Source of the DNA: Saprolegnia diclina VS20
Taxonomy: Eukaryota; Oomycota; Saprolegniomycetes; Saprolegniales; Saprolegniaceae
Assembly (NCBI RefSeq): GCF_000281045.1
Contig: NW_008246078.1
Location: 789,124 to 853,123, forward strand
DNA length: 64,000 nucleotides
Reading direction: 5' to 3'
The notes beneath the pieces are model-generated. The model was given only the letters and a program-made list of their open reading frames with translations, was not told the DNA's origin and ran no database searches. The position numbers and the translations under genes are program-made. Below are positions 1 to 64,000 of the stretch, in pieces (the first letter of the stretch is position 1; every line of letters starts with the position of its first letter).

Positions 1-528
1 TGCCAGAAGACCAAGGTCAGCGTCGGCAAGTCGGTCGACATCCAAGGCGAGAGTGCGCTCCAGAGCGCGCTCGACAAGCAGCCGGTGACGGTCGTCGTCG
101 AGGCTGGCAACAACGTGTGGCGCAACTACAAGAGCGGCGTCGTGCAGAGTTGCCCGGGAGCGCAGTCGGACCACGCCGTGATTGCTGTCGGGTATGGCAC
201 CAAGGACGGCCAGCAGCATTTCAAGATCAAGAACTCGTGGGGCACGGGCTGGGGCGAGCAAGGCTACATCTACCTCAAGCGCGGCGTGAGCAGCAAGGGA
301 ATGTGCAACGTGGCCGAAATGCCGTCGTACCCGGCCCTGAGCGGCAAGTCGCAGCCATCGTCCGAGCCGCAGCCGCCGTCCAAGCCCACGAAGATGCCCC
401 ACGGCAACTGCAACGGCTGCAATGGCTGCTACTACCCGGCCGCGTCGCAGTGCTTGACGGCTGACTACGATAAGAAGTACTGCGAGTACCTTGCCCCCGA
501 GTTCGGCACCCAGTGGTGCACGTCGTAG
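1..528 (+). CDS. Papain-like (C1A) cysteine protease, 3' part only
   Basis: The reading frame is open from base 1 and ends at TAG 526-528, giving 175 visible residues of a protein that starts outside the window. The catalytic His lies in DHAVIAVGYG (visible residue 58) and the Asn in KNSWGTGWGEQGY (residue 78), both classic papain-family motifs; the catalytic Cys is upstream of the window. After the protease fold, a Pro/Ser-rich linker (SSEPQPPSKP) leads to a Cys-rich tail of about 45 residues (GNCNGCNGCYYPA ... QWC), a layout seen in secreted oomycete proteases. It probably acts in the secretory route or outside the cell, but the signal peptide cannot be seen. Family assignment is firm; the role of the Cys-rich tail is unknown. 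Confidence 0.93.
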   Translation, partial: CQKTKVSVGKSVDIQGESALQSALDKQPVTVVVEAGNNVWRNYKSGVVQSCPGAQSDHAVIAVGYGTKDGQQHFKIKNSWGTGWGEQGYIYLKRGVSSKGMCNVAEMPSYPALSGKSQPSSEPQPPSKPTKMPHGNCNGCNGCYYPAASQCLTADYDKKYCEYLAPEFGTQWCTS

Positions 529-991
529 AGCGCTTCCGTCTTGCTTGTACATGTACCTTGCAGGCTGTTATAGATTTGCGTGTGCGGTAATCGACAATGT
601 CCTTAGCTTTTTCTGCTGTAGCTCTGCGAGTAGGGAACCAAGACGCAGGTGCACACCCGCGGGCCAACGGCTGGCTGAGAACGAACAGAGCTACGAGCAC
701 TGTCTGCAGAATCCTGTCACCATGAGGCCACTTGTGCCGGGGCCATTTTCTACTACACACAAGAACGTTCGGTGAACGAGTCCTTGACGTGGGGCATCGA
801 GTGCACGGTTGCCACGGCCTTTACCTAAGGCATCCCTTGTAGGATCACTCTCGGCTCCATTTCTCAAAGCCCTAGCTCGAGCCTATCAACAACTGTCTCG
901 CAGTGCTGCGTTGAAGTCGCACACGGCTGTATCAAGTTGATACTTGTGCGATCGCGACTTTTGTATACGTCTCGGTTTACATGATTTGCCT
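529..991. other. Spacer between convergent genes, no gene seen
   Basis: Stretch between two converging genes. It should hold both 3' untranslated regions. Overlapping ORFs here are shorter than 100 codons and show no recognisable motif. Confidence 0.5.
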
Positions 992-2069
992 CTAAAACTC
1001 GCTCGTTCGGAACGTGGCCGTGGTCTTCTTGGGCGGCGGCGACTCGCCCTGCTCTTGCGTGTCGCGGCGGTACAGTCGCACCTCGCGGGGCTTCTTCACC
1101 TGCTCCTCTTCCTCCATCCACTCGACGAGCGGATAGACAATCACCTTGTCGATGAGCCAAACGCACGTGAACCGCTGGCCTGTCAAGACGTCGTTGGCTA
1201 GCCGATGGTACGTCGCCCAGCCCGTCACGGCAAAGTACGTCGAGAGGACTGCGTCCAGCGTATACGTCTCGCGGCGGGCGAGCGAGCTCACCTAGCATGG
1301 ATCGCATCAGACATGACAAGCACGCTCATGACGTGGCAGAAGGAGGTACCATGGCCGTGATTGCCGTCGTCCACACGATCGACTTGACCCAGTTGACCGG
1401 ACTCTCGACGCGGTGGTAGTACGTGTGCCACACCATGCCGCACATGATGAGGAGCGTCGAGTGACCGCAGTAGATCGTGTCGCGGCACGCCACGAGGCTC
1501 ACGTTGGTCTGCGACCGAATCCACTCGGCGAGGCTCCGGCGTGAGAGCAGAAAGTGCTGGACGACTTCGCGGGCGCTCGGGTTCTTCTCTTCGACGAGGC
1601 ACGTCGGGTTCGAGTCGGGCAGGAAGGTCATGAGCGCGAGGAGCGTCCGCGCCATGAGCAGCGCGGCGTAGATCAAAAGGACCCGGCGCAGAATGATGCT
1701 GCGCATCGGATGCAGAGCGACAAAGGTCACGGTCGCGCCGAGCACGAGCTGCAAGAGAAAGCTCGGCGGGATCGGAATCGACGGCAAAAAGTCGTGGCCG
1801 ACGTCCGGCAAGGCGCTGTGGTGGTTGGGCGTCCGGAAGAACGCGAGCGACTTGACGAGCGCCGAGAGAAAGACGGCGCAGGCGAGAAACATGGCCGAGA
1901 CCGCGAGCCGGCGCGACGTCGGGTAGATGACCGTGATCGCAAAGAAGACGCCGACACTTAAAAGGAAGAAGTGCTGCAAATCGAGCGCATCGCCGATCGC
2001 GACGCCGACCGTCGCGCCATGCAGCCAGCAGCAGACGCAGAGGAAGCTCGTAAAGACCTTGGACACCAT
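992..2069 (-). CDS. Sphingomyelin synthase-like (PAP2-type) membrane protein, two exons
   Basis: Exons 2069-1350 and 1291-992 join across a 58-nt GT...AG intron (1349-1292), giving 339 residues. The chosen ATG at 2069 begins MVSKVFTSFLC; the upstream open frame has no conserved look. About six hydrophobic segments are visible. Near the C-terminal third the protein has CRDTIYCGHST, matching the D3 motif of sphingomyelin synthase/PAP2 enzymes with its catalytic His. Exon 2 opens with ETYTLDAVLSTYFAVTGWAT, matching the D4 motif (H-Y-T-x-D...Y-H), including the Asp and a Tyr-His pair, but with Thr in place of the expected His. The family transfers phosphocholine or phosphoethanolamine head groups onto ceramide in Golgi or plasma membranes. 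Because one triad residue is missing, activity is uncertain. Confidence 0.75.
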
Positions 2070-2755
2070 CCTCGGCGCGTTGCTGTGTGCGGCGACGCCA
2101 ACGGGTCCGGATACAGTGCCAGGTACTTTATCGGAGGGTGTTTTGCTCAAATAAATATTCGGTTTCAATACAATACAAGAAATAAAATACAATAAAAAGC
2201 ATAATGGACAGGGTCCGGATACCAAAAGTGAGTAATTGCCGTAGGCAGTTGCGGGGTGGCCACATGAGCCGACGTTATCACGTACCGCTCCCCATAGCAT
2301 GCGAGGTCGCCGCTGGTCTGTCACTGCTACCGGAAGTCTTCAGAAAGGGTATGCAGACTGGTATGTAGACTGGTATATTCTTGACGTCCACACAGAGGTC
2401 CATGCCGACGACCGGACCCTAACCCTAAGCTCACCCAGGCTCGTCGATGCCGTCCTTAACGTCTTCGAAGAGCTACGGTAGAGACCCTTGCTGGTGTGAA
2501 TAGTGTATGGGGATACTTGTGATGTGTTTCTCGTCTGCCTGCCGATGAGATGTTGCAATGGCCCAGAGACTCGGAGAGATCTTGGCGTCGGTCGATCACC
2601 AGAGATAGGACCTCTCCAAGCGCCTCGTCTTGCTACTGGAGTCTACCTTCATGGGTCGCTTGTGGATGCTTCCATAATAAAGCCAAGTAGACGAAACAAA
2701 AGCCATGTATTAAGAGGATCCGTGTGACCTGAACTAGAAGCTATGACGAGGTCGT
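2070..2755. other. Spacer upstream of the sphingomyelin synthase-like gene
   Basis: Contains an AT-rich patch (about 2148-2205, many AATAAAAT-like words) that could be promoter or 3' untranslated sequence, and a two-unit CCCTAA run at 2417-2428. No convincing coding sequence. Confidence 0.4.
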
Positions 2756-4582
2756 TTACCGGCGGCCCGTGTGGAACTTGTACAAGATGAACGCAAAGAT
2801 GAGCTGGAAGAGCACCGTGTACGCGGCGAGGATGCCCATGTTGCGGTTCACGTCGACTTTTTCAAAGCCGTAGCGGACCAGAATCGCCTTGGCCGTCGCA
2901 TCGGTCGCTTGCATCGGGTTGAAGTGTGTATACACAAATGACTCGAACGAGTACGTGTGGAATGCCATGTAGTACGCCCAGATCCAGTAGTCGGGGATCG
3001 CGTGCTTGGGCACCATGAAGCCTTCGCAGAGCATAAACATCCCAAAGAGACCCGCGCCGAGCGCAATGCCGATAATGTAGTGGGGCACGGCCGCGGCAAT
3101 GACGCACATGAGCGACTCGGCAGCGACAAGCGACAAGAAGAGGTTGAGGAAGAAGTACCCAAAGCCGTTGAGATCCGCGAGCAGCACAACGAGCGTCGTC
3201 GAGAGGATCGAGATGAGCGCGATACCGGGCAAAGCAGCAAGCAAATTCGCAAAGACGTAGCTGCCGACGTGGAGGCCTTGGTTGGCGCGTTCACGGACAA
3301 ACACGGCGCGTTGCTCGATAAAGAAGGGCAGCACCGCCACGCTCATAAAGACGAGGAACGCTTGGACGTAGAAGAGCATCGGCAGCAGATCTTCCTTTGT
3401 CAAGTCCGTGTTGGTGTGCAAGTACATGGTGCCGACCATGAACGAGAGCATGATGTACATAAAGAGCCGGACCCAGTAGATGCCCGGGTTGCGGATATTG
3501 TCGAGCGTGTTGCGGTGCATGAGCACCATCCACTGCGTCAAGCCCGACGCGCCTTGGCTCAGCACCTTCTTGGGCAAGAGTGTCGACGCCGCGTGGCGGT
3601 CGGCTTCAATGGCGCGGACAATGCCGTTGCAGAGCTCGCTCGACGCATACGACTTGACGAACGCGGGCACATCGGCGTGGCCCTCAAAGTCCGTGTTGAC
3701 CAAACTCACAAAGTACTCGGCCGGGTTCGTATAGAGCGGACACGGGTAGTTGAGCGACTCAAAGTGGGTGAGCGCAGCGGCCGGCGACCCATAAAACACC
3801 GTGCTACCCTCGACGAGGATCGAGACAGTCGAAAACATGTTGTACACCTCGGCCGACGGCTGGTGGATCGTGCAGACGACCGTGCGGCCCGCGGCGCAGA
3901 GCTTGGCAATGTACTTCATAATGTGGTACGTCGACGCCGAGTCAAGACCGGACGTGGGCTCGTCGAGCAGCAAAATTGACGGATTCGTCAAAAGTGCAAT
4001 CGCAATCGAGAGACGGCGCTTTTGGCCGCCGGAAATGCCCTTGAAGAAGAGGTCGCCGACACGCGTGTTGGCGCAGCTTGTCAGACCCATGTCTGAGATC
4101 GCAGCCTGCACACGCTCTTCCTGAACCGCATGCGCATCCTGGAGCGAAATCTTGGCCGCAAACCGTAGCGTCTCGAGCACCGTGAAAGACCCGAGGAGCG
4201 AGTCTTCTTGGGCCACGTACGTTGCCATCTTGCGGAACGACGACGAGTGGCGCGTGTGGCCGTTGACTTCGATGTTGCCTTCGATCGTACCGCTCGAGAC
4301 ACGGTCGGCGAGGATGTCGAGGAGCGTCGTCTTGCCGCTGCCGGACGGACCCATGATGGCCGTGAGCTGGCCGGGCGAGACGTGGCCGTGGATGTTCTTG
4401 AGGATCGTCTTGGGCGGGCCGTTCTTGCCGAGGAGCGTCGTGGGCTGGACCGTGTAGCGCAAGTTGTGCCAGCTCAAGGTCGCGGGGTCGACGCTCTCAT
4501 GATGCGTCTCGCCGTTGACGGCGAGCGTGAACGGCGTCTCGAGCGTCGAGAGGAACTTGCTGTTGTCGCTCGGCGTCTCCAT
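2756..4582 (-). CDS. ABCG-family half ABC transporter
   Basis: A single 608-residue open frame with the ABCG order: nucleotide-binding domain first, membrane domain second. Walker A GPSGSGKTT is at residues 78-86, the ABC signature ISGGQKRR at 183-190, and Walker B LLLDEPTSGLD at 204-214. From about residue 370 onward there are six hydrophobic segments ending in a short basic tail (KFHTGRR). Half-size ABCG (White/WBC) proteins work as dimers and export lipids, sterols or drugs across the plasma membrane; the substrate cannot be told from sequence. The ATG at 4582 is preceded by a gene-poor region. No intron is needed. Assignment to the family is secure. Confidence 0.96.
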   Translation of the reverse strand: METPSDNSKFLSTLETPFTLAVNGETHHESVDPATLSWHNLRYTVQPTTLLGKNGPPKTILKNIHGHVSPGQLTAIMGPSGSGKTTLLDILADRVSSGTIEGNIEVNGHTRHSSSFRKMATYVAQEDSLLGSFTVLETLRFAAKISLQDAHAVQEERVQAAISDMGLTSCANTRVGDLFFKGISGGQKRRLSIAIALLTNPSILLLDEPTSGLDSASTYHIMKYIAKLCAAGRTVVCTIHQPSAEVYNMFSTVSILVEGSTVFYGSPAAALTHFESLNYPCPLYTNPAEYFVSLVNTDFEGHADVPAFVKSYASSELCNGIVRAIEADRHAASTLLPKKVLSQGASGLTQWMVLMHRNTLDNIRNPGIYWVRLFMYIMLSFMVGTMYLHTNTDLTKEDLLPMLFYVQAFLVFMSVAVLPFFIEQRAVFVRERANQGLHVGSYVFANLLAALPGIALISILSTTLVVLLADLNGFGYFFLNLFLSLVAAESLMCVIAAAVPHYIIGIALGAGLFGMFMLCEGFMVPKHAIPDYWIWAYYMAFHTYSFESFVYTHFNPMQATDATAKAILVRYGFEKVDVNRNMGILAAYTVLFQLIFAFILYKFHTGRR

Positions 4583-7196
4583 CCGACCACTTGGCTATTT
4601 CACTGGCAATCTCAAAGTGAATTAGCCGGTCGTTGGTCGCCAAAAAATAGCCAAAAATCCACGTCCCTTGGCAATGCACCTGTCAGTGTCCCACATCAAG
4701 AATTTCTGCGCGTGGAAAATGGTGGAAAATGTTGGCCAATCGGAGCGGGCGATTTTACAATTATGTGCAATCTCAAGTGCAATCTCAACCTGCAATCTGA
4801 AACGGTGGCTACTCGTACTGTACATGCGTCGAGGCCAACACGTCGCTGGCGAAAGGATAGCAGGCTAGCCCCGTGAAAGAACGTGAGCGATGCCTGCGAG
4901 GTAGCGTGTGGCGTTTAGGACAGGCCATGTGAAAAAAGTGTAAAACGCAGTGTAAAACTCCTTCCGCTTCCAGCTGGGGGCGTCGAACGTCGAAGCTGTG
5001 CGACCAACGGCACATCTGGTGCCACCACGTTACTGCCCCGCATGACGAATCGGGCTTGCTGCCGTGAGCTGCGTGATCAAACGCAAGCCGACAGCGTCGC
5101 CTGCGTACAGTATGCTTGAGCAAACACGCATAACGTGGCAAGGATGAGATGAAACCTTGGCCGCAGAGACTCTTGCTTGGCAAGGCACGAATTAGAACGG
5201 CGGTGAATCGTGAAGCGTTGGCGGTTGAGCGCTTTTCGCGACAAAAAATAGAAAAAAAAAGATATAAAACCGTCAAACTAAATTGACTGGAAACAATTGC
5301 GTAAAGTCTGCCCTCACGAAATGAAGGCCTGCGTATCGTCCTCCTGACGCTGTCCACTTCGACGTGCACTTGCACTGCTCGGAAGACGCTCACGTCGGCT
5401 GCTGCCGTCATCGATGGTAGCGTAGCGACATTGCACTGGTATTTGTCAGGGTGGAAATGATAGCCGCTAAACAACGAAATTTGCTCGAAAAAGCTCTTCC
5501 TGGCACAGTGCCGAAGCAAGAGCCCCGACCGCGCGCCCTCAGCTTGACGTACCGGCCAAACCTTTACGAGCGCACTAGGAAGTCCACCATCTTCACTATA
5601 TAATTTCATGTTAATAACTCATTTCAACAACAGTGCCGAAGCATCCGCCAGTCACTGCTGGAGGCTACTACTAGTACTAGTACCTGGTAGTACGGAGAAG
5701 GTGTTGGGACCGAAGTCAGTCCATACAAGACTTGAGCCGTGGCCATCCATCCAGGGCAAGAGCTGGGGCGAGACGCTAGGTGTGACGGCCGCGCTGTCAA
5801 ATCGTTCTTTCTCAAGCGGTCGCCACCCGTCGTCGCACGCCAGTACGAGTCGACGCGTCGTCACGTCTAGAGAGTATCTTGGAGATGCAGCCGATGGCTG
5901 TCCTCGCTCGATGGCTTGTCCACACACTGCTACTCACAACGATCTTACGAGCGCGTGGTTGCCTCGTTGCAAGGTCGACGGTACGTTGCGTACACCCACA
6001 TCTATAGTCTTTCTTCCCGTTTAGAGACGCCGCTAAATAAACACCAAACGAATTGGTTCCGCTCGATCGTCGAGCCTGCATCTGCACGTTAAGACGGACG
6101 CTGGAGCAGCGTTCGAGTAGCCACGAGACACAACCACGGTGGCACGATGGACGCCCGCGGTTCTTGTCGGCCGCTGGCTCTTGCTACGTTTCTCGTACCA
6201 ATCGCCTTTAGCAAGCAAGAGATGCCGTATTAGTCTCGGAGACGTCCACTCTGCACTGTCGACGCCCGCGTAGACACAAGGCGCGTGGGTGACACGTCCA
6301 ACTCCGCGTACAGTGTACGGTAGTTGGTGGCTTGGGGCGTTTTCATTTGGTGGCTAGCGCGTGATCGCACGCCTGATGTGCCAGCGACAGGCAAGGTAGA
6401 GGACCTGTCAGTATCTTTGCCGTGGCGGTTTGGCCGTCCATTGCTCAAAAATTGCTCCGAGAGTGATCGGCTCGGAGGCGCCATGAGCATTAGCTACGAA
6501 CCAAGCGTCGAACGCGGTGTCGCCTCGCTCAGGACAGCCTCGTTCGTCGGCCATCGCGAACGTACGACAGTGTCTGCTTGGTGTCTACGCAACTCCATTA
6601 GCATCAGCATCGGCGTCGATGGCGCCGACAAGCGCCTGCTCCGCCACTGTGCCTCTGCACATCACGGCACCTGCGCTTGAATTAATGCATGGCAATTTTT
6701 TGATAAATAGCGAATAATTTGCCGCCAAATGTGTGTTGAAGGCGTGTCCCACACCATGCCTCCATTAATATCACCAACTATAATATCTTTCCACCAAACT
6801 GCAAGGTCGCAGCCAGAGCGCCCGTACCTTTGATTCTCCCGGAACTGGGTGAAGATGATGACGCCCGCTCCATCGCCCAACCGCAGTCGCACGAACATGC
6901 GACCTTTATCGCCGTGGCGGCATCAACGCCAGCGTTCCGACAACGTTGTGCTTTGTGTGCTTGCTCGCTCTCCATGAAGCACGCAACCTCGTCCATGTAC
7001 CGGTGGTAGAGGTATGGGTCGGGCCAGTAGGGCTGCCGACCAGATGTTGTATAGACCGAGAGTCGACCTCCTCCGCGTGCGCAACGGCAAAGAGCCATCA
7101 GATTCGCATGCAGCTTGAAATAGAAAACGCCACTGTGGGACGCGCAAAGGGCCCTGCATATTTTTCGATCATTTTGCGTTTAGCAACACACTCAGC
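4583..7196. other. 2.6 kb gene-poor region
   Basis: The longest stretch without a credible gene. Several ORFs up to 266 codons exist (for example 4809-5609 minus), but they lack domains, low-complexity logic or motif similarity. The part next to the ABCG start contains repeated GTGCAATCTCAA-like words (4763-4796) and a CCAAT box (GGCCAATCGG, about 4734). Between 5230 and 5300 it is AT-rich. Nothing recognisable as a transposon. Confidence 0.4.
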
Positions 7197-9452
7197 ATGT
7201 CGACTGATCAAGTCGCGCTACTTCAGCGACTCGGCGCCTCCGAGATGGGTGACATGGACGTCATTGCGACGCCGTTTGGCGAGCGTCACCTCGTGTACGC
7301 CGACTACGTCGCGTCCGGCCGGTCGGTGGACTTTATCGAAGCCACGATCGCGCAAAAGATGCTGCCGCTGTACGCCAACACGCACACCGAGACGTCGCAC
7401 TGCGGGCACCAGATGAACCAGTGGCGCACCCAAGCCCGCGAGTACATTGCGTCCCAGGTCGGCGCCGACCCCGCCGCGGACGTCGTGTACGCTCATTTTC
7501 TCTATGTTCATTTTCCACTTTTCTCATGCCACTACGTTCTTAGGCTATTTACGGGCGCGGGCTGCACGGGTGCCATCAACCTTCTCGTCGGCCGTCTCGC
7601 GCGGCTCTACAAGCTCAGCCGCGCAGTGGTCTTTATGGGACCCTACGAGCACCACTCGAACGACTTGGTGTGGCGCGAGTCGGGCGCCAAGATTGTCCGG
7701 TAAGCCCACTTTGCACTTGCAAGTGCAATCTGAATCTCGAAATGTAGGATTCGGCCCGGCAAAGGCGGTGGCGTCGACCTCACGCATCTCAAGCACTGCC
7801 TAGAAAAGTTTCGTCGCCGCGCGCTCCTCATCGGCACCTTCTCGGCCGCGTCCAACATTACGGGCATCACGACCGAGACGGTGCCGGTGACGCAGCTCCT
7901 CAAGTCCTACGGCGCCCTTGCGCTTTGGGACTATGCGGCTGCCGCGCCCTACATGCCCATTGACATGCACGAAGGCGGTGTCGCTAAAGATGCCATCTTC
8001 TTCTCGGTGCACAAGTTCCTCGGCGGCCCGGGCACCCCCGGTGTCCTCGTCGTGAAGCGGTCGCTGTTTACTCAACCGACTCGGAGTGGTGTCCCACCGA
8101 CGACGCCGTCGCCGTGCACCGGGGCATCGGCGGCAAGCGACTCGGCGCACACGAGCTCTGGCGGCCCTGAGAGCAGCGAAGGTGGCAGCTCCGAGCTCGA
8201 TGCGACCAACACGTCTCGCACCGGCACAAGCAGCAGCACGACCACCAACACTCAGCTCTCGGCGCGCAACACGACGCTGCATTCGACCGTCGTACGCGGC
8301 GTGCGCAAGGCCATGGCCAAGAAGACCGCCAAGATGAACGACGTGCCAGTCGTGCCCGGTGGTGGCACCGTCTTCCTCGTGTCACGTCGGACACACCAGT
8401 ACGTCGACGATATCGCCGAGCGCGAAGAAGGTGGCACCCCGGACATTGTCGGCGCGCTCCGGGCCGCGATGGTCTTTCAGCTCAAGGCGACGCTCGGTGT
8501 CGCGTTTCTCGAGAGCCAAGAGCATGCGATTGCGACGCGCGTTCAAACGTCGCTCGGGTCGCACCCCAACATTGTCTTGCTCGGCGACCCGTCGGCGCCC
8601 CGGCTCCCAACGTTTTCGTTCTTGATCCGCCACGAGACGCTCTTCTTACACCCGCAATTTGTGTCGCGCCTCCTGAGCGACCTCTTTGGCATCCAGTCGC
8701 GCTCGGGCTGCGCGTGCGCCGGACCGTACGGCGCGCTCCTCTTCCAAATGCCGGACGAGCTCGCGCATATTCTGTTTTCGCTCATGCAGCGCAAGGCGCT
8801 CTTCATCAAGCCCGGCTTTACGCGCCTCAACTTTCCCGTCTACTGGTCGGGCGAGCGGGAAGCGTTTGTCGTCGACGCGATTCGGTTCGTCGCCGACCAT
8901 GGCTGGCGCTTCGTGCCGCTCTACGACCAGTGCCTGAGCACGGGTGTGTACACGTACCGGGGCGGCGCGCCCGAGCTCACGCCGCTCACGGATATCTTTG
9001 CCGATCTCGCCAGCTTTACGATGCCGGCAACGACGACGACCAAGCCGGTGGTTGACGAAGCAAGTGTCTTTGCGCGCGCCATGGGAAGCGCGCGCGGCCT
9101 CGCGTCCGAGCTCAAGGCCGCGCCGCGATCGCGTTACTCGCTGCCGGACCCCGAGTACCTCGTCGATCCGGTCGAGGTGCTCAAAGAGCTTGCGGGCTGC
9201 AAGCATGAAAACATGCGCCACTTTTGCTGGTTCCTCACGAGCCACGACGTGCTGCGCAAGGTGTTCAAGAACGTGACGCCGGACCGCGTCAGTGTCTTTC
9301 GACCGCTCTTCAACAACATGGTGAGCCGCTGGCCCGCGGCGCTGACGACCAAGGAGCTCAAGGCGCTCAACAAGGTCGCGTACATGGAAGCCGACAAAGT
9401 CCACTCGATCTATGGCCCCCGCATCGTGCAGAAACTCATGGGCTTCAAGTAA
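7197..9452 (+). CDS. Class V aminotransferase / cysteine desulfurase-like protein, three exons
   Basis: Exons 7197-7486, 7544-7699 and 7748-9452 join over introns of 57 and 48 nt to give 716 residues. The PLP-binding Lys is K238 in FFSVHKFLGGPGTPG; upstream are TETSHCGHQMNQWR, FTGAGCTGAINLL and GPYEHHSNDLVWRESG, all typical of the NifS/Csd branch of fold-type I enzymes. GGGTVFLVSRRTHQYVDD and EREEGGTPDIVGALR follow, and a Cys-containing SGCACAGPYG loop. Between about residues 255 and 340 there is a Ser/Thr-rich low-complexity insert, and a C-terminal extension of roughly 120 residues with no recognised domain. The family removes sulfur from cysteine or handles related amino acids; the exact substrate is unknown. 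The first intron is a multiple of three and has no stop, so retention would leave an open frame. Confidence 0.88.
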
Positions 9453-10206
9453 CTCGATTGCGTGTACCAGCGTCCTTACCTAACCCTACTACTAGTATTT
9501 GTCAGTTCGTCGTCTCTCCTTCTTCTACTAGTTGTGTGTTATTCGATACAGAAGACTGCGTGTTGCATTCGCCTTGCAGAACATGCATCTCTAAGCGTCG
9601 TCACCTTCCGTCGTTGACTGTTTAGTCTCTAGTTAGTCTTCGTTTAGTCAGTCGTGTTGAGCGTATAGGTGCGAACTGTGGCAATGGCTTGGTGACGCAG
9701 GTGCGTCCGAGCTTGGCTTCATAGCGAAGAGACAGCGACGCCCGGGACAGAGCCATGCCTACTGCTTGGCATTACTTGTCGATTGCATGACAGTTGATGG
9801 TGGCATCACGTTTGACGGCGGCACGCGAGATCTGGTTCTGTACACTGGTTCGGGTGCAAGCAGCGTAACACTTGCTTCATCCACTGCCGTGGGCAACGGC
9901 TGGCGCCGGTACCGCAAAAGAAGACGGCTCGGCCAGTGGCTCGCCTGCCTGTCGGTGCCTGGGTTCACTACCGTCCGACCTCGCGCTGACCAGGTACATG
10001 TTGACGCATGTGGCCTACGCTGACATACCTCTAGTAGCTCCTGGTAGTACAAGCGACGACAATACTGTATATGCCAAGTAGAGCGATTGCGTGCTGATGC
10101 ATCAAGCACGCTAGCGACACAGAACGTTCGTCGACCGTGCAGCGGATCGTGGACTTCAACTTGGCTTCCGGATACTGAATGCATATCCGGCGTGCAATCT
10201 TGGCAA
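9453..10206. other. Spacer, no gene seen
   Basis: Lies between two genes read in the same direction. No conserved ORF. A long minus-strand ORF covering 9759-10772 is antisense to the next gene and looks like a shadow. Confidence 0.4.
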
Positions 10207-10995
10207 ATGAAGGACGAGGTCGACGAGCGCTCCAAGCACCTGTGGAACACGCTGCACCTCATTGAGCGCAACCTCAAGCTGCTCGCCGAGGCGATCGAGG
10301 CGACGACGACCTTCCGCGAGGCCCGCGATGCGCATGCGGCCAAGCTGGCCAAGGCCTTTGACGACTGTGCCATCACCGAGCCCTGCATGGCAGTGCACAC
10401 GGTGCTGGCTGCCATGGGCGATGCGACGCGGACGCTGAGCACCGAGACGCACGAGATTATGGTCGTACGCCCCGAACAGACGGCGATCGTCGAGCTCACG
10501 CAGATCCAGGACTGGGGCGTGGTGCCCATGAAGCGGCTCCTCGAAGACCGCGACAAGGCGATCAAGGCCATCGCCAAGCTCCAGCGCGACGTCGACGAAA
10601 AGACTATCGTCCTCGGCGGCAACAAGGAGCGCGAGAAGCGCGCGCGGCTCCTGACCGACCAAAAGCGCCGGGTCGACAACGTCAACGCGCTTCTCGAGCT
10701 GCATTGGAAGCGCTTCGAGTTCTTCCGCGTCACCAAGATGAAGGTAGATGATACCTTCTGCTTCTTCGACACGCAGGTGCAAGCGAGCGTAGCGGGTCAT
10801 GAGCGAAATGGCGCGGGCGCAGCTGTACTACCACTGCAAAGGCGTCGAGTGCTTTACCATTCCGTGTCGGGCAACACCGCTCATCGACCCGAAGGACGCC
10901 GCCGCCGTACGTAGCCATCATCTGCCACTAGCATCAGCTTCCTCATGACTTAGGAGGTCTCGCTGGATGCACAGCCCGCCAATGTCAAGCCATGA
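10207..10995 (+). CDS. Helical, BAR-domain-like protein, three exons
   Basis: I predict exons 10207-10743, 10793-10906 and 10954-10995 (introns of 49 and 47 nt, both phase 0), giving 230 residues. The protein is almost entirely alpha-helical and charged: an N-terminal helix (LWNTLHLIERNLKLLAEA), a central repeated Lys/Arg/Glu pattern (DRDKAIKAIAKLQRDVDEK, NKEREKRARLL) and a closing helix (MSEMARAQLYYHCKGVE). This order and length resemble a BAR domain of the arfaptin/FAM92 type, which bends membranes as a dimer. The similarity is one of pattern, so the call is tentative. An upstream exon cannot be excluded; the ATG at 10207 is the first that fits the helix start. Confidence 0.6.
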
Positions 10996-11174
10996 GAGCC
11001 ACCAAACCATCTACACGTGTCGATACCTAGCCCTCGCCGCAAGGTCCAAGAGGTGGCAGCCTCGGGTCTCTCGCATTCACTGCTTATAATGCATGCTTCT
11101 ACATCTTGTCTACTTTGTACTAGAACGAGCCACGCACTTCGTACCCATGTGCGTTCAGTGTAGGTCGTCGTCGC

Positions 11175-14100
11175 TCAGAGCATCGCTGCCGGCAACTGGT
11201 AGGCAGCGAGGCTATGTGTGCGCACTTGCTTGTCGGCGGCTGCGAGGACCGCACGCTCGGCGTCGCGTACAAAGCCACAGCCAACAAAGTCCAGGACATC
11301 GTCGAGAACACCATCGGGAAGGGCTCCCAAGCGCGTGCCACCGAGGTGCTGGTGCAGCCACGCCTTGTGCTGCGGAAGGACGTGGGCCGTCGAGAGCAGA
11401 CTCGCGTCTGGGTGCACGAGGTAGTACGTCACGAGCGTCACGTGCCCGGGCTTGCTGGCATCGGCTGCTGAGAACGGCGCGATGCGGTACACGCCAGCGG
11501 TCGGGATCGAGACGAGCCGGCCCGGCGTCAGTCCCATGTAGCCCGTTCTCTGAAGCTGTGGACTCGCCGCCGTCGCTGCTCCCTAGCCCCATCAATCAAC
11601 GCATGAGCTCCATCACCTACAGCAGAGCGAGTACCTTGGTCGTGGACCGAGGCGGCGCAAGCTCGTGGGCAAACTCAATGGCCACGTCGGCGACATTGTT
11701 GCAGTCGCAGACGACAACGCCGACGGCGACGACAAACTCGTTGACCAACCCCGAGCCTTTGGTCCACTTCTGACCGGCGAAGGTCGGCGTGGCATGCAGC
11801 GTCGTGATCGCAACGTGCACGAGGAGGTCTCGTGGTAGCGACATTGATGGAAATGGCCAAGTTGGCACGGTATCGACAAACACCGGTCGCATGGCAAGCG
11901 CCTCAAAATCGACACCCGCGGATGTTTGCTGTCGCTGCCACCGGCGTACCTTGGACGATGTCGGCGTCTCGTTCGAGTGGGCGTGATACAGGCGACGCAC
12001 GAGCTCGGACGTTGACAAAACCTGCGTGCGCTGGACGCGAGGAACGTCGTGCAGCATCGTGTGTGTGCTGACAGCAAGAAGCGGTAGTAGCTGCGTCAGC
12101 GTCGCGGCCAGTGCATCGTAAATGCGCGTGTGCCCCGGGTCGAGATCGTTGATGTACGACGTAAACGTTGCCTTGCCGGTCGCATCGTCGACATGCACCG
12201 GGGTCGGCAGCCACTGAAAGTGCTCCGAGACATGGCGCTGCCACTCGGGCGGCACGACCGACGCCCACGAGAGCACGTTGCCGCTGTTCAAGCGCATCTC
12301 ATGCGACGACGCCTGCCACTGCGTCTGCCCAATGACGCCGCAGCCGACACTCGGACTCACGACGTCCTGGACTGGACTGTCGCTCCCGCGCGTTGCCGTC
12401 AGTGGCGCTAAGAGCGTCCGCCACTGACGTGCGTCCCACGACGTCAGGTGGGCGTCCGAGACCACGACACCGTGCGCAGGATGAAGAAACAGGGCCGGCG
12501 AGAATGTATCGAGCTCGGCTTCGAGAAGCGACTGCGCGTCCGCTGGCAATTCCATGGCGTGTGTGCGGCGGGATGGCCACGTCGGGTCGCTAACGATGGC
12601 ACAGAGCGCATTGATGTACGCCGCTTCCATCGGCTTCAGCGGCGAGGCCACGGCGCGGAACCAGCCGACGCGCGAGAAGAAGAAGCGCTGACGTGGCACG
12701 CTGAGCGCTGCGAACGGTTGAAAGAAGAGCGCGTGCGTCGGCGGCGGCGGCACGTCAGCGAAGAGATGGACGTAGAGATACCGCGTCACGAGAACGTTTT
12801 CACTGGCCAGTGCGACCTCGAAGTACGACCGCGAGACCTACAGCACTGTGGGCACTTGATAAATTGAAACGATATGGTACGCGGCGGGTGAATCGGTGGT
12901 CCTTGGCACCGCGCGTCAACGGCAGTAGTAGTTCGACACTGCGCAAGTTGCCTTTTTGAACGGCATGGTACAAGGGCGTGCGGCCCATCTAGTGGTCGTC
13001 GTACACTGTGGACACCTTGTCCTCATATTCCACAATCACGTACAGGATCGCGGGCGTTGGGGTCGGCACCGGCTTGCAGCAAAAGCGCGAGCACGGTCGG
13101 ACGATTCGCTGCGCGGCCCAAGTACGTCTACGACGAACGTTCTTGCGACTGTCTATAAGGAAGAGGTGTACGAGGCCGAGGCCATCGATCGACGTCAAGT
13201 CCGTGTACGCAGCCAGAATCTTGACAGCCCACGCATTTTGCGCCGCAATCGCAAGTGACAGCGGCGTGCTTCCTTCCTATGCGTTGGTCGTCAAGTCGAC
13301 ACGGTGAGAACAAGGAGAGGACCGACCCGATCGCGCAGCTCAGGGTTGAGGCCGTGCTGTAGTAAGAGCAAGAGGCACGCCGGCCCCTCGTCGTCGCAAT
13401 CGACGCGTACAGTGGCGCGCTGAAGCCATGTGTGGCTTCTCTATCCAGCAGCATCACATGTTAGTGCTGCGTAGTATGTACTAACTAGTCCGCAAGAACC
13501 GACCTTGTGCATGCGGTCGAGCGGCGTCACAGGAACCAAGAGCGAGACGACCGACGGCTTGTTGAACAAGAAGGCGCATTCGAGTAGCGTCTCCTTGAGC
13601 TACAGACGTCATGCGGCGTCATATCACCACCGGCATGCTGGCACCTGCATGGACCACGTTTGGCTGGAGCACAGAAAGGCTGAGAGGATCCGCACGGCGT
13701 CCAAGGCGCGTCGCACGATGGCGCAGAGAGACTGCAAGCGTGTCTTGCCATTGTACAGCGTGGATACATGCAGTGTACCTTGATTGGCACAGCGTTGACG
13801 TCGGCGCCGTGTTGCACGAGGAGCTCGACGAGCGCCGCATTTTGAACCTTGGCCGCGATCGCCAGTGCCGTCTCGCCCGCCTACACGTTTCTTGATGGCA
13901 TGTTGTCCCATCCTTGCTACCTTGTTGCGTGCTTCGATGTCGGCGCCGTGTTGCACGAGAAGACGGGCGGTTCCGACATGGCCTTTTCGCACAGCGACGA
14001 GCAGCGCGGTGGAGTGATCCTATACGCACGATGCTTGCGATTGCCATGCTAGGAAGACTCATTACCCGCGTCGTTGCCTCCATGCTCGCGCCTTGGATGG

Positions 14101-14416
14101 CGAGGTACTCGATGACAGCCGCGTGGCCGCGCGAGGCAGCGAGAATCAACGCCGTGTTGTGGTCCTACACCCACGTCGTCGATGATGCAGTACCGTGCAG
14201 GACAGCATCGTACGTCGTTGAGCAAGTCGAGAGTGGCTGCGCTCCGCAGTGACTTTAGGAGCTCGAGCTGGCCGCGTCGCGCGGCAGCATGGAACGGCGA
14301 CTCGAGGCGCAGCTAGTACGCATGGGGTCGCATGCTGCTCACGCTTGATCGGCACGTACCGTTGATGGGGCAGCGGCCGTCACCTTGGCCTTGGTCGATG
14401 GCGAGTGCTCTTGCAT
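11175..14416 (-). CDS. Ankyrin repeat - DUF4246 fusion protein, 13 exons
   Basis: Exons (high to low): 14416-14384, 14312-14214, 14164-14066, 14019-13921, 13880-13779, 13731-13645, 13599-13504, 13440-13327, 13276-13172, 13127-13044, 12988-12881, 12837-11635, 11582-11175. All 12 introns are GT...AG, 40-71 nt, and phase 0; the product is 878 residues. The middle exons each carry roughly one ankyrin repeat (DHNTALILAASRGHAAVIEY, LLVQHGADIEARNK, LLVQHGADVNAV, LLLQAGADPNARD, MGRTPLYHAVQKGNL). The 12837-11635 exon continues in frame into a DUF4246-like region (TSYINDLDPGH, AITTLHATPTFAGQKW) and exon 13 ends it (YRIAPFSAADASKPGH, YYLVHPDASLLSTAHV). DUF4246 has no established function. Alternative: two genes, but no ATG opens the DUF4246 frame and the joining intron is clean. 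Confidence 0.82.
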
Positions 14417-15118
14417 GTCGTCCTACACGAGGGCCATGAGCGCCCGGCTGGCGTCGGCGGGATGCCATGTACCGCTGCGGGATGCATCCGGAATCCAAAC
14501 TTGAAGAAAGGCTGCTGCAGGACGGAAATAGTGTGACGCGAGAGAGCGATGACACCAACTTGGCGAATGCAAGGTCGGGCTGTGGTGGCGATTCTACGCC
14601 TCTAGAACTAGTGCATTACGTAGAGAGATGCAGCGGACGACGTGGCGGCCTGTACGGCCTGTGCACTGGCGGCAACCACCACATTGCACAATTGATGTGC
14701 TCATGTCGCGTGCTGGTGACGATGACGACAGCTAGGACGACCGCTCCAGACCTTCGCTTTGAGTGCACGAGCGAGAGGGCTGGCATGTACACTTGGCTGC
14801 AACGGAGACTCTACCAGCATCCAGCATCCATCGGACACACCGGAAGCAAGACTACCCGTGCGGCAGTCGTCGGTGCACCCAGGTGCGACGACAGCACTCA
14901 CGAGACGCCGCGTCTCGATACCGGTAGATGGAACGCTCCTCTTCCAGCGCGATGCAGCACAAGTAGGCCTCCTCGCCTCGTGGAGCTCGAAGCTTGCTTT
15001 GCAGCTTCTCAGCCGAAGCCGGTCGACTTCGCTTTCGGCTGCGATGCAAGACAACAGCGATTGAGAAGAGGCAGTCTACTAGGGTCACTCGCTCGTCATC
15101 TATTGCACAGCGGCCGCC
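14417..15118. other. Spacer, no gene seen
   Basis: Upstream of the ankyrin-DUF4246 gene and downstream of CMC1. A plus-strand ORF of 224 codons (14467-15141) has no recognisable features and overlaps the CMC1 3' end. Confidence 0.4.
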
Positions 15119-15553
15119 TTACGCCGACTTGGGCGTCTTGACAACGACCGGGATGTCTTCCGTGCGGCTGGCCTTGAACGCAGCGAACGCCTCCGGGTTG
15201 GTGTACTCGTGCAGGCACGCGTTCAGGTCGGCGTTGTGCTGGCGGCATTTCCACACGACGAGAAGACTAGATACATATGACGTTGGCCACGGACGCTACG
15301 CCATAGCAGGTTGTACCCGTGCTCGTGCGAGCAGTCGACAAAGGCCTTGGTCTTGGCGTAGCACTTTTCCAGCGCGATCGAGTTGAGTTCTTGGTGCAGT
15401 TTCTGCATCAAATAAGTAGGCTTAGAGAGGCGTAGCAAGAAGGAGGCGTACATGCTCGGCCTGCTTGGACCACTGCAGGCGCGACCCGCGCCACTCGGCC
15501 TTCTGCGTCTCGCGGTTGGGCGTGGCTTCCGCTGCGTTCGTCGTCGTCGACAT
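15119..15553 (-). CDS. CMC1: CMC1-like twin CX9C cytochrome c oxidase assembly protein, three exons
   Basis: Exons 15553-15452, 15402-15317 and 15266-15119, joined over 49- and 50-nt introns, give 111 residues, close to the usual size. The two CX9C pairs are CYAKTKAFVDC and CRQHNADLNAC, separated by SHEHGLLVVWK, the spacing and hydrophobic run typical of CMC1; LHEYTNPEAFAAFK follows. Such proteins are imported into the mitochondrial intermembrane space, oxidised by Mia40, and help stabilise newly made COX1 with its copper supply. Splicing inside a Gly codon (GG|T) restores the CMC1 consensus, which supports the intron positions. No presequence is expected. Confidence 0.9.
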
Positions 15554-16424
15554 GGTGCGGATAAGAAATTTGGCCGTTCGTGGCGGTGCGACCACCGGAT
15601 ACGCTATCCGAACCAACCGGTTGCGTTGACGTGGCACTTCCGCGTGGCAGGACGAGCTGTGTGCACTGTGGAGGTTGCCACCAAGGACGAAGCACGAGCT
15701 GCGCCGTTCTAGAGCAGCAAGCGGCTCGTGTCGCTGCACAGACAGCCTCGCAATGCGTCAAGTGGGGAGGCTGTCCGGGTGTCGAGACCAAGAGACCGCA
15801 AGCGTTCATGCTTCCTGGGCAACCTTGTACTCTGTGCTAGTGAGCTGCCCTTGCTCATCAACATTTCGTAGAGTACGTACGCTCCTTTACTGCGCACATG
15901 TAGCGACACCTCACATGCAGAGCGATGCCATCAACTGGCAACGACGTTCGTCGCGTCCACAGATCTCGTCGTATCTGTCAGCGTCCAGTACGCTGCAGTC
16001 ACACAGTGATGTCGTACAATAGCAAGGCGACAGCGCGCAGCCTCGATCGTGTCACCTTCACCAACTACGTGCGCGTCCAAGCACAACGTCCAGCACCGGA
16101 AGGAACCCAACTCAAAACACAGAGAGCACTCTTCTCTTCAGGCCGCAATTACCTGCCCCGCCCTTGTACTCGTATCCACCTCAGTCCATCCACGCCTACG
16201 TCCATGGCGTCGATAGCCTTCCTGCACGCGTCGACGACTACTACCGGTAAGTAGTGCAGCACAAGCCACCCATATGTATGTACACTATATTCCGTCTTTT
16301 TTAAATAGTATGTGAGGTGTACCCCGGGGCACGACGCAAAGGCCATCGACCAGTCATTTCACTGGCGCAACTGCAGTCTCGGCTGGCTAATCGCACTCAC
16401 TTTCCATTTTCCTAGTAGTGCATT
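15554..16424. other. Divergent promoter region between CMC1 and RACK1
   Basis: The two genes point away from each other, so this 870-base stretch should carry both promoters. No conserved ORF. Bases 16290-16320 are AT-rich, about 110-130 bases before the RACK1 ATG. Confidence 0.4.
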
Positions 16425-17384
16425 ATGGCTGAACAATTGACGCTCCGCGGTACGCTCGCCGGTCACGGCAAGGCCTGGGTGACGGCCATCGCCACGTCGC
16501 GCGAGAACCCCTCGATGATCGTGACGGCGTCGCGCGACAAATCGATCCTTGTGTGGCAGCTCACGGGCGACTCGTCGGACCTCGAGAACTACGGCTTTGC
16601 CCGCCGCCGCCTCCAGGGCCACTCGCACTTCGTCGAGGACGTTGTCATCTCGTCGGACGGCCAGTTCGCGCTCTCGGGCTCGTGGGACGGCACGCTCCGC
16701 CTCTGGGACTTGAACACGGGCATCACGACGCGCCGCTTTGTCGGCCACTCGAAGGACGTGCTCTCGGTGGCGTTCTCGGCCGACAACCGCCAGATTGTGT
16801 CGGGGTCGCGCGATCGCTCGATCAAGCTCTGGAACACGCTCGGTGAGTGCAAGTACACGATCACGGAGGAGGGCCACACCGAGTGGGTCTCGTGCGTGCG
16901 CTTCTCGCCCTCGTCGGCCAACCCGCTCATCGTCTCGTGCGGCTGGGACCGCCTCGTGAAGGTCTGGAACTTGACCAACTGCAAGCTCCGCACCAACCTC
17001 TGCGGCCACACTGGCTACCTCAACACGGTCACGGTCTCGCCCGATGGGTCGCTCTGCGCCTCGGGTGGCAAGGACGGCGTCGCCATGCTCTGGGACTTGA
17101 ACGAAGGCAAGCGCCTCTACACGCTCGAGGCCGGCGACATCATCCACGCCCTCGTCTTCTCGCCCAACCGCTACTGGCTCTGCGCCGCCACGTCGTCGGG
17201 CATCAAGATCTGGGACCTCGAGTCCAAGGTCGTCGTCGACGAGATCGTGCCCGAGTTCGAGGCCGTCGGCAAGAAGTCGCTCCCGCCGCACTGCGTCTCG
17301 CTCTGCTGGTCGGCCGACGGTGCCTCGCTCTTCGCTGGTTACACCGACGGTATCGTCCGCGTCTACGCCGTCGGCTCGAACTAA
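16425..17384 (+). CDS. RACK1: RACK1, WD40 scaffold protein of the 40S ribosome
   Basis: An intron-less 319-residue frame, the normal RACK1 length. It starts [20 protein letters not shown] and contains seven WD40 repeats with the usual GH...WD spacing: [64 protein letters not shown] and [14 protein letters not shown]1 sits near the mRNA exit site of the 40S subunit and also binds protein kinase C and other signalling partners. The strongly C/G-ending codons, stronger than in neighbouring genes, fit a highly expressed ribosomal component. Confidence 0.98.
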
Positions 17385-18263
17385 ATGGTTCACACCGGCA
17401 CGGCTCTGGCTGCATGGACCCCGGCGCCGCTTTTCGCGATAACGAGTAGATGCAGCCATGTAAACGCAACCCCCTAATGCAACTCACTACTAGCATTCAC
17501 AATTGTCTCGTGTTGCTGTCGAAGCCCTTCCTGGGCATTGAAACGTGTAGCTTTGCAGTGGATGGAGGTGGCCAGGTTATGGAGCCAACAGGATCTGGAT
17601 ACTGCGACTCATTCGCCAGCTGCGCCGTGTCGGCAGAGTACGTCGCCGGGCCAGTTCACATTTCCTGAATCAGTGCATGTCACGACGACGCGTCAATGAG
17701 CAGGTTCAAAGTCGGAACTGCACCTCCAGCACGCACAGGTGCAAGGCGCCGTTTGCCGCCCGGCGGACGACTACGACATGCCAGCCCACCCAGCCAGGGC
17801 GTTGGTGTTGGGCTAGACATGCATGAGCTAACGAGCATGTTCCAAGGTTGTCATTGCACGTCGCCTCGCAGTTGACTCGCTCACACCGCAGCGACGGACA
17901 ACGGGCGGGTGACATGCCGGCTCATCATAGCTTTAGCGTCCACAACGACGGGCCCTATCGCGGCCGTGCACTCGCTCCGTCGCATCTCGTCTACGGCGCG
18001 GCCTCTCGCCTAGGTTTCGCTGCTCCGTCACATGGCCCATAGCGGAATGCGACGCTGGTCGCTAGTCCTTGGGGTTGCCAATGGGCGGCGCTCGTTCTGT
18101 GGCGCCAGGGCCATGGGCGAGTGCAACAAGAAACGAGTAGACATGGCAGGCGAGGGAAAAGATCAGTGTCGTATATTACGCGCAATGCGCGATCGTACCG
18201 ACAGCAACGAGAGATCGTCTTGAAGCGCAAGACGCCAGCGTCGAAGGAATGGGGCGAACTCAT
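17385..18263. other. Spacer between RACK1 and eL40, no gene seen
   Basis: Both flanking genes end here, so it carries two 3' untranslated regions. ORFs are all under 95 codons and unremarkable. Confidence 0.4.
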
Positions 18264-18425
18264 TTACTTGATCTTCTTCTTGATGCGGAGCTGGTTCGAG
18301 TGCCCGCACTTCTTCTTGCGGCAGTTGGTGGCACGCGGCGGGAGGCGCGCGTAGCACACACGGCAGATCTGCTTTTCGCAGTTGGTCTTCTTGGCCAAAG
18401 CGGCAAGGGTGGGTTCAATAGCCAT
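18264..18425 (-). CDS. RPL40: Ribosomal protein eL40, stand-alone (no ubiquitin fusion)
   Basis: The 53-residue frame reads [20 protein letters not shown] then [26 protein letters not shown] and a Lys-rich end. The four zinc-binding Cys (CRVC ... NC...KKC) and basic tail are those of eL40, the 60S protein usually released from a ubiquitin fusion. Here an ATG followed by GCT replaces the ubiquitin C-terminal LRLRGG junction, and no ubiquitin coding sequence is seen in the 900 bases upstream. A leader intron may precede the ATG (a TAG acceptor-like site lies about ten bases before it), so a distant first exon is possible but would need to supply a frame ending exactly there. Confidence 0.9.
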
Positions 18426-19368
18426 CTTGGAGTCTCTACTTGGCCTCGTGCATGAGCCTCACCTCCATGGACACGTCGATGTTACCTGTTGGATAGTAGA
18501 TTTCCCTCTGACTGCCACCAGCCAACCGGCCTCTTCCTCTTCAAGCAACATCCAACCAATTTGCACAACATACAAAGCACCAATCAGTGCGTTCCCTCTC
18601 GGCACTGAACTGGCCGCTCAATCCCTCTTTCAAGTGAACATTCACACTATTTCACACAAATGCGACCTAGATACTGTGGATGCGACCGAGCAATTGAACC
18701 GAGATAAGCCGCCGTATTGTCAGAGAGCAGCCACTTTCACGCTTGCGAGCGGTTGGAAGAGCCATGTACATGCATGCTACGTTGCGGCGGCGGTCGTCGC
18801 AGTGCGATGTCGATGCCAAGCGCGGTGGCGCTCGGGATGGAAAATGGTAGGCGGCTCCTTCATCACTGAGGCCTGCTGGACGACGTGGCATCGCACAGTG
18901 AGCCACATCGCACAGTGAGCCACATCGCACAGTGAGCCTAGTGCGAAGCTTGGATGGGGCTAAGCTCGTGCAGGTTACCCGTAGCTGAAGGTTGGCGCCT
19001 TTCTGCTCGGCGGCGTTGATGTCGGCGACGTATAGAGTGCGCAAGTAGCCGAAGGTACACGCGCCGTGCCTGTAATACCGGCGATAGCAGCAGTGTCGAT
19101 CGACCGCGTGTACTCTACTCTGGGTATTGCTCGTGGTGGCAGCGACGACGACGTCGCTCGAAACTGCATTCGATGGGCTTCGTGGTGGCCCCGGCGTTTG
19201 GTCGGAAATAGTGTGCGGATCTCGGGGCGTCACGATAACTGCATTGTATTTTACTATAAAAATACACGCAATAACCAAACTATGTATCGCGTTTTATGAC
19301 GAAAGATGGAATAATAATATTCTGCGCAACCCGCGACCGAGCAGCAGCACGAGTCGGAAAGCTGCGAG
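18426..19368. other. Divergent promoter region between eL40 and the LYR protein gene
   Basis: Contains a short tandem repeat (listed separately) and an AT-rich patch at 19240-19330 before the LYR gene. No convincing ORF. Confidence 0.4.
18889..18938. repeat. 17-base tandem repeat, three copies
   Basis: Unit CATCGCACAGTGAGCCA repeats at 18889, 18906 and 18923, the third copy ending one base short. Copies are identical, suggesting recent slippage. It lies in the divergent spacer about 460 bases upstream of the eL40 start. Confidence 0.95.
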
Positions 19369-19758
19369 ATGGCCGCCAAGAAGCCGTTCCTGTCGCTCGG
19401 GTACTTTGTCAACCGGAGCCAAGTGCTCAAGCAGTACCGGCTCTACCTGCGCGAGATCGCGCCCTTGGCCCCGCCCGCGCGCAACGATCTGCGCAAGACC
19501 ATCCGCGCCAAGTTCGAAGAGCCCATCGACGTCACGGACGAGCGCCTCGTCAAGCAAGCGATCGCGTACGGCAACTCGCAGCTACAGCACGTCCGCGAGC
19601 TCGTCAACTCGGTCGGCCCGGTAAAGCCGCATGTCGACGCGTCGGCCAAGGCCACGTGGGTCGACACGCCCAGCGCCAATAGCTCCGATGACGACGATGG
19701 TGCCATGGAAGACGTGCGCGGCCGCGTGGGCACCAAATGGCCGTGGCAGCGCAGCTAG
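19369..19758 (+). CDS. LYR-motif mitochondrial protein (LYRM2-like)
   Basis: A 129-residue frame. Residues 10-36 (LGYFVNRSQVLKQYRLYLRE) hold the L-Y-R family signature in the form QYRLYLREI, followed by LRKTIRAKFEE and DERLVKQAIAYGNSQLQHV, the three-helix pattern of Complex1_LYR proteins, and closest in wording to LYRM2. These small matrix proteins bind acyl-ACP and assist respiratory complex or Fe-S assembly; LYRM2 is linked to complex I. The C-terminal 45 residues are polar and acidic (SSDDDDGAMED) and may be lineage-specific. No intron. Confidence 0.85.
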   Translation: MAAKKPFLSLGYFVNRSQVLKQYRLYLREIAPLAPPARNDLRKTIRAKFEEPIDVTDERLVKQAIAYGNSQLQHVRELVNSVGPVKPHVDASAKATWVDTPSANSSDDDDGAMEDVRGRVGTKWPWQRS

Positions 19759-19960
19759 CAACGATTGCATCGATCCTAAATATGATAGTCTCTTCGTCGT
19801 TGTCGTCCTTTCGCCTGCGACTTCCATGCGTCGGAGATGGCGGCGGCCATGCTGGCAGGTGGCGCGTAGGGCTCAGGTAGACAGCCTGGCATACGCTACC
19901 TGTCGAGAGCAGGCAAAGAGGACACATGTACAACGAAGAAGGAGCATGTTGTCGATGGCG

Positions 19961-20497
19961 CTAAAACATGTCGGCCGAAATGACGCCTAAATAGTTGTCC
20001 TTGATCGTGCCAATGGCGTTGATCTCCGTCACGTCGATGCTGACGCCCATGATCTTGAGGCGGACGCCGACGCCCTTGCGGATCTCAACCTCGCGATCCT
20101 GCGATATCCACGCGCTGTTTTCGTGGTCGTAGCCTTCCGTCAAGTCGGTCGACATGGCGTGGCGACTCACAAAGACCTGGAGCGGCCCGACCTCGGCGAA
20201 AAAGCCGAGCGGGTTCACGACCGTCACGACCGCGTCCAGCACCTCGTTCTTGAACGGGCGGAAGAGGATCGCGCGGTACGCAATGTCAAAGCACACAAAG
20301 CCCGAGTTGTCCTGGATGACGCCCTGGCCAATGTCCTCGTCGCGGACCTCCGTGACCGCGATGACGTAGCCGTACTTGCCGAGGGACGTGCCCTCGACCT
20401 CTTCGATGAGGCGCAGGCGGATGATGTCATGGAGCTTCGGGCCAAAGTGCATCGGGTGCAGGAGGAGCTCCCGGCGGAGCTGCTTGAGGAAGAACAT
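19961..20497 (-). CDS. RPB7: RNA polymerase II subunit RPB7
   Basis: From ATG 20497 the frame gives 178 residues (typical 171-176). It starts MFFLKQLRRELLLHPMHFGP, the conserved RPB7 tip domain, and continues with YGYVIAVTEV, PFKNEVLDAVVTVVNPLGFF, GPLQVFVSRH and an OB-fold end with GTIKDNYLGVI. RPB7 pairs with RPB4 to form the stalk of RNA polymerase II. The open frame extends 30 codons upstream of the ATG but that part is not conserved. A palindrome lies about 110 bases upstream (see separate entry). Confidence 0.97.
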   Translation of the reverse strand: MFFLKQLRRELLLHPMHFGPKLHDIIRLRLIEEVEGTSLGKYGYVIAVTEVRDEDIGQGVIQDNSGFVCFDIAYRAILFRPFKNEVLDAVVTVVNPLGFFAEVGPLQVFVSRHAMSTDLTEGYDHENSAWISQDREVEIRKGVGVRLKIMGVSIDVTEINAIGTIKDNYLGVISADMF

Positions 20498-20604
20498 GGT
20501 GCAAGCAGTCGGATGGAAGCCGCAGGTTTGCCACTGCCAGCCCACTACCGATTGGCCTATATCGCTGGCTTTTTCCGCCAATCCCATGGCGTCTTCTTAA
20601 GTTT

Positions 20605-20614
20605 GGCATGTGCC
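20605..20614. promoter_or_regulatory. GGCATGTGCC palindrome upstream of RPB7
   Basis: Sequence in context TTTGGCATGTGCCGCAAA; half-sites GGCA and TGCC are inverted around two bases. Located about 108 bases upstream of the RPB7 ATG on its coding strand. The same word recurs upstream of other genes in this window. Confidence 0.5.
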
Positions 20615-21469
20615 GCAAACAGTACGGAACCTCCAAAAAGTTGGACTGATCACAATGCCATCAATCAAGGGCAACAACGGAATTGTAGGGCCGCGCACCC
20701 GACCCATGGGTGACGAATAACGTTAGCAAACGTCTAGAATGACGCATCTAATATACTCTCTTGCGAATAGCTAGTATGTCCCCTTCCCCGACCAGACAAT
20801 AGGTTCTCAAAGAGAGTGAAAGTGAGAGGTGTTCAAACACTGCATTTTGAAATAAGTTCTAATAGTATTCATACCTGGTGCTTGGGCTCAACCCCATGCG
20901 CGTCTGACCAATCACTCGGATGCTAGAATGGACTGTGCTGCAATGCGTGCCCAGAAGTACCCAGAGCAATGGGACACGTGATCGACGACGGTCGGACTCG
21001 ACCTCAATGACTGCAGAGACTCGAGGTTCCCGCTGGCGAGGAGCTCCCGGACGGTTCTTTGTGCTGCGCTTGCCTCGTCCTAGCCATGTCTATAGCATGC
21101 AGTGGTTATTGCCAAAGCGAAATGCGGAGTGAACCTCGCTATGCGCGAACCAGAGAGATGTGTAATTCTCAAGGAACCGCAATGATGGTCCTCGACGAGC
21201 ACATTTGTCGGAATGTCGGTCGCCCACCTTCCTTCTCATTCTTTGGAGGTACCGACGTCGCTGCTGCAAAGCGCGCTCGGCCTACACGCCTACCATACTA
21301 TTCTACATGCACTGAAGTACTTGGCTCGGTGTCTTGGTCCTACATTGGCCATGGCGCGAAGGACGCGGCGCAAGCGGGTGGTAGGCGGACGCGTGCCCTG
21401 CCGCAATTCCTCTCGAGGATTGGCTAAAATTCACGACGCTAGCCAATCCCGTGTCGGCAAATTAAATGC

Positions 21470-21479
21470 GGCAGATGCC
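21470..21479. promoter_or_regulatory. GGCAGATGCC palindrome variant
   Basis: Context GCGGCAGATGCCAAAC, about 60 bases upstream of the ATG at 21538. Same half-sites as the other copies with GA in the centre. Confidence 0.4.
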
Positions 21480-21537
21480 AAACTTACCACCAGACCGGCG
21501 TGGTCTGAAATTGTGTGCAAATTACAAGCCAGGCAGC

Positions 21538-23286
21538 ATGGCGTCGTCGCCCGGGCTCCTCCGCTTCGATGCGACCGCGATCTTTCGGCACACGTACCAG
21601 CGCAACAACAAGAAGGGCGGGCAGAAGAACCTGCGCTGCTTTCCCAACTGCTGCAACGGGCTGCACGCGGCCACGGGCTTTTGCGGCGGGCCCGTCGCCG
21701 TGCACCTCGACGCACCGGATGCGACCAAGTCGTACCTTCTCCTCGCCGAGTTTGTACCGCTCTTCAAGGGTGCGCCGCAGAGTACGCTCTCGATCGGCAA
21801 CATGTACGCTCTCGAGACGCTCCGCGCGCAGGCCAACAAGGACATGGACCCGCTGTTGCCATATTTTGCCGGCCACAACATGCAGACGTCGTCGTACTAC
21901 TTTAACCCGGCCAAGAAGGGCTGGCACTATGGTTGGATGAGCAACAAGCACTCGTCGGACCGCGAGCACGTGCTCTGCGTCCACGTGCTCGAAGAGGTCA
22001 GCGACTCGTTTGGGCAGTGCTTGGACTCGCTGTCGTCGCCGCCGTTCACAGTCCATTGCCGCCGCCGCTCCAAGACCGACTCGCCTGTCGCGCCGACTGT
22101 TGCTCTTGCCAAGAAGCGGCCACACTCGCCGTCGTCGTCGGTGACCGCGCCGTCGTCGCCGTCGTCGGACGAAGACGCGGGCCGCACCAAGCGGCAAATG
22201 CTAGCGCCGGCCTCGACAGTATTGGACTGGAAGGACGACGACGACTCGCTCTGCATCGATGCACTCTTCCAAAGCGAAGTGCTCGACTTGATCACGAACA
22301 GCACGTACGACTTTGGCATCCCTGCGCCGCCGTCAACCGAGGCCACGCTCTGGGACACCCTCATGGACGACGACGAAGCCGAGCTGCTGGACGTGCTGCT
22401 GCCGACGCCGTCCGCGCCGTCAATGACAGACGTGCCCCGGTATCAAACCTACTTTACGCCGCAGCGCAACGCGGCGCCGGTCGCTGGCCGCAAGCGACCG
22501 CCTCGCATTCCGGTGGACCTCAAGTATCCCAACGGCCCACCGCCGGTGAGCACGCCCGCGACGATCACAGTGGCGCCCGACGCACCAACAGTTGTGCCCA
22601 TGCCAACGTACCGCCGCCACGAGCACGACGACCACCGTCGCCGGAGCCGGAGCCACAGCGGCCACTGCGACGACGCCCCACCGGTCGCCAAGTCGTGCGG
22701 GCTTCTCTGGAGCATCATTCAGCTTGCGTTCTGCCTGACCATGTTTGTGCACTTCGTCGGACACATCTTCTTTCCAACGTACAACGCGTACTCGTCAGCG
22801 GCCACCAACAACGGGCTTGGGAGCTCCGAGAAGGATCGACTCACGCCGTTTCTCGTCGACTGCCCGCCGCCGTCCATGACGTGCGTCCGCGACGGCTTTG
22901 GGCTCCAAGAACTCGCGTCCTGCGTGCACCACATCGCCGACCGGTGCGCGACCGAGGCGACGGCCGAGATCACCATGTACAGTATCGACGGCAACACGAC
23001 GCAGCTCGCGTGCGATGGCATGACGGCCTGCGCGTCCCAACTGCTTGCGTTTTTGTCGTCGGCGCCGGCACCGATGGGGGCGGCGGAGCTCGAGCACCAC
23101 AAGGAGCACTACCGGCGCGAGCACGAGCAGCAAGTGGAACTCGGCATGCAGTACAAGTTTATCCTTTTCATGGCCATGTGCACGCTCATCTCGTTCCTTG
23201 CGCTGCAGCGGTCGTTCCAGAAATGCCTCAAGAAATGCAAATGGTTCCGCCACCGCCGTCTCCACCCGGATGAGCACATTGCCTAG
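21538..23286 (+). CDS. Unknown membrane-anchored protein with acidic activator-like region
   Basis: From ATG 21538 (MASSPGLLRFDATAIF) the product is 582 residues; a further in-frame ATG at 21466 seems less likely. Residues about 5-155 form a compact region with clustered Cys/His/Lys (NNKKGGQKNLRCFPNCC, GFCGG) and aromatic motifs (KKGWHYGWMSN) that I do not recognise. Residues 170-220 are Ser/Pro-rich with basic runs (CRRRSK, KKRPH). Residues 230-292 alternate Asp/Glu with bulky hydrophobics (LDWKDDDDSLC, LWDTLMDDDEAELLDVLLP), like an acidic activation domain. A basic/His-rich stretch precedes a membrane segment at about 388-412; a second lies at 540-558, and a basic tail ends the protein. The whole resembles a membrane-tethered transcription factor, but that is inference. 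Confidence 0.6.
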   Translation: MASSPGLLRFDATAIFRHTYQRNNKKGGQKNLRCFPNCCNGLHAATGFCGGPVAVHLDAPDATKSYLLLAEFVPLFKGAPQSTLSIGNMYALETLRAQANKDMDPLLPYFAGHNMQTSSYYFNPAKKGWHYGWMSNKHSSDREHVLCVHVLEEVSDSFGQCLDSLSSPPFTVHCRRRSKTDSPVAPTVALAKKRPHSPSSSVTAPSSPSSDEDAGRTKRQMLAPASTVLDWKDDDDSLCIDALFQSEVLDLITNSTYDFGIPAPPSTEATLWDTLMDDDEAELLDVLLPTPSAPSMTDVPRYQTYFTPQRNAAPVAGRKRPPRIPVDLKYPNGPPPVSTPATITVAPDAPTVVPMPTYRRHEHDDHRRRSRSHSGHCDDAPPVAKSCGLLWSIIQLAFCLTMFVHFVGHIFFPTYNAYSSAATNNGLGSSEKDRLTPFLVDCPPPSMTCVRDGFGLQELASCVHHIADRCATEATAEITMYSIDGNTTQLACDGMTACASQLLAFLSSAPAPMGAAELEHHKEHYRREHEQQVELGMQYKFILFMAMCTLISFLALQRSFQKCLKKCKWFRHRRLHPDEHIA

Positions 23287-23784
23287 TCGTGCGTTCGTTA
23301 TTAGTTATTAATCGTCGTTGCTAGTTTATTTTTTGCTATTTTTTGCAGTTTGTCACCATGACGTGGCAGCGTGCAACGACAGCAGTAAGCAGGTGATCAA
23401 CCAAGGCCGATGGAGGAGAGGCCCCGATGACGTGGCTTACCTGATGTGGAAACTGGCGCCGGGTTCGATCCTGCGGTGCCCGCTGCTTGGGCCAATACAA
23501 TGAGGCGCATCAACGCGTCCTCTGCAGAGAGTGTTGTGCTGCCAGTATCAGCGCCGATACTAACTGTATGGCTCTTGCGCTGGTTTCTCGATACTAGTAT
23601 GCACGATTCCAAGGGTCTATACACTGATGATAGACGCTTTTGGACTATGCAAGCCCAGCTGTGACAGGACAACAAACTCTGTACAGCGACATGACGAAAG
23701 AACGTCATGCTGCGATGACGTCGACACAACCAGCGACACAACCCGCAATCGACGTCTCGACATCCGCCGCGTCATTCGTCAAAT
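23287..23784. other. Spacer, no gene seen
   Basis: Holds a GGTTCGATCC word (about 23461) that resembles a polymerase III B box, but no tRNA folds around it. No ORF of note. Confidence 0.4.
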
Positions 23785-24258
23785 ATGCTTGCAACCGAGA
23801 CCGTCCTCTATGCCGTGGGAGCGATGATGCTTCTCACGTTTCCGGCGCCATACCTGCTTGCCTCTCTCTACACGCTCTGCACCGGCATGGACGTCATCTC
23901 GCGCGTCGCATGGAAGGACGACGTTCACGCCGAATCCACCAACGCGCTCGCAACGCTCCAAGCGTCGATGGCCCACCACTTGGCGCGCAGCTGGTCGAGC
24001 TACAACTACCTTCTCTTGCTCTGCGCGAGCTGGTATATCCTCGCGGTTCTCTTGGTCGTTGACCTCCCAGCGCCAGTCGAGATTGGCGTCTTGGTCCTCG
24101 GTGCGCCGCTCGCCTGCAACAGCGCCTACCACAGCTTCGTACGTCGACAGATTGAGCTCGAAAAAATGCAGTGGGCTGTCGTGCGCAACGCGATGGCCAA
24201 AGGCGAGTTGGCAGCGCAGACGGTGCTGAACGATATGACAAAGCCCAAGACCACGTAA
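23785..24258 (+). CDS. Small predicted membrane protein, unknown
   Basis: A 157-residue frame opening MLATETVLYAVGAMMLLTFP, a hydrophobic start that could be a signal anchor. Two further hydrophobic stretches follow (YNYLLLLCASWYILAVLLVV, then VEIGVLVLGAPLACNSA), so three membrane segments are likely, with a charged C-terminal tail of about 40 residues (RRQIELEKMQWAVVRNAM). I do not recognise the family. The coding character (C/G-ending codons) and clear membrane pattern support a real gene. Confidence 0.6.
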   Translation: MLATETVLYAVGAMMLLTFPAPYLLASLYTLCTGMDVISRVAWKDDVHAESTNALATLQASMAHHLARSWSSYNYLLLLCASWYILAVLLVVDLPAPVEIGVLVLGAPLACNSAYHSFVRRQIELEKMQWAVVRNAMAKGELAAQTVLNDMTKPKTT

Positions 24259-24886
24259 CATAATTGGGGACTCAACCATAAGACCGATAAGAAACAAACG
24301 TGTTGCACTCGACGAGTCCTTGCCCGCGAGCAGGACAAGCCATGAGCGCGGGTGCCTCTCACGTTCCAGGTCGCATTGATGTGGACGACTTGGTACGCAT
24401 AGACAATGCTAATCTATCGCAAATGGTGTGCAATCTCTCGACAAGCCATTGGCTCGTTTATAGCCTTTTCTTACGCCCTTCACGCCCTGTCAAGCCATTC
24501 TACCACCACTACCATGTCTACATCAACGCCATGTCGAACGAAGATCTGGACGACGGTACGCACCGGTAGTAGCTTCCTACGGCTGCTTGCTCAGAGTCGC
24601 ATGGCATCTGCCGGTGACGACGCTATTTCTTGCGTCTTTTGTCGCTTGGCCGAAATGCCGATCGCTGTAGACTGAAGCGAACAACTTGTACATTTGAGAA
24701 TTGAAAACTGAATCTCAATGGACGTCTGGCGCAACTGAATATCTCGACACACTCTGGCGCAACATCGAGCCAGATTGTAATCCGACTAGATCCATTTGTT
24801 TTCCACAATCTGACAAACCGCAACTTGAACAACCTCCTGAAAAATGCGACTTTGCACTTCATTTTCCAACTATCAGCAGGACCGCC
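24259..24886. other. Spacer upstream of ankyrin gene, no gene seen
   Basis: Lower GC than its neighbours, with several GTGCAATCT-like words (24429) and CAATCT elements. The open frame that reads into the ankyrin gene from 24701 is probably untranslated leader. Confidence 0.4.
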
Positions 24887-26800
24887 ATGGCGTCCGTCCT
24901 GCGAAACAAGAGCCTCGTGTCCTTCATGCTGCGCTTCCAGCACGGACTGCCGCATGCGACGCAAAGCTTTCACGCGCTTGCCACCGACGTCGGTGTGCAC
25001 CCTATGCTGTGCGACGACCCGGAACTGCCCGCCGCCTTCTTGACCAACCTTCCCGCCTCGTCTCTCGCGACCGAGTACATGCAGCGGTACCTTGCCGCTT
25101 CGCCAGAGTGCCAGGATGCCATCCCTAGCTCGTGGCTCTTCCTCGACGACCAACTGTCGGCGCTGCCGCTGCACCTCGCGATCCTTGGCGGCCACGTAGC
25201 ACACGTCCGGCACTACTTGGCCTTTGCGCCGCACTGGGTCACGCCCGGTGCGCTCACGCTCGCTGCCGCCTGCGGCCACCTCTCGTTGCTGCAGCTTTTG
25301 GCGACGCACCTTCCCATACCGTCTGCAGCCATGGACCTGGCTGCGACCAACGGTTTTCTCGACATCGTACGAGACTGCCATGCCGCCGGCGTGGTTGAGA
25401 CGCAGCAAGCCATCGACGGTGCATCAGCCAACGGCCACGTCGACGTCGTCACGTTCTTGCACCAACAGTGCGGCGCCGTTTGCAGCCGTGACGCGCTCCT
25501 GGCTGCCATTGCCCACGTGCATGTGGACGTCGTGCTCTACCTCGTCACATCGGCTCGCCTTGACATCAGTACTACCATCGAGCCTTGGAATGAGCTGTGG
25601 GACGGGGCAGCGTATCGGTCGGCGGCGCCGGGCGATCCATTGTCGATGCTCCAGCTGCTTTGCGACCACGGCGTTGAGGACATCTCGGAGAACTTGGTGA
25701 CCGCAGCCATTGAGCGCCACGGCCGCACTGCGCTCCAGTTCATTTTGGACAAGACGATGCTGGACATGGCCACACCGAGTTTGCTGCACACGGTCATTCG
25801 CCTCCGAGACAAGGACTGCATTGCGCTCGTGCTACGCGCCGTCGCGGGCGCCAACGACCAATCTCTGACTCACCCGAGTCTCTTGTGGACGATGGAGGAC
25901 GCGCCGCCGTCGACGCCATGGCAGCCGACCGGTGATTGGTCGCCGATGCCGTGGCGCGACAGTGCGATGGACGTGGCGGCTCGCGTCGGCGACCTGTCGA
26001 CGTTGCAGCTGCTCCAGAATCTGGGTCTCGACCTCTGCACGACGCGCGCCATGGACAACGCGTGCGCTCACGGCCACTTGGAGATTGCGCAATGGCTACA
26101 GGCGCACCGCACAGAAGGTGGCACCGCAAACGCGCTGACACAGGCCGCGGCGAACGGTCATGTGTCGGTTGTCCGCTGGCTCCTCGACCACCGGCCTCTT
26201 GTCGCTGGAATGGACGAGGAAGCATGTCGTATTTCCGATGCTTGCGTGGTCGCGGCCGCCCGGAACGGACACCTCCAAGTGCTGTTGCTGCTACACGCGG
26301 TTCCGTCGACGACAGCAGCCATGGACGCCGCGGCGAGGGAGGGCCACTTGGACGTGGTGCAGTATTTACAGCTGCACCGGACCGAAGGCTGCTCGGACGA
26401 CGCGTTCTTCGATGCGCTCAACGGCCAGCACGACGCTGTCTTTGCGTTTGTGGTCAAAACGTACGGCCACGTCGTCGAGGATCGCGACCGCCTCTACGTG
26501 CGCATGGCAAACCTCGGGCGCATCGACCTTCTCGAGCTTGTTTTGGCGCATGTGCCCCATGCAACGAGCAAGGTTCTCCAAGAGATGATGCTGCTCCATG
26601 CTGCGGCAGCAGGCAACGTAGCCCTGCTGCAGTGGCTCCACGAAACCAAGCAGTTTGCGTGGACGTCCCATGTGCTTGACACGGCGCGCGACCGCAAGCA
26701 GCGCAAGGTCGTCGCGTACTTGACGACGTCGGCGGGCCCGGAAGCCATCTCGGCTCTGTCCGACGACCAAGCGCAGTTTGCTTTGCACGTAGATTTGTAA
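24887..26800 (+). CDS. Large ankyrin-repeat protein, intron-less
   Basis: From ATG 24887 (MASVLRNKSLVSFMLRFQ) the product is 637 residues. Many degenerate ankyrin units follow one another: LPLHLAILGGHVAHVRHYL, ALTLAAACGHLSLLQLL, AMDLAATNGFLDIVRDC, AIDGASANGHVDVVTFL, AMDVAARVGDLSTLQLLQ, AMDNACAHGHLEIAQWL, ALTQAAANGHVSVVRWLLD and AMDAAAREGHLDVVQYLQ. The style (A-M-D-x-A-A-x-x-G-H-L-x-x-V) is that of the very large oomycete families of short-form ankyrin proteins. Function is probably protein binding; no partner domain is visible. The ORF continues upstream to 24701, but ATG 24887 better matches the usual start region of these proteins. Confidence 0.9.
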   Translation: MASVLRNKSLVSFMLRFQHGLPHATQSFHALATDVGVHPMLCDDPELPAAFLTNLPASSLATEYMQRYLAASPECQDAIPSSWLFLDDQLSALPLHLAILGGHVAHVRHYLAFAPHWVTPGALTLAAACGHLSLLQLLATHLPIPSAAMDLAATNGFLDIVRDCHAAGVVETQQAIDGASANGHVDVVTFLHQQCGAVCSRDALLAAIAHVHVDVVLYLVTSARLDISTTIEPWNELWDGAAYRSAAPGDPLSMLQLLCDHGVEDISENLVTAAIERHGRTALQFILDKTMLDMATPSLLHTVIRLRDKDCIALVLRAVAGANDQSLTHPSLLWTMEDAPPSTPWQPTGDWSPMPWRDSAMDVAARVGDLSTLQLLQNLGLDLCTTRAMDNACAHGHLEIAQWLQAHRTEGGTANALTQAAANGHVSVVRWLLDHRPLVAGMDEEACRISDACVVAAARNGHLQVLLLLHAVPSTTAAMDAAAREGHLDVVQYLQLHRTEGCSDDAFFDALNGQHDAVFAFVVKTYGHVVEDRDRLYVRMANLGRIDLLELVLAHVPHATSKVLQEMMLLHAAAAGNVALLQWLHETKQFAWTSHVLDTARDRKQRKVVAYLTTSAGPEAISALSDDQAQFALHVDL

Positions 26801-27112
26801 GAAAGACTATGTATCAACTTGAAACATTTGGAAAGTATCAGCTTGAAGCATTTGGAAAGTATCACACGACTTGACTTACCACTAGACACGCAATTGTTAA
26901 GAGTTCGTTGAAGACTTCACGCTTTGCGTTGATCAGCCATTGTGCGTCAACGCCGACAAGGAGTCGTATCTCGAGTCTCAACACCTTTACATTTCATTTA
27001 GTGGGCTCCTGCAAGTGACGTATTCACGAGCAACGCAGTTTCATCGAATGCATGCGAGTGAACTCGTTATTAACAACCTGACGACAAGTTTGCCTCGAGG
27101 TATAAAGGAGTC
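26801..27112. other. Spacer between convergent genes
   Basis: Contains 3' untranslated sequence of two converging genes and a short tandem repeat (26811-26864). Confidence 0.45.
26811..26864. repeat. 24-base tandem repeat, two copies plus a fragment
   Basis: Copies start at 26811 and 26835 and differ at two A/G positions (AACTTGAAACATTTGG against AGCTTGAAGCATTTGG); a six-base fragment of a third copy follows. It lies just after the ankyrin gene stop codon. Confidence 0.9.
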
Positions 27113-29915
27113 CTACGCTGTCTCGGTGCACTTGGTGCTAGCTGTCAACAGCGCCGCAGCACGCTTGATGGTCGGTGGCGTTGCATGGAGGTACGCGAGG
27201 CGCGCCGCATCGCGCTCTTGCTCATCGCATGAAGTCAGCCACGCGCGGTTCTCTTCCGTGGTCGTACAGTAGTCACAGCCGCACGCGATCGCCGCCGCCG
27301 CCGTGAGCATCGGAAGGACCACCGCGCACAGCGCGTCGCGACTGGAGGCGTACTTCATCGGGAGCTTGGCGTCCAAGAAGCGAATCGTCGGGTAGAGCAC
27401 GCGTCGGGCGTGGTACAGTCGCGTGTCGTCGTGCTCGTCACTGACAACCTTGTCCACAAGATCGTCGACAAAGCGCGGTACGTGCAATGGCGAGAGGCGG
27501 TCCAGAATGAGCAGCACCGCGTGCATGGCCTTTGTCGGGGGCGTACCGTAGTCGCCCTTGCGCCCGTCGTAGTTGGCATCGCCGCCGCACGGCGAGCCCT
27601 GCTGCTTGTAGCTCTTGTCGACGAGGCACGTGGTGTAGCCCAAAAGGAGATCCGCAATCGCGCAAGCTTCGCAAGCCGTGACGACCAGTCCTTTGTGCAC
27701 GGCGCGTACGAGTGCATAGACGATGCGTCGGCTGCAGCGGGCAAACGACGGCGAGACCGCACGTAGAAGACCACCATGGACGCCCCGCCAGCGAAGCACG
27801 TTCCTGTAAAACTCGGGCAGCATGTACATGACAGACCCGGCATCACAGACAACGTCAAAGACGAGGTCGCACGACGCCATGGACGCGCGCACGTCTGGCA
27901 ACAACGGCGCAATTTGCGCTACGCTGCCGACGTCGAGGACAAATGGGAGCAGCACCAGCGCCGGGTCCATGGCGGCGCGGAAACGCTGCACGATCGAGAC
28001 CACTGTGGTGGGCGCGGTGACGAAGCTACGGACGACCCAGAAAAGTGACGAGGGCAGCCGACCGCCGAGCCACATTGTCGTCGGCGACGCCGCCTCGACG
28101 TCGGCGAGGATGCGTGCTTCGAGCTGCAAGAGGCAGCGCAGCACCAGTACACGATCGTGCGTCGCTTCGTCATATCGCTCGTCCCGGAAGTGCGCCAAAT
28201 TGGCGACCACCGTGTCCCACAGCAAGAACACGAGTTCGGCGCAGTAGGGCGGCTGCCCCAACGCGTCGAGGAGCGCCGTGACGAACTGAAGCGTCGTAGC
28301 CAGATTGGACCAGTTGAGGGGGAGATGTGTGAACGTTTTGTGCCAGTCCCCAATGCCTTGGTCCACCAGCGTGACGATCGCGGCCCCGACGTCCAGCCAG
28401 CCGACCGTTGCGCACGTTGTCGCAAGCCATTGGATGCCGGACCGGGAAATAGCGTCGTCAAAGAGGTCGATGCCGTGCGCAATGTAGAGCGATCGAAGCG
28501 GCGCATACCGTGTTGCGAGCTGTTGCATCGTCATGACATCGTCATATGACGTCATGACGTCATTGTCACACAGCATCTCCATGACGGCCGCCGCGAGCGC
28601 CGACAAGCTGTCGTACCCGAGCGGCACATCGTCGGTCGGCGGTGCGGTCAGCGCGTCTTGCAGCAGCCGACACGCGGCGGCGAAGCCAAGAAGACGGACA
28701 CGATGCTTCTTTGGCCAAAAGAGGACGACCGAGGCCTCTCCAAGGTCGTCCAAAGTCGTCGTGGCGACCCACTTGTTGATACGGCGCCCAAAGAGCACCG
28801 ACACGTCCATGTCTGCTGGCATGGGCGTCATGACAAATGCGTCGGCAATCGTACGGGGCGGTGCTGGCACTGGCTTCCTTGAGGTGCCAACAGCCGCGAT
28901 GAAGTCGGGCAGCGGGTTTAGGTGAAAGTCGGCGTAGTCGTTCGCACGCGCGTACGCGCCGTAGGTTTCATACTCGATGCGCTCGGCGTCATCAACGAAC
29001 TGAGCAAACTCGACGTACGGCGTCGTGTCGGTCGCCAGTAGCGTGCTGTGGTCGACCGTCGGATCAAAACCGTCCAAGTCGCATGTTGGACGTGGCGCCG
29101 TGCGCTCGAGATCTACCGCAACACGACCAGCGTACTCGTTGAGCGCGCGCTGTGAGAGCTCGCCGCGCCGCTCGTCGAGGTAGAGACGATGCGCGGCTTC
29201 GCGAGCTATGTACGGATGCTGGCGCCTGATCTCGGCGGACCGTGCGCGCAGCTCATACTGCGCGTACACTTTGGACTGATCATCCGAGAGCGTGACGAGC
29301 GCAACGTCGACAGTGCCGGCGGCCACGAGACTCTGCACGATGTCATTCTTGCTGCGCAGCGACCCGGGGCACGCATACGCATACGTCGTCGCAAACTGCT
29401 TGGGCACCGCCGATAACGTGGCGAGCATGCACGGAACGTCGGCGGCGCACGGCGGTGACGTTCGCGGCGTCGGTGCGTTGACGTGCTGCACCGAATAGAC
29501 GAGGTAGGCGCATTGGCCGGCTGCGACAGGGGCCAGGCGCACGCTGCAGTCCACGTACCACGCCACGCAACTCGCCTCCGCTACCGCCACAGTGGTCGCG
29601 CGTGCGCCAAACGAGACGGCCACGTCGCGCGGATGAGGCGACCGAAGTGCAACAATGAGCGTCCACGAGGCGTCGCGGGCGTCAAGCGGCGTCAGGTGCG
29701 GCGTCGTCATGGCGCTGTCGTACGTTAAGTGGGAGAGCGTCGCAGTGCACGTCCCAATCGGCGCCGCGAGATGCGTGCTGAGGTTTGAAAACTCATCGCC
29801 ATTGCAGGCGCCGTGCACGGCAGTCGCGGGCACGATGTACTTGCCGTCGGCGGTTCGATATGGCGCCAGGTCGGCGTCGCTGACGGCGTCATGACGGACC
29901 CAGTGGCCCTGCGCG
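27113..29915 (-). CDS. Large protein with degenerate 2OG-oxygenase-like start, 5' end lost in gap
   Basis: The frame is open from the gap edge (29915) to a stop at 27113, 933 codons. No ATG is needed at the visible end; it reads GKYIVPATAVHGACNGDEF just inside. The segment WYVDCSVRLAPVAAGQCAYL followed by VYSV matches, in layout, the last strand-turn of fungal and oomycete 2OG-Fe(II) oxygenases (usually D-C-x-H-E-V-x-P-V-x-x-G-H-R), but with the metal-binding His and the co-substrate Arg replaced. The next 700 residues are helical with no recognised domain (for example ATRYAPLRSLYIAHGIDLF). The protein may be a non-catalytic relative. The similarity is weak and should be treated as a lead. 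Confidence 0.65.
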
Positions 29916-30370
29916 NNNNNNNNNNNNNNNNNNNNNNNNNNNNNNNNNNNNNNNNNNNNNNNNNNNNNNNNNNNNNNNNNNNNNNNNNNNNNNNNNNNNN
30001 NNNNNNNNNNNNNNNNNNNNNNNNNNNNNNNNNNNNNNNNNNNNNNNNNNNNNNNNNNNNNNNNNNNNNNNNNNNNNNNNNNNNNNNNNNNNNNNNNNNN
30101 NNNNNNNNNNNNNNNNNNNNNNNNNNNNNNNNNNNNNNNNNNNNNNNNNNNNNNNNNNNNNNNNNNNNNNNNNNNNNNNNNNNNNNNNNNNNNNNNNNNN
30201 NNNNNNNNNNNNNNNNNNNNNNNNNNNNNNNNNNNNNNNNNNNNNNNNNNNNNNNNNNNNNNNNNNNNNNNNNNNNNNNNNNNNNNNNNNNNNNNNNNNN
30301 NNNNNNNNNNNNNNNNNNNNNNNNNNNNNNNNNNNNNNNNNNNNNNNNNNNNNNNNNNNNNNNNNNNNNN
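29916..30370. other. Assembly gap (455 N)
   Basis: Undetermined bases. It removes the 5' end of the minus-strand gene ending at 27113 and any promoter shared with the histidyl-tRNA synthetase gene. Two ORFs spanning it are artefacts. Confidence 1.
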
Positions 30371-30569
30371 GCAGCTCCGGTAACGTTGAATATTTAGAGG
30401 GCGTCATGAAACCCCAAGGCCGGCATGGCCCTGCTGGCTCACCCACCTTCCCCTGGGCTCCGGTTCCGTCGGACACTATTTCGTTTATCATATACTATTT
30501 CATACAGACCATGAAATAGAATATTGTCCAATCACAGGCAAGACAAGCACCAATCGTCCAAGTGGCAGG

Positions 30570-32410
30570 ATGAAGCAAGCCAAGAAGGTGCTGGCCGGCG
30601 TGCGCGGGACGCGGGACCTCTGGCCGACAGAGCTGCAGAAGCAACTGCACGTGACGAGCGCGCTGGCGTCGACGGCTAAGCGCTATGGCTTTGCGCCCGT
30701 TCAGACGCCGACGATCGAGCCCACGGACCTCTTCCATCGGTCGCTCGGCGACGGCTCGGACATTGTCATGAAGGTGCGCATATCGCCATCTCATCGCAAG
30801 CACCGACAGACTGTCTCTAGGAAATGTACACGTTTCAGGACAACTCGCAGAACAGCTTGACGCTTCGGCCCGAAGGCACCGCCGGTAGAACGGACGCACT
30901 GACACGAGGCTCACGTTGGCGAGCGTAGGCGTCATTCGCTCGATGATCAGCAGTGGCCTCCAGTACAATGGGCCGCACAAGGTCTACTACCACGGCAGTA
31001 TGTTTCGGTACGCGCGAACGTCAGGTTCCTTCTTGACGACGGATGATGGTGCAGGTACGAGCGGCCGCAGCGTGGTCGGTACCGTGAGTTTCACCAGTTT
31101 GGCGTCGAGCACATTGGCTCGGCGGGCCCGACCACCGACGTCGAAGTGATTGCGCTTGCGCGTGACAGCCTCGCGCGCTTAGGCCTCGGCGACCGCGTCT
31201 CGCTCGAGATCAACACGCTCGGCTGCCACGACAGGTGTGCTCCTCCATCATCGCAACCCAAGCCCTCTGATCTTATTTGCGTAGCCGTCAGCGCTACCGA
31301 AAGGTACTAGAGGCCTTCTTGGAGCAGTACCAGAACGATCTCTCTGTCGAGAGCCAGCAACGGTACCGCCAACGGGCCTCTCCTGCATCGCCAATGCCAT
31401 CGTGTGTAGCCTCGAGCGCGGAAGCGTGCTGCGTATTCTCGACTCCAAGTGCGAGAACGACCAGCGCATTCTGGCGTCGGCGCCGCGTCTGCACCAGCAC
31501 CTCTCGGACGACGCGCGCAAGGTACCGTTGAGACTCCATTCCTCATGTGCTTGACATGGATCTAGCGTTTCGACGATGTCCAGAGCCACTTGGCTGCCCT
31601 CAACATTAGCTCGCACCTCAACGACGGCCTCGTGCGTGGTCTCGTACGTCGTGGGTTCAATCCCCACTCTGCTGCACCCTTTGTTGCTTTACAAACCGAT
31701 AGGACTACTATAGCCACACAGTGTTTGAGTTTGTCGAGCTCAAGCCCGAGACAGGCGCCAAGGGCATCGCGGTGCTGGCCGGTGGCTGCTACGACGACTT
31801 GGTCGCTACGCTCGGCGGTCCGCCCACGGCTTGTGTCGGTACGTTCCGTCGTCACCGCTCACATACCAGCTCGCACTGATGATATTGGCGACTAGGGTGG
31901 GCAGCTGGTGTCGAGCGGCTCTGTCTGCTGAGCGATGTGACGCCCCCGTCGCCAACCACGATTGCGGTCTCTCGTCTTGTGTCTTCATCGAGCGCGGCGG
32001 CTGATATCGCCTAGGTGGTGCCCATCGCGTCGGGGAATACGTCGGCGATACGGGACCACGCGCTGCGCGTCACCAAGGTACAATATTGTCTTTTGTTTTG
32101 TGTACATTTTGTCATGATGCGAATGGACAGACGCTGCGCGATGCCGGACACATTGTGCATTTCTGCGACGGCGCGAGCATGAAGAAGCAAATGAAGGTGG
32201 CGCTCACCTGTGCCGTGACCGAGCTCATGACAAGGTGTCTGCATTTAGATGGCCGACGGGTTCCAGTGCTCGTATGCGATTCTGCTCGGCGAAGACGAGC
32301 TGACGCAGGCGCAAGCGACTGTCAAGCACCTCCTCGAACGCCAGCAGCAAGTCGTGGCGCTGAGCGACTTGTCGACGTACTTTGCATCGACTGCGACGGT
32401 CGTGGCCTAG
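30570..32410 (+). CDS. Histidyl-tRNA synthetase, bacterial/organellar type, 12 exons
   Basis: Exons: 30570-30773, 30821-30884, 30929-31007, 31055-31234, 31285-31362, 31410-31521, 31566-31643, 31703-31838, 31896-31966, 32015-32077, 32131-32196, 32249-32410; 11 introns of 44-59 nt; 430 residues. The spliced product shows class II motif 1 ([20 protein letters not shown]), motif 2 ([31 protein letters not shown]), the HisRS signatures [16 protein letters not shown] and GGCYDDLV, motif 3 ([11 protein letters not shown]), and an anticodon-binding end ([24 protein letters not shown]). It charges tRNA-His with histidine. Length and wording match bacterial HisS more than the eukaryotic cytosolic enzyme; no clear presequence is visible, so location (mitochondrial, cytosolic or both) is unresolved. 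Confidence 0.93.
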
Positions 32411-32699
32411 ACTAGAGACGCCGCCATCGACAACGGCAAGCTCCTCGCGTCGAGAAGGACCGTGCAGTTTAAAAATGCAGTCAATATGGCACGTACACCA
32501 TAGTCACTTTGGATCCCTCTGCCTTGACCGACTGCAGCAAATATAAGTCTTCATCTCGGGCATGGAGACGCAAACAGTCGCGTGCACGCGGGTGACGCGC
32601 CGTGGGCAGTGTATGCAAGGGCCAATAAACAGTGTATTGACCCTTACACTGTATGCAAGCTCATCGTCGCCTGTCTGAAGCTGGGATGACAACACTGTG

Positions 32700-33416
32700 C
32701 TACAGGCTTGCGTCGAATGGGAGGCGGCCGACGCAGTTGGCGCTGCCGCAGTGGCACGGCGCGTGGCCCACGCCGCTGGCAACGCCATAGTCGATCGTGA
32801 TTTCGTCGTCCCTTTCAATAGGTCGCAGCGCACGAACCTGGAGCCGAGGCAGCACGCAGCGCCGATCGTCTCGGCGATATGTGTCTAGAACTGCATTGGG
32901 CGAGCACGCGTGGTTGATGAAGCGCGTGTAGTTGCCGACGCGGCCGGCGTCAACGTTGGTGCGCAGCACGCAGTCGGTCGCCTCTTCGCGGACGCTCACA
33001 ATGTACGTCGACGCGCGGTTCATGTCGCTTGTGCGCACGAAGTCGCCAGCGTACTCGCCGAGGTAAGCGCCGGGCGAAATCGGGGATGCGGCATGGAGCG
33101 CCCAGCCTTTCGCTGCGTGCTTGGTCACGTAGACGTCGACTGTCCGTGTTGCATCCATCGGCCAGTCGTATGCAGCAGGTAGACGCGTCGAAGCGCGGTA
33201 CGCAAAGCCGTGTGGGTACCCGGCGGCGCCACGCACCATCACCGGCCGCGGCTCGCTGCCACTCGAGAGGTCGGCGCGACGCTGCGCATGGAGACAGCGG
33301 ACGGCGCTCGCCCAGCCTGTAGCCACGAGCGCCGCACGAGAGAGCGACGAGACGTCGAGGAAGACGAAGATGCAGAGCAATGACGTCTCGGCGTCGGCTG
33401 GGCGCTGGCGCTTCAT
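32700..33416 (-). CDS. SET-domain protein with F-box-like N-terminus
   Basis: A 238-residue single-exon frame. Residues 10-45 (LLCIFVFLDVSSLSRAALVA) look like an F-box. The SET domain follows: KGWALHAASPISPGAYLGEY (SET N motif), YIVSVREEATDC, the NHxCxPN signature in RFINHACSPNAVLD, and DEITIDYG, then a post-SET-like Cys cluster (CHCGSANCVGRLP). SET domains transfer methyl groups from S-adenosylmethionine to lysine in histones or other proteins; all three key motifs are intact. The combination with an F-box would link it to SCF ubiquitin ligases, an inference that rests on a short motif. Start ATG 33416 lies 20 bases below a GGCATGTGCC palindrome. Confidence 0.88.
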   Translation of the reverse strand: MKRQRPADAETSLLCIFVFLDVSSLSRAALVATGWASAVRCLHAQRRADLSSGSEPRPVMVRGAAGYPHGFAYRASTRLPAAYDWPMDATRTVDVYVTKHAAKGWALHAASPISPGAYLGEYAGDFVRTSDMNRASTYIVSVREEATDCVLRTNVDAGRVGNYTRFINHACSPNAVLDTYRRDDRRCVLPRLQVRALRPIERDDEITIDYGVASGVGHAPCHCGSANCVGRLPFDASL

Positions 33417-34181
33417 GTCGTGGCCCGTTTTGTTTTCGGCATGTGCCGAAAGTAGCGTGGCGTAATCAAGTTGCGGTTACGATCGGTGGCAGGTTTCGGA
33501 CCTGCTTTGGCGAGCGTCTCGCAATCACAACACGTTGGGCTTTTGAGGGGTGGTATTCGTATTGTCACCACACGGTATTCGCAGTGGTCTTCATGTGACG
33601 TCGAGAGCGTGCTGCCCACGCTACCGTAGCTCGCTACCAAAACCCTGGTCTTCGTGCGAATGTTTCATAGCTGCAACCAACAGGTGCGAACCGTCGCACA
33701 CTTGCCAGATCTGATGGCTCTCCATGCTGCTCTCCATCGTCAAGTAGCCCAACGCAAGAGCTACATCCCCGCAAGCTCTAGTCCGCTTCTACACATATAG
33801 CTAGATCTTGATTCCTGGGTTATCATCCTTTGGCTTCTCAGTGCCATCATCAACTTCAACAACCCGACTTGTGACGAGGTGCACGGTCGACGCATCCGCT
33901 TGCATGCTATAGCCATTGCTACCGCACACCGCTGGCCTTGCTAAACGGTACATATTTGTCTGCAGCTCGTTCGACACACGTCGTTGTGCACCCGTCGCGG
34001 CCACCGACGACAAGTTGTGCAAGGCTGTTATTTTCGGCACGTGACCGTCATGCATTGTGATTGGATAATAATCGGCCTGTCGCGGCCATCTTCGGAATTC
34101 GCATGAAGGCCAGAAGGAACGAACGAGCCGGCTGCGACGGCTTGTCGACGACCATTGCTCAACAACTTGGCCCGCGCGCAG
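33417..34181. other. Divergent promoter region between SET and GST genes
   Basis: Both neighbours start outward from here. Contains a palindrome at 33438 and a related half (TTTTCGGCACGTGACCG, 34031-34047) about 140 bases upstream of the GST start. No convincing ORF. Confidence 0.45.
33438..33447. promoter_or_regulatory. GGCATGTGCC palindrome upstream of SET gene
   Basis: Context TTTTCGGCATGTGCCGAAAG: the inverted repeat extends to TTCGGCA-TG-TGCCGAA. It sits about 22-31 bases before the SET-gene ATG on that gene's strand. Confidence 0.55.
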
Positions 34182-34838
34182 ATGACGGACGCCGATGGCC
34201 TCGTGCTGCGGTACTTTGACATCCCTGGCCGCGCCGAGATCACGCGGCTCCTCTTCACCATCGGCGACGTGCCTTTTCAAGACAAGCGCATTCCCAAGGC
34301 GTTGTACCCGCACCTCAAGCCCAAGCTGCGCCTGCCGTTTGGCTCGCTCCCGACGCTCGAAGTCCAAGGTGAGACGTATGGCTGCAGCCTCGCGATCGCG
34401 CGCTACGCCGCAAAGCGCGTTGGCCTGTACCCGGACGACCCGCTCGCGGCCTTTCGCATCGACCACTTTGCAGGTCTTGTCCACGATACCATGGTCACGC
34501 TGCTCGTGGTGCTGTACATGGACGGCTGCGCCGTGCTGCGCGCCAAGCGGCTGCGGCGGGCGCGGCGGCGCATTCCGCAGCTGCTCGAGCACTTGGAGGA
34601 CGAAGCGCTCGGCGCCGGCAGCTTCTTCGCAAACTTGTCTTGGCTCGATGTCTACCTCTTCGACCTGATCCACAACGTCCTTTTGCGCTTCTGCAACGTC
34701 CTGCGCATTCCGTTTGACAAGTACCCAAAGCTCCACACCATATACAAGACGATCCTCTGTGATCCCAAGATCGCCGCTTATTTAACGCGCACCGAGGGCC
34801 CGACCTTTCGCCCTCGCTGCACGACGACCCACTCCTAG
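34182..34838 (+). CDS. Glutathione S-transferase (cytosolic, sigma/alpha-like)
   Basis: From ATG 34182 (MTDADGLVLRYFDIPGRAE) 218 residues. The start L-R-Y-F-D-I-P-G-R-A-E-x-x-R matches the thioredoxin-like N-domain with its Tyr near residue 11; LPFGSLPTLEVQG carries the cis-Pro turn and YGCSLAIARYAAKRVGLYP the glutathione-binding Ser and the link helix. The helical C-domain is present but diverged, with a basic run (RAKRLRRARRR) that is unusual for GSTs. The enzyme would conjugate glutathione to electrophiles in the cytosol. No intron. Confidence 0.88.
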   Translation: MTDADGLVLRYFDIPGRAEITRLLFTIGDVPFQDKRIPKALYPHLKPKLRLPFGSLPTLEVQGETYGCSLAIARYAAKRVGLYPDDPLAAFRIDHFAGLVHDTMVTLLVVLYMDGCAVLRAKRLRRARRRIPQLLEHLEDEALGAGSFFANLSWLDVYLFDLIHNVLLRFCNVLRIPFDKYPKLHTIYKTILCDPKIAAYLTRTEGPTFRPRCTTTHS

Positions 34839-35237
34839 TCCTAATGCCAGCGCTCATTATTCGTTGTCTTCTCGGATGTTGCTGCGGGTATCGAGCGCCA
34901 TGGCGACGGTCCATGAGAAGCTCCTCATTGACCATTATCAAAGTCATGGCTGTCCATCTTGCTGACCGCTCGAGTTGCACAATGGCGCAACCAACTGCGT
35001 GATCAGCATCTTGACACCATGCTACCAGTACACACTTACCCGGCCATCCGCGGACACACACGTGCACTGACGCTTCTATAGTTCGCACTGGCAGCTCGAA
35101 TATCGTCGAGCTACCCCATCCAAGGGCAGCTTGTCGAATGGCGCAGCAGTGACGATGTAAGAACTATTTTTTTTGCTCAAGAGCTGTATTGTGTCTTAGC
35201 AGGGTGGTGTGATCGCAGGGATGACGCAGATGGTCGC
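34839..35237. other. Spacer between convergent GST and eL19 genes
   Basis: Carries two 3' untranslated regions. A run of T at 35167-35174 lies about 65 bases beyond the eL19 stop. No ORF of note. Confidence 0.4.
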
Positions 35238-35879
35238 TTACTGCTTGGCGGCGACTTCCTTGCCGGCCTTGCGGTCGCGGGCGTTGCGGGCCTTCTCCTT
35301 GCGGGCTTCCGACTGGTCCTTGAGGGCCTTCTCGCGGATGTGCTCCGACTTGAGCTTGTGGATGACCTCCATCAAGACGCGCTTGTTCTTGAACTGGTTA
35401 CCCTTGGCGCGCATGTACAGATCGTGGTACATGTGGCGGTCGATCTTCTTGGCATCACGGTACTTGCGAAGGAGACGGCGGAGCACACGCATGCGGCGCA
35501 TCCAGATGACCTTGAACGGGAGACGGGCGTTGGCCGTACCGCGGCGCTTACCGATACCGGTGTGGCGACCCTTGCGCTTGGCCTCGTTGCGCTTGGTGAA
35601 GCGAGCGCGCGAGTGGATGACCTGCGGCTTGCGGATGACAAAGCCATCCTTGACGAGCTTGCGGATGTTCTGGCGCGAGTTGGCGAGAGCGATTTCCGTC
35701 GACTCGTTGGGGTCGAGCCAGACCTTGCGCTTGCCGCACTTGAGGACCGACGCGGCCAAACTACAGAGCACGTCTCATGAGCCTCCAGCCGTATCCACGC
35801 AGGCCATGCAGGCCCTCGTCGGCGCCTGCACGGCCGCGTCGTCATCGTCGTACCGCTTCTGAAGCTTCAGAGACACCAT
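35238..35879 (-). CDS. RPL19: Ribosomal protein eL19, two exons
   Basis: Exon 1 (35879-35854) encodes MVSLKLQKR up to the second base of the Arg codon, and a 93-nt intron (35853-35761) joins it to exon 2 (35760-35238); total 182 residues. The product reads [19 protein letters not shown], then [40 protein letters not shown] and a long basic C-terminal helix, all characteristic of eL19, a 60S protein that makes a bridge to the small subunit. An intron soon after the ATG is common in ribosomal protein genes. Confidence 0.98.
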
Positions 35880-37306
35880 GTTATTAAACCCTGCAAAAGA
35901 AGTAATAATGTGCGAGCTTGGAGCTCCTGAGCACCTCCTCCACCAACCAAAAGCGGCCGCCATCGCGGGTGCTTTTAATCGCATCTCACGCAAAGCAATA
36001 CAAATAACAAGTACAACTTTAAATATTTGCATTGTACAACGAACGGGACTTTACTGAAGGGCAAAGGGCATACTTTAATCAAGTGAGACGCGAAACAGGC
36101 TTCAACCAATGGTTTACCTCGGCCAATCACAACGTATGGCGCGACCAATACTGTGAAAATGCATCTTTGAAAACCTCTCAGATTACATATTTGCAGGCTG
36201 GTCACACCACGGCAAGGCTGGTCACACCACGGCAAGGTGCATGGTGGGCCAGCACGGGCGTGCTGCAGCTAGGTTGCCTCATAGGCGCTAGCATGTCTAG
36301 CGTATGGCCGTCCACGCGTGCAAAGTGGCATCATCGGCGCTAGCACGTAAGCGTGCGGAGAGATTGCATCGATGCCTATGGGCGAAAGCTGTGATCGCGG
36401 CGAGCAACAAGGGCCATGCCAAGACACCTTGCTCTGTGTGCAGTCTGCTAGGTGGCTGCGGTGCGATGGTCTCCACCTGGTGCTACACTTGCGAAGGCGC
36501 GTCGCTGGCTCACAGGGTGAAGCTGTTCCGAGGGAGGCTTCTTGAAGTTGGGGTCATGAAAAGCAAAGCGCATGGCCAAGTGAGCTCGCAAAGGATGACT
36601 GCGCCGCTTAGCTGCGTGACTACGTCACACGCCGCAGGTGCGTGGCGAGACGAGAAGACTCCCCTATCAGTAGTATACAGACTGCTAACGGGACCGGTGC
36701 ATCCCACCCGACGACCAGCTCCGACGACCAACCGCCTCATATGTGTAGCAGCGCCTGTGCACTCAACAGCCGAGCAACATGCCGGCGCAAGGGCGCTTCC
36801 TTGGACAGGCCTGATATGTTGTAACAGCGGAATAACCGATCTGCAACGTGGCTCAAGCTGGTGTCCTTGAAAAAGAACGCGGCTTCTGCCGTCCGGTCTA
36901 TGTGTGTACGTGGGCGTCGCGCCCAGAGACGTTGTCGACAGTCCACCAAAGAGAGTAGCTACGCTGTGTAATCGGCGCCGTGCTTGGCACAACCACCAGG
37001 TCGGGAGCCACCCACCTTTCTTGGGTTTTCTGCCCCGCCTAGGGCCCCCACACAAGTACGAGTGCACGGACGGAGGCTTACTATGGATACCTTCTCGCGG
37101 CTGTACCACCACAGCACTGGAAAGCAATCTTTATCGTGGGATAAAAACACCCTATTCCTTGCTCGATGGCCTGTCGGACAAGATGTGCCCACGCGTTCTC
37201 GGTCCTTCATCGCTGCCCCAGCGCTCGGTAGACTAGGTCGTTTGGCAAAGGGCACTGACAAAACACTTTACTTTATGGTACAAATGCTCTTTACAGAACA
37301 TATACG
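35880..37306. other. 1.4 kb spacer before the small-gene array
   Basis: Low-GC start (35960-36180), a perfect 20-base tandem duplication at 36196-36235, and several long antisense ORFs (up to 205 codons) without recognisable features. I see no credible gene. Confidence 0.4.
36196..36235. repeat. 20-base tandem duplication
   Basis: GGCTGGTCACACCACGGCAA occurs twice, back to back and identical, in a non-coding spacer. Confidence 0.95.
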
Positions 37307-37528
37307 CTATCGACTTGATATCGAGCTATTGTGCCGCGGTGTGGGGATGCGGTTGTCGGCAAAGAGGCGGGCAAACTCGTCGCGGGCCTTGGTCGTCGGA
37401 GGCTCCACGATGCTTTGGGCGACGCGCGTTCGGCGTTCGTCCAGATGCATGCGTTGTTGCTTGAGCGTCGCAAGAACGACGCCAAGGTCGTCGATCGAGG
37501 TCGGCAGCGCGAGCGACGTGTACGTCAT
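37307..37528 (-). CDS. Small helix/EFARLF family protein, array member 1
   Basis: A 73-residue frame starting MTYTSLALPTSIDDL. It carries the family helix (VLATLKQQRMHLDERRTR, residues 18-35) and the tail motif DEFARLFADNRIPTP (residues 50-64), separated by a short polar linker. No signal peptide or membrane segment. It is the first (lowest coordinate) of seven minus-strand genes that share this plan. I do not recognise the family. Confidence that it is a gene comes from similarity to its neighbours, not from its length. Confidence 0.72.
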   Translation of the reverse strand: MTYTSLALPTSIDDLGVVLATLKQQRMHLDERRTRVAQSIVEPPTTKARDEFARLFADNRIPTPRHNSSISSR

Positions 37529-37810
37529 GGCGTCAAATGTAAACTGACGTACTACTCAAATTTGGTCTTTTTGTGTTTCAAAACAAAAGCCCATCCCTTC
37601 TCGGTTCAACGACCGACTGCATCAATCGTGACCATGCGGCTCTAATATCTGGTCCAGGGGTACTTCAAGCCGCGCGGCTGCACACGCTCGAGGCAGGTGA
37701 GGTCCCACCCGGTCCTCAGTCTTGGATTTGGTCGAGAGGAACGACGACGACGACGACAATAGGTCCGTACGGCGGACAGTATATTAAATAGATGAGCGCA
37801 CTGCCTCTGT

Positions 37811-38050
37811 CTACGAATTGGAGGCGCCGCCGCCACTGCCCTCAAAGAGCTCGTTGTATTCGTCGCTGGGCCGCCGGGCGCGGTCGCCGTCGTTGGCGTG
37901 GTCGGCCTCGAGGCTTCGCGAGAGCTGGATGCGCTTGTCGTGGATCGCAGCGTGCTGCCGCTTTAGGTTCTCAAAGGCTTGGCAAATGTCGGACGACGGG
38001 ACGTCTGCCGTGAGGTCTTTGGGAAGTGTGAGCACCGGCGCCGACGCCAT
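37811..38050 (-). CDS. Small helix family protein, array member 2 (diverged tail)
   Basis: From ATG 38050 (MASAPVLTLPKDLTADVPSS) 79 residues. The shared helix reads ICQAFENLKRQHAAIHDKR (Leu-Lys, then Arg at +2 and Lys-Arg at +11/+12, as in the other members). The tail ends DEYNELFEGSGGGASNS, where ELF may be a remnant of EFARLF. The longer ORF to 38164 is open but its first 38 codons are unlike the others. Confidence 0.65.
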   Translation of the reverse strand: MASAPVLTLPKDLTADVPSSDICQAFENLKRQHAAIHDKRIQLSRSLEADHANDGDRARRPSDEYNELFEGSGGGASNS

Positions 38051-38363
38051 TTCCGGGCTTTTTTCAGTCTCGGGGCAAAATTGAAGAGTGTGACAAGAAA
38101 GGTCAAAGCCAAAATCCCGGGAGAAACCCGGAGCGAATCTCCGAGGCGCATTGTGATTGGCCACGGCGACCTTTTTGCTTGGGATCCCAGGCTTTTGGCG
38201 ACGTTGGATCGGCGTGAATCTCGGGTCCTGGCGCCACGGGTCGACGACATTGCATCAAGTCAAGAGCGTGGTAGTCAATGTACCCGTAGACAAGGCATTC
38301 GATATCCATATTTATATATATATTGGACAACATTTTACAGAGACGACGGAAATAGATAAGTGT

Positions 38364-38618
38364 TTAGCATTGCGGCACAATATTGCCGTGAAAGAGACGC
38401 GCAAATTCGTACGTCTTGGGGGGCGAGTTGCTGCTCTCGCTGTGGGGACTCGGGAGGTCGTCGGCGGCAAATGCCGTCGCGATCTGTCCGTGGCGCTCCT
38501 GGAGGTACGCGCGCCGGCCCTTGAGGAGCGAGATGGCGTTTTGAATCTCGCCAAAGCTGAGGTCGATCGGGAGGCGGCACTCGTACGAGGTCACAAACTT
38601 GGCTTCGACGCTGGGCAT
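38364..38618 (-). CDS. Small helix/EFARLF family protein, array member 3
   Basis: Starting at ATG 38618 (MPSVEAKFVTSYEC) the product is 84 residues; an in-frame ATG at 38678 would add 20 residues with a basic run (GGRRRRSER). Helix: IQNAISLLKGRRAYLQERH; tail: KTYEFARLFHGNIVPQC at the very C-terminus. The Ser/Pro-rich linker between them (SPHSESSNSPP) is typical of a flexible connector. Confidence 0.72.
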   Translation of the reverse strand: MPSVEAKFVTSYECRLPIDLSFGEIQNAISLLKGRRAYLQERHGQIATAFAADDLPSPHSESSNSPPKTYEFARLFHGNIVPQC

Positions 38619-39829
38619 GCTCTTGAAATGGTGAAAATCGCGTTCTGACCGACGTCGACGACCACCAAACATCCCCACTGTGTCGTTTTCGCTTCTCGGG
38701 CCAAGGGTGGCATTGTACCAGATTCAATTGCTATACAAAACGAATCTGGCACGGCCGCACTGAAACAGGACACCGACGGCCAAGGCAGCCTTTCCCCGCA
38801 CCAACGCCAAAGCTGATGGGCTCAGCAAGCACGTTGGACTCGCATGCACTGGCGTGTGATCGACGTTGGACACTGGCGCGAGTGCCCGCGCGACAGGACG
38901 CACCGAAACGATGACGGTTTGGCGAGCAGCCGTAGAGGCGAGAGCAAAGCTACTTCATTTCGAATGGAATCCGACAGTCGACGTGTGTACGAAGCGAGGA
39001 ATGGTGTCGCGTGCGTCCCTCGCTGCGTTCGTTTGTTGGTTCGATGCCAACGAGACAGACGCCACTGCCCATCAACCAGCTGCGTTGCGTCAAGATTATT
39101 TAAATACAGTTCAAATTTCATGGGCTTAGCTTGTGATTTGTAAGCCGTGATGGAAATATCATTTAATGACGGCCAAAGCGCCCTCGTTGACGTCGCCGGC
39201 CAGTAGCGCTAGATTCGAGACCATTAAAATAAAGTATACTCGCGAATGTGGTCGCGCCACCACAGCACGTCTCGCGTCAGTGATATTCGCCCCAGCATCA
39301 TCTGCCAACACTGCCGTCGACCGTGAAGGGGCTTGGAAACTGAAGGCATCGTTCGATCCGAGATCTTCCCTCGACCATTCGTCGCGACCGAGATTCGAAC
39401 CGCGTACCAGTCGCTGGTGACATGGAGGGTGGCGCCAACTGCGTCACACAGTGGAGGTCTGAGATGTGCGCCAACTACCGGCTGCGTGTGGTGTGCCGTG
39501 GGTTCGTGGCTACACTACACGGTACTAACTGCACTGGCCGTGCTCTGATCATGCAGCGTCAACGCGCCGAGTAGATTCGCTTGGCTTGCGCTCAAAGCGC
39601 CGGCGAATGACCGAGTTTGGGACGCGTTCGAGGGTGGCTCGAAGGTAGGACGATTGCATTCGCAGCAGATTTCAGCACGGTCAAGAGTTCTCTCTTGCTC
39701 GGTCGCGACGCGAAGTTGGCAGAAAACACGCAAGCTTGTTAAATTAAGGCCTCATTCGGCCAGTGCAATCTCGTCTTCTCGTAGAATGTTTCGCTCTACA
39801 CACTTGACAACACACAAAGACACGGCGCG
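38619..39829. other. Spacer within the small-gene array
   Basis: 1.2 kb between array members 3 and 4. ORFs are short and without the family motif. Contains a GATTCGAACC word (about 39390) that looks like a tRNA T-arm but does not fold into a tRNA. Confidence 0.4.
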
Positions 39830-40141
39830 CTAAACATGCATGGGCATGCGGCTGACGTAGCGGCGGGCGAGCTTGTCGTTGGGTGCGGTCGGGAGCTCGG
39901 CCTCGGCCTTGCGCTTCTTGGGCTCGACGCATACGGTGGCAAGGCGTGGAAGCACCTCGGTTGGCGTCGCCGCCTCTTGCTCCTTCATGAGGATCTGGGC
40001 GCGCTTGGTCTGGAGCGCGGCGCGCTGGCGCTTGAGGCCTTGCATGACGCTCACAATGTCGTGGCAGGCAAGGTCGATCGAGAGCGGCGACGGCGGCGAC
40101 GGAAACAGCGTCGGCATGTGCTGGAGAAGGCCGCGGCTCAT
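39830..40141 (-). CDS. Small helix family protein, array member 4 (basic tail)
   Basis: From ATG 40141 (MSRGLLQHMPTLFPSPPSP) 103 residues. Helix: IVSVMQGLKRQRAALQTKRA; then a Lys/Arg cluster PKKRKAEAEL that looks like a nuclear localisation signal, and the tail DKLARRYVSRMPMHV, where LAR is kept from EFARLF but the rest differs. The longest linker of the set lies between helix and basic cluster. Confidence 0.7.
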   Translation of the reverse strand: MSRGLLQHMPTLFPSPPSPLSIDLACHDIVSVMQGLKRQRAALQTKRAQILMKEQEAATPTEVLPRLATVCVEPKKRKAEAELPTAPNDKLARRYVSRMPMHV

Positions 40142-41653
40142 AGTACGTATTCGTGCAGTCGTTGAAAAGCAAAAGTGGTGGTCGAGCGACAGGCCGTGGA
40201 CGCGAACGACTTGGCTGCACGGAATGGTGAATCGGAAATGAAGTATGCATACGTTGCCGCTAGAGTATGGAGCCTGTCTGCGCCTCGCCCCATTTGCACA
40301 TATTGGTTCCACTATGCGAGCGAATCTTGGCTAGTGTTGCATCTCGTCACGGTCCGGCACCGAATCTGGGCCAAACCCGGACAAGTGTTTTTTTCGTTGC
40401 GTGTACTTTGCGCAAGATAATTTATTTAATTACTCACAGCCAGGTCTCGTCCACGGTGTCGAGCAAGGAGGTGCACTCATGCATCGAACACCGGAATCAC
40501 TCGAAGGCCAAGGCCCTTGCCTCCTCCTCTCGGCCTGCGCGTGCGAATCTGCTCGGTCAAGCCGAGTGGGTAAGAAGACCAGTTGATGGCTGGCGTGTTG
40601 TTTACTGGGTGTTTGTAAGGATATACTTCGGGTACGACGAACTTCGACTTGGTTTTAGCCATTATATGATACCAAGCGTTGAGTCCGACCTCATTTTGAA
40701 ATCGACAATAAGAATGCATACAAACCTTAAATAAGAAAGGGCAATCAGAATCGAGACAGCAATAAACTGCTTGCTTGTATGTGGGCGTGCCACGTACGCA
40801 GCTCATTTTGTCTCCACGTGCGACAGGTATGGCAATGTGTGCATACTGGAAGACATATACAAGTCGTCCATGCGACACGAAGCCATGGACCGCGTGGACA
40901 GGAGACGTCCACGTCCATGGATGCGGAGGTCCATACTTGTACATACCTCGCACCTGAGCACTTTTTTCATCTTGTGGTGGGGCTTGCGTCTCGGGTCAAA
41001 GGGCGAGTGCTAGTGAAGCAGAGCCCATGGCAAAACCACAAAACACTGTTATATTCGTTAATGCACTGTATTTGACGAAGTCGGTTGCTGCAACACGACA
41101 TGAACTGCACTGACGTCGTTCGTGGTGGTGTAGACCCGCCCGCGCATTTCGCGGTTGTGACGCCACGCTGCCAACGCCAGTCACCGAGACGAGGTGGTCG
41201 TTTTGGAGAGACTGGACATGAAAGAGGATACGTCCAGCGGTTTGTGCTCATTGCGCTCAAGCGAGCAACGAAAGCACGTGACTACCATAGTGCACACGCA
41301 CTTACCCTTGCGCTTCATCTTTCTAGTAGTACGTACTACGGGCTGCTTAACGCGGACAACGAAGAATACCGGTGTGATGTATCGAACGCCGTCGCGTCTG
41401 CGAACTACGTACCTCTGTGATATTGCGTACGTGATTGCTACGCCTCGCAGCATTCCGGTATGGGAATACAACAGGGTCCCTGTGGTAACCCCCCGCGCCA
41501 TTATTGATTGGCCATGCCTGGTTTTGTCTGCGAAATCGTCGCGCATCGTCACACTGCATCAAGGGCGCCACGCCGAGTGCTCCACGCAAGCCAAGCGAAC
41601 AAATGTGTAGCTTTGACGGAGATATTAACTTAAATAGGGAGAGCGGTCGACGT
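40142..41653. other. Largest spacer within the array
   Basis: 1.5 kb, lower GC than the genes around it. A 61-codon frame at 40477-40662 (minus, MAKTKSKFVVPEVYP) is present but resembles nothing. No copy or remnant of the family helix was found here by eye. Confidence 0.4.
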
Positions 41654-41959
41654 CTAGGAGCACAGCGGACCTGGGACCACGTTGCCGACAAAAAGGCGGG
41701 CAAACTCGGCGACCGGTCGGTGGATCTCGGTCTCGGCCTTGCGCTTCTTGAGTACGTGTCCACTGGTCTCATCGTCATGGACGTCCTGGTCGTCGTCGGT
41801 CATGTTGAGATTGTCAAGGACAGTAGCGCGCTTCTCGTCCACGGCTCGTCGCTGCTGCTTCAAGTCGATGATGATGTCGGCGATCATTTGCGGCGGCATG
41901 TTGGCATTGAGCTGGAGGCGCGGGTACAAAGGCGGGTACTCGGCGCAGACAGTGTTCAT
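41654..41959 (-). CDS. Small helix/EFARLF family protein, array member 5
   Basis: From ATG 41959 (MNTVCAEYPPLYPRL) 101 residues; an upstream in-frame ATG at 42034 would give 126. Helix: IADIIIDLKQQRRAVDEKRA, followed by an acidic linker (MTDDDQDVHDDE), a basic cluster (LKKRKAET) and the tail VAEFARLFVGNVVPGPLCS. It has the complete family plan: helix, acidic linker, putative nuclear signal and conserved tail. Confidence 0.73.
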   Translation of the reverse strand: MNTVCAEYPPLYPRLQLNANMPPQMIADIIIDLKQQRRAVDEKRATVLDNLNMTDDDQDVHDDETSGHVLKKRKAETEIHRPVAEFARLFVGNVVPGPLCS

Positions 41960-42755
41960 CTTGGAGATGGAGGATTCCCAGCACGAGTACGCGTAGTTGC
42001 AGTCGGTGACAGTGTCGGCGACGCCCGTGACCATGGATGGATCCGGCAGATTGGAAAGTGACCCCGCGACGAGCCAGCGAATGCAGACGCAAAGGTGGGT
42101 ACATGCCACCTCTTTCAGTGCGCACCATCTGCCCTTTCCTCACCAGCTGCCACGTAATCGTGTCGCACCCCGTCATGTCGGCGACTATTTTGGAATAAAA
42201 TATGCAATTGTAGCACGTGGTTTGTAGTCGCTACAACCAAACGTAGGCACGCATCCTTGCAATACAAACACCTAGTACAGGTATAGAGTAAGCATGCATT
42301 TTCATCTCTTGGCTTTGTGGACGTCGCAGGGCGCAGCTTTCGGACTTGTCCGAAATGAACGCGGGTGTTCAAGGAACCACGACATCGTTGCGAGCGAGAC
42401 GTGGCAACCGCGCTGGATCGCCCGGCGTATACCTACGATAAGGCCAAGGCCTTCGCATCGGTACTACGTTGCCTTCAAGCTTTGGTTCCTACCGCGGGTG
42501 CTTTCCAAAAGCCACATCATACACAGTGTGAGCTCGCCACCACCTCCACCACCTCGACCAGCTACCGGCAACAGAAACGTGGCGCGCACCCAGCCGTCAA
42601 CGGTAAATGACGTTCGTAATCCCGAATACACGGGACCACCGGCGTGGGATCGATCCTTCGTACACCTGCGCATGCTAGTCATATAGTAGCGAACTTGAAC
42701 AAGCCGCCAGCTCCGGCATACAACCCCGTGTATGCAAAGCGACAAAGTACAATGT
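41960..42755. other. Spacer between array members 5 and 6
   Basis: If the longer start of member 5 is right, 41960-42034 is coding. The rest shows short ORFs only, including a Pro-rich stretch antisense to nothing recognisable. Confidence 0.35.
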
Positions 42756-43025
42756 TTAGCAACGGGGGCAACGCTGCTGCACTAGATCGGGCGCGGACGC
42801 CGGGCGAAGGCTACTGGAACACGCCTCGTTGGTCGCCAAAGAAGGGACGAGCGTCGTGGACGGGCTCGTGAGCAAATCGGTAAAGCCGAGGCTCGTGAGC
42901 GCCTCGGTGCGCTTGGCCTGGATGAGGCGGCGCCGCTCCTTGAGGCGTGCGATCTCGGCAAAAACGTCGCCAGGACTCGTGGGCTGCCACGGGCGCTTGC
43001 GGCGAAGCGCGGGCAAGTACTCCAT
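42756..43025 (-). CDS. Small helix family protein, array member 6 (tail lost or out of frame)
   Basis: From ATG 43025 (MEYLPALRRKRPWQPTSP) 89 residues. Helix: VFAEIARLKERRRLIQAKRTE. The in-frame C-terminus (SSSLRPASAPDLVQ) lacks the EFARLF motif, but another reading frame over the same bases reads VPVAFARRPRPI before a stop, which resembles it. Either the tail has diverged or a small indel has shifted the frame. Confidence 0.65.
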   Translation of the reverse strand: MEYLPALRRKRPWQPTSPGDVFAEIARLKERRRLIQAKRTEALTSLGFTDLLTSPSTTLVPSLATNEACSSSLRPASAPDLVQQRCPRC

Positions 43026-43879
43026 CCCAAAAAAGTAGAAACGGCTTGTAGCAATGGAGGCGAATTGAACGATACACCACAGCAGTGGCCTCAACACTGC
43101 AAGGTGGCACCAAACCGCAGATTCGCTAATAGCTTGGATCGGTAAGCGCATGAATCTCGGTCGAATCTTCACGAGCCCGCGACGCGGAGGTCCATCAGGC
43201 GAGAGTCCAAAGCAACTGTTACTACTCTCGGTCAGATTCGTGGACCGTGTCAACGTCCTCAGAGCTCGTGGGCGTCGTCGGACGACATGCTTCGAGATGC
43301 AAAGGCTATGCATGCATGAAGATGGTGTGACTCAAAGGAATCTGCGATATATCGCAGAGATTTGGCATGCTCGCGAATCGATCGTGACGCCAGAGAGGCG
43401 TCGCTTGCCAAGACTGCGGTGTGCCAGAGCCGACGCGGCTACAATTGTAGCGCCCCGCGCTGACATGACAACACTGTACACAATCGTCACGCCGCACGTT
43501 CGCGGAACGCGCGCGTGTCGAGTCGACAGCGAGGCGAGGCCACCGCTTACTCGTAAAACCAGCGTACGGGGTACACGGTAGTGGTTTGGCCGCGCTCTCG
43601 GCGCCGCCGCCGCGAGGTCGACGCCAGCGCCACGCAGCAGAAGCGTGAGAAACGCTCATCTCCACATCGCCGCACCCGCTTTGCATGTCGCAGCAAAGTC
43701 CTAATTAGGACTTTTGGCGTGGGACATGGTCGGAACGTCTCGGGGTTTGTGGTGCCGCCAGCAAATGTGGTGCATCGCAACCAAAAAACACGTCGAGCTG
43801 CAGGAATGTACGATAAATTAGAATAGCACTAGGTAATAATACAGGCGGATCGACCTCTACACGACCACCGTTCTCGGGC
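43026..43879. other. Spacer between array members 6 and 7
   Basis: No convincing ORF. Two plus-strand frames of about 80-140 codons are Arg-rich shadows. Confidence 0.35.
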
Positions 43880-44152
43880 TTAGGACAGAGCCACACTCGG
43901 CTCGGGCACGACGTTGTCGGTGAAAAGCCGAGCAAACTCGAGCTTGCGCCGCTTCGGCGCGGGTGGCGCCTCGGCTGGGATGCACCCGAGGCTTGCGAGG
44001 ATGCCCTGGCGCTTGGTCGCGAGGACTTGCCGCTTGGCGCGCAGCGCCGCAATGGTCTCGGGGAGGCCGTCCATGGTTTGGATCGAGATGTTGAGACCCA
44101 TCTTGTAGTCGTTGCGCACGTAGTCGAGCTTGTTGTTGGTCGGCGAGTTCAT
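43880..44152 (-). CDS. Small helix/EFARLF family protein, array member 7
   Basis: A 90-residue frame from ATG 44152 (MNSPTNNKLDYVRNDYK). Helix: LPETIAALRAKRQVLATKRQ; linker rich in Pro/Ala; basic cluster KRRK fused directly to the tail KLEFARLFTDNVVPEP. Last member of the array on the high-coordinate side; beyond it no further copy is visible before MCM5. Confidence 0.74.
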   Translation of the reverse strand: MNSPTNNKLDYVRNDYKMGLNISIQTMDGLPETIAALRAKRQVLATKRQGILASLGCIPAEAPPAPKRRKLEFARLFTDNVVPEPSVALS

Positions 44153-45488
44153 CGTAGCTGATAGAATACGTTGGCAGATGGAGAAAAGGAGCTCGTCGAG
44201 GGGACTGGAAATGTAAAACTAACGCGACGAGTGTGGCCGGCCGGCGATCTTTCAGATTCGACAGTATAGTGTATTCAAGTAAAACGAATATGGCAGGCCA
44301 GATTCGACGAGATTCACTGCGTTACAGTGCGCCACGTCGATGCAGCCGTTTCGGTTGAAACCGAAGACATCCAGACGGCATGTGGACAGCACTCGTGGCT
44401 GGCGACAGCTCGGGCATAGCACTCGCTCCAGAGACGCCAGAGAATCTGCCCGCGACATTGCTCCCATCCATCTCCGTCCTTGAAGCTGCTGGAATATGAT
44501 CCTTTAGATATGAAGTGCATTTTGTTTAAGGAAGGACGACCTTTTCTTGCCCGAGCACCCTTACTTTCCAAGGCTACTGGACTCGCTGTACTGTGCTGCG
44601 TCCTAGATACTACTCTTCAAACGCACTGATTCAATGATGTGGATGCAAACTCGATAGCTAGGTACCTTCAGCTGGTATCTTTGTGTTGACAGCACCAGGC
44701 GTTTGTGTCGTTCAGTCCATGCCCTGGAATTACAACTGCAAGTGAAGCAAGTATCCACATGCAATTATTGTCTAGTTCGTAGCAGCGTAACGGCCTGTAA
44801 GTGCAGCCAGGTACAACAACATATCGACCGACCGATGATGAAGTTGCGTGCCCGGCTGTCGTGGCGGACCTCGACGATTGCCTGGGATGACCTTACAAAT
44901 TATTTCCTGAAGCATATGACGCCGCCACGTATGTCTGGACGAGCTCTACAAGGTGTACGATAGTCTTTGGTCGAGCTGCCTAATAAACACCTCAGCGATG
45001 GCCAGCTCCCACAGCAGCACTTGGACGCCAACATGGTCTTTTCGGATGGAGATAATGGCACTGGTTGGAGTTGCAGGCGTCCAAGCGGCTCTGTTCGAGC
45101 CACGCGTCGTTTCGTTGACAAAGGCAAACTCGACAAGCGAAACGTTGGCGTGCGTCGCGTCCTTGACTATGGACTATATATATATATATATATATGAACG
45201 TGTTTCGCGTTATCTTCATAATTACACAAAGACTTCGCATACGTAATACGTAGAGACTAGCAATCTCCTTCTTCTTCATTCGCTCGCCGGTCCGTGGCTG
45301 CGCAGGCGGCGGCGCGGGGGCTCGTCTGGCTCTTCTGTCGTCGCCCTACGACGCTTGGACTAGAACCGAAAATGGACTAGAACTATGGTTCTGTCTGCCG
45401 ACCACAAATACTATACCAAAAGCCATTTTGCAATCGCCACACAGAGAAATTGCAACATGTAATAGCATTGCATTGCGTCGTCCACTAT
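44153..45488. other. Spacer between the small-gene array and MCM5
   Basis: Contains a (TA)n microsatellite at 45175-45195. The region is less GC-rich than the coding parts. No credible gene; the 3' end of MCM5 lies at its right edge. Confidence 0.4.
45175..45195. repeat. (TA)n microsatellite
   Basis: About ten TA units in a row in non-coding sequence. Confidence 0.95.
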
Positions 45489-48138
<2,650 letters not shown>

Positions 48139-48204
48139 TTTTGCCACAAAACCAAGATTGCCGGGAAAACCACCGCCCAATCAGCGCCGATAAATTTAGC
48201 GTGC

Positions 48205-48214
48205 GGCATGTGCC
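48205..48214. promoter_or_regulatory. GGCATGTGCC palindrome upstream of MCM5
   Basis: Context GTGCGGCATGTGCCACTTTT. Same core as the copies at RPB7 and the SET gene. Confidence 0.5.
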
Positions 48215-48567
48215 ACTTTTGAACCGCGGCGCCTCGCACGATGCAAACGTGGCCTTGGCGGCTTCTGATGCGCAAGAGAGCACCTCGCCATACAATAGCA
48301 CGGCGCTGTGTGCAGGCGACAGGCCAAATCCCAGACGACGCAGCCGCTTGCGGCCTTGCATGTTTTTATTTTTGGCATTGCCGATTTTAATAATCCCGCC
48401 CTTTGGGTGAATATATCTGCAGTCGTTCCAACGACTAATTTCTTACTATTGCAAGCGCAAGGTCGTACTATTGTACATCCAGGCGCATGGTGTTGGAATA
48501 CAGTGGATAGGTTGGTGCAGTCGAAGGCGACGAGGCGCTGAACAACACCGCGCAGCCGATTCGTTTC

Positions 48568-48577
48568 GGCATATGCC
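48568..48577. promoter_or_regulatory. GGCATATGCC palindrome upstream of uL15m
   Basis: Context TTTCGGCATATGCCGTAAAT: perfect ten-base palindrome extended by CGG/CCG flanks. Confidence 0.5.
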
Positions 48578-48719
48578 GTAAATAAAGCCGCTGGGCCGTC
48601 CGGAAACGAGGGTGTATCCGGAATTTCCTGTCAAAGATGATAAACCTCTAGAGTATTACCAATGGCAGCAAGGATTTCGAGACCAGTCATCTTATCGCTT
48701 GTCCAGCAGCAGTCGCAGC

Positions 48720-49501
48720 ATGTTCGCGCTCCGCCAAGCCCTTGGGCGCATGACGCTCCGCCCGATGTCCACGCAGGCCGCGCCGATGGCTGCTGTGTTT
48801 GAGCCCATCCGCTTGAACAACTTGGCCGATAACGCTGGCGCCCACAAGCGCGGCAAGCGTCTCGGTCGCGGTATCGGCTCGGGCAAGGGTAAGACCTGTG
48901 GCCGCGGCCACAAGGGCCAGAAGGCCCGCTCGGGTCGCTCGGGCCCTGCGCTTGGTTTCGAAGGTGGTCAGACGCCGCTGCACCAGCGTGTGCCCAAGCG
49001 CGGCTTCAACAACAAGTGGGCGACGCCCATGCACCCGTTGAACGTCGACCGCCTCCAGTTGTTCATTGACATGGGCCGCATCGACCCGACGCAGACGATC
49101 ACGCTCAAGACGCTGACCGACAGCGGTCTCTTGACGACGTCGCGCATCAAGCACGGCGTGAAGCTCCTCGCCAGCGTACGCGATTTCGTTGCTGCATCCA
49201 CGCTCATCTCTCGTATCGTTTGTAGGGCAAGCAGCACTTGACGACGCCGATCAACATTGAGATCACGCAGGCGTCGGAAGGCGCGATCGAGGCCATCGAG
49301 AAGGCCGGCGGCTCGATCAAGTCGGTCTACTACAACCGTCTCGGCCTGCGCGCGCTCCTCAAGCCGCACAAGTTTGACGTGTTGCCGCAGAACGCGCGCC
49401 CGCCGCCCAAGAAGATGGGCTACTACACCAACTACGACAAGCGTGGGTACCTCTCGGCCGAAGTCCAGGTGCAGGACGCGTTGAAGAAGATGTCGGCGTA
49501 A
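48720..49501 (+). CDS. MRPL15: Mitochondrial ribosomal protein uL15m, two exons
   Basis: Exons 48720-49175 and 49226-49501 across a 50-nt intron give 243 residues. The first 20 residues ([20 protein letters not shown]) are Arg/Ser-rich without acids, a typical mitochondrial presequence. Then follow the bacterial L15 signatures: [40 protein letters not shown] and QRVPKRGF. The second exon ([20 protein letters not shown]) completes the L15 core. The protein belongs to the large subunit of the mitochondrial ribosome. The open frame upstream of 48720 lacks this character. Confidence 0.95.
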
Positions 49502-49852
49502 ACCAGATAGACAATATACTCGACCAACATCCTACTAGCAGGAGTATGGTTCACGTACGAGCGCTGTACTCTTGAGGTCGACACGACGCAGTACTAGTAC
49601 GAGCACAGGTACGAGCAAGACGCGCGTTGCTCGCACACCTGCTACGGGACACTCAAGCCAGGAAGCGCCACAAGCTAGAACGTGTCGCATTCTCACAGCG
49701 CGATTGCTATCAAATCTCAAGTCTCTACCAAAACGGAACCAGAACTGAGATGCAGACTGCAATCAGATCTGAGGTTGCGGTCCGAACAGAGGTTGCTCTC
49801 AGAACTGACGGGCCCGAGCGCGCTGCGGAAGCCACTCGCCAAGGCGTCGCGC

Positions 49853-50377
49853 CTACCTCGTACATTTGAGCTCGCCATGGTACCTCCAGCGGCAGTAGAG
49901 TACGTGACGTGGCGAGATCACGTGCGTCAGTACGATCGAGATGAGCGCGAGAACTGCAAACGCGATCAAGACGGCGCGCACAACCGCCCTCGTCACGCCC
50001 TTGTTGCTGTACTCCTGCACATAGTTAGTTAGTTAGTCTCGAGTTCAGTCAAAGACCTGGCGGTGGACACTGGCTTGTCCTGGCGCCGTGACCTTGACGG
50101 TGAGGAAGAAGACGACGGTTGAAATGAGGATGGAGGCAATCAGGAAGAAGAGACCGCTACATTGTCATGTGGGTCGTCGAGTCCACTCGAGGCCGACGAC
50201 GTACCAGCGATGCGCTGACGAGTACCCACAGAGGCAGAGAAGGACGCAGAAGAGAACGACAAGGACAAGCCCAAAGAGACCAGGACCGACGCCCAAGATG
50301 AGCGGCGTCGACGACGATGGCGTCTGCGCCAGCGCGAGCGTCGGTAGGAGCAGGCCCAGCGCGACGTGTCGTTGCAT
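49853..50377 (-). CDS. Small multi-spanning membrane protein, unknown, three exons
   Basis: Exons 50377-50205, 50156-50057 and 50014-49853 join over introns of 48 and 42 nt to give 144 residues. It starts with a likely signal peptide (MQRHVALGLLLPTLALAQ), then three membrane segments (GLFGLVLVVLFCVLLCLCGY, LFFLIASILISTVVFFLTV, VVRAVLIAFAVLALISIVL) and a short basic tail. The second intron contains CTAACTAACTAAC, a textbook branch-point run just before its acceptor, which supports the model. The family is not recognised. It follows the next small gene with 65 bases between stop and start, same strand. Confidence 0.7.
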
Positions 50378-50442
50378 GATAACCGTTTCGACAAGATGCG
50401 ACCAAGAAGAGATGGTACGTGGCATGCATATCTTGACGGCGC

Positions 50443-50847
50443 TTATTGGAACTGGTGGCACATGTCCTCGACGTCTTCGAGGCAGAGCTGGTCGACCAGG
50501 TCGGCATGCGCCTTCTCGAACGCAACGCGGATCCGCGTGGCCTCGGCGGGCGTAAAGTACTCTTGCATGTACGTCTCGATGGCCGCCGAGAGGCTCACGT
50601 CGGTCTTCATCTTCTTGGACGGCGCTAAGATATGCGAAGGCGAGGCTAAGCCAACCTATTCAACGAGTCGGGTCGTACCATCGGTCTCTTCTTGTGTGAT
50701 CGTCGAGCGTGGCGTGGCCTATAGCAGCATGAGCGCCATGCAGAGCGACGAGCGACCTACGTCGGGCTTCCACGCCACGCGGCAGTAGGTGCTCTGGCGG
50801 ACGACAGGGAACTGCCCCAGCAAGCGGCTAAACTCGGCTTCGTCCAT
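50443..50847 (-). CDS. Small soluble protein, unknown, three exons
   Basis: Exons 50847-50761, 50718-50679 and 50624-50443, introns of 42 and 54 nt, product 102 residues. It opens MDEAEFSRLLGQFPVVRQST, has a short polar linker (TITQEETDAPSKKMKTDV) and ends in helices (SAAIETYMQEYFTPAEATRI, then FEKAHADLVDQLCLEDVEDM). All splice phases agree and each exon lacks internal stops, which is unlikely by chance. No domain recognised; no signal peptide or membrane segment. Confidence 0.65.
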
Positions 50848-51281
50848 CGTTGCTTTGGCCCTCACAGTATAATTACGGTAATGGTGCCAAATCCAGGTCT
50901 ATAAGACAAAAAGGGGTGTTGTGAAGCCTCAGATCCAGTCCGGCTACCCGTGTTGCCAGTACACTAAAAGCACGCCACTTACGAGTCCAACGAACAGCCA
51001 TCCCGTTGTATTTCGGCCGTACCATTTTAATGTAGCAGTGTGAATGATCCATTCGGCATCTCAAGTTCTACTACGGCTGTGTTGTATCGTCGTTCGGTTT
51101 GGTCTGCTTGCATGGCGTCGCTCGTCCCCAAATCAAGTGTGAAGTTTGTTGTGTGTTTTCAGAACCCTTGAAACGCGCTGGCCATGTCACCATAAAAGGG
51201 TGGCGATGAGACACTCGTATGACAAAAGAAGGTGCCTTTTTCAGAGGAAGGGAAATTACGGTGAATTCGGCAATTTGACGG
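50848..51281. other. Divergent promoter region, no gene seen
   Basis: Between the start of the 102-residue protein gene (minus) and the start of the Myb/SANT gene (plus). Lower GC than the neighbours; short ORFs only. Confidence 0.45.
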
Positions 51282-52022
51282 TTGGCAGCCATGGCGTCCG
51301 GGGCGAAAGAAGGGGTCGAAGAAGTCAAAAAACGGTTCAAATTCAACTATGAGGAGGACATGGAGCTCCTCCGGCTCGTGCTCAAGCACGAGCCGTACAA
51401 CGCGGTGCATGGCAGCGTCGCCGAGAAGTGGGAGCAGATCCGGACGACGCTCTGCGCCTACGTCGGCAAGCAGTTCTCGGCCCGCGCGTGCAAGGACCGG
51501 TATGGCATCCTCATGCAGTCGGGCTTCCGCTTCAAGGACCCGCCGTCGGCGCAGATGATTGAAGACAGCACGCGCGTGCTCACGGCGATCCGCCACCGCG
51601 TCGACGACGTCAAGTTCAAAGGCAAAGGGCGAGTCGACCGGGTGCCGAGCGTGGACCTGCTACTGCAAGTCGACGCGTCGCTGGAGACGCCTGCGCCCGT
51701 GGCCACGCCGCCAACGCAGGCCTCGCCGCTGCACAGCGCAACATCCGCCATTGCCGTCTCGACCGCGGACGTAAGCGTGTTTCTCCGCCTCTTGGATGGC
51801 CAGCTCCGCATGTCGGCGCAGCACCTCGACGATGCGAAGGAAGAACGCAAGTTCAAGCGTCAGAAGCTCGAGTTTGAGCAGCGGCGGTTCGACCAAGAGA
51901 TGGCGTTCCGCGCGCAAGAGGCCCAGCGCCGGGACCAGCGCGACGCCGAGGAGCGCGCGCAGCGCCGTGATGAGTTTCAGCTGCTCATGGACATTGTCAA
52001 GTCGACCTTGCCCAAGCCATGA
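51282..52022 (+). CDS. Myb/SANT-like DNA-binding domain protein with C-terminal coiled coil
   Basis: 246 residues from ATG 51282 (MAAMASGAKEG) or 243 from the ATG at 51291. Residues 18-85 (FNYEEDMELLRLVLKHEPYN, then EKWEQIRTTLC and FSARACKDRYGILMQ) have the spaced Trp/Leu and three-helix pattern of Myb/SANT-like domains. A Pro/Ala/Thr-rich linker follows, then a highly charged coiled coil (QKLEFEQRRFDQEMAFRAQE) to the end. This domain order is common in large oomycete families of putative transcription factors, some related to transposase DNA-binding domains. No intron. Target and role unknown. Confidence 0.85.
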   Translation: MAAMASGAKEGVEEVKKRFKFNYEEDMELLRLVLKHEPYNAVHGSVAEKWEQIRTTLCAYVGKQFSARACKDRYGILMQSGFRFKDPPSAQMIEDSTRVLTAIRHRVDDVKFKGKGRVDRVPSVDLLLQVDASLETPAPVATPPTQASPLHSATSAIAVSTADVSVFLRLLDGQLRMSAQHLDDAKEERKFKRQKLEFEQRRFDQEMAFRAQEAQRRDQRDAEERAQRRDEFQLLMDIVKSTLPKP

Positions 52023-52626
52023 GCGCTCGACGTGCAGGCTCGATCCTTCTCCTCTTGTTTTGCGTACTACATAAGTCTACTAAGCGTTTACCGAGCACGT
52101 GGCGGGGATGTTGAAGATGCATGCAGCGCAGCACACGCTTCTACGCCAACTCCCGCACTGTCTGTGAAGTCTTTAGTTAGTTTCTTTTGGCTCGTTCAAT
52201 TTCAGCGCCAGCCCATTTCTACTAAGACGACAAAGTGAGGATCATACTACTGGGTACACTAGCGCTGGTTGGACGGGCGCTACTACGCTCACTGGCTCCT
52301 CGCCGTACCCGACAGCTTCGAGGTGTGCAGTAGACGCGCGACGAAGGCGTAATGCTGACTCGTGTCGCACCCTTCATGTGTCCTGCGAGGAGCGCATCAT
52401 CATGGCACAGGCTCTCGAAGCCTCTTGCATGCGTTCCGGTGCTCATGCGGCTCGGCTGCGCGGAAGACCCAAGCGAGGTCCATGAAGAAACCTGGTGCGC
52501 CAAAGATGATGGCCACATGATGACGAAGATGAGGACGGACAGCCCAAAATTGATTGAAATGGCTTAGGAAATGATGATGAGGATGATGATGATGATGGAG
52601 GTAGTCTTCATAAATAGGGCGGTGCT
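52023..52626. other. Spacer between convergent genes
   Basis: Includes a (GAT)n/(ATG)n microsatellite at 52570-52600. No convincing ORF. Confidence 0.4.
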
Positions 52627-53315
52627 TTAGACCCATTCGTCCTTGGGCTCGGCCTTTAGAAGTTGGTACGAAAAGTTGTGTTGCTACCGGCGCATGAGCA
52701 GTTGCATGATGCATGATGAAGCTGTCGTACCTCGGTGATGGCGAGGATCGTGTCAATGTTGATGAAGGGCTGCGTCGAGAGCGACGTCATGAACGCGTTC
52801 ATGGCGCCTGTCGCTGTCGCAAACTCCATCGACGCCATCGTGATGGCCTACATACGCATCGCAACGCGAGCAGCGGAGGCGAGAGGACGTACAATCTGCT
52901 GGTACTCGGACTCGTACATGTCGAGCTCAATCTTGATGAAGCGCAAGTATTGCATCGCCGAGACCTGCATGCCCGACGGACCGGTATCGACCGCTTCCGA
53001 CGTCGACATGGCCATGATGCGCTTCTGCGTTTCCTCGAGGATGTCGTACATGTCGAGAAGGAGGTCTTGCACGTTGCGCGGGTACGCCTTGAGCGCGGCG
53101 AGCGTCCCTTCCGCGAGGTACCCGTCGATCGATCGGTTGCCGCCGTACCCATGCAGGCCCAGCAGCTCCATGCCCTCGTCCTCGACCGTCGGCGGCTCCT
53201 CGACCTCCTTCGTCTTGCCGATCTGGCTCTGGAAGGCCGTGACGAGCCGAATGACCTTGTCATGCGCAGCCTGCCACTCCTTGCACTTGCCGCGGAACCG
53301 GAGGTAGCCTTCCAT
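52627..53315 (-). CDS. Helical protein of unknown function, three exons
   Basis: Exons 53315-52856, 52807-52731 and 52653-52627 give 187 residues from ATG 53315 (MEGYLRFRGKCKEWQAAHDK). A TGTCAG acceptor-like site just upstream means an extra 5' exon is possible. The product is mainly helical (VIRLVTAFQSQIGKTKEVEE, NVQDLLLDMYDILEETQKRI, YLRFIKIELDMYESEYQQIV) with a Gly-rich loop (GLHGYGGNRSIDGYLAEG) and ends EAEPKDEWV. The tiny last exon is supported by phase and by its stop. I do not recognise the family. Confidence 0.65.
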
Positions 53316-54147
53316 CGCTTCCAATCTTTTTCGGATCTGACAGTCAGTTTACACAGTACTGTGGGTATTACTGCCACCACTGGGTTTCTCCCAGTATGTC
53401 CCAAAAGTGCGCGAAATCTACCTACTTGACGGCCGTGGTCCAACGCACCCTTCTAGTCGCTATCGCGGGGCTGGCCCTGGCACGACCGCCTCGTACAAGA
53501 TCGACGCTAACAGCGTCCCGCCATCCTCTCGAGTACCGCAATGTCAACTTGCTTCTCGCCCTCGCCCCAGGATCGCCGGTCCATGTGGTGTCGCGTTACA
53601 GGCTTCTTCGCCGCCAATGCCTGTCGAGTAGCATTGCACTTGACCGCGAAACGTGGGGCGGCCACGCTTCGCAAGCAGCCGCCGCCTACAGCAGGCGCAG
53701 TTGCCATGTATCCATGGCTCCACCGGGATCGACGACAGGTATTAGTCGAGAATTGATTGGCGGCCGGGCAAGCTTCTTGAAGGTTCAGTATGCCCCTGGT
53801 CGATGAATTCAAGAAAATTGAAAATTGGATGGCGAACTGTCGTCGACGAGTGCCAAGTCGCAGGTTGACGTCAAGCCAGCAGGTTGGGATTAACCTCTGT
53901 TTTACCCACTTTAGTCGGTTCCCAAACCGTATAGTCGTTTGTGGTAGTTGCGTGTCGACTAGGATCATATCCGGATCCCTGCGCCTTGGCACGACAATGT
54001 ATTTTAATTCAATGTTCGAAATGATTTGTATGAAAATGAAAATAAAAGTACATTCGCATGCTGTGATTGGCACGATTCGTCCGGATACTTCCGCACGTTA
54101 TAAGTGGTGGAGGGCAGAACGCAGCAGACCACCATTTGTACCGAGAG
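53316..54147. other. Divergent spacer, no gene seen
   Basis: May contain a 5' exon of the helical gene and the promoter of the 54148 gene. AT-rich around 53995-54060. Long overlapping ORFs on both strands have no recognisable content. Confidence 0.4.
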
Positions 54148-54810
54148 ATGATGCTCCGCGTCCTTCGCCAGCCGCGCCAAGCGCGCTCCGTCGCCAAGTC
54201 CGCCGTGGCGTCCTTCTCGGACGACGCGACCAGCGGCAAGCGTGGCAAGGCCAAGCAGCGCCTCTTCCAGCAGGCCATGGAGAAGGCGCCCTTGAAGCCG
54301 ACGGTGCCCACGGACGCCGAGGAGTCGGAACGCCTCTTCTTCAGCGACAAGGAGCTTGATGCGGAGTACGGCAAGTACGAGTCGGTCATGGACAACAAGA
54401 ACGAGCCCGAGAGCGACTACACGCCGCTCAAGGGCCGCGTCGAGAACGAGCTCATCATGGCCGATAAGAGCTGGCCGCTCACGTCCGGTACGGACCTTTT
54501 CATGGACTTGATCCAGATCCCGGCGACGCCGTTTGACGACGAGAAGCGCGCGATTGTGAACGCTGAGGCCTTCAAGCGCATGGGCTACACCTCGATCTGG
54601 GACGTCAAGCTGCCTGAGATTGCCGTCGAGATCCCGGCCGACCACCCGGACTACAACGCGCTCACGATCATGAAGCAGTCGCTCATGAACAACGGCCGCA
54701 TCAAGATGGAAGACAAGAACGAAATCATGGAAATGCTCTTGGACGAGATCAACCGCCTGAGCGCAGACACAACCGAGTTGGTGCCTGGCATCGACCTAGA
54801 AGACGACTAA
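54148..54810 (+). CDS. Predicted mitochondrial protein, unknown
   Basis: 220 residues from ATG 54148 (MMLRVLRQPRQARSVAKSAV), whose first 25 residues are rich in Arg/Ser/Ala and lack acids, a good mitochondrial presequence. The body is acidic and soluble (DAEESERLFFSDKELDAEYG, MADKSWPLTSGTDLFMDLI, YTSIWDVKLPEIAVEIPADH) and ends with helices and an acidic tail (GIDLEDD). The codon use is strongly C/G-ending, as in well expressed genes. No family recognised. Confidence 0.75.
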   Translation: MMLRVLRQPRQARSVAKSAVASFSDDATSGKRGKAKQRLFQQAMEKAPLKPTVPTDAEESERLFFSDKELDAEYGKYESVMDNKNEPESDYTPLKGRVENELIMADKSWPLTSGTDLFMDLIQIPATPFDDEKRAIVNAEAFKRMGYTSIWDVKLPEIAVEIPADHPDYNALTIMKQSLMNNGRIKMEDKNEIMEMLLDEINRLSADTTELVPGIDLEDD

Positions 54811-55434
54811 ATAGCAGCCCGTGTATGGAATACAAAGTACTAGACCCCGGTTCCACCCATGATTCGATCGTTGTACGGGACCACTGAGCGCCATCGTCGT
54901 CGTCCCGTGCTGCCATATTCGACGGTGGCATGGCGCGCCATCGCGCATGACAGCTTGACCGGTGCATCATAAGTTCTTATACCGGTAGTAGAGTACGTTG
55001 ACATGACCCTGCCGAGTACTCGTGACAAGCAGGAGTGATTTGAGCTATAGACTATCTACATCGAGGTCGCTACGAGCCGCTACAAGCCAAGCAGCGTGCG
55101 AAACTACAGTACTGTAGCAACTCGATCCTTGAAGCGGTTAGTCGTTCAGAAGTTGTGTTGTTTTCCGTGCAGTTGAATTTAATTGATCGGCTACGAAAAG
55201 TCTTGCATCCTAACTACATATAGTACCTAGTACATGCCATGACTCGTGATCTCTACTAGCCCTCGTAGTATGTTTTGTACAGGACAATAATCACTGCTGC
55301 GCATCAACTTGGGCGATCTTCCAGCACCGACAATGTACGGCTTGTTGTACGAGCCGTACATTGCATGTACGGCTTCGGACTAAATTCGGCATTGGATTCG
55401 CTTGGGGGCGCTTCCATTCAATTCCAGCGCTCGC
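54811..55434. other. Spacer upstream of exosome gene
   Basis: Less GC-rich and with a perfect 12-bp hairpin at 55331-55363. No convincing ORF. Confidence 0.45.
55331..55363. repeat. Perfect 12-bp inverted repeat with 9-base loop
   Basis: CAATGTACGGCT at 55331-55342 pairs with AGCCGTACATTG at 55352-55363; a third partial copy of the arm (CATGTACGGCTT) follows at 55364-55375. It ends about 70 bases before the exosome gene ATG, so it may lie in the 5' leader or promoter. Confidence 0.9.
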
Positions 55435-56178
55435 ATGCAGAACTGCTACTTCCCGACGCTCAAGCCCGTGGACCCGGCGGCCGTGGCCGTGGCCAAGGGC
55501 CACTACTCGCGCCCCGATGGCCGCGGCAACGACGAGTTCCGCGCCTGCTTCATGCGCTGCGGCGTGCTCAGCAAGGCAGCGGGCTCGGCGTACGTCGAGT
55601 TTGGCCGGACGCGCGTCGTCTGCGCCGTGTACGGCCCGCGCGCCGAAGTGGCCATCAAGCAGCGCGGCCAGCCGTTGGTGTGCGACATCAAGCTTCCGTC
55701 GAGCACGACAGTGCTTGATGCGTCCATGAACGACCTCGAGCTCGAGTACGGTAACCTCATGCGCCAAGCGCTCGCGCCGTCGCTCCTCCTCGAGAAGCTG
55801 CCCAAGTGCCAGATCAGTGTCCATGCGGTCGTGCTCGAAAGCGACGGCGGCGATCTCGGTGCTGCCATCACGTGCGCAAGCTTGGCGCTGGTCGACGCTG
55901 GCGTCGAGATGATCGACGTCGTCACGGCTTGCAGCGCGGGCCACACGGCCGACGCGACCGTCCTCCTCGACCCGACGACGAAAGAGACGGGCGGCCACGT
56001 CATGGTGGCGTTCATGCCGGCCCGCGGCCAGATCACGCACGTCATGCAGAAGGGTGGCATGACATACCCCAAGGTGCAGGAAGCCATCGAGCTCTGCTCC
56101 GACGGCTGCGCCGGCGTCCTGAGCACGATGCTGCGCGCGTGCATCGTCGAGAGCCTCCGTCCCGATAGCACCAACTAA
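55435..56178 (+). CDS. RNase PH-type exosome subunit (MTR3/EXOSC6-like)
   Basis: 247 residues from ATG 55435 (MQNCYFPTLKPVDPAAVAVA). RPDGRGNDEFRACF and GSAYVEFGRTRVVCAVYGPR are the RNase PH fold's opening strands; the second half has SDGGDLGAAITCASLALVDA and ATVLLDPTTKETGG with a closing helix (KVQEAIELCSDGCAGVL). Eukaryotic exosome RNase PH subunits form a six-member ring that threads RNA to Rrp44/Rrp6 in nucleus and cytoplasm. The opening GRG...C-x-x-R pattern and length favour the MTR3/EXOSC6 type over RRP41, but this needs a tree. Confidence 0.88.
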   Translation: MQNCYFPTLKPVDPAAVAVAKGHYSRPDGRGNDEFRACFMRCGVLSKAAGSAYVEFGRTRVVCAVYGPRAEVAIKQRGQPLVCDIKLPSSTTVLDASMNDLELEYGNLMRQALAPSLLLEKLPKCQISVHAVVLESDGGDLGAAITCASLALVDAGVEMIDVVTACSAGHTADATVLLDPTTKETGGHVMVAFMPARGQITHVMQKGGMTYPKVQEAIELCSDGCAGVLSTMLRACIVESLRPDSTN

Positions 56179-56676
56179 TATAGTCCTTTCCGTCTCATGA
56201 AATATTGTCTACTAGTTGTTGGACTATCGCCTTGGTCAACGACCACGTATCATCTCAATGCAAGGCAATCCGCCGCGCCGATCAGCTCGGCTGCAAGCTC
56301 TACTCGTCGCTGCCTCTGAAGAAAGGCCGCAAATGATCGATCATACACGCAAATCGAGGCCAGGGTCGACAAGCTACGAGGCTGCAATGATGACACCCAA
56401 GGGCATGATGGGTCAGTTGACCACGATGTCGGAGCTGCTGGTGAGCTGCTGATCCGCGCGGATGGTTGTGCCAGCAGCGAGGCGTCGATGACGGCGTGTC
56501 ATCCTCCTGCGACGACCGCGAAGCAAATAGCACAACAGCAACGGAATAAGATCATTGGGGTCTATTGGTCCAACATACATGCTAGCGACGCAGGAGACGA
56601 GGGCGAGCGACGAGCTCGATCAAGTAGGTGTAAACATGATTTCTTCTTGCTGCTGCTCTAGGCTTTTTCTACGAAA
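56179..56676. other. Spacer between convergent genes, no gene seen
   Basis: Two 3' untranslated regions. No ORF of note. Confidence 0.4.
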
Positions 56677-57504
56677 TTACTTGAAGTAAGTAATCTTACG
56701 GGTCTTCAACGGGGCCCATCGCATGCGCTTATAGTAGCCCGTGAAGAGGGCAGTGACAAAGAGGCCAAAGCACCACTGCATGCCCATCTTCTTGCGTTCG
56801 TCGTGCTCGGGCTCGGCGGCCCACGAGAGGAAGCACGCGACGTCCTTGGCCATCTGCGAGACCGTGGCCGGCGTGCCGTCTTCGTACTCGACCTGGCCGT
56901 CGTTCAACGGCTGGGCCATGGCAATCATGCCACCCGAGAAGTACGGGTTGTAGTGGAGACCCGCGCCCACATCGTTGCCTTCCGGCGCCGGCACGTAGCC
57001 CGTCATGAGCGAGAAAATGTAGTCGGCACCGGCGTGGCGGGCCTTGACCATGAGCGAAAGATCCGGCGGCACGGCGCCGTTGTTGGCGGCGGCGGCGGCC
57101 TCGTCGTTGGCATACGGCTTCGGGAACGGGTCCGAGAGCTTGCCCGGGCGGTCAAACATCTCGCCTTCGTCGTTCGGGCCATCGACGACCTCAATGTCGG
57201 CCGCGAGCTTCTTCGCGTGGTCTTCGGTGTGGGTCACGCCGACAAGGTGGCGGAAGTGGATCTTATCGAGCGAGTGGCACGTCGAGCAGACCTCCTTGTA
57301 CACCTGGTACCCACGGCGGACGCTGGCGTAGTCGAACGACGTCAGCGGGCCCTGGTGCTCAAAGCCATAGTGCGGCGACGGGATGCAGTCGTCGCTGAAC
57401 GAGGTGACGCCGGTCATGACGCTGGCGGCGACGAGCGACGCGCCGGCGCCGGCCGCGGCCTTGGCCCCGTGGGCGCGCACGGACTGAGCAACACGTTGGA
57501 ACAT
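56677..57504 (-). CDS. CYT1: Cytochrome c1, heme subunit of complex III
   Basis: 275 residues from ATG 57504 (MFQRVAQSVRAHGAKAAAGA), whose start is a basic presequence. The heme-binding CSTCH lies in VYKEVCSTCHSLDKIHFRHL; the PP/DLS stretch AVPPDLSLMVKARH, the tripartite YIFSLMTGY and the axial Met in SGGMIAMAQPL are all conserved. The C-terminal membrane anchor (MQWCFGLFVTALFTGYYKRM) and short basic tail (RKITYFK) finish it. It passes electrons from the Rieske protein to cytochrome c at the inner mitochondrial membrane. The open frame upstream of the ATG adds 16 unlike residues. Confidence 0.97.
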   Translation of the reverse strand: MFQRVAQSVRAHGAKAAAGAGASLVAASVMTGVTSFSDDCIPSPHYGFEHQGPLTSFDYASVRRGYQVYKEVCSTCHSLDKIHFRHLVGVTHTEDHAKKLAADIEVVDGPNDEGEMFDRPGKLSDPFPKPYANDEAAAAANNGAVPPDLSLMVKARHAGADYIFSLMTGYVPAPEGNDVGAGLHYNPYFSGGMIAMAQPLNDGQVEYEDGTPATVSQMAKDVACFLSWAAEPEHDERKKMGMQWCFGLFVTALFTGYYKRMRWAPLKTRKITYFK

Positions 57505-58540
57505 CCTGCCTTTTTCCAGAATAAATTTGCCGCGAGCCTCAACACCACTCAACCAGCCTTCCCGTTCGCGTCAAGTCTCTCAAACTTGATTATTTTTCCA
57601 CTCGGGCTATGCGTTCTTAGAGGTGCGCCGGCCCAGGGCCCCGGCCCCGCTGAGTATGCATTGTGAGAGGTATTCAAAGACAGAGGTCGCAACGACCGGC
57701 CACGCTTTCCCTAGCCCTTCACTTCGGACGCAGTCAGTTTACGGCGTTGCAGCACCTCTCTAATTTTATAGGCCGAAGCCCATTTCTATGTGAAGCGATG
57801 AAGTCCACCGATGCGTGGCGAAGGAAGGCTGCTTCCGGGCATGGCCCAGCGCCGCCGCCGCCACTGCCGCCGCCGACAACGATGGCCTCGCCGACGAGAT
57901 GCTGGCGCTAGGTAGGACCAGCAACAGGGCACACCGCGCTGTCACGAGAGGCTGGCGGAGCGAATGCGACCCACGGGTGTCGAGTAATCCATGAGGCTGC
58001 GGCTGCGCTACCAACTACACATGCAGATGGACGAGGTCGTGGCGATACCAGCGCGGGCTTGGTGACGCCATGAGCATGTGAACGGTGGTTGCAGCGACCA
58101 GCGTGATTGATGGCGATCGCGTGGCAGCAGGTTGCACCTTGGTTCAAGTGGCCCATGACACGTATCGCTGAGTCGTGGTTATCGGGTGTCATTGCGACGC
58201 CTTTGTGGCGTTGGATCAAAGACAGGGCATGGGCGGTGCCAAGCATGGTACAGCGCACGCCTTGCACGGCGATGGCCGTGGCCGCTGGGCCGGCCCAGAT
58301 GGTCGCCCGCGCCCGCGCCGCCATGCTCGTCGTCCCGCAGCTCCGCGTGGACTTCGCTTCGCATCACAGTCGAATTAAATGACCGCGCCCCATCAATACA
58401 ATAGGCGCACCTACTTTATCCAAGTGTGAGAAAAAAGTACGTATTTAAAGAGGTATAAAAAATCCCAATCCGACTCGGAGCCAGGCCAACCGATTGGCCA
58501 TTGCAGCTTTCCGGCTTCGACCGTAGTTGACCTCAAGACG
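57505..58540. other. Divergent promoter region between cytochrome c1 and lipoyl synthase
   Basis: Holds several overlapping ORFs of up to 138 codons (57908-58324 minus) rich in Ala/Arg/His without domain features, probably chance. Bases 58430-58480 are AT-rich, 60-110 bases before the lipoyl synthase ATG, followed by CCAAT-like words. Confidence 0.4.
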
Positions 58541-59720
58541 ATGCTGCCGGGCCTTGCACGCACGCTGTCGACAGCCGCGGCGAAGCGGTCGTCGCGCCTC
58601 GTCGCGCTCCGCGAGCAGCTCGCTGAAGAAGCCATTGCGCTCAACGAGGCCAAGAAGAACAAGCTCGACGCGACCTGGGGTGACAATGTCATCAAGGCCG
58701 AGGACCTCGACTCGCTCATGGCCTCGCCCGAGTCGGTCAAGCCGTCGCGCAAGCCCAACGCGAGCAACCGCAAGCCGAGCTGGCTCAAGGCGCAGCCGAC
58801 GTCCGGCGACAACTACCTTCGCCTGCGTGACACGGTTCGGTCGCTCGGCCTCGCGACTGTCTGCGAGGAAGCGCGCTGCCCGAACATTGGCGAGTGCTGG
58901 GGCGGCGGCAAGAACGGGACCGCGACCGCCACGATCATGCTCATGGGCGACACGTGCACGCGCGGCTGCAGTTTCTGCGCCATCAAGACCAGCAAGCGCC
59001 CGCCAGCGCTCGACCTTGAGGAGCCCGACAAGGTCTCGCGTGCGATCGCGTCCTGGGGCCTCGACTACGTTGTCTTTACAAGCGTCGACCGCGACGATCT
59101 CCCGGATGCTGGCGCGCAGCACTTTGCCTCGACGGTACGGCGATGCATCTGCCATAGGCGCGGGTCGCTCACGAGATACATAGGTGAGCTTGCTCCGCGA
59201 GCGCCTGCCCGAGATCCTCATCGAGTGCTTGACGCCCGACTTCTCGGGCCGCGTCGACCTCATCGAGCAAGTCGCGCTCTCGGGCCTCGACGTGTTTGCG
59301 CACAACGTAGAGACGGTCGAGCGCATGCAGCGCCGCGTGCGGGACCACCGCGCCAACTACCGCCAGTCGCTGGCGGTGCTCGAAGCCGCCAAGAAGGTCA
59401 AGCCGACGCTCGTGACCAAGACGTCCATCATGCTCGGCGTTGGCGAGAAGCCTGCTGAAGTGCTGCAGACGCTCAAGGACCTGCGGTCGTCGGGCGTCGA
59501 CGTCGTCACGTTTGGCCAGTACCTCCGCCCGTCCACGCGCCACATGCCGGTCGCCGAGTACATTAGCCCGGAAGCGTTTGAAGAATGGCAAAAGGTCGGC
59601 GAGTCCATGGGCTTCCTCTACGTGGCGAGTGGCCCGATGGTCCGGTCGAGTTACAAGGCCGGCGAGTTCTTCCTCACCAACCTCCTCCGCGACAAGAAGA
59701 AGCAAGCGGCGCTGCCCTAA
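58541..59720 (+). CDS. LIPA: Lipoyl synthase (radical SAM), two exons
   Basis: Exons 58541-59134 and 59184-59720 over a 49-nt intron give 376 residues. The start ([20 protein letters not shown]) is a mitochondrial presequence. The first Fe-S cluster Cys set is in [16 protein letters not shown] and the radical SAM CxxxCxxC is [20 protein letters not shown]; downstream are [15 protein letters not shown] and [20 protein letters not shown], all lipoyl synthase hallmarks, and an R-S-S-Y near the end ([14 protein letters not shown]) that coordinates the second cluster. The enzyme inserts two sulfurs into octanoyl groups on E2 and H proteins to make lipoate. Splicing restores [14 protein letters not shown] without a break. 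Confidence 0.97.
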
Positions 59721-60247
59721 ACTCGAAATGTCCTTTTTTGATAGATGATTTTGCACTTTTTTGAATGACAACTTTGTACCTTGACGTATTACGACCTATT
59801 ACGTACCAGTCGATCGGTGGTGGAAGAGGAGACCCGGCGGTGGGCGCATGACTTCAAGCTCATCCACGCAGCCATCTGACGATCCCTCGGGCGGGGCTCG
59901 ACACTGGCCTCAATGGCTAGATGGGGCTGGCGTGTCATCGGCAGCGTGTCGTACCACGGCACTGGTGTCTTGCTGGTACGCAAGGCAAGTGCGTGCTCAG
60001 TGTAGTTGGGTCGAGCAACGAAGCAGGTTACGTTGCCCACCGATCGGCGCTGCACTCCAAGCCCCAGTTGTGCGTTGTCAGAGCTGCACGAGGTGGTCGA
60101 TCGCGAAACCTATGTACCGGTACTTGGAGCCGATTCGGTCAAGAGTCCACTCGGTGCGCTAACGAACGGCGACGACAGGGACGAGGTGAGTGGAGTGTGA
60201 ATTGCGGTGAGCTATGATGAACCTAGTGACGACGCTACTACTGCGAC
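59721..60247. other. Spacer between convergent genes, no gene seen
   Basis: Carries two 3' untranslated regions. Only short ORFs. Confidence 0.4.
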
Positions 60248-61131
60248 CTATTCCGGGCAGTACGAGCGGAGGCGGGAGATAATGAGGTCGAGGGCGACAG
60301 CGTTGACACCGACAGGCACGATGATGTCGGCGACGCGCTTGGAGGGCTCAACGAACGTGAGGTGCATCGGCCGCACGGTCTTGAGGTACTGGTCGATGAC
60401 GCTCTCGGCCGTGCGCCCGCGCTCGGCAATGTCTCGTCGGAGGCGGCGAATGAACCGAATGTCGGACGGCGTCTCGACAAACACCTTGATGTCCATGAGC
60501 GCGACAAGGTCCGGGTCCGTAAAGAGGAGGATGCCCTCAACGAGGATCACGCGGCGGGGCACCATCGTCTGCGTGTCGGCGCAGCGCGAGTGCGTCGCAA
60601 AGTCGTACATGGGCACCTCCACCGTGACGCCGTCGCGGAGCGCTTCCAAGTGGCGCACCAAGAGCGAGGTTTCGAGCGAATCCGGGTGGTCAAAGTTGTG
60701 CTACCACCATAGAAATAAGCATCTTGGAACAGTGGTGGATGCTCTACCTGCGCACGCTGTTCGAGGGTCCGGTTCGAGATGTCACGGTAGTAGTAGTCGT
60801 GGGATAAATACGAGACGTTGGCCTCACCAATCTCTTCCATGATCGCGCGCGACAGCGTCGTCTTGCCCGAGCCCGTGCCACCGCAAACACCAATGACAAG
60901 GATGTCGTTGGGCCCGACCGACCCACGGCGCGGGATCTTGATGTGCTCCGGTTCCGTGTACACCATTTGGGTGTCCGTAATGTCCGACTGGGCGCGCGCC
61001 GTCGACGGCTTGCGCGGGGCCTTGGGCGGCTTGGCGGTCGTCGACTTGCGCTGCTTCATGAGCACGAGCGCCGCGGCGACGAGGCAGCCAAGCACGGCGA
61101 CTTGGAAAACGTGACGGCTCTGGGCACCCAT
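60248..61131 (-). CDS. Uridine kinase with N-terminal membrane anchor, two exons
   Basis: Exons 61131-60748 and 60700-60248 over a 47-nt intron give 278 residues. P-loop GVCGGTGSGKTTLS, YLSHDYYYRD and, across the intron, HNFDHPDSLETSLL and VPMYDFATHSR are the uridine kinase/phosphoribulokinase fold; RRVILVEGILLF and RFIRRLRRDIAERGR complete it. The enzyme phosphorylates uridine and cytidine (salvage). Unlike usual soluble versions, the first 30 residues include a hydrophobic stretch (VFQVAVLGCLVAAALVLM) followed by KQRK, i.e. a membrane anchor or targeting peptide, then a basic Pro-rich linker. The first ATG in frame was chosen as 61131. Confidence 0.92.
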
Positions 61132-62229
61132 ACTGCTGATGCGTTGGTGGCTTGCTGCGCTCAAGATACAATGGCAATTGGCCAATCGTCGCCGTTTTAA
61201 CCGGACCGCGAACGACTGGAACAAATAGGTTTGGCCAACGCGAGGGACCGACGCGATTACATACTGAGTTCAAGTGCAATGGCACCCTTTTAGAAAGGGC
61301 AATGTGGCCGAACGCGCGACGACCAGCCACTTTGTACCAGGACGTGCTGCAAACTTTGGTCGCCCGCATTTTGATTGGCCAATACAAAAGATACGCTGAG
61401 CTTGATATGTGTATGGCATACTAAAACAAAATAAGAGAAAGGCCAGACTCAAAGTGCACCGTCGCCACGACAACGGTAAGCGATGTGATTCGTGGATAGT
61501 GCGACATTGCACTTGGATGACGTGATGTAGCTCGTCGCGCGACTAGAAAGGGCATCCTTGAACCGTTGAAGCTCCGCGTGGGGCAAACTGTATCCGCGGT
61601 CGGCGGCGAGCCATGCACGCAGTGTCTCGACAGGCCTTGTCACTATGCTCCCACATATGAGGGCGTCAGCGACTCGTGAGTTCTCTCGGTTTCTATCAAA
61701 TCGCAGTGGTAGGCTTTGGCTGCCTCGCAAGGTTGTGCCAGTGTCCCGATGGAGGTATATCCGTTGACACCGCCCACAATGAAGTCGGTAGCGACGTCGC
61801 TCGCTACTCAGTATGGTGCGTGGCTATGTTGATGCGGACCTGGGATCGCCACGGCGATGCGAAAGGTAGCAAGTCGAGAAGAGACGACAAAATAAGGGGG
61901 AAGTATCACCATCGTCTGCTTTGCAGTCCGCTGCTTGAAGCAGGCTGGTGCATGGGACGTGTACGATCAAGGCTGTTCTCTTGAAGCTGATATCCAAGAA
62001 ACCTGGTTCGGCTACCTCTTCTCGACCCACGGAACAGTCTGGGAATGGAAAGTTGACAAAGAAATGGCTTCCTCGCGATCACCCTAATGGCGTCGTGTAC
62101 ACCGGTGTATGTGCACCGGTACACATCGTCAGCTTGTGAGCCCACACACAAGTCTGTGACGTGGTTGCATCATCGCCCTGTCGTATTTTCGTCGTCTTAA
62201 ATAGTCGTTTGTACCGTATTCGGTGGCAA
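61132..62229. other. Spacer, no gene seen
   Basis: About 1.1 kb with only ORFs under 105 codons. Its left part should hold the uridine kinase promoter, including a CCAATCG box (about 61177-61183). Confidence 0.4.
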
Positions 62230-63422
62230 TTACACTTGCACAACAGCGTCGTCGTCGTCCATTCTAGTCGCCATTGCGCCCAAGACCGTGCTGAAATGCT
62301 CGGCAAAGAACAAGCGCTGGGCGTGGTGGCTGTTGAGGAAGCGTTCTTTGAGCACGGCCAGGAGCGTTGCCTCGGTCGAGCCGCCGAGGCCGACGCAGCG
62401 CGCGAGTTGGTCAAGCGAGACGTACCCGCCGCTGTGCGTGCACGGATGCTCGAGCGTGTAGAACGTCCGACAGCGCGTGCTGCCATTCGGAAGCGCGTCC
62501 GCGACCATCCAAAACTTGGTGTTGAACGACCACGGATCGGTGTCGTCGGCGTCGTCGTCCGGGAACATGTCGTCTCTCAGAATCGAGCGGAGTACAAACG
62601 TGACAGATGCCGGCGACTGGAAGCGCGCTTGGAGCGACTTGTTGAAGATACGCTGTGTTGGCGTGCCGAGGTTCTCGCGCACGTACAAAATGTCGTTGGT
62701 CGGCGCCGAGAGGTCGGTGAGCTGCGTGCATCTGTCCCGGAACGCGGCTGCAAATGTCTTTTCCGCGACCCAAAATGCATTGTGGACCGCCGCGAGGTCG
62801 TACGGCACGACCTGCTGCGCTGCTACTTGGACGAAAAACCGGGCGTCGTCGTCAATGTCGACAGCCACACGCACAAAGTCGTCGTCCGTCTCGTGGACCG
62901 GAAATGCAATGTGGGCCATAACCGCGGTCGTGTTGTAGTACGACTGGCGCGCTATCCACTCGTACCCGAGCGCCCGCGACGCGTCGTCACCACACACGAG
63001 CTGCGAGTGGCGCCACGTCTCGATATGCTACGCCAGTGCAATCTCAAGCGTGTGCGAGTATGGAGGCCTACCTGCAGCGCCGGCGGCGGGGTCGCCTCCA
63101 TCCACGTCTTGAGGAAGACGCCGAGACGCTTGTTGTGCGCAAGCTTCTTCTTGAGCGACCGGTTGTCGCGCACTTGGTCGAGCGTGTCGTCCTTGAGCGC
63201 TTGAGCCACATCCTCCCACGACAGCTGCGTCGAGTGGCAGCGCTTGAGCTTCTCAATGTGCCCTTGGAGAATGTACACTTGGCGGCGGAGACACTCGAGT
63301 TCCTTGACGCGCTTCGATTTGATGTGCGCTAGGCTCGGGAGCCACGATGGGTGTACGTCAAGGTCGGACGGTTTGAGTGAAGCGAGCATCGGTGGGTGGG
63401 GCCTTTGCACAAACTTCATCAT
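62230..63422 (-). CDS. Coiled-coil plus START-like protein (oomycete M96/bZIP-like family), two exons
   Basis: Exons 63422-63072 and 63027-62230 over a 44-nt intron (phase 0) give 382 residues. The N-terminal half holds a coiled coil (SKRVKELECLRRQVYILQGH, then EKLK) with Lys/Arg just before it, like a weak bZIP. The second half (IDDDARFFVQVAAQQVVPYD, NDILYVRENLGTPTQRIFNK, SVTFVLRSILRDDMFPDD) has the strand/helix rhythm of a START-like ligand-binding domain, as in oomycete proteins annotated as M96 mating-specific or as bZIP-START. It ends with an acidic stretch. DNA binding is uncertain because the basic region is short. I name the family by resemblance only. Confidence 0.75.
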
Positions 63423-64000
63423 CTATTAACGTCGGACGGGGCTGCAAATCGAGGAATGATGGATACACATTACGAAAAGTACATGCCGATGGTGCAGAAC
63501 CATGTGGCGGTTGGTCAAATCTGGTGTTTGAAAGGCGGCCGATGCATGAAAATTACGGTATTTTCACCAATTTCACGGTGTTGGATACACGAGGTATACC
63601 GGACGCGCGGTGGTTGGAACACGACGTCTCTTACTGCACGAGAGCAATGGCAGAAAAGACGATCGACCCGTGCGGTTCGTACCAGGTGCATTCTTCCGCG
63701 TCCTTGGCGTCTGAGCTGCGACACAGCACGCCTTGAAGCAACCCATTTGAGTTTCAACACGACCCGTAGCGAGTCATATAGGATTCGTCGTACATCTTAC
63801 CAAACATCAACATCCTCATACAATGCGACCACGGATGCGTCGACACCACACAAGGTGAAAAAGACACTCATGGCATCCACGGCGAAGGCCTCTCTATGGA
63901 AGCTGCTGGTTTGCCGTCAATCGTAGCCGCCCACGAAATCCCGCAAAGTACCGTAAATTACGCAAATTTCGTGTGTTTTTGACCCGGTTCCCGAACGGAA
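63423..64000. other. Right edge of window, no gene seen
   Basis: Should hold the promoter of the coiled-coil/START-like gene. A 176-codon ORF (63396-63926) has no recognisable content. Confidence 0.4.

Follow-up and report, generated by a model that had tools for sequence, protein, structure and literature searches.

The window analyzed here, a stretch of 64,000 nucleotides from Saprolegnia diclina VS20, carries seven small-protein genes (m1–m7) of one family, all on the minus strand between positions 37307 and 44152 (Table 1). Their products share a layout of one long helix, a linker and, in m1, m3, m5, and m7, a tail of the form EFARLF-x-x-N-x-[VI]P. The linker of three members holds a Lys/Arg cluster (KKRK in m4 and m5; KRRK in m7) of the K-[KR]-x-[KR] type, a possible classical NLS. 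The seven ORFs, their helices, and their tails all agree with a previous description of this DNA, the sequence-only reading.

Table 1. Genes of the array and GAATCT sites around them. Negative numbers are distances (bp) before the start codon.
Feature	Position	Strand	Details
m1	37307..37528	-	73 aa; helix + EFARLFADNRIP tail
m2	37811..38050	-	79 aa; helix + weak tail EYNELF
m3	38364..38618	-	84 aa; helix + EFARLFHGNIVP tail
m4	39830..40141	-	103 aa; helix + KKRK + changed tail KLARRY
m5	41654..42034	-	126 aa (or 101 aa from 41959); helix + KKRK + EFARLFVGNVVP tail
m6	42756..43025	-	89 aa; helix only, without tail
m7	43880..44152	-	90 aa; helix + KRRK + EFARLFTDNVVP tail
GAATCT x2, m2 upstream	38135..38221	.	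starts 38135, 38216; -85, -166
GAATCT inside m3	38543		single site
GAATCT x2, m3 upstream	38720..38747	.	starts 38720, 38742; -102, -124
GAATCT x3, m3-m4 gap	39211..39578	.	starts 39211, 39391, 39573; 593-955 bp from m3
GAATCT x3, m4 upstream	40322..40550	.	starts 40322, 40362, 40545; -181, -221, -404
GAATCT x5, m6 upstream	43119..43343	.	starts 43119, 43152, 43163, 43234, 43338; -94, -127, -138, -209, -313
GAATCT x4, m7 upstream	44254..44447	.	starts 44254, 44300, 44310, 44442; -102, -148, -158, -290

We confirmed that the tandem array is a genuine family of related coding genes and not a product of chance, because profiles free of window sequences placed m1–m7 on top. One profile was built from four Aphanomyces sequences, none from the window, which had themselves been retrieved with profiles containing window genes. 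Searched against 1487 six-frame stretches of the window, it ranked m2, m5, m3, m1, m7, m4, and m6 first to seventh, six of them with E values from 1.2e-13 to 4.5e-6 and m6 with 0.068; the next match had 1.2. A profile from ten non-window relatives recovered all seven members at E ≤7.4e-4 (next match, 0.11). Among 20 block-shuffled windows the top scores reached 9.2 and 9.9 bits, versus 10.1 and 16.3 bits for m6, the weakest member and the least certain one. For every gene only the annotated frame had a positive codon score; the five others scored negative. Together with the homologues in related genera, these results bear out the paralogous coding family, with its conserved short C-terminal motif, that the sequence-only reading had claimed.

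The true start of m5 may be 42034 rather than 41959, since the 25-residue N-terminal extension resembles the S. parasitica proteins SPRG_17404 and SPRG_10830. This start is uncertain because the codon score of the longer open stretch ahead of 41959 is slightly negative (-0.14).

Relatives of the family were found in Saprolegnia, Achlya, Thraustotheca, and Aphanomyces only, and a lack of homologues, which could have told against the family, is thereby excluded. Orthologues of m4, m5, and m7 had 58–89% identity, and those of m4 in Achlya and Thraustotheca carry the tail KLARHY, versus KLARRY in m4 itself; for m1, m2, m3, and m6 the searches for relatives yielded no named orthologue. Support in the family tree was confined to the orthologue groups and did not extend to the duplication order. 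Membership in a known family was not borne out: Pfam gave nothing above the gathering score for the seven members and six relatives (best E 0.11), and a PDB search with the family gave no match (best E 0.16). The prokaryotic genome contigs scanned held no relative, and the literature text searched mentioned neither the EFARLF string nor any of ten locus tags. Judged by these searches, the family appears to be previously unnamed and is found so far in Saprolegniales alone. When the genome itself was queried with the array DNA, m7, m5, m3, m6, and the Aphanomyces protein, it returned only the array, a dispersed copy of m2 with a broken frame, and weak matches on C6 (E 0.25; this place was inspected) and on C3 (E 1.65), both with the appearance of chance hits.

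Structure models of one Aphanomyces member and of m5 both showed one long helix, with a block mean pLDDT mostly of 86–95, and an additional short tail helix of low confidence. In a 17-row alignment the conserved positions 21, 25, 28, 32, 35, 39, 42, and 46 follow a heptad, with hydrophobic residues at the d positions and, at a positions, the nearly invariant arginines R32 and R39, either of which is present in 16 of the 17 rows. Several candidate identities were rejected. In a comparison by eye, the eIF4E-binding motif has its Y in m3 only, the PP1 RVxF motif occurs in m7 only, and the LIR-type and IQ motifs do not fit across members. The proteins are not SPX proteins, as they had no PF03105 match and the SPX matches of the genome sit at six other loci. 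They do not belong to the PHR1 Myb coiled-coil family either; there was no Myb match, and hhalign gave a probability of 0.1% for the helix against the PHR1 coiled coil.

The hexamer GAATCT/AGATTC occurred 20 times in the 7.2 kb around the array versus five times in the rest of the window (20 of 25 sites; binomial P 3.2e-15), and it was the most clustered of the window hexamers with at least eight copies. Upstream of the array genes, 15 sites were observed versus 0.42 expected. Fifteen of the 20 fall between -60 and -330 relative to the start codon of m2, m3, m4, m6, or m7, a number reached by one of 287 circular shifts (mean 5.2) with bounds that were chosen after inspecting the site positions. 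The octamer CAGATTCG has seven of its eight window copies inside the array. There was no GAATCT upstream of m1, nor in the gap from m5 toward m6; these two absences count against a regulon, and m5 is one of the best conserved members. By eye, the site at 39391 sits within a tRNA-B-box-like sequence; a tRNA search of the whole window found none, and an Rfam search at 36500–45500 gave no match.

The same element is present at phosphate genes. Paired GAATCT sites lie upstream of three phosphate:H+-symporter-like genes (L052, L054, and L076), a purple acid phosphatase gene (L047), and two His_Phos_2 (histidine-phosphatase) genes (L034 and L044). For the enrichment test the loci were picked without reference to the motif; the base rate, five sites in 56.3 kb, comes from one window. 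All six SPX loci contained GAATCT (11 sites vs. 1.62 expected), with the hexamer ranking third, not first, and some sites not upstream. So did three further Pi transporters (6 sites vs. 0.28); the six-frame matches of two of them are interrupted by in-frame stops, and the best TIGR00887 score of any transporter, 533 bits, fell short of the cut-off of 610. Four other MFS genes had no site at any of the four loci. Four other purple acid phosphatase regions (ten more were left out) showed no significant enrichment (2 sites vs. 0.53; two of four loci), and three unrelated loci had 2 sites versus 0.86 (two of three). In 13 pooled phosphate loci, including the four purple acid phosphatase regions, AGATTC was the first of 2080 hexamers (19 vs. 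2.68). At least four sites within 600 bp were found at seven distinct loci (L054, L063, L047, L076, L029, L060, and L056); L060 was read as a metallophosphoesterase by eye only, and Pfam, NCBIfam, and PDB gave it no match.

The promoter signal held in common with phosphate-uptake genes suggests that the array genes have a part in the response to phosphate shortage. Five members (m2, m3, m4, m6, and m7) have this cis element in common with Pi transporters and SPX genes; m1 and m5 do not. Our preferred reading, with a probability of about 0.5, is that the proteins are Saprolegniales-specific small intracellular, probably nuclear adaptors, and that these five genes belong to a phosphate-starvation regulon through their GAATCT clusters. 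The promoter evidence is good.

It is possible, though we consider it less probable, that GAATCT serves more generally in stress, growth, or development and that the array follows a broader program of which the phosphate genes are one part. Many paired sites adjoin genes unrelated to phosphate, including pyruvate kinase, glutaredoxin, ankyrin, and ion-channel genes, and the octamer is in excess genome-wide (782 copies in 54.15 Mb vs. 227 of the reversed sequence). However, chance could account for many of the pairs beside unrelated genes, because pairs numbered 47 and 32 versus 18 and 4 in the reversed controls. Moreover, three of the seven loci with at least four sites in 600 bp are phosphate genes (two Pi-transporter genes and one purple acid phosphatase), and the SPX and Pi-transporter loci, chosen without the motif, are enriched whereas the four other MFS genes are not.

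An unlikely alternative is that the proteins are small nuclear regulators of the cell cycle or of CDKs that use the ARLF tail to dock on a cyclin, with p21/p27, plant SMR, and yeast Pho81 as the comparison cases. The small size, the basic clusters, an MCM gene about 1.5 kb from the array, and the resemblance of ARLF to RxLF agree with it. The cyclin (Cy) docking motif [RK]-x-L-F, however, has K or R two residues ahead of L, where each of the four EFARLF tails has A; a CDK inhibitor with a Cy motif was rejected on this basis, and Pfam and PDB offered no match. That the array consists of one or a few genuine genes amid spurious or decaying ORFs is very improbable: m6 has no tail and a weak profile score, four members are without a named orthologue, and the dispersed m2 copy is frame-broken, but all seven genes have profile matches and in-frame codon bias, and m4, m5, and m7 have orthologues at 58–89% identity. 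Least probable is that the proteins are effectors, secreted or translocated into the host, that multiplied in a pathogenic lineage. The tandem arrangement and fast divergence of these small proteins, in an order rich in pathogens, might raise this idea, but by hydropathy alone none of the seven has a strongly hydrophobic N-terminal stretch (best 10-residue mean 0.70–1.54), three have basic clusters, and relatives exist in Achlya and Thraustotheca. The sequence-only reading had considered a host- or stress-related expansion; the element common to phosphate-acquisition genes favors its stress part, and its host part is not supported by the hydropathy result.

For the mechanism of the phosphate-starvation adaptors, we infer that a GARP/PHR-like Myb factor would bind GAATCT and that phosphate shortage would induce the array genes. 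The helix may pair with an acidic partner through its d-position hydrophobic residues and a-position arginines, and the C-terminal FxxLF-type tail may dock on a second conserved partner. The outcome would be feedback on the phosphate response, such as plant SPX1/2 and yeast Spl2 give; variant or competing roles would fall to the copies lacking the tail or the basic cluster. A more speculative extension, which we regard as rather doubtful, is that Saprolegniales have a phosphate-signaling layer of their own, in which induced mini-proteins would tune the phosphate response, the arginine-striped helix binding an SPX sensor or the GAATCT-binding factor and the EFARLF tail a second partner. If this were true, the array of seven genes would give graded feedback on the phosphate response, a device of which we know no counterpart in plants, fungi, or algae.

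Phosphate and phosphite biology matter in the oomycete pathogen lineage, and no oomycete phosphate regulon appeared among the top-ranked results of our literature searches. A defined element in front of Pi transporters, phosphatases, and SPX genes offers a regulon open to testing in this lineage, whose pathogens attack animals and plants, and an orphan small-protein family of four genera gains a concrete condition and a concrete partner class to test.

In yeast, Spl2 and the minimal domain of Pho81 are likewise small regulators of phosphate starvation, of about 80–150 residues; the likeness is one of size and role. The plant and algal PHR1/PSR1-SPX-NIGT1 circuit is similar in that Pi transporters, phosphatases, and SPX genes are co-regulated through their promoters. 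In contrast, the array proteins lack a DNA-binding or SPX domain and do not resemble the PHR1 coiled coil, and PHR1 itself binds P1BS (GNATATNC), for which the array shows no enrichment (1 site in 7.2 kb vs. 7 in 56.8 kb). The diatom Phaeodactylum is a stramenopile, as are oomycetes. PSR1/PHR and SPX are described as acting in Phaeodactylum (PMC12396336; PMC8233357). Surveys of promoter motifs and factors in oomycetes also deal with promoter elements and binding sites (PMC3597505, PMC3520976, PMC11267843); their main texts do not contain the terms GAATC or AGATTC, and one of them is described as leaving single-repeat Mybs aside (PMC11267843). The GARP family is termed plant-specific (PMC11082045), which counts against a GARP-like factor here. 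GAATCT includes both GAATC, the recognition sequence given for NIGT1, and AATCT, that given for ARR10 (PMC11082045; PMC7660924), and NIGT1 is described as a repressor that binds paired inverted GAATC (PMC7660924).

All seven minus-strand ORFs (m1 to m7) that the sequence-only reading took for a tandem paralogous family were verified at their claimed places. A family profile built from four Aphanomyces proteins in public databases was run on the 1487 open stretches of at least 25 residues in the window; m1-m7 filled the top seven places with 47.8 to 10.1 bits, the runner-up had 6.2 bits, and the best match in each of 20 block-shuffled windows reached 4.6-9.2 bits. With this profile alone m6 was close to noise (E 0.068); a profile from ten non-window relatives gave it 16.3 bits, with the next match at 9.4 and shuffled tops at 4.3-9.9. 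Because these relatives had themselves been recovered via profiles containing window genes, the independence of the test extends to sequence but not to selection. A codon score with ten other window stretches as its training set gave positive in-frame values for 7/7 genes (0.14-0.40 bits per codon), while the remaining five frames all came out negative. Ranks and codon scores together bear out a coding family.

Homologues in other oomycetes, which that reading had also proposed to look for, were found by profile search in Saprolegnia, Thraustotheca, Achlya, and Aphanomyces. Besides the window's own proteins, the three database searches (two to E 10, one to E 1) returned three relatives from S. 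parasitica, two each from Achlya hypogyna and Thraustotheca clavata, and, within Aphanomyces, three records from A. euteiches, one protein from A. invadans, and one partial protein from A. astaci. They returned none beyond these genera, although matches needed shared 5-residue words and one search scored 8000 candidates, so that remote relatives could escape. Identity to S. parasitica orthologues was 85% for m5 and 89% for m7; to those of Achlya and Thraustotheca it was 72-74% for m4 and 58-59% for m5. The m4 and m5 orthologues of Achlya and Thraustotheca, and the m5 and m7 orthologues of S. parasitica, have consecutive locus tags, apparently on one contig. Because of this adjacency, we infer that the array predates Saprolegnia, Achlya, and Thraustotheca. 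In the family tree, orthologue groups alone (such as the m4 and m5 types) have support.

The genome (54.15 Mb, 169 contigs) also holds a dispersed, frame-broken copy of m2 (L002; 338 identities, 5 mismatches, 8 gap positions). It starts shortly upstream of the m2 ATG and has no GAATCT within 1.5 kb upstream. It is a promoterless duplicate, possibly a retrocopy or patch duplication. Also in the window are an MCM subunit gene with MCM_N, OB, and lid domains, which sits on the array's strand about 1.5 kb past m7, and a SET-domain protein with an N-terminus weakly F-box-like, under cut-off.

Within 400 bp upstream of m1-m7, AGATTC/GAATCT was the top hexamer among those found at four or more of the seven genes (15 sites vs 0.42 expected). 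The array region (37300-44500) held 20 of the 25 window sites (binomial P 3.2e-15), a clustering unmatched in any 7.2 kb by other window hexamers with at least 8 copies. Fifteen of the 20 preceded a start codon by 60-330 bp, bounds chosen once the sites were known, a count equalled by 1 of 287 circular shifts. Their flanks vary, m1 and m5 have no upstream site, and one remaining site is inside m3. The octamer CAGATTCG has 782 genome copies vs 227 for its reversed form, and seven of its eight window copies fall in the array. The GAATCT at 39391 lies within a tRNA-B-box-like sequence (GGTTCGA), and a second GAATCT, at L018, another locus of this genome, is in or near such a sequence too; both perhaps belong to a tRNA-derived repeat. 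RNA genes looked for around 39391 were not found, and tRNA prediction over the window gave none.

Loci picked without reference to the motif were scored against a base rate of 5 sites in 56.3 kb, from this window. Eight SPX loci were extracted and two overlapping ones removed; the hexamer was present in 6/6 (11 sites in 18.3 kb vs 1.62 expected, P 1.2e-6), ranking third among 2080. L077, L078, and L080 have two sites each upstream of the SPX start, and of the four sites at minus-strand L081 and L083 one is upstream; the layout at L082 is ambiguous. Among three additional Pi transporters, chosen as the best TIGR00887-type matches outside motif loci (two with in-frame stops in the match), 3/3 carried it upstream, with 6 sites vs 0.28 expected, first among 2080 hexamers. 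Regions before four of 14 other PF16656 matches gave 2 sites in 2/4 loci vs 0.53 expected (not significant), and three unrelated loci gave 2 sites in 2/3 vs 0.86. Upstream of four MFS genes matching TIGR00887 weakly, treated as non-phosphate, 0/4 had GAATCT (0.41 expected). The 13 pooled phosphate loci held 19 sites in 11/13 loci vs 2.68 expected, with the base rate raised by a half-count, and GAATCT again ranked first among 2080.

Close GAATCT pairs occurred at 47 and 32 places (reversed controls, 18 and 4), counts in which head-to-head pairs may be entered twice. These 79 places gave 60 loci, 53 without seven duplicates, and a family comparison was made for at least one ORF in 27. Six of the 27 were phosphate genes, and many other pair loci had no phosphate link. 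L076 matched the TIGR00887 phosphate:H+ symporter (E 3.7e-26 over a 111-residue piece; the gene as a whole scored 533 bits, below the cut-off of 610) and phosphate transporters in PDB (E 7.4e-19). Its paralogues are L052 (E 2.4e-45) and L054 (E 7.7e-6, readable piece). L047 is a purple acid phosphatase (PF16656, E 6.4e-19), and L034 and L044 are His_Phos_2 genes. By eye only, L060 looks like a metallophosphoesterase. Leftover sites at L052, L054, L076, and L060 were more distant or intragenic.

Candidate members of an oomycete phosphate regulon are L047, L052, L054, L076, L034, L044, L077-L083, and L085-L087: Pi transporters, phosphatases, and SPX genes with GAATCT as pairs, clusters, or single sites. 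L063, where 600 bp hold five GAATCT sites close to minus-strand ORFs, one of these ORFs with weak ankyrin matches, is a possible further member.

Positions of the features and distances of GAATCT sites from start codons
Feature	Position	Distance from start codon	Sites in range
m1-m7 array	window 37307-44152, minus strand		
SET-domain gene	window 32700-33416		
MCM subunit gene	window 45630-48138		
L002	C13:414066-414408		
L063	C25:182150-185184		
L047		105-455 bp	5/5
L052		113-325 bp	3/4
L054		120-354 bp	6/8
L076		96-140 bp	3/8
L060		99-374 bp (second methionine)	3/5
L034		about 0.4 kb	
L044		about 0.6 kb	

Conservation across 17 sequences focused on one helix and the tail. Helix positions 21, 25, 28, 32, 35, 39, 42, and 46 make a 4-3 heptad. 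L28 occurs in every row; R32 and R39, which fall on heptad a positions, each occur in 16/17, and all 17 rows have K or R at positions 29 and 38. Two core arginines are unusual for a homodimer, which points to an acidic protein as the probable partner. AlphaFold2 models with the 17 sequences had a single long helix at 18-51 in the Aphanomyces member P0013 and 48-75 in m5, and a low-confidence short tail helix at 64-69 and 109-115; m5 had an additional low-confidence helix within its N-terminal extension (overall pLDDT 73 and 63, pTM 0.42 and 0.34, respectively). Relatives from all four genera retain EFARLF, with SPRG_10830 (an S. parasitica gene model) and the m4 type as exceptions; in Achlya the N that comes after EFARLF is a D. 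Saprolegnia, Achlya, and Thraustotheca share KLAR[RH]Y as the m4 tail, a stable subtype and not decay. SPRG_10830 lacks the KKRK and EFARLF segment of its near-copy SPRG_17404, and the break point suggests a mispredicted intron. Given a helix that probably binds a partner, the basic cluster of three members, a putative docking tail, and co-control with transporters, the simplest reading is that these small intracellular proteins would serve as feedback adaptors of the phosphate-starvation response, which we propose tentatively.

In the passages cited, NIGT1-type GARP factors bind GAATC in the promoters of SPX and nitrate-transporter genes of plants, ARR10 binds AATCT (PMC11082045, PMC7660924), NIGT1 acts as a repressor (PMC7660924), and a review terms GARP factors plant-specific (PMC11082045). 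Passages on the diatom Phaeodactylum describe a Myb-type PSR1/PHR factor that, with SPX, regulates phosphate genes (PMC12396336, PMC8233357). From the plant binding and the diatom control together, a related (GARP/PSR1-PHR-like) factor may act in S. diclina, and we give a probability of about 0.7 to five of the seven array genes belonging to a phosphate-starvation regulon. The GAATCT of the array includes both plant cores, GAATC of NIGT1 and AATCT of ARR10.
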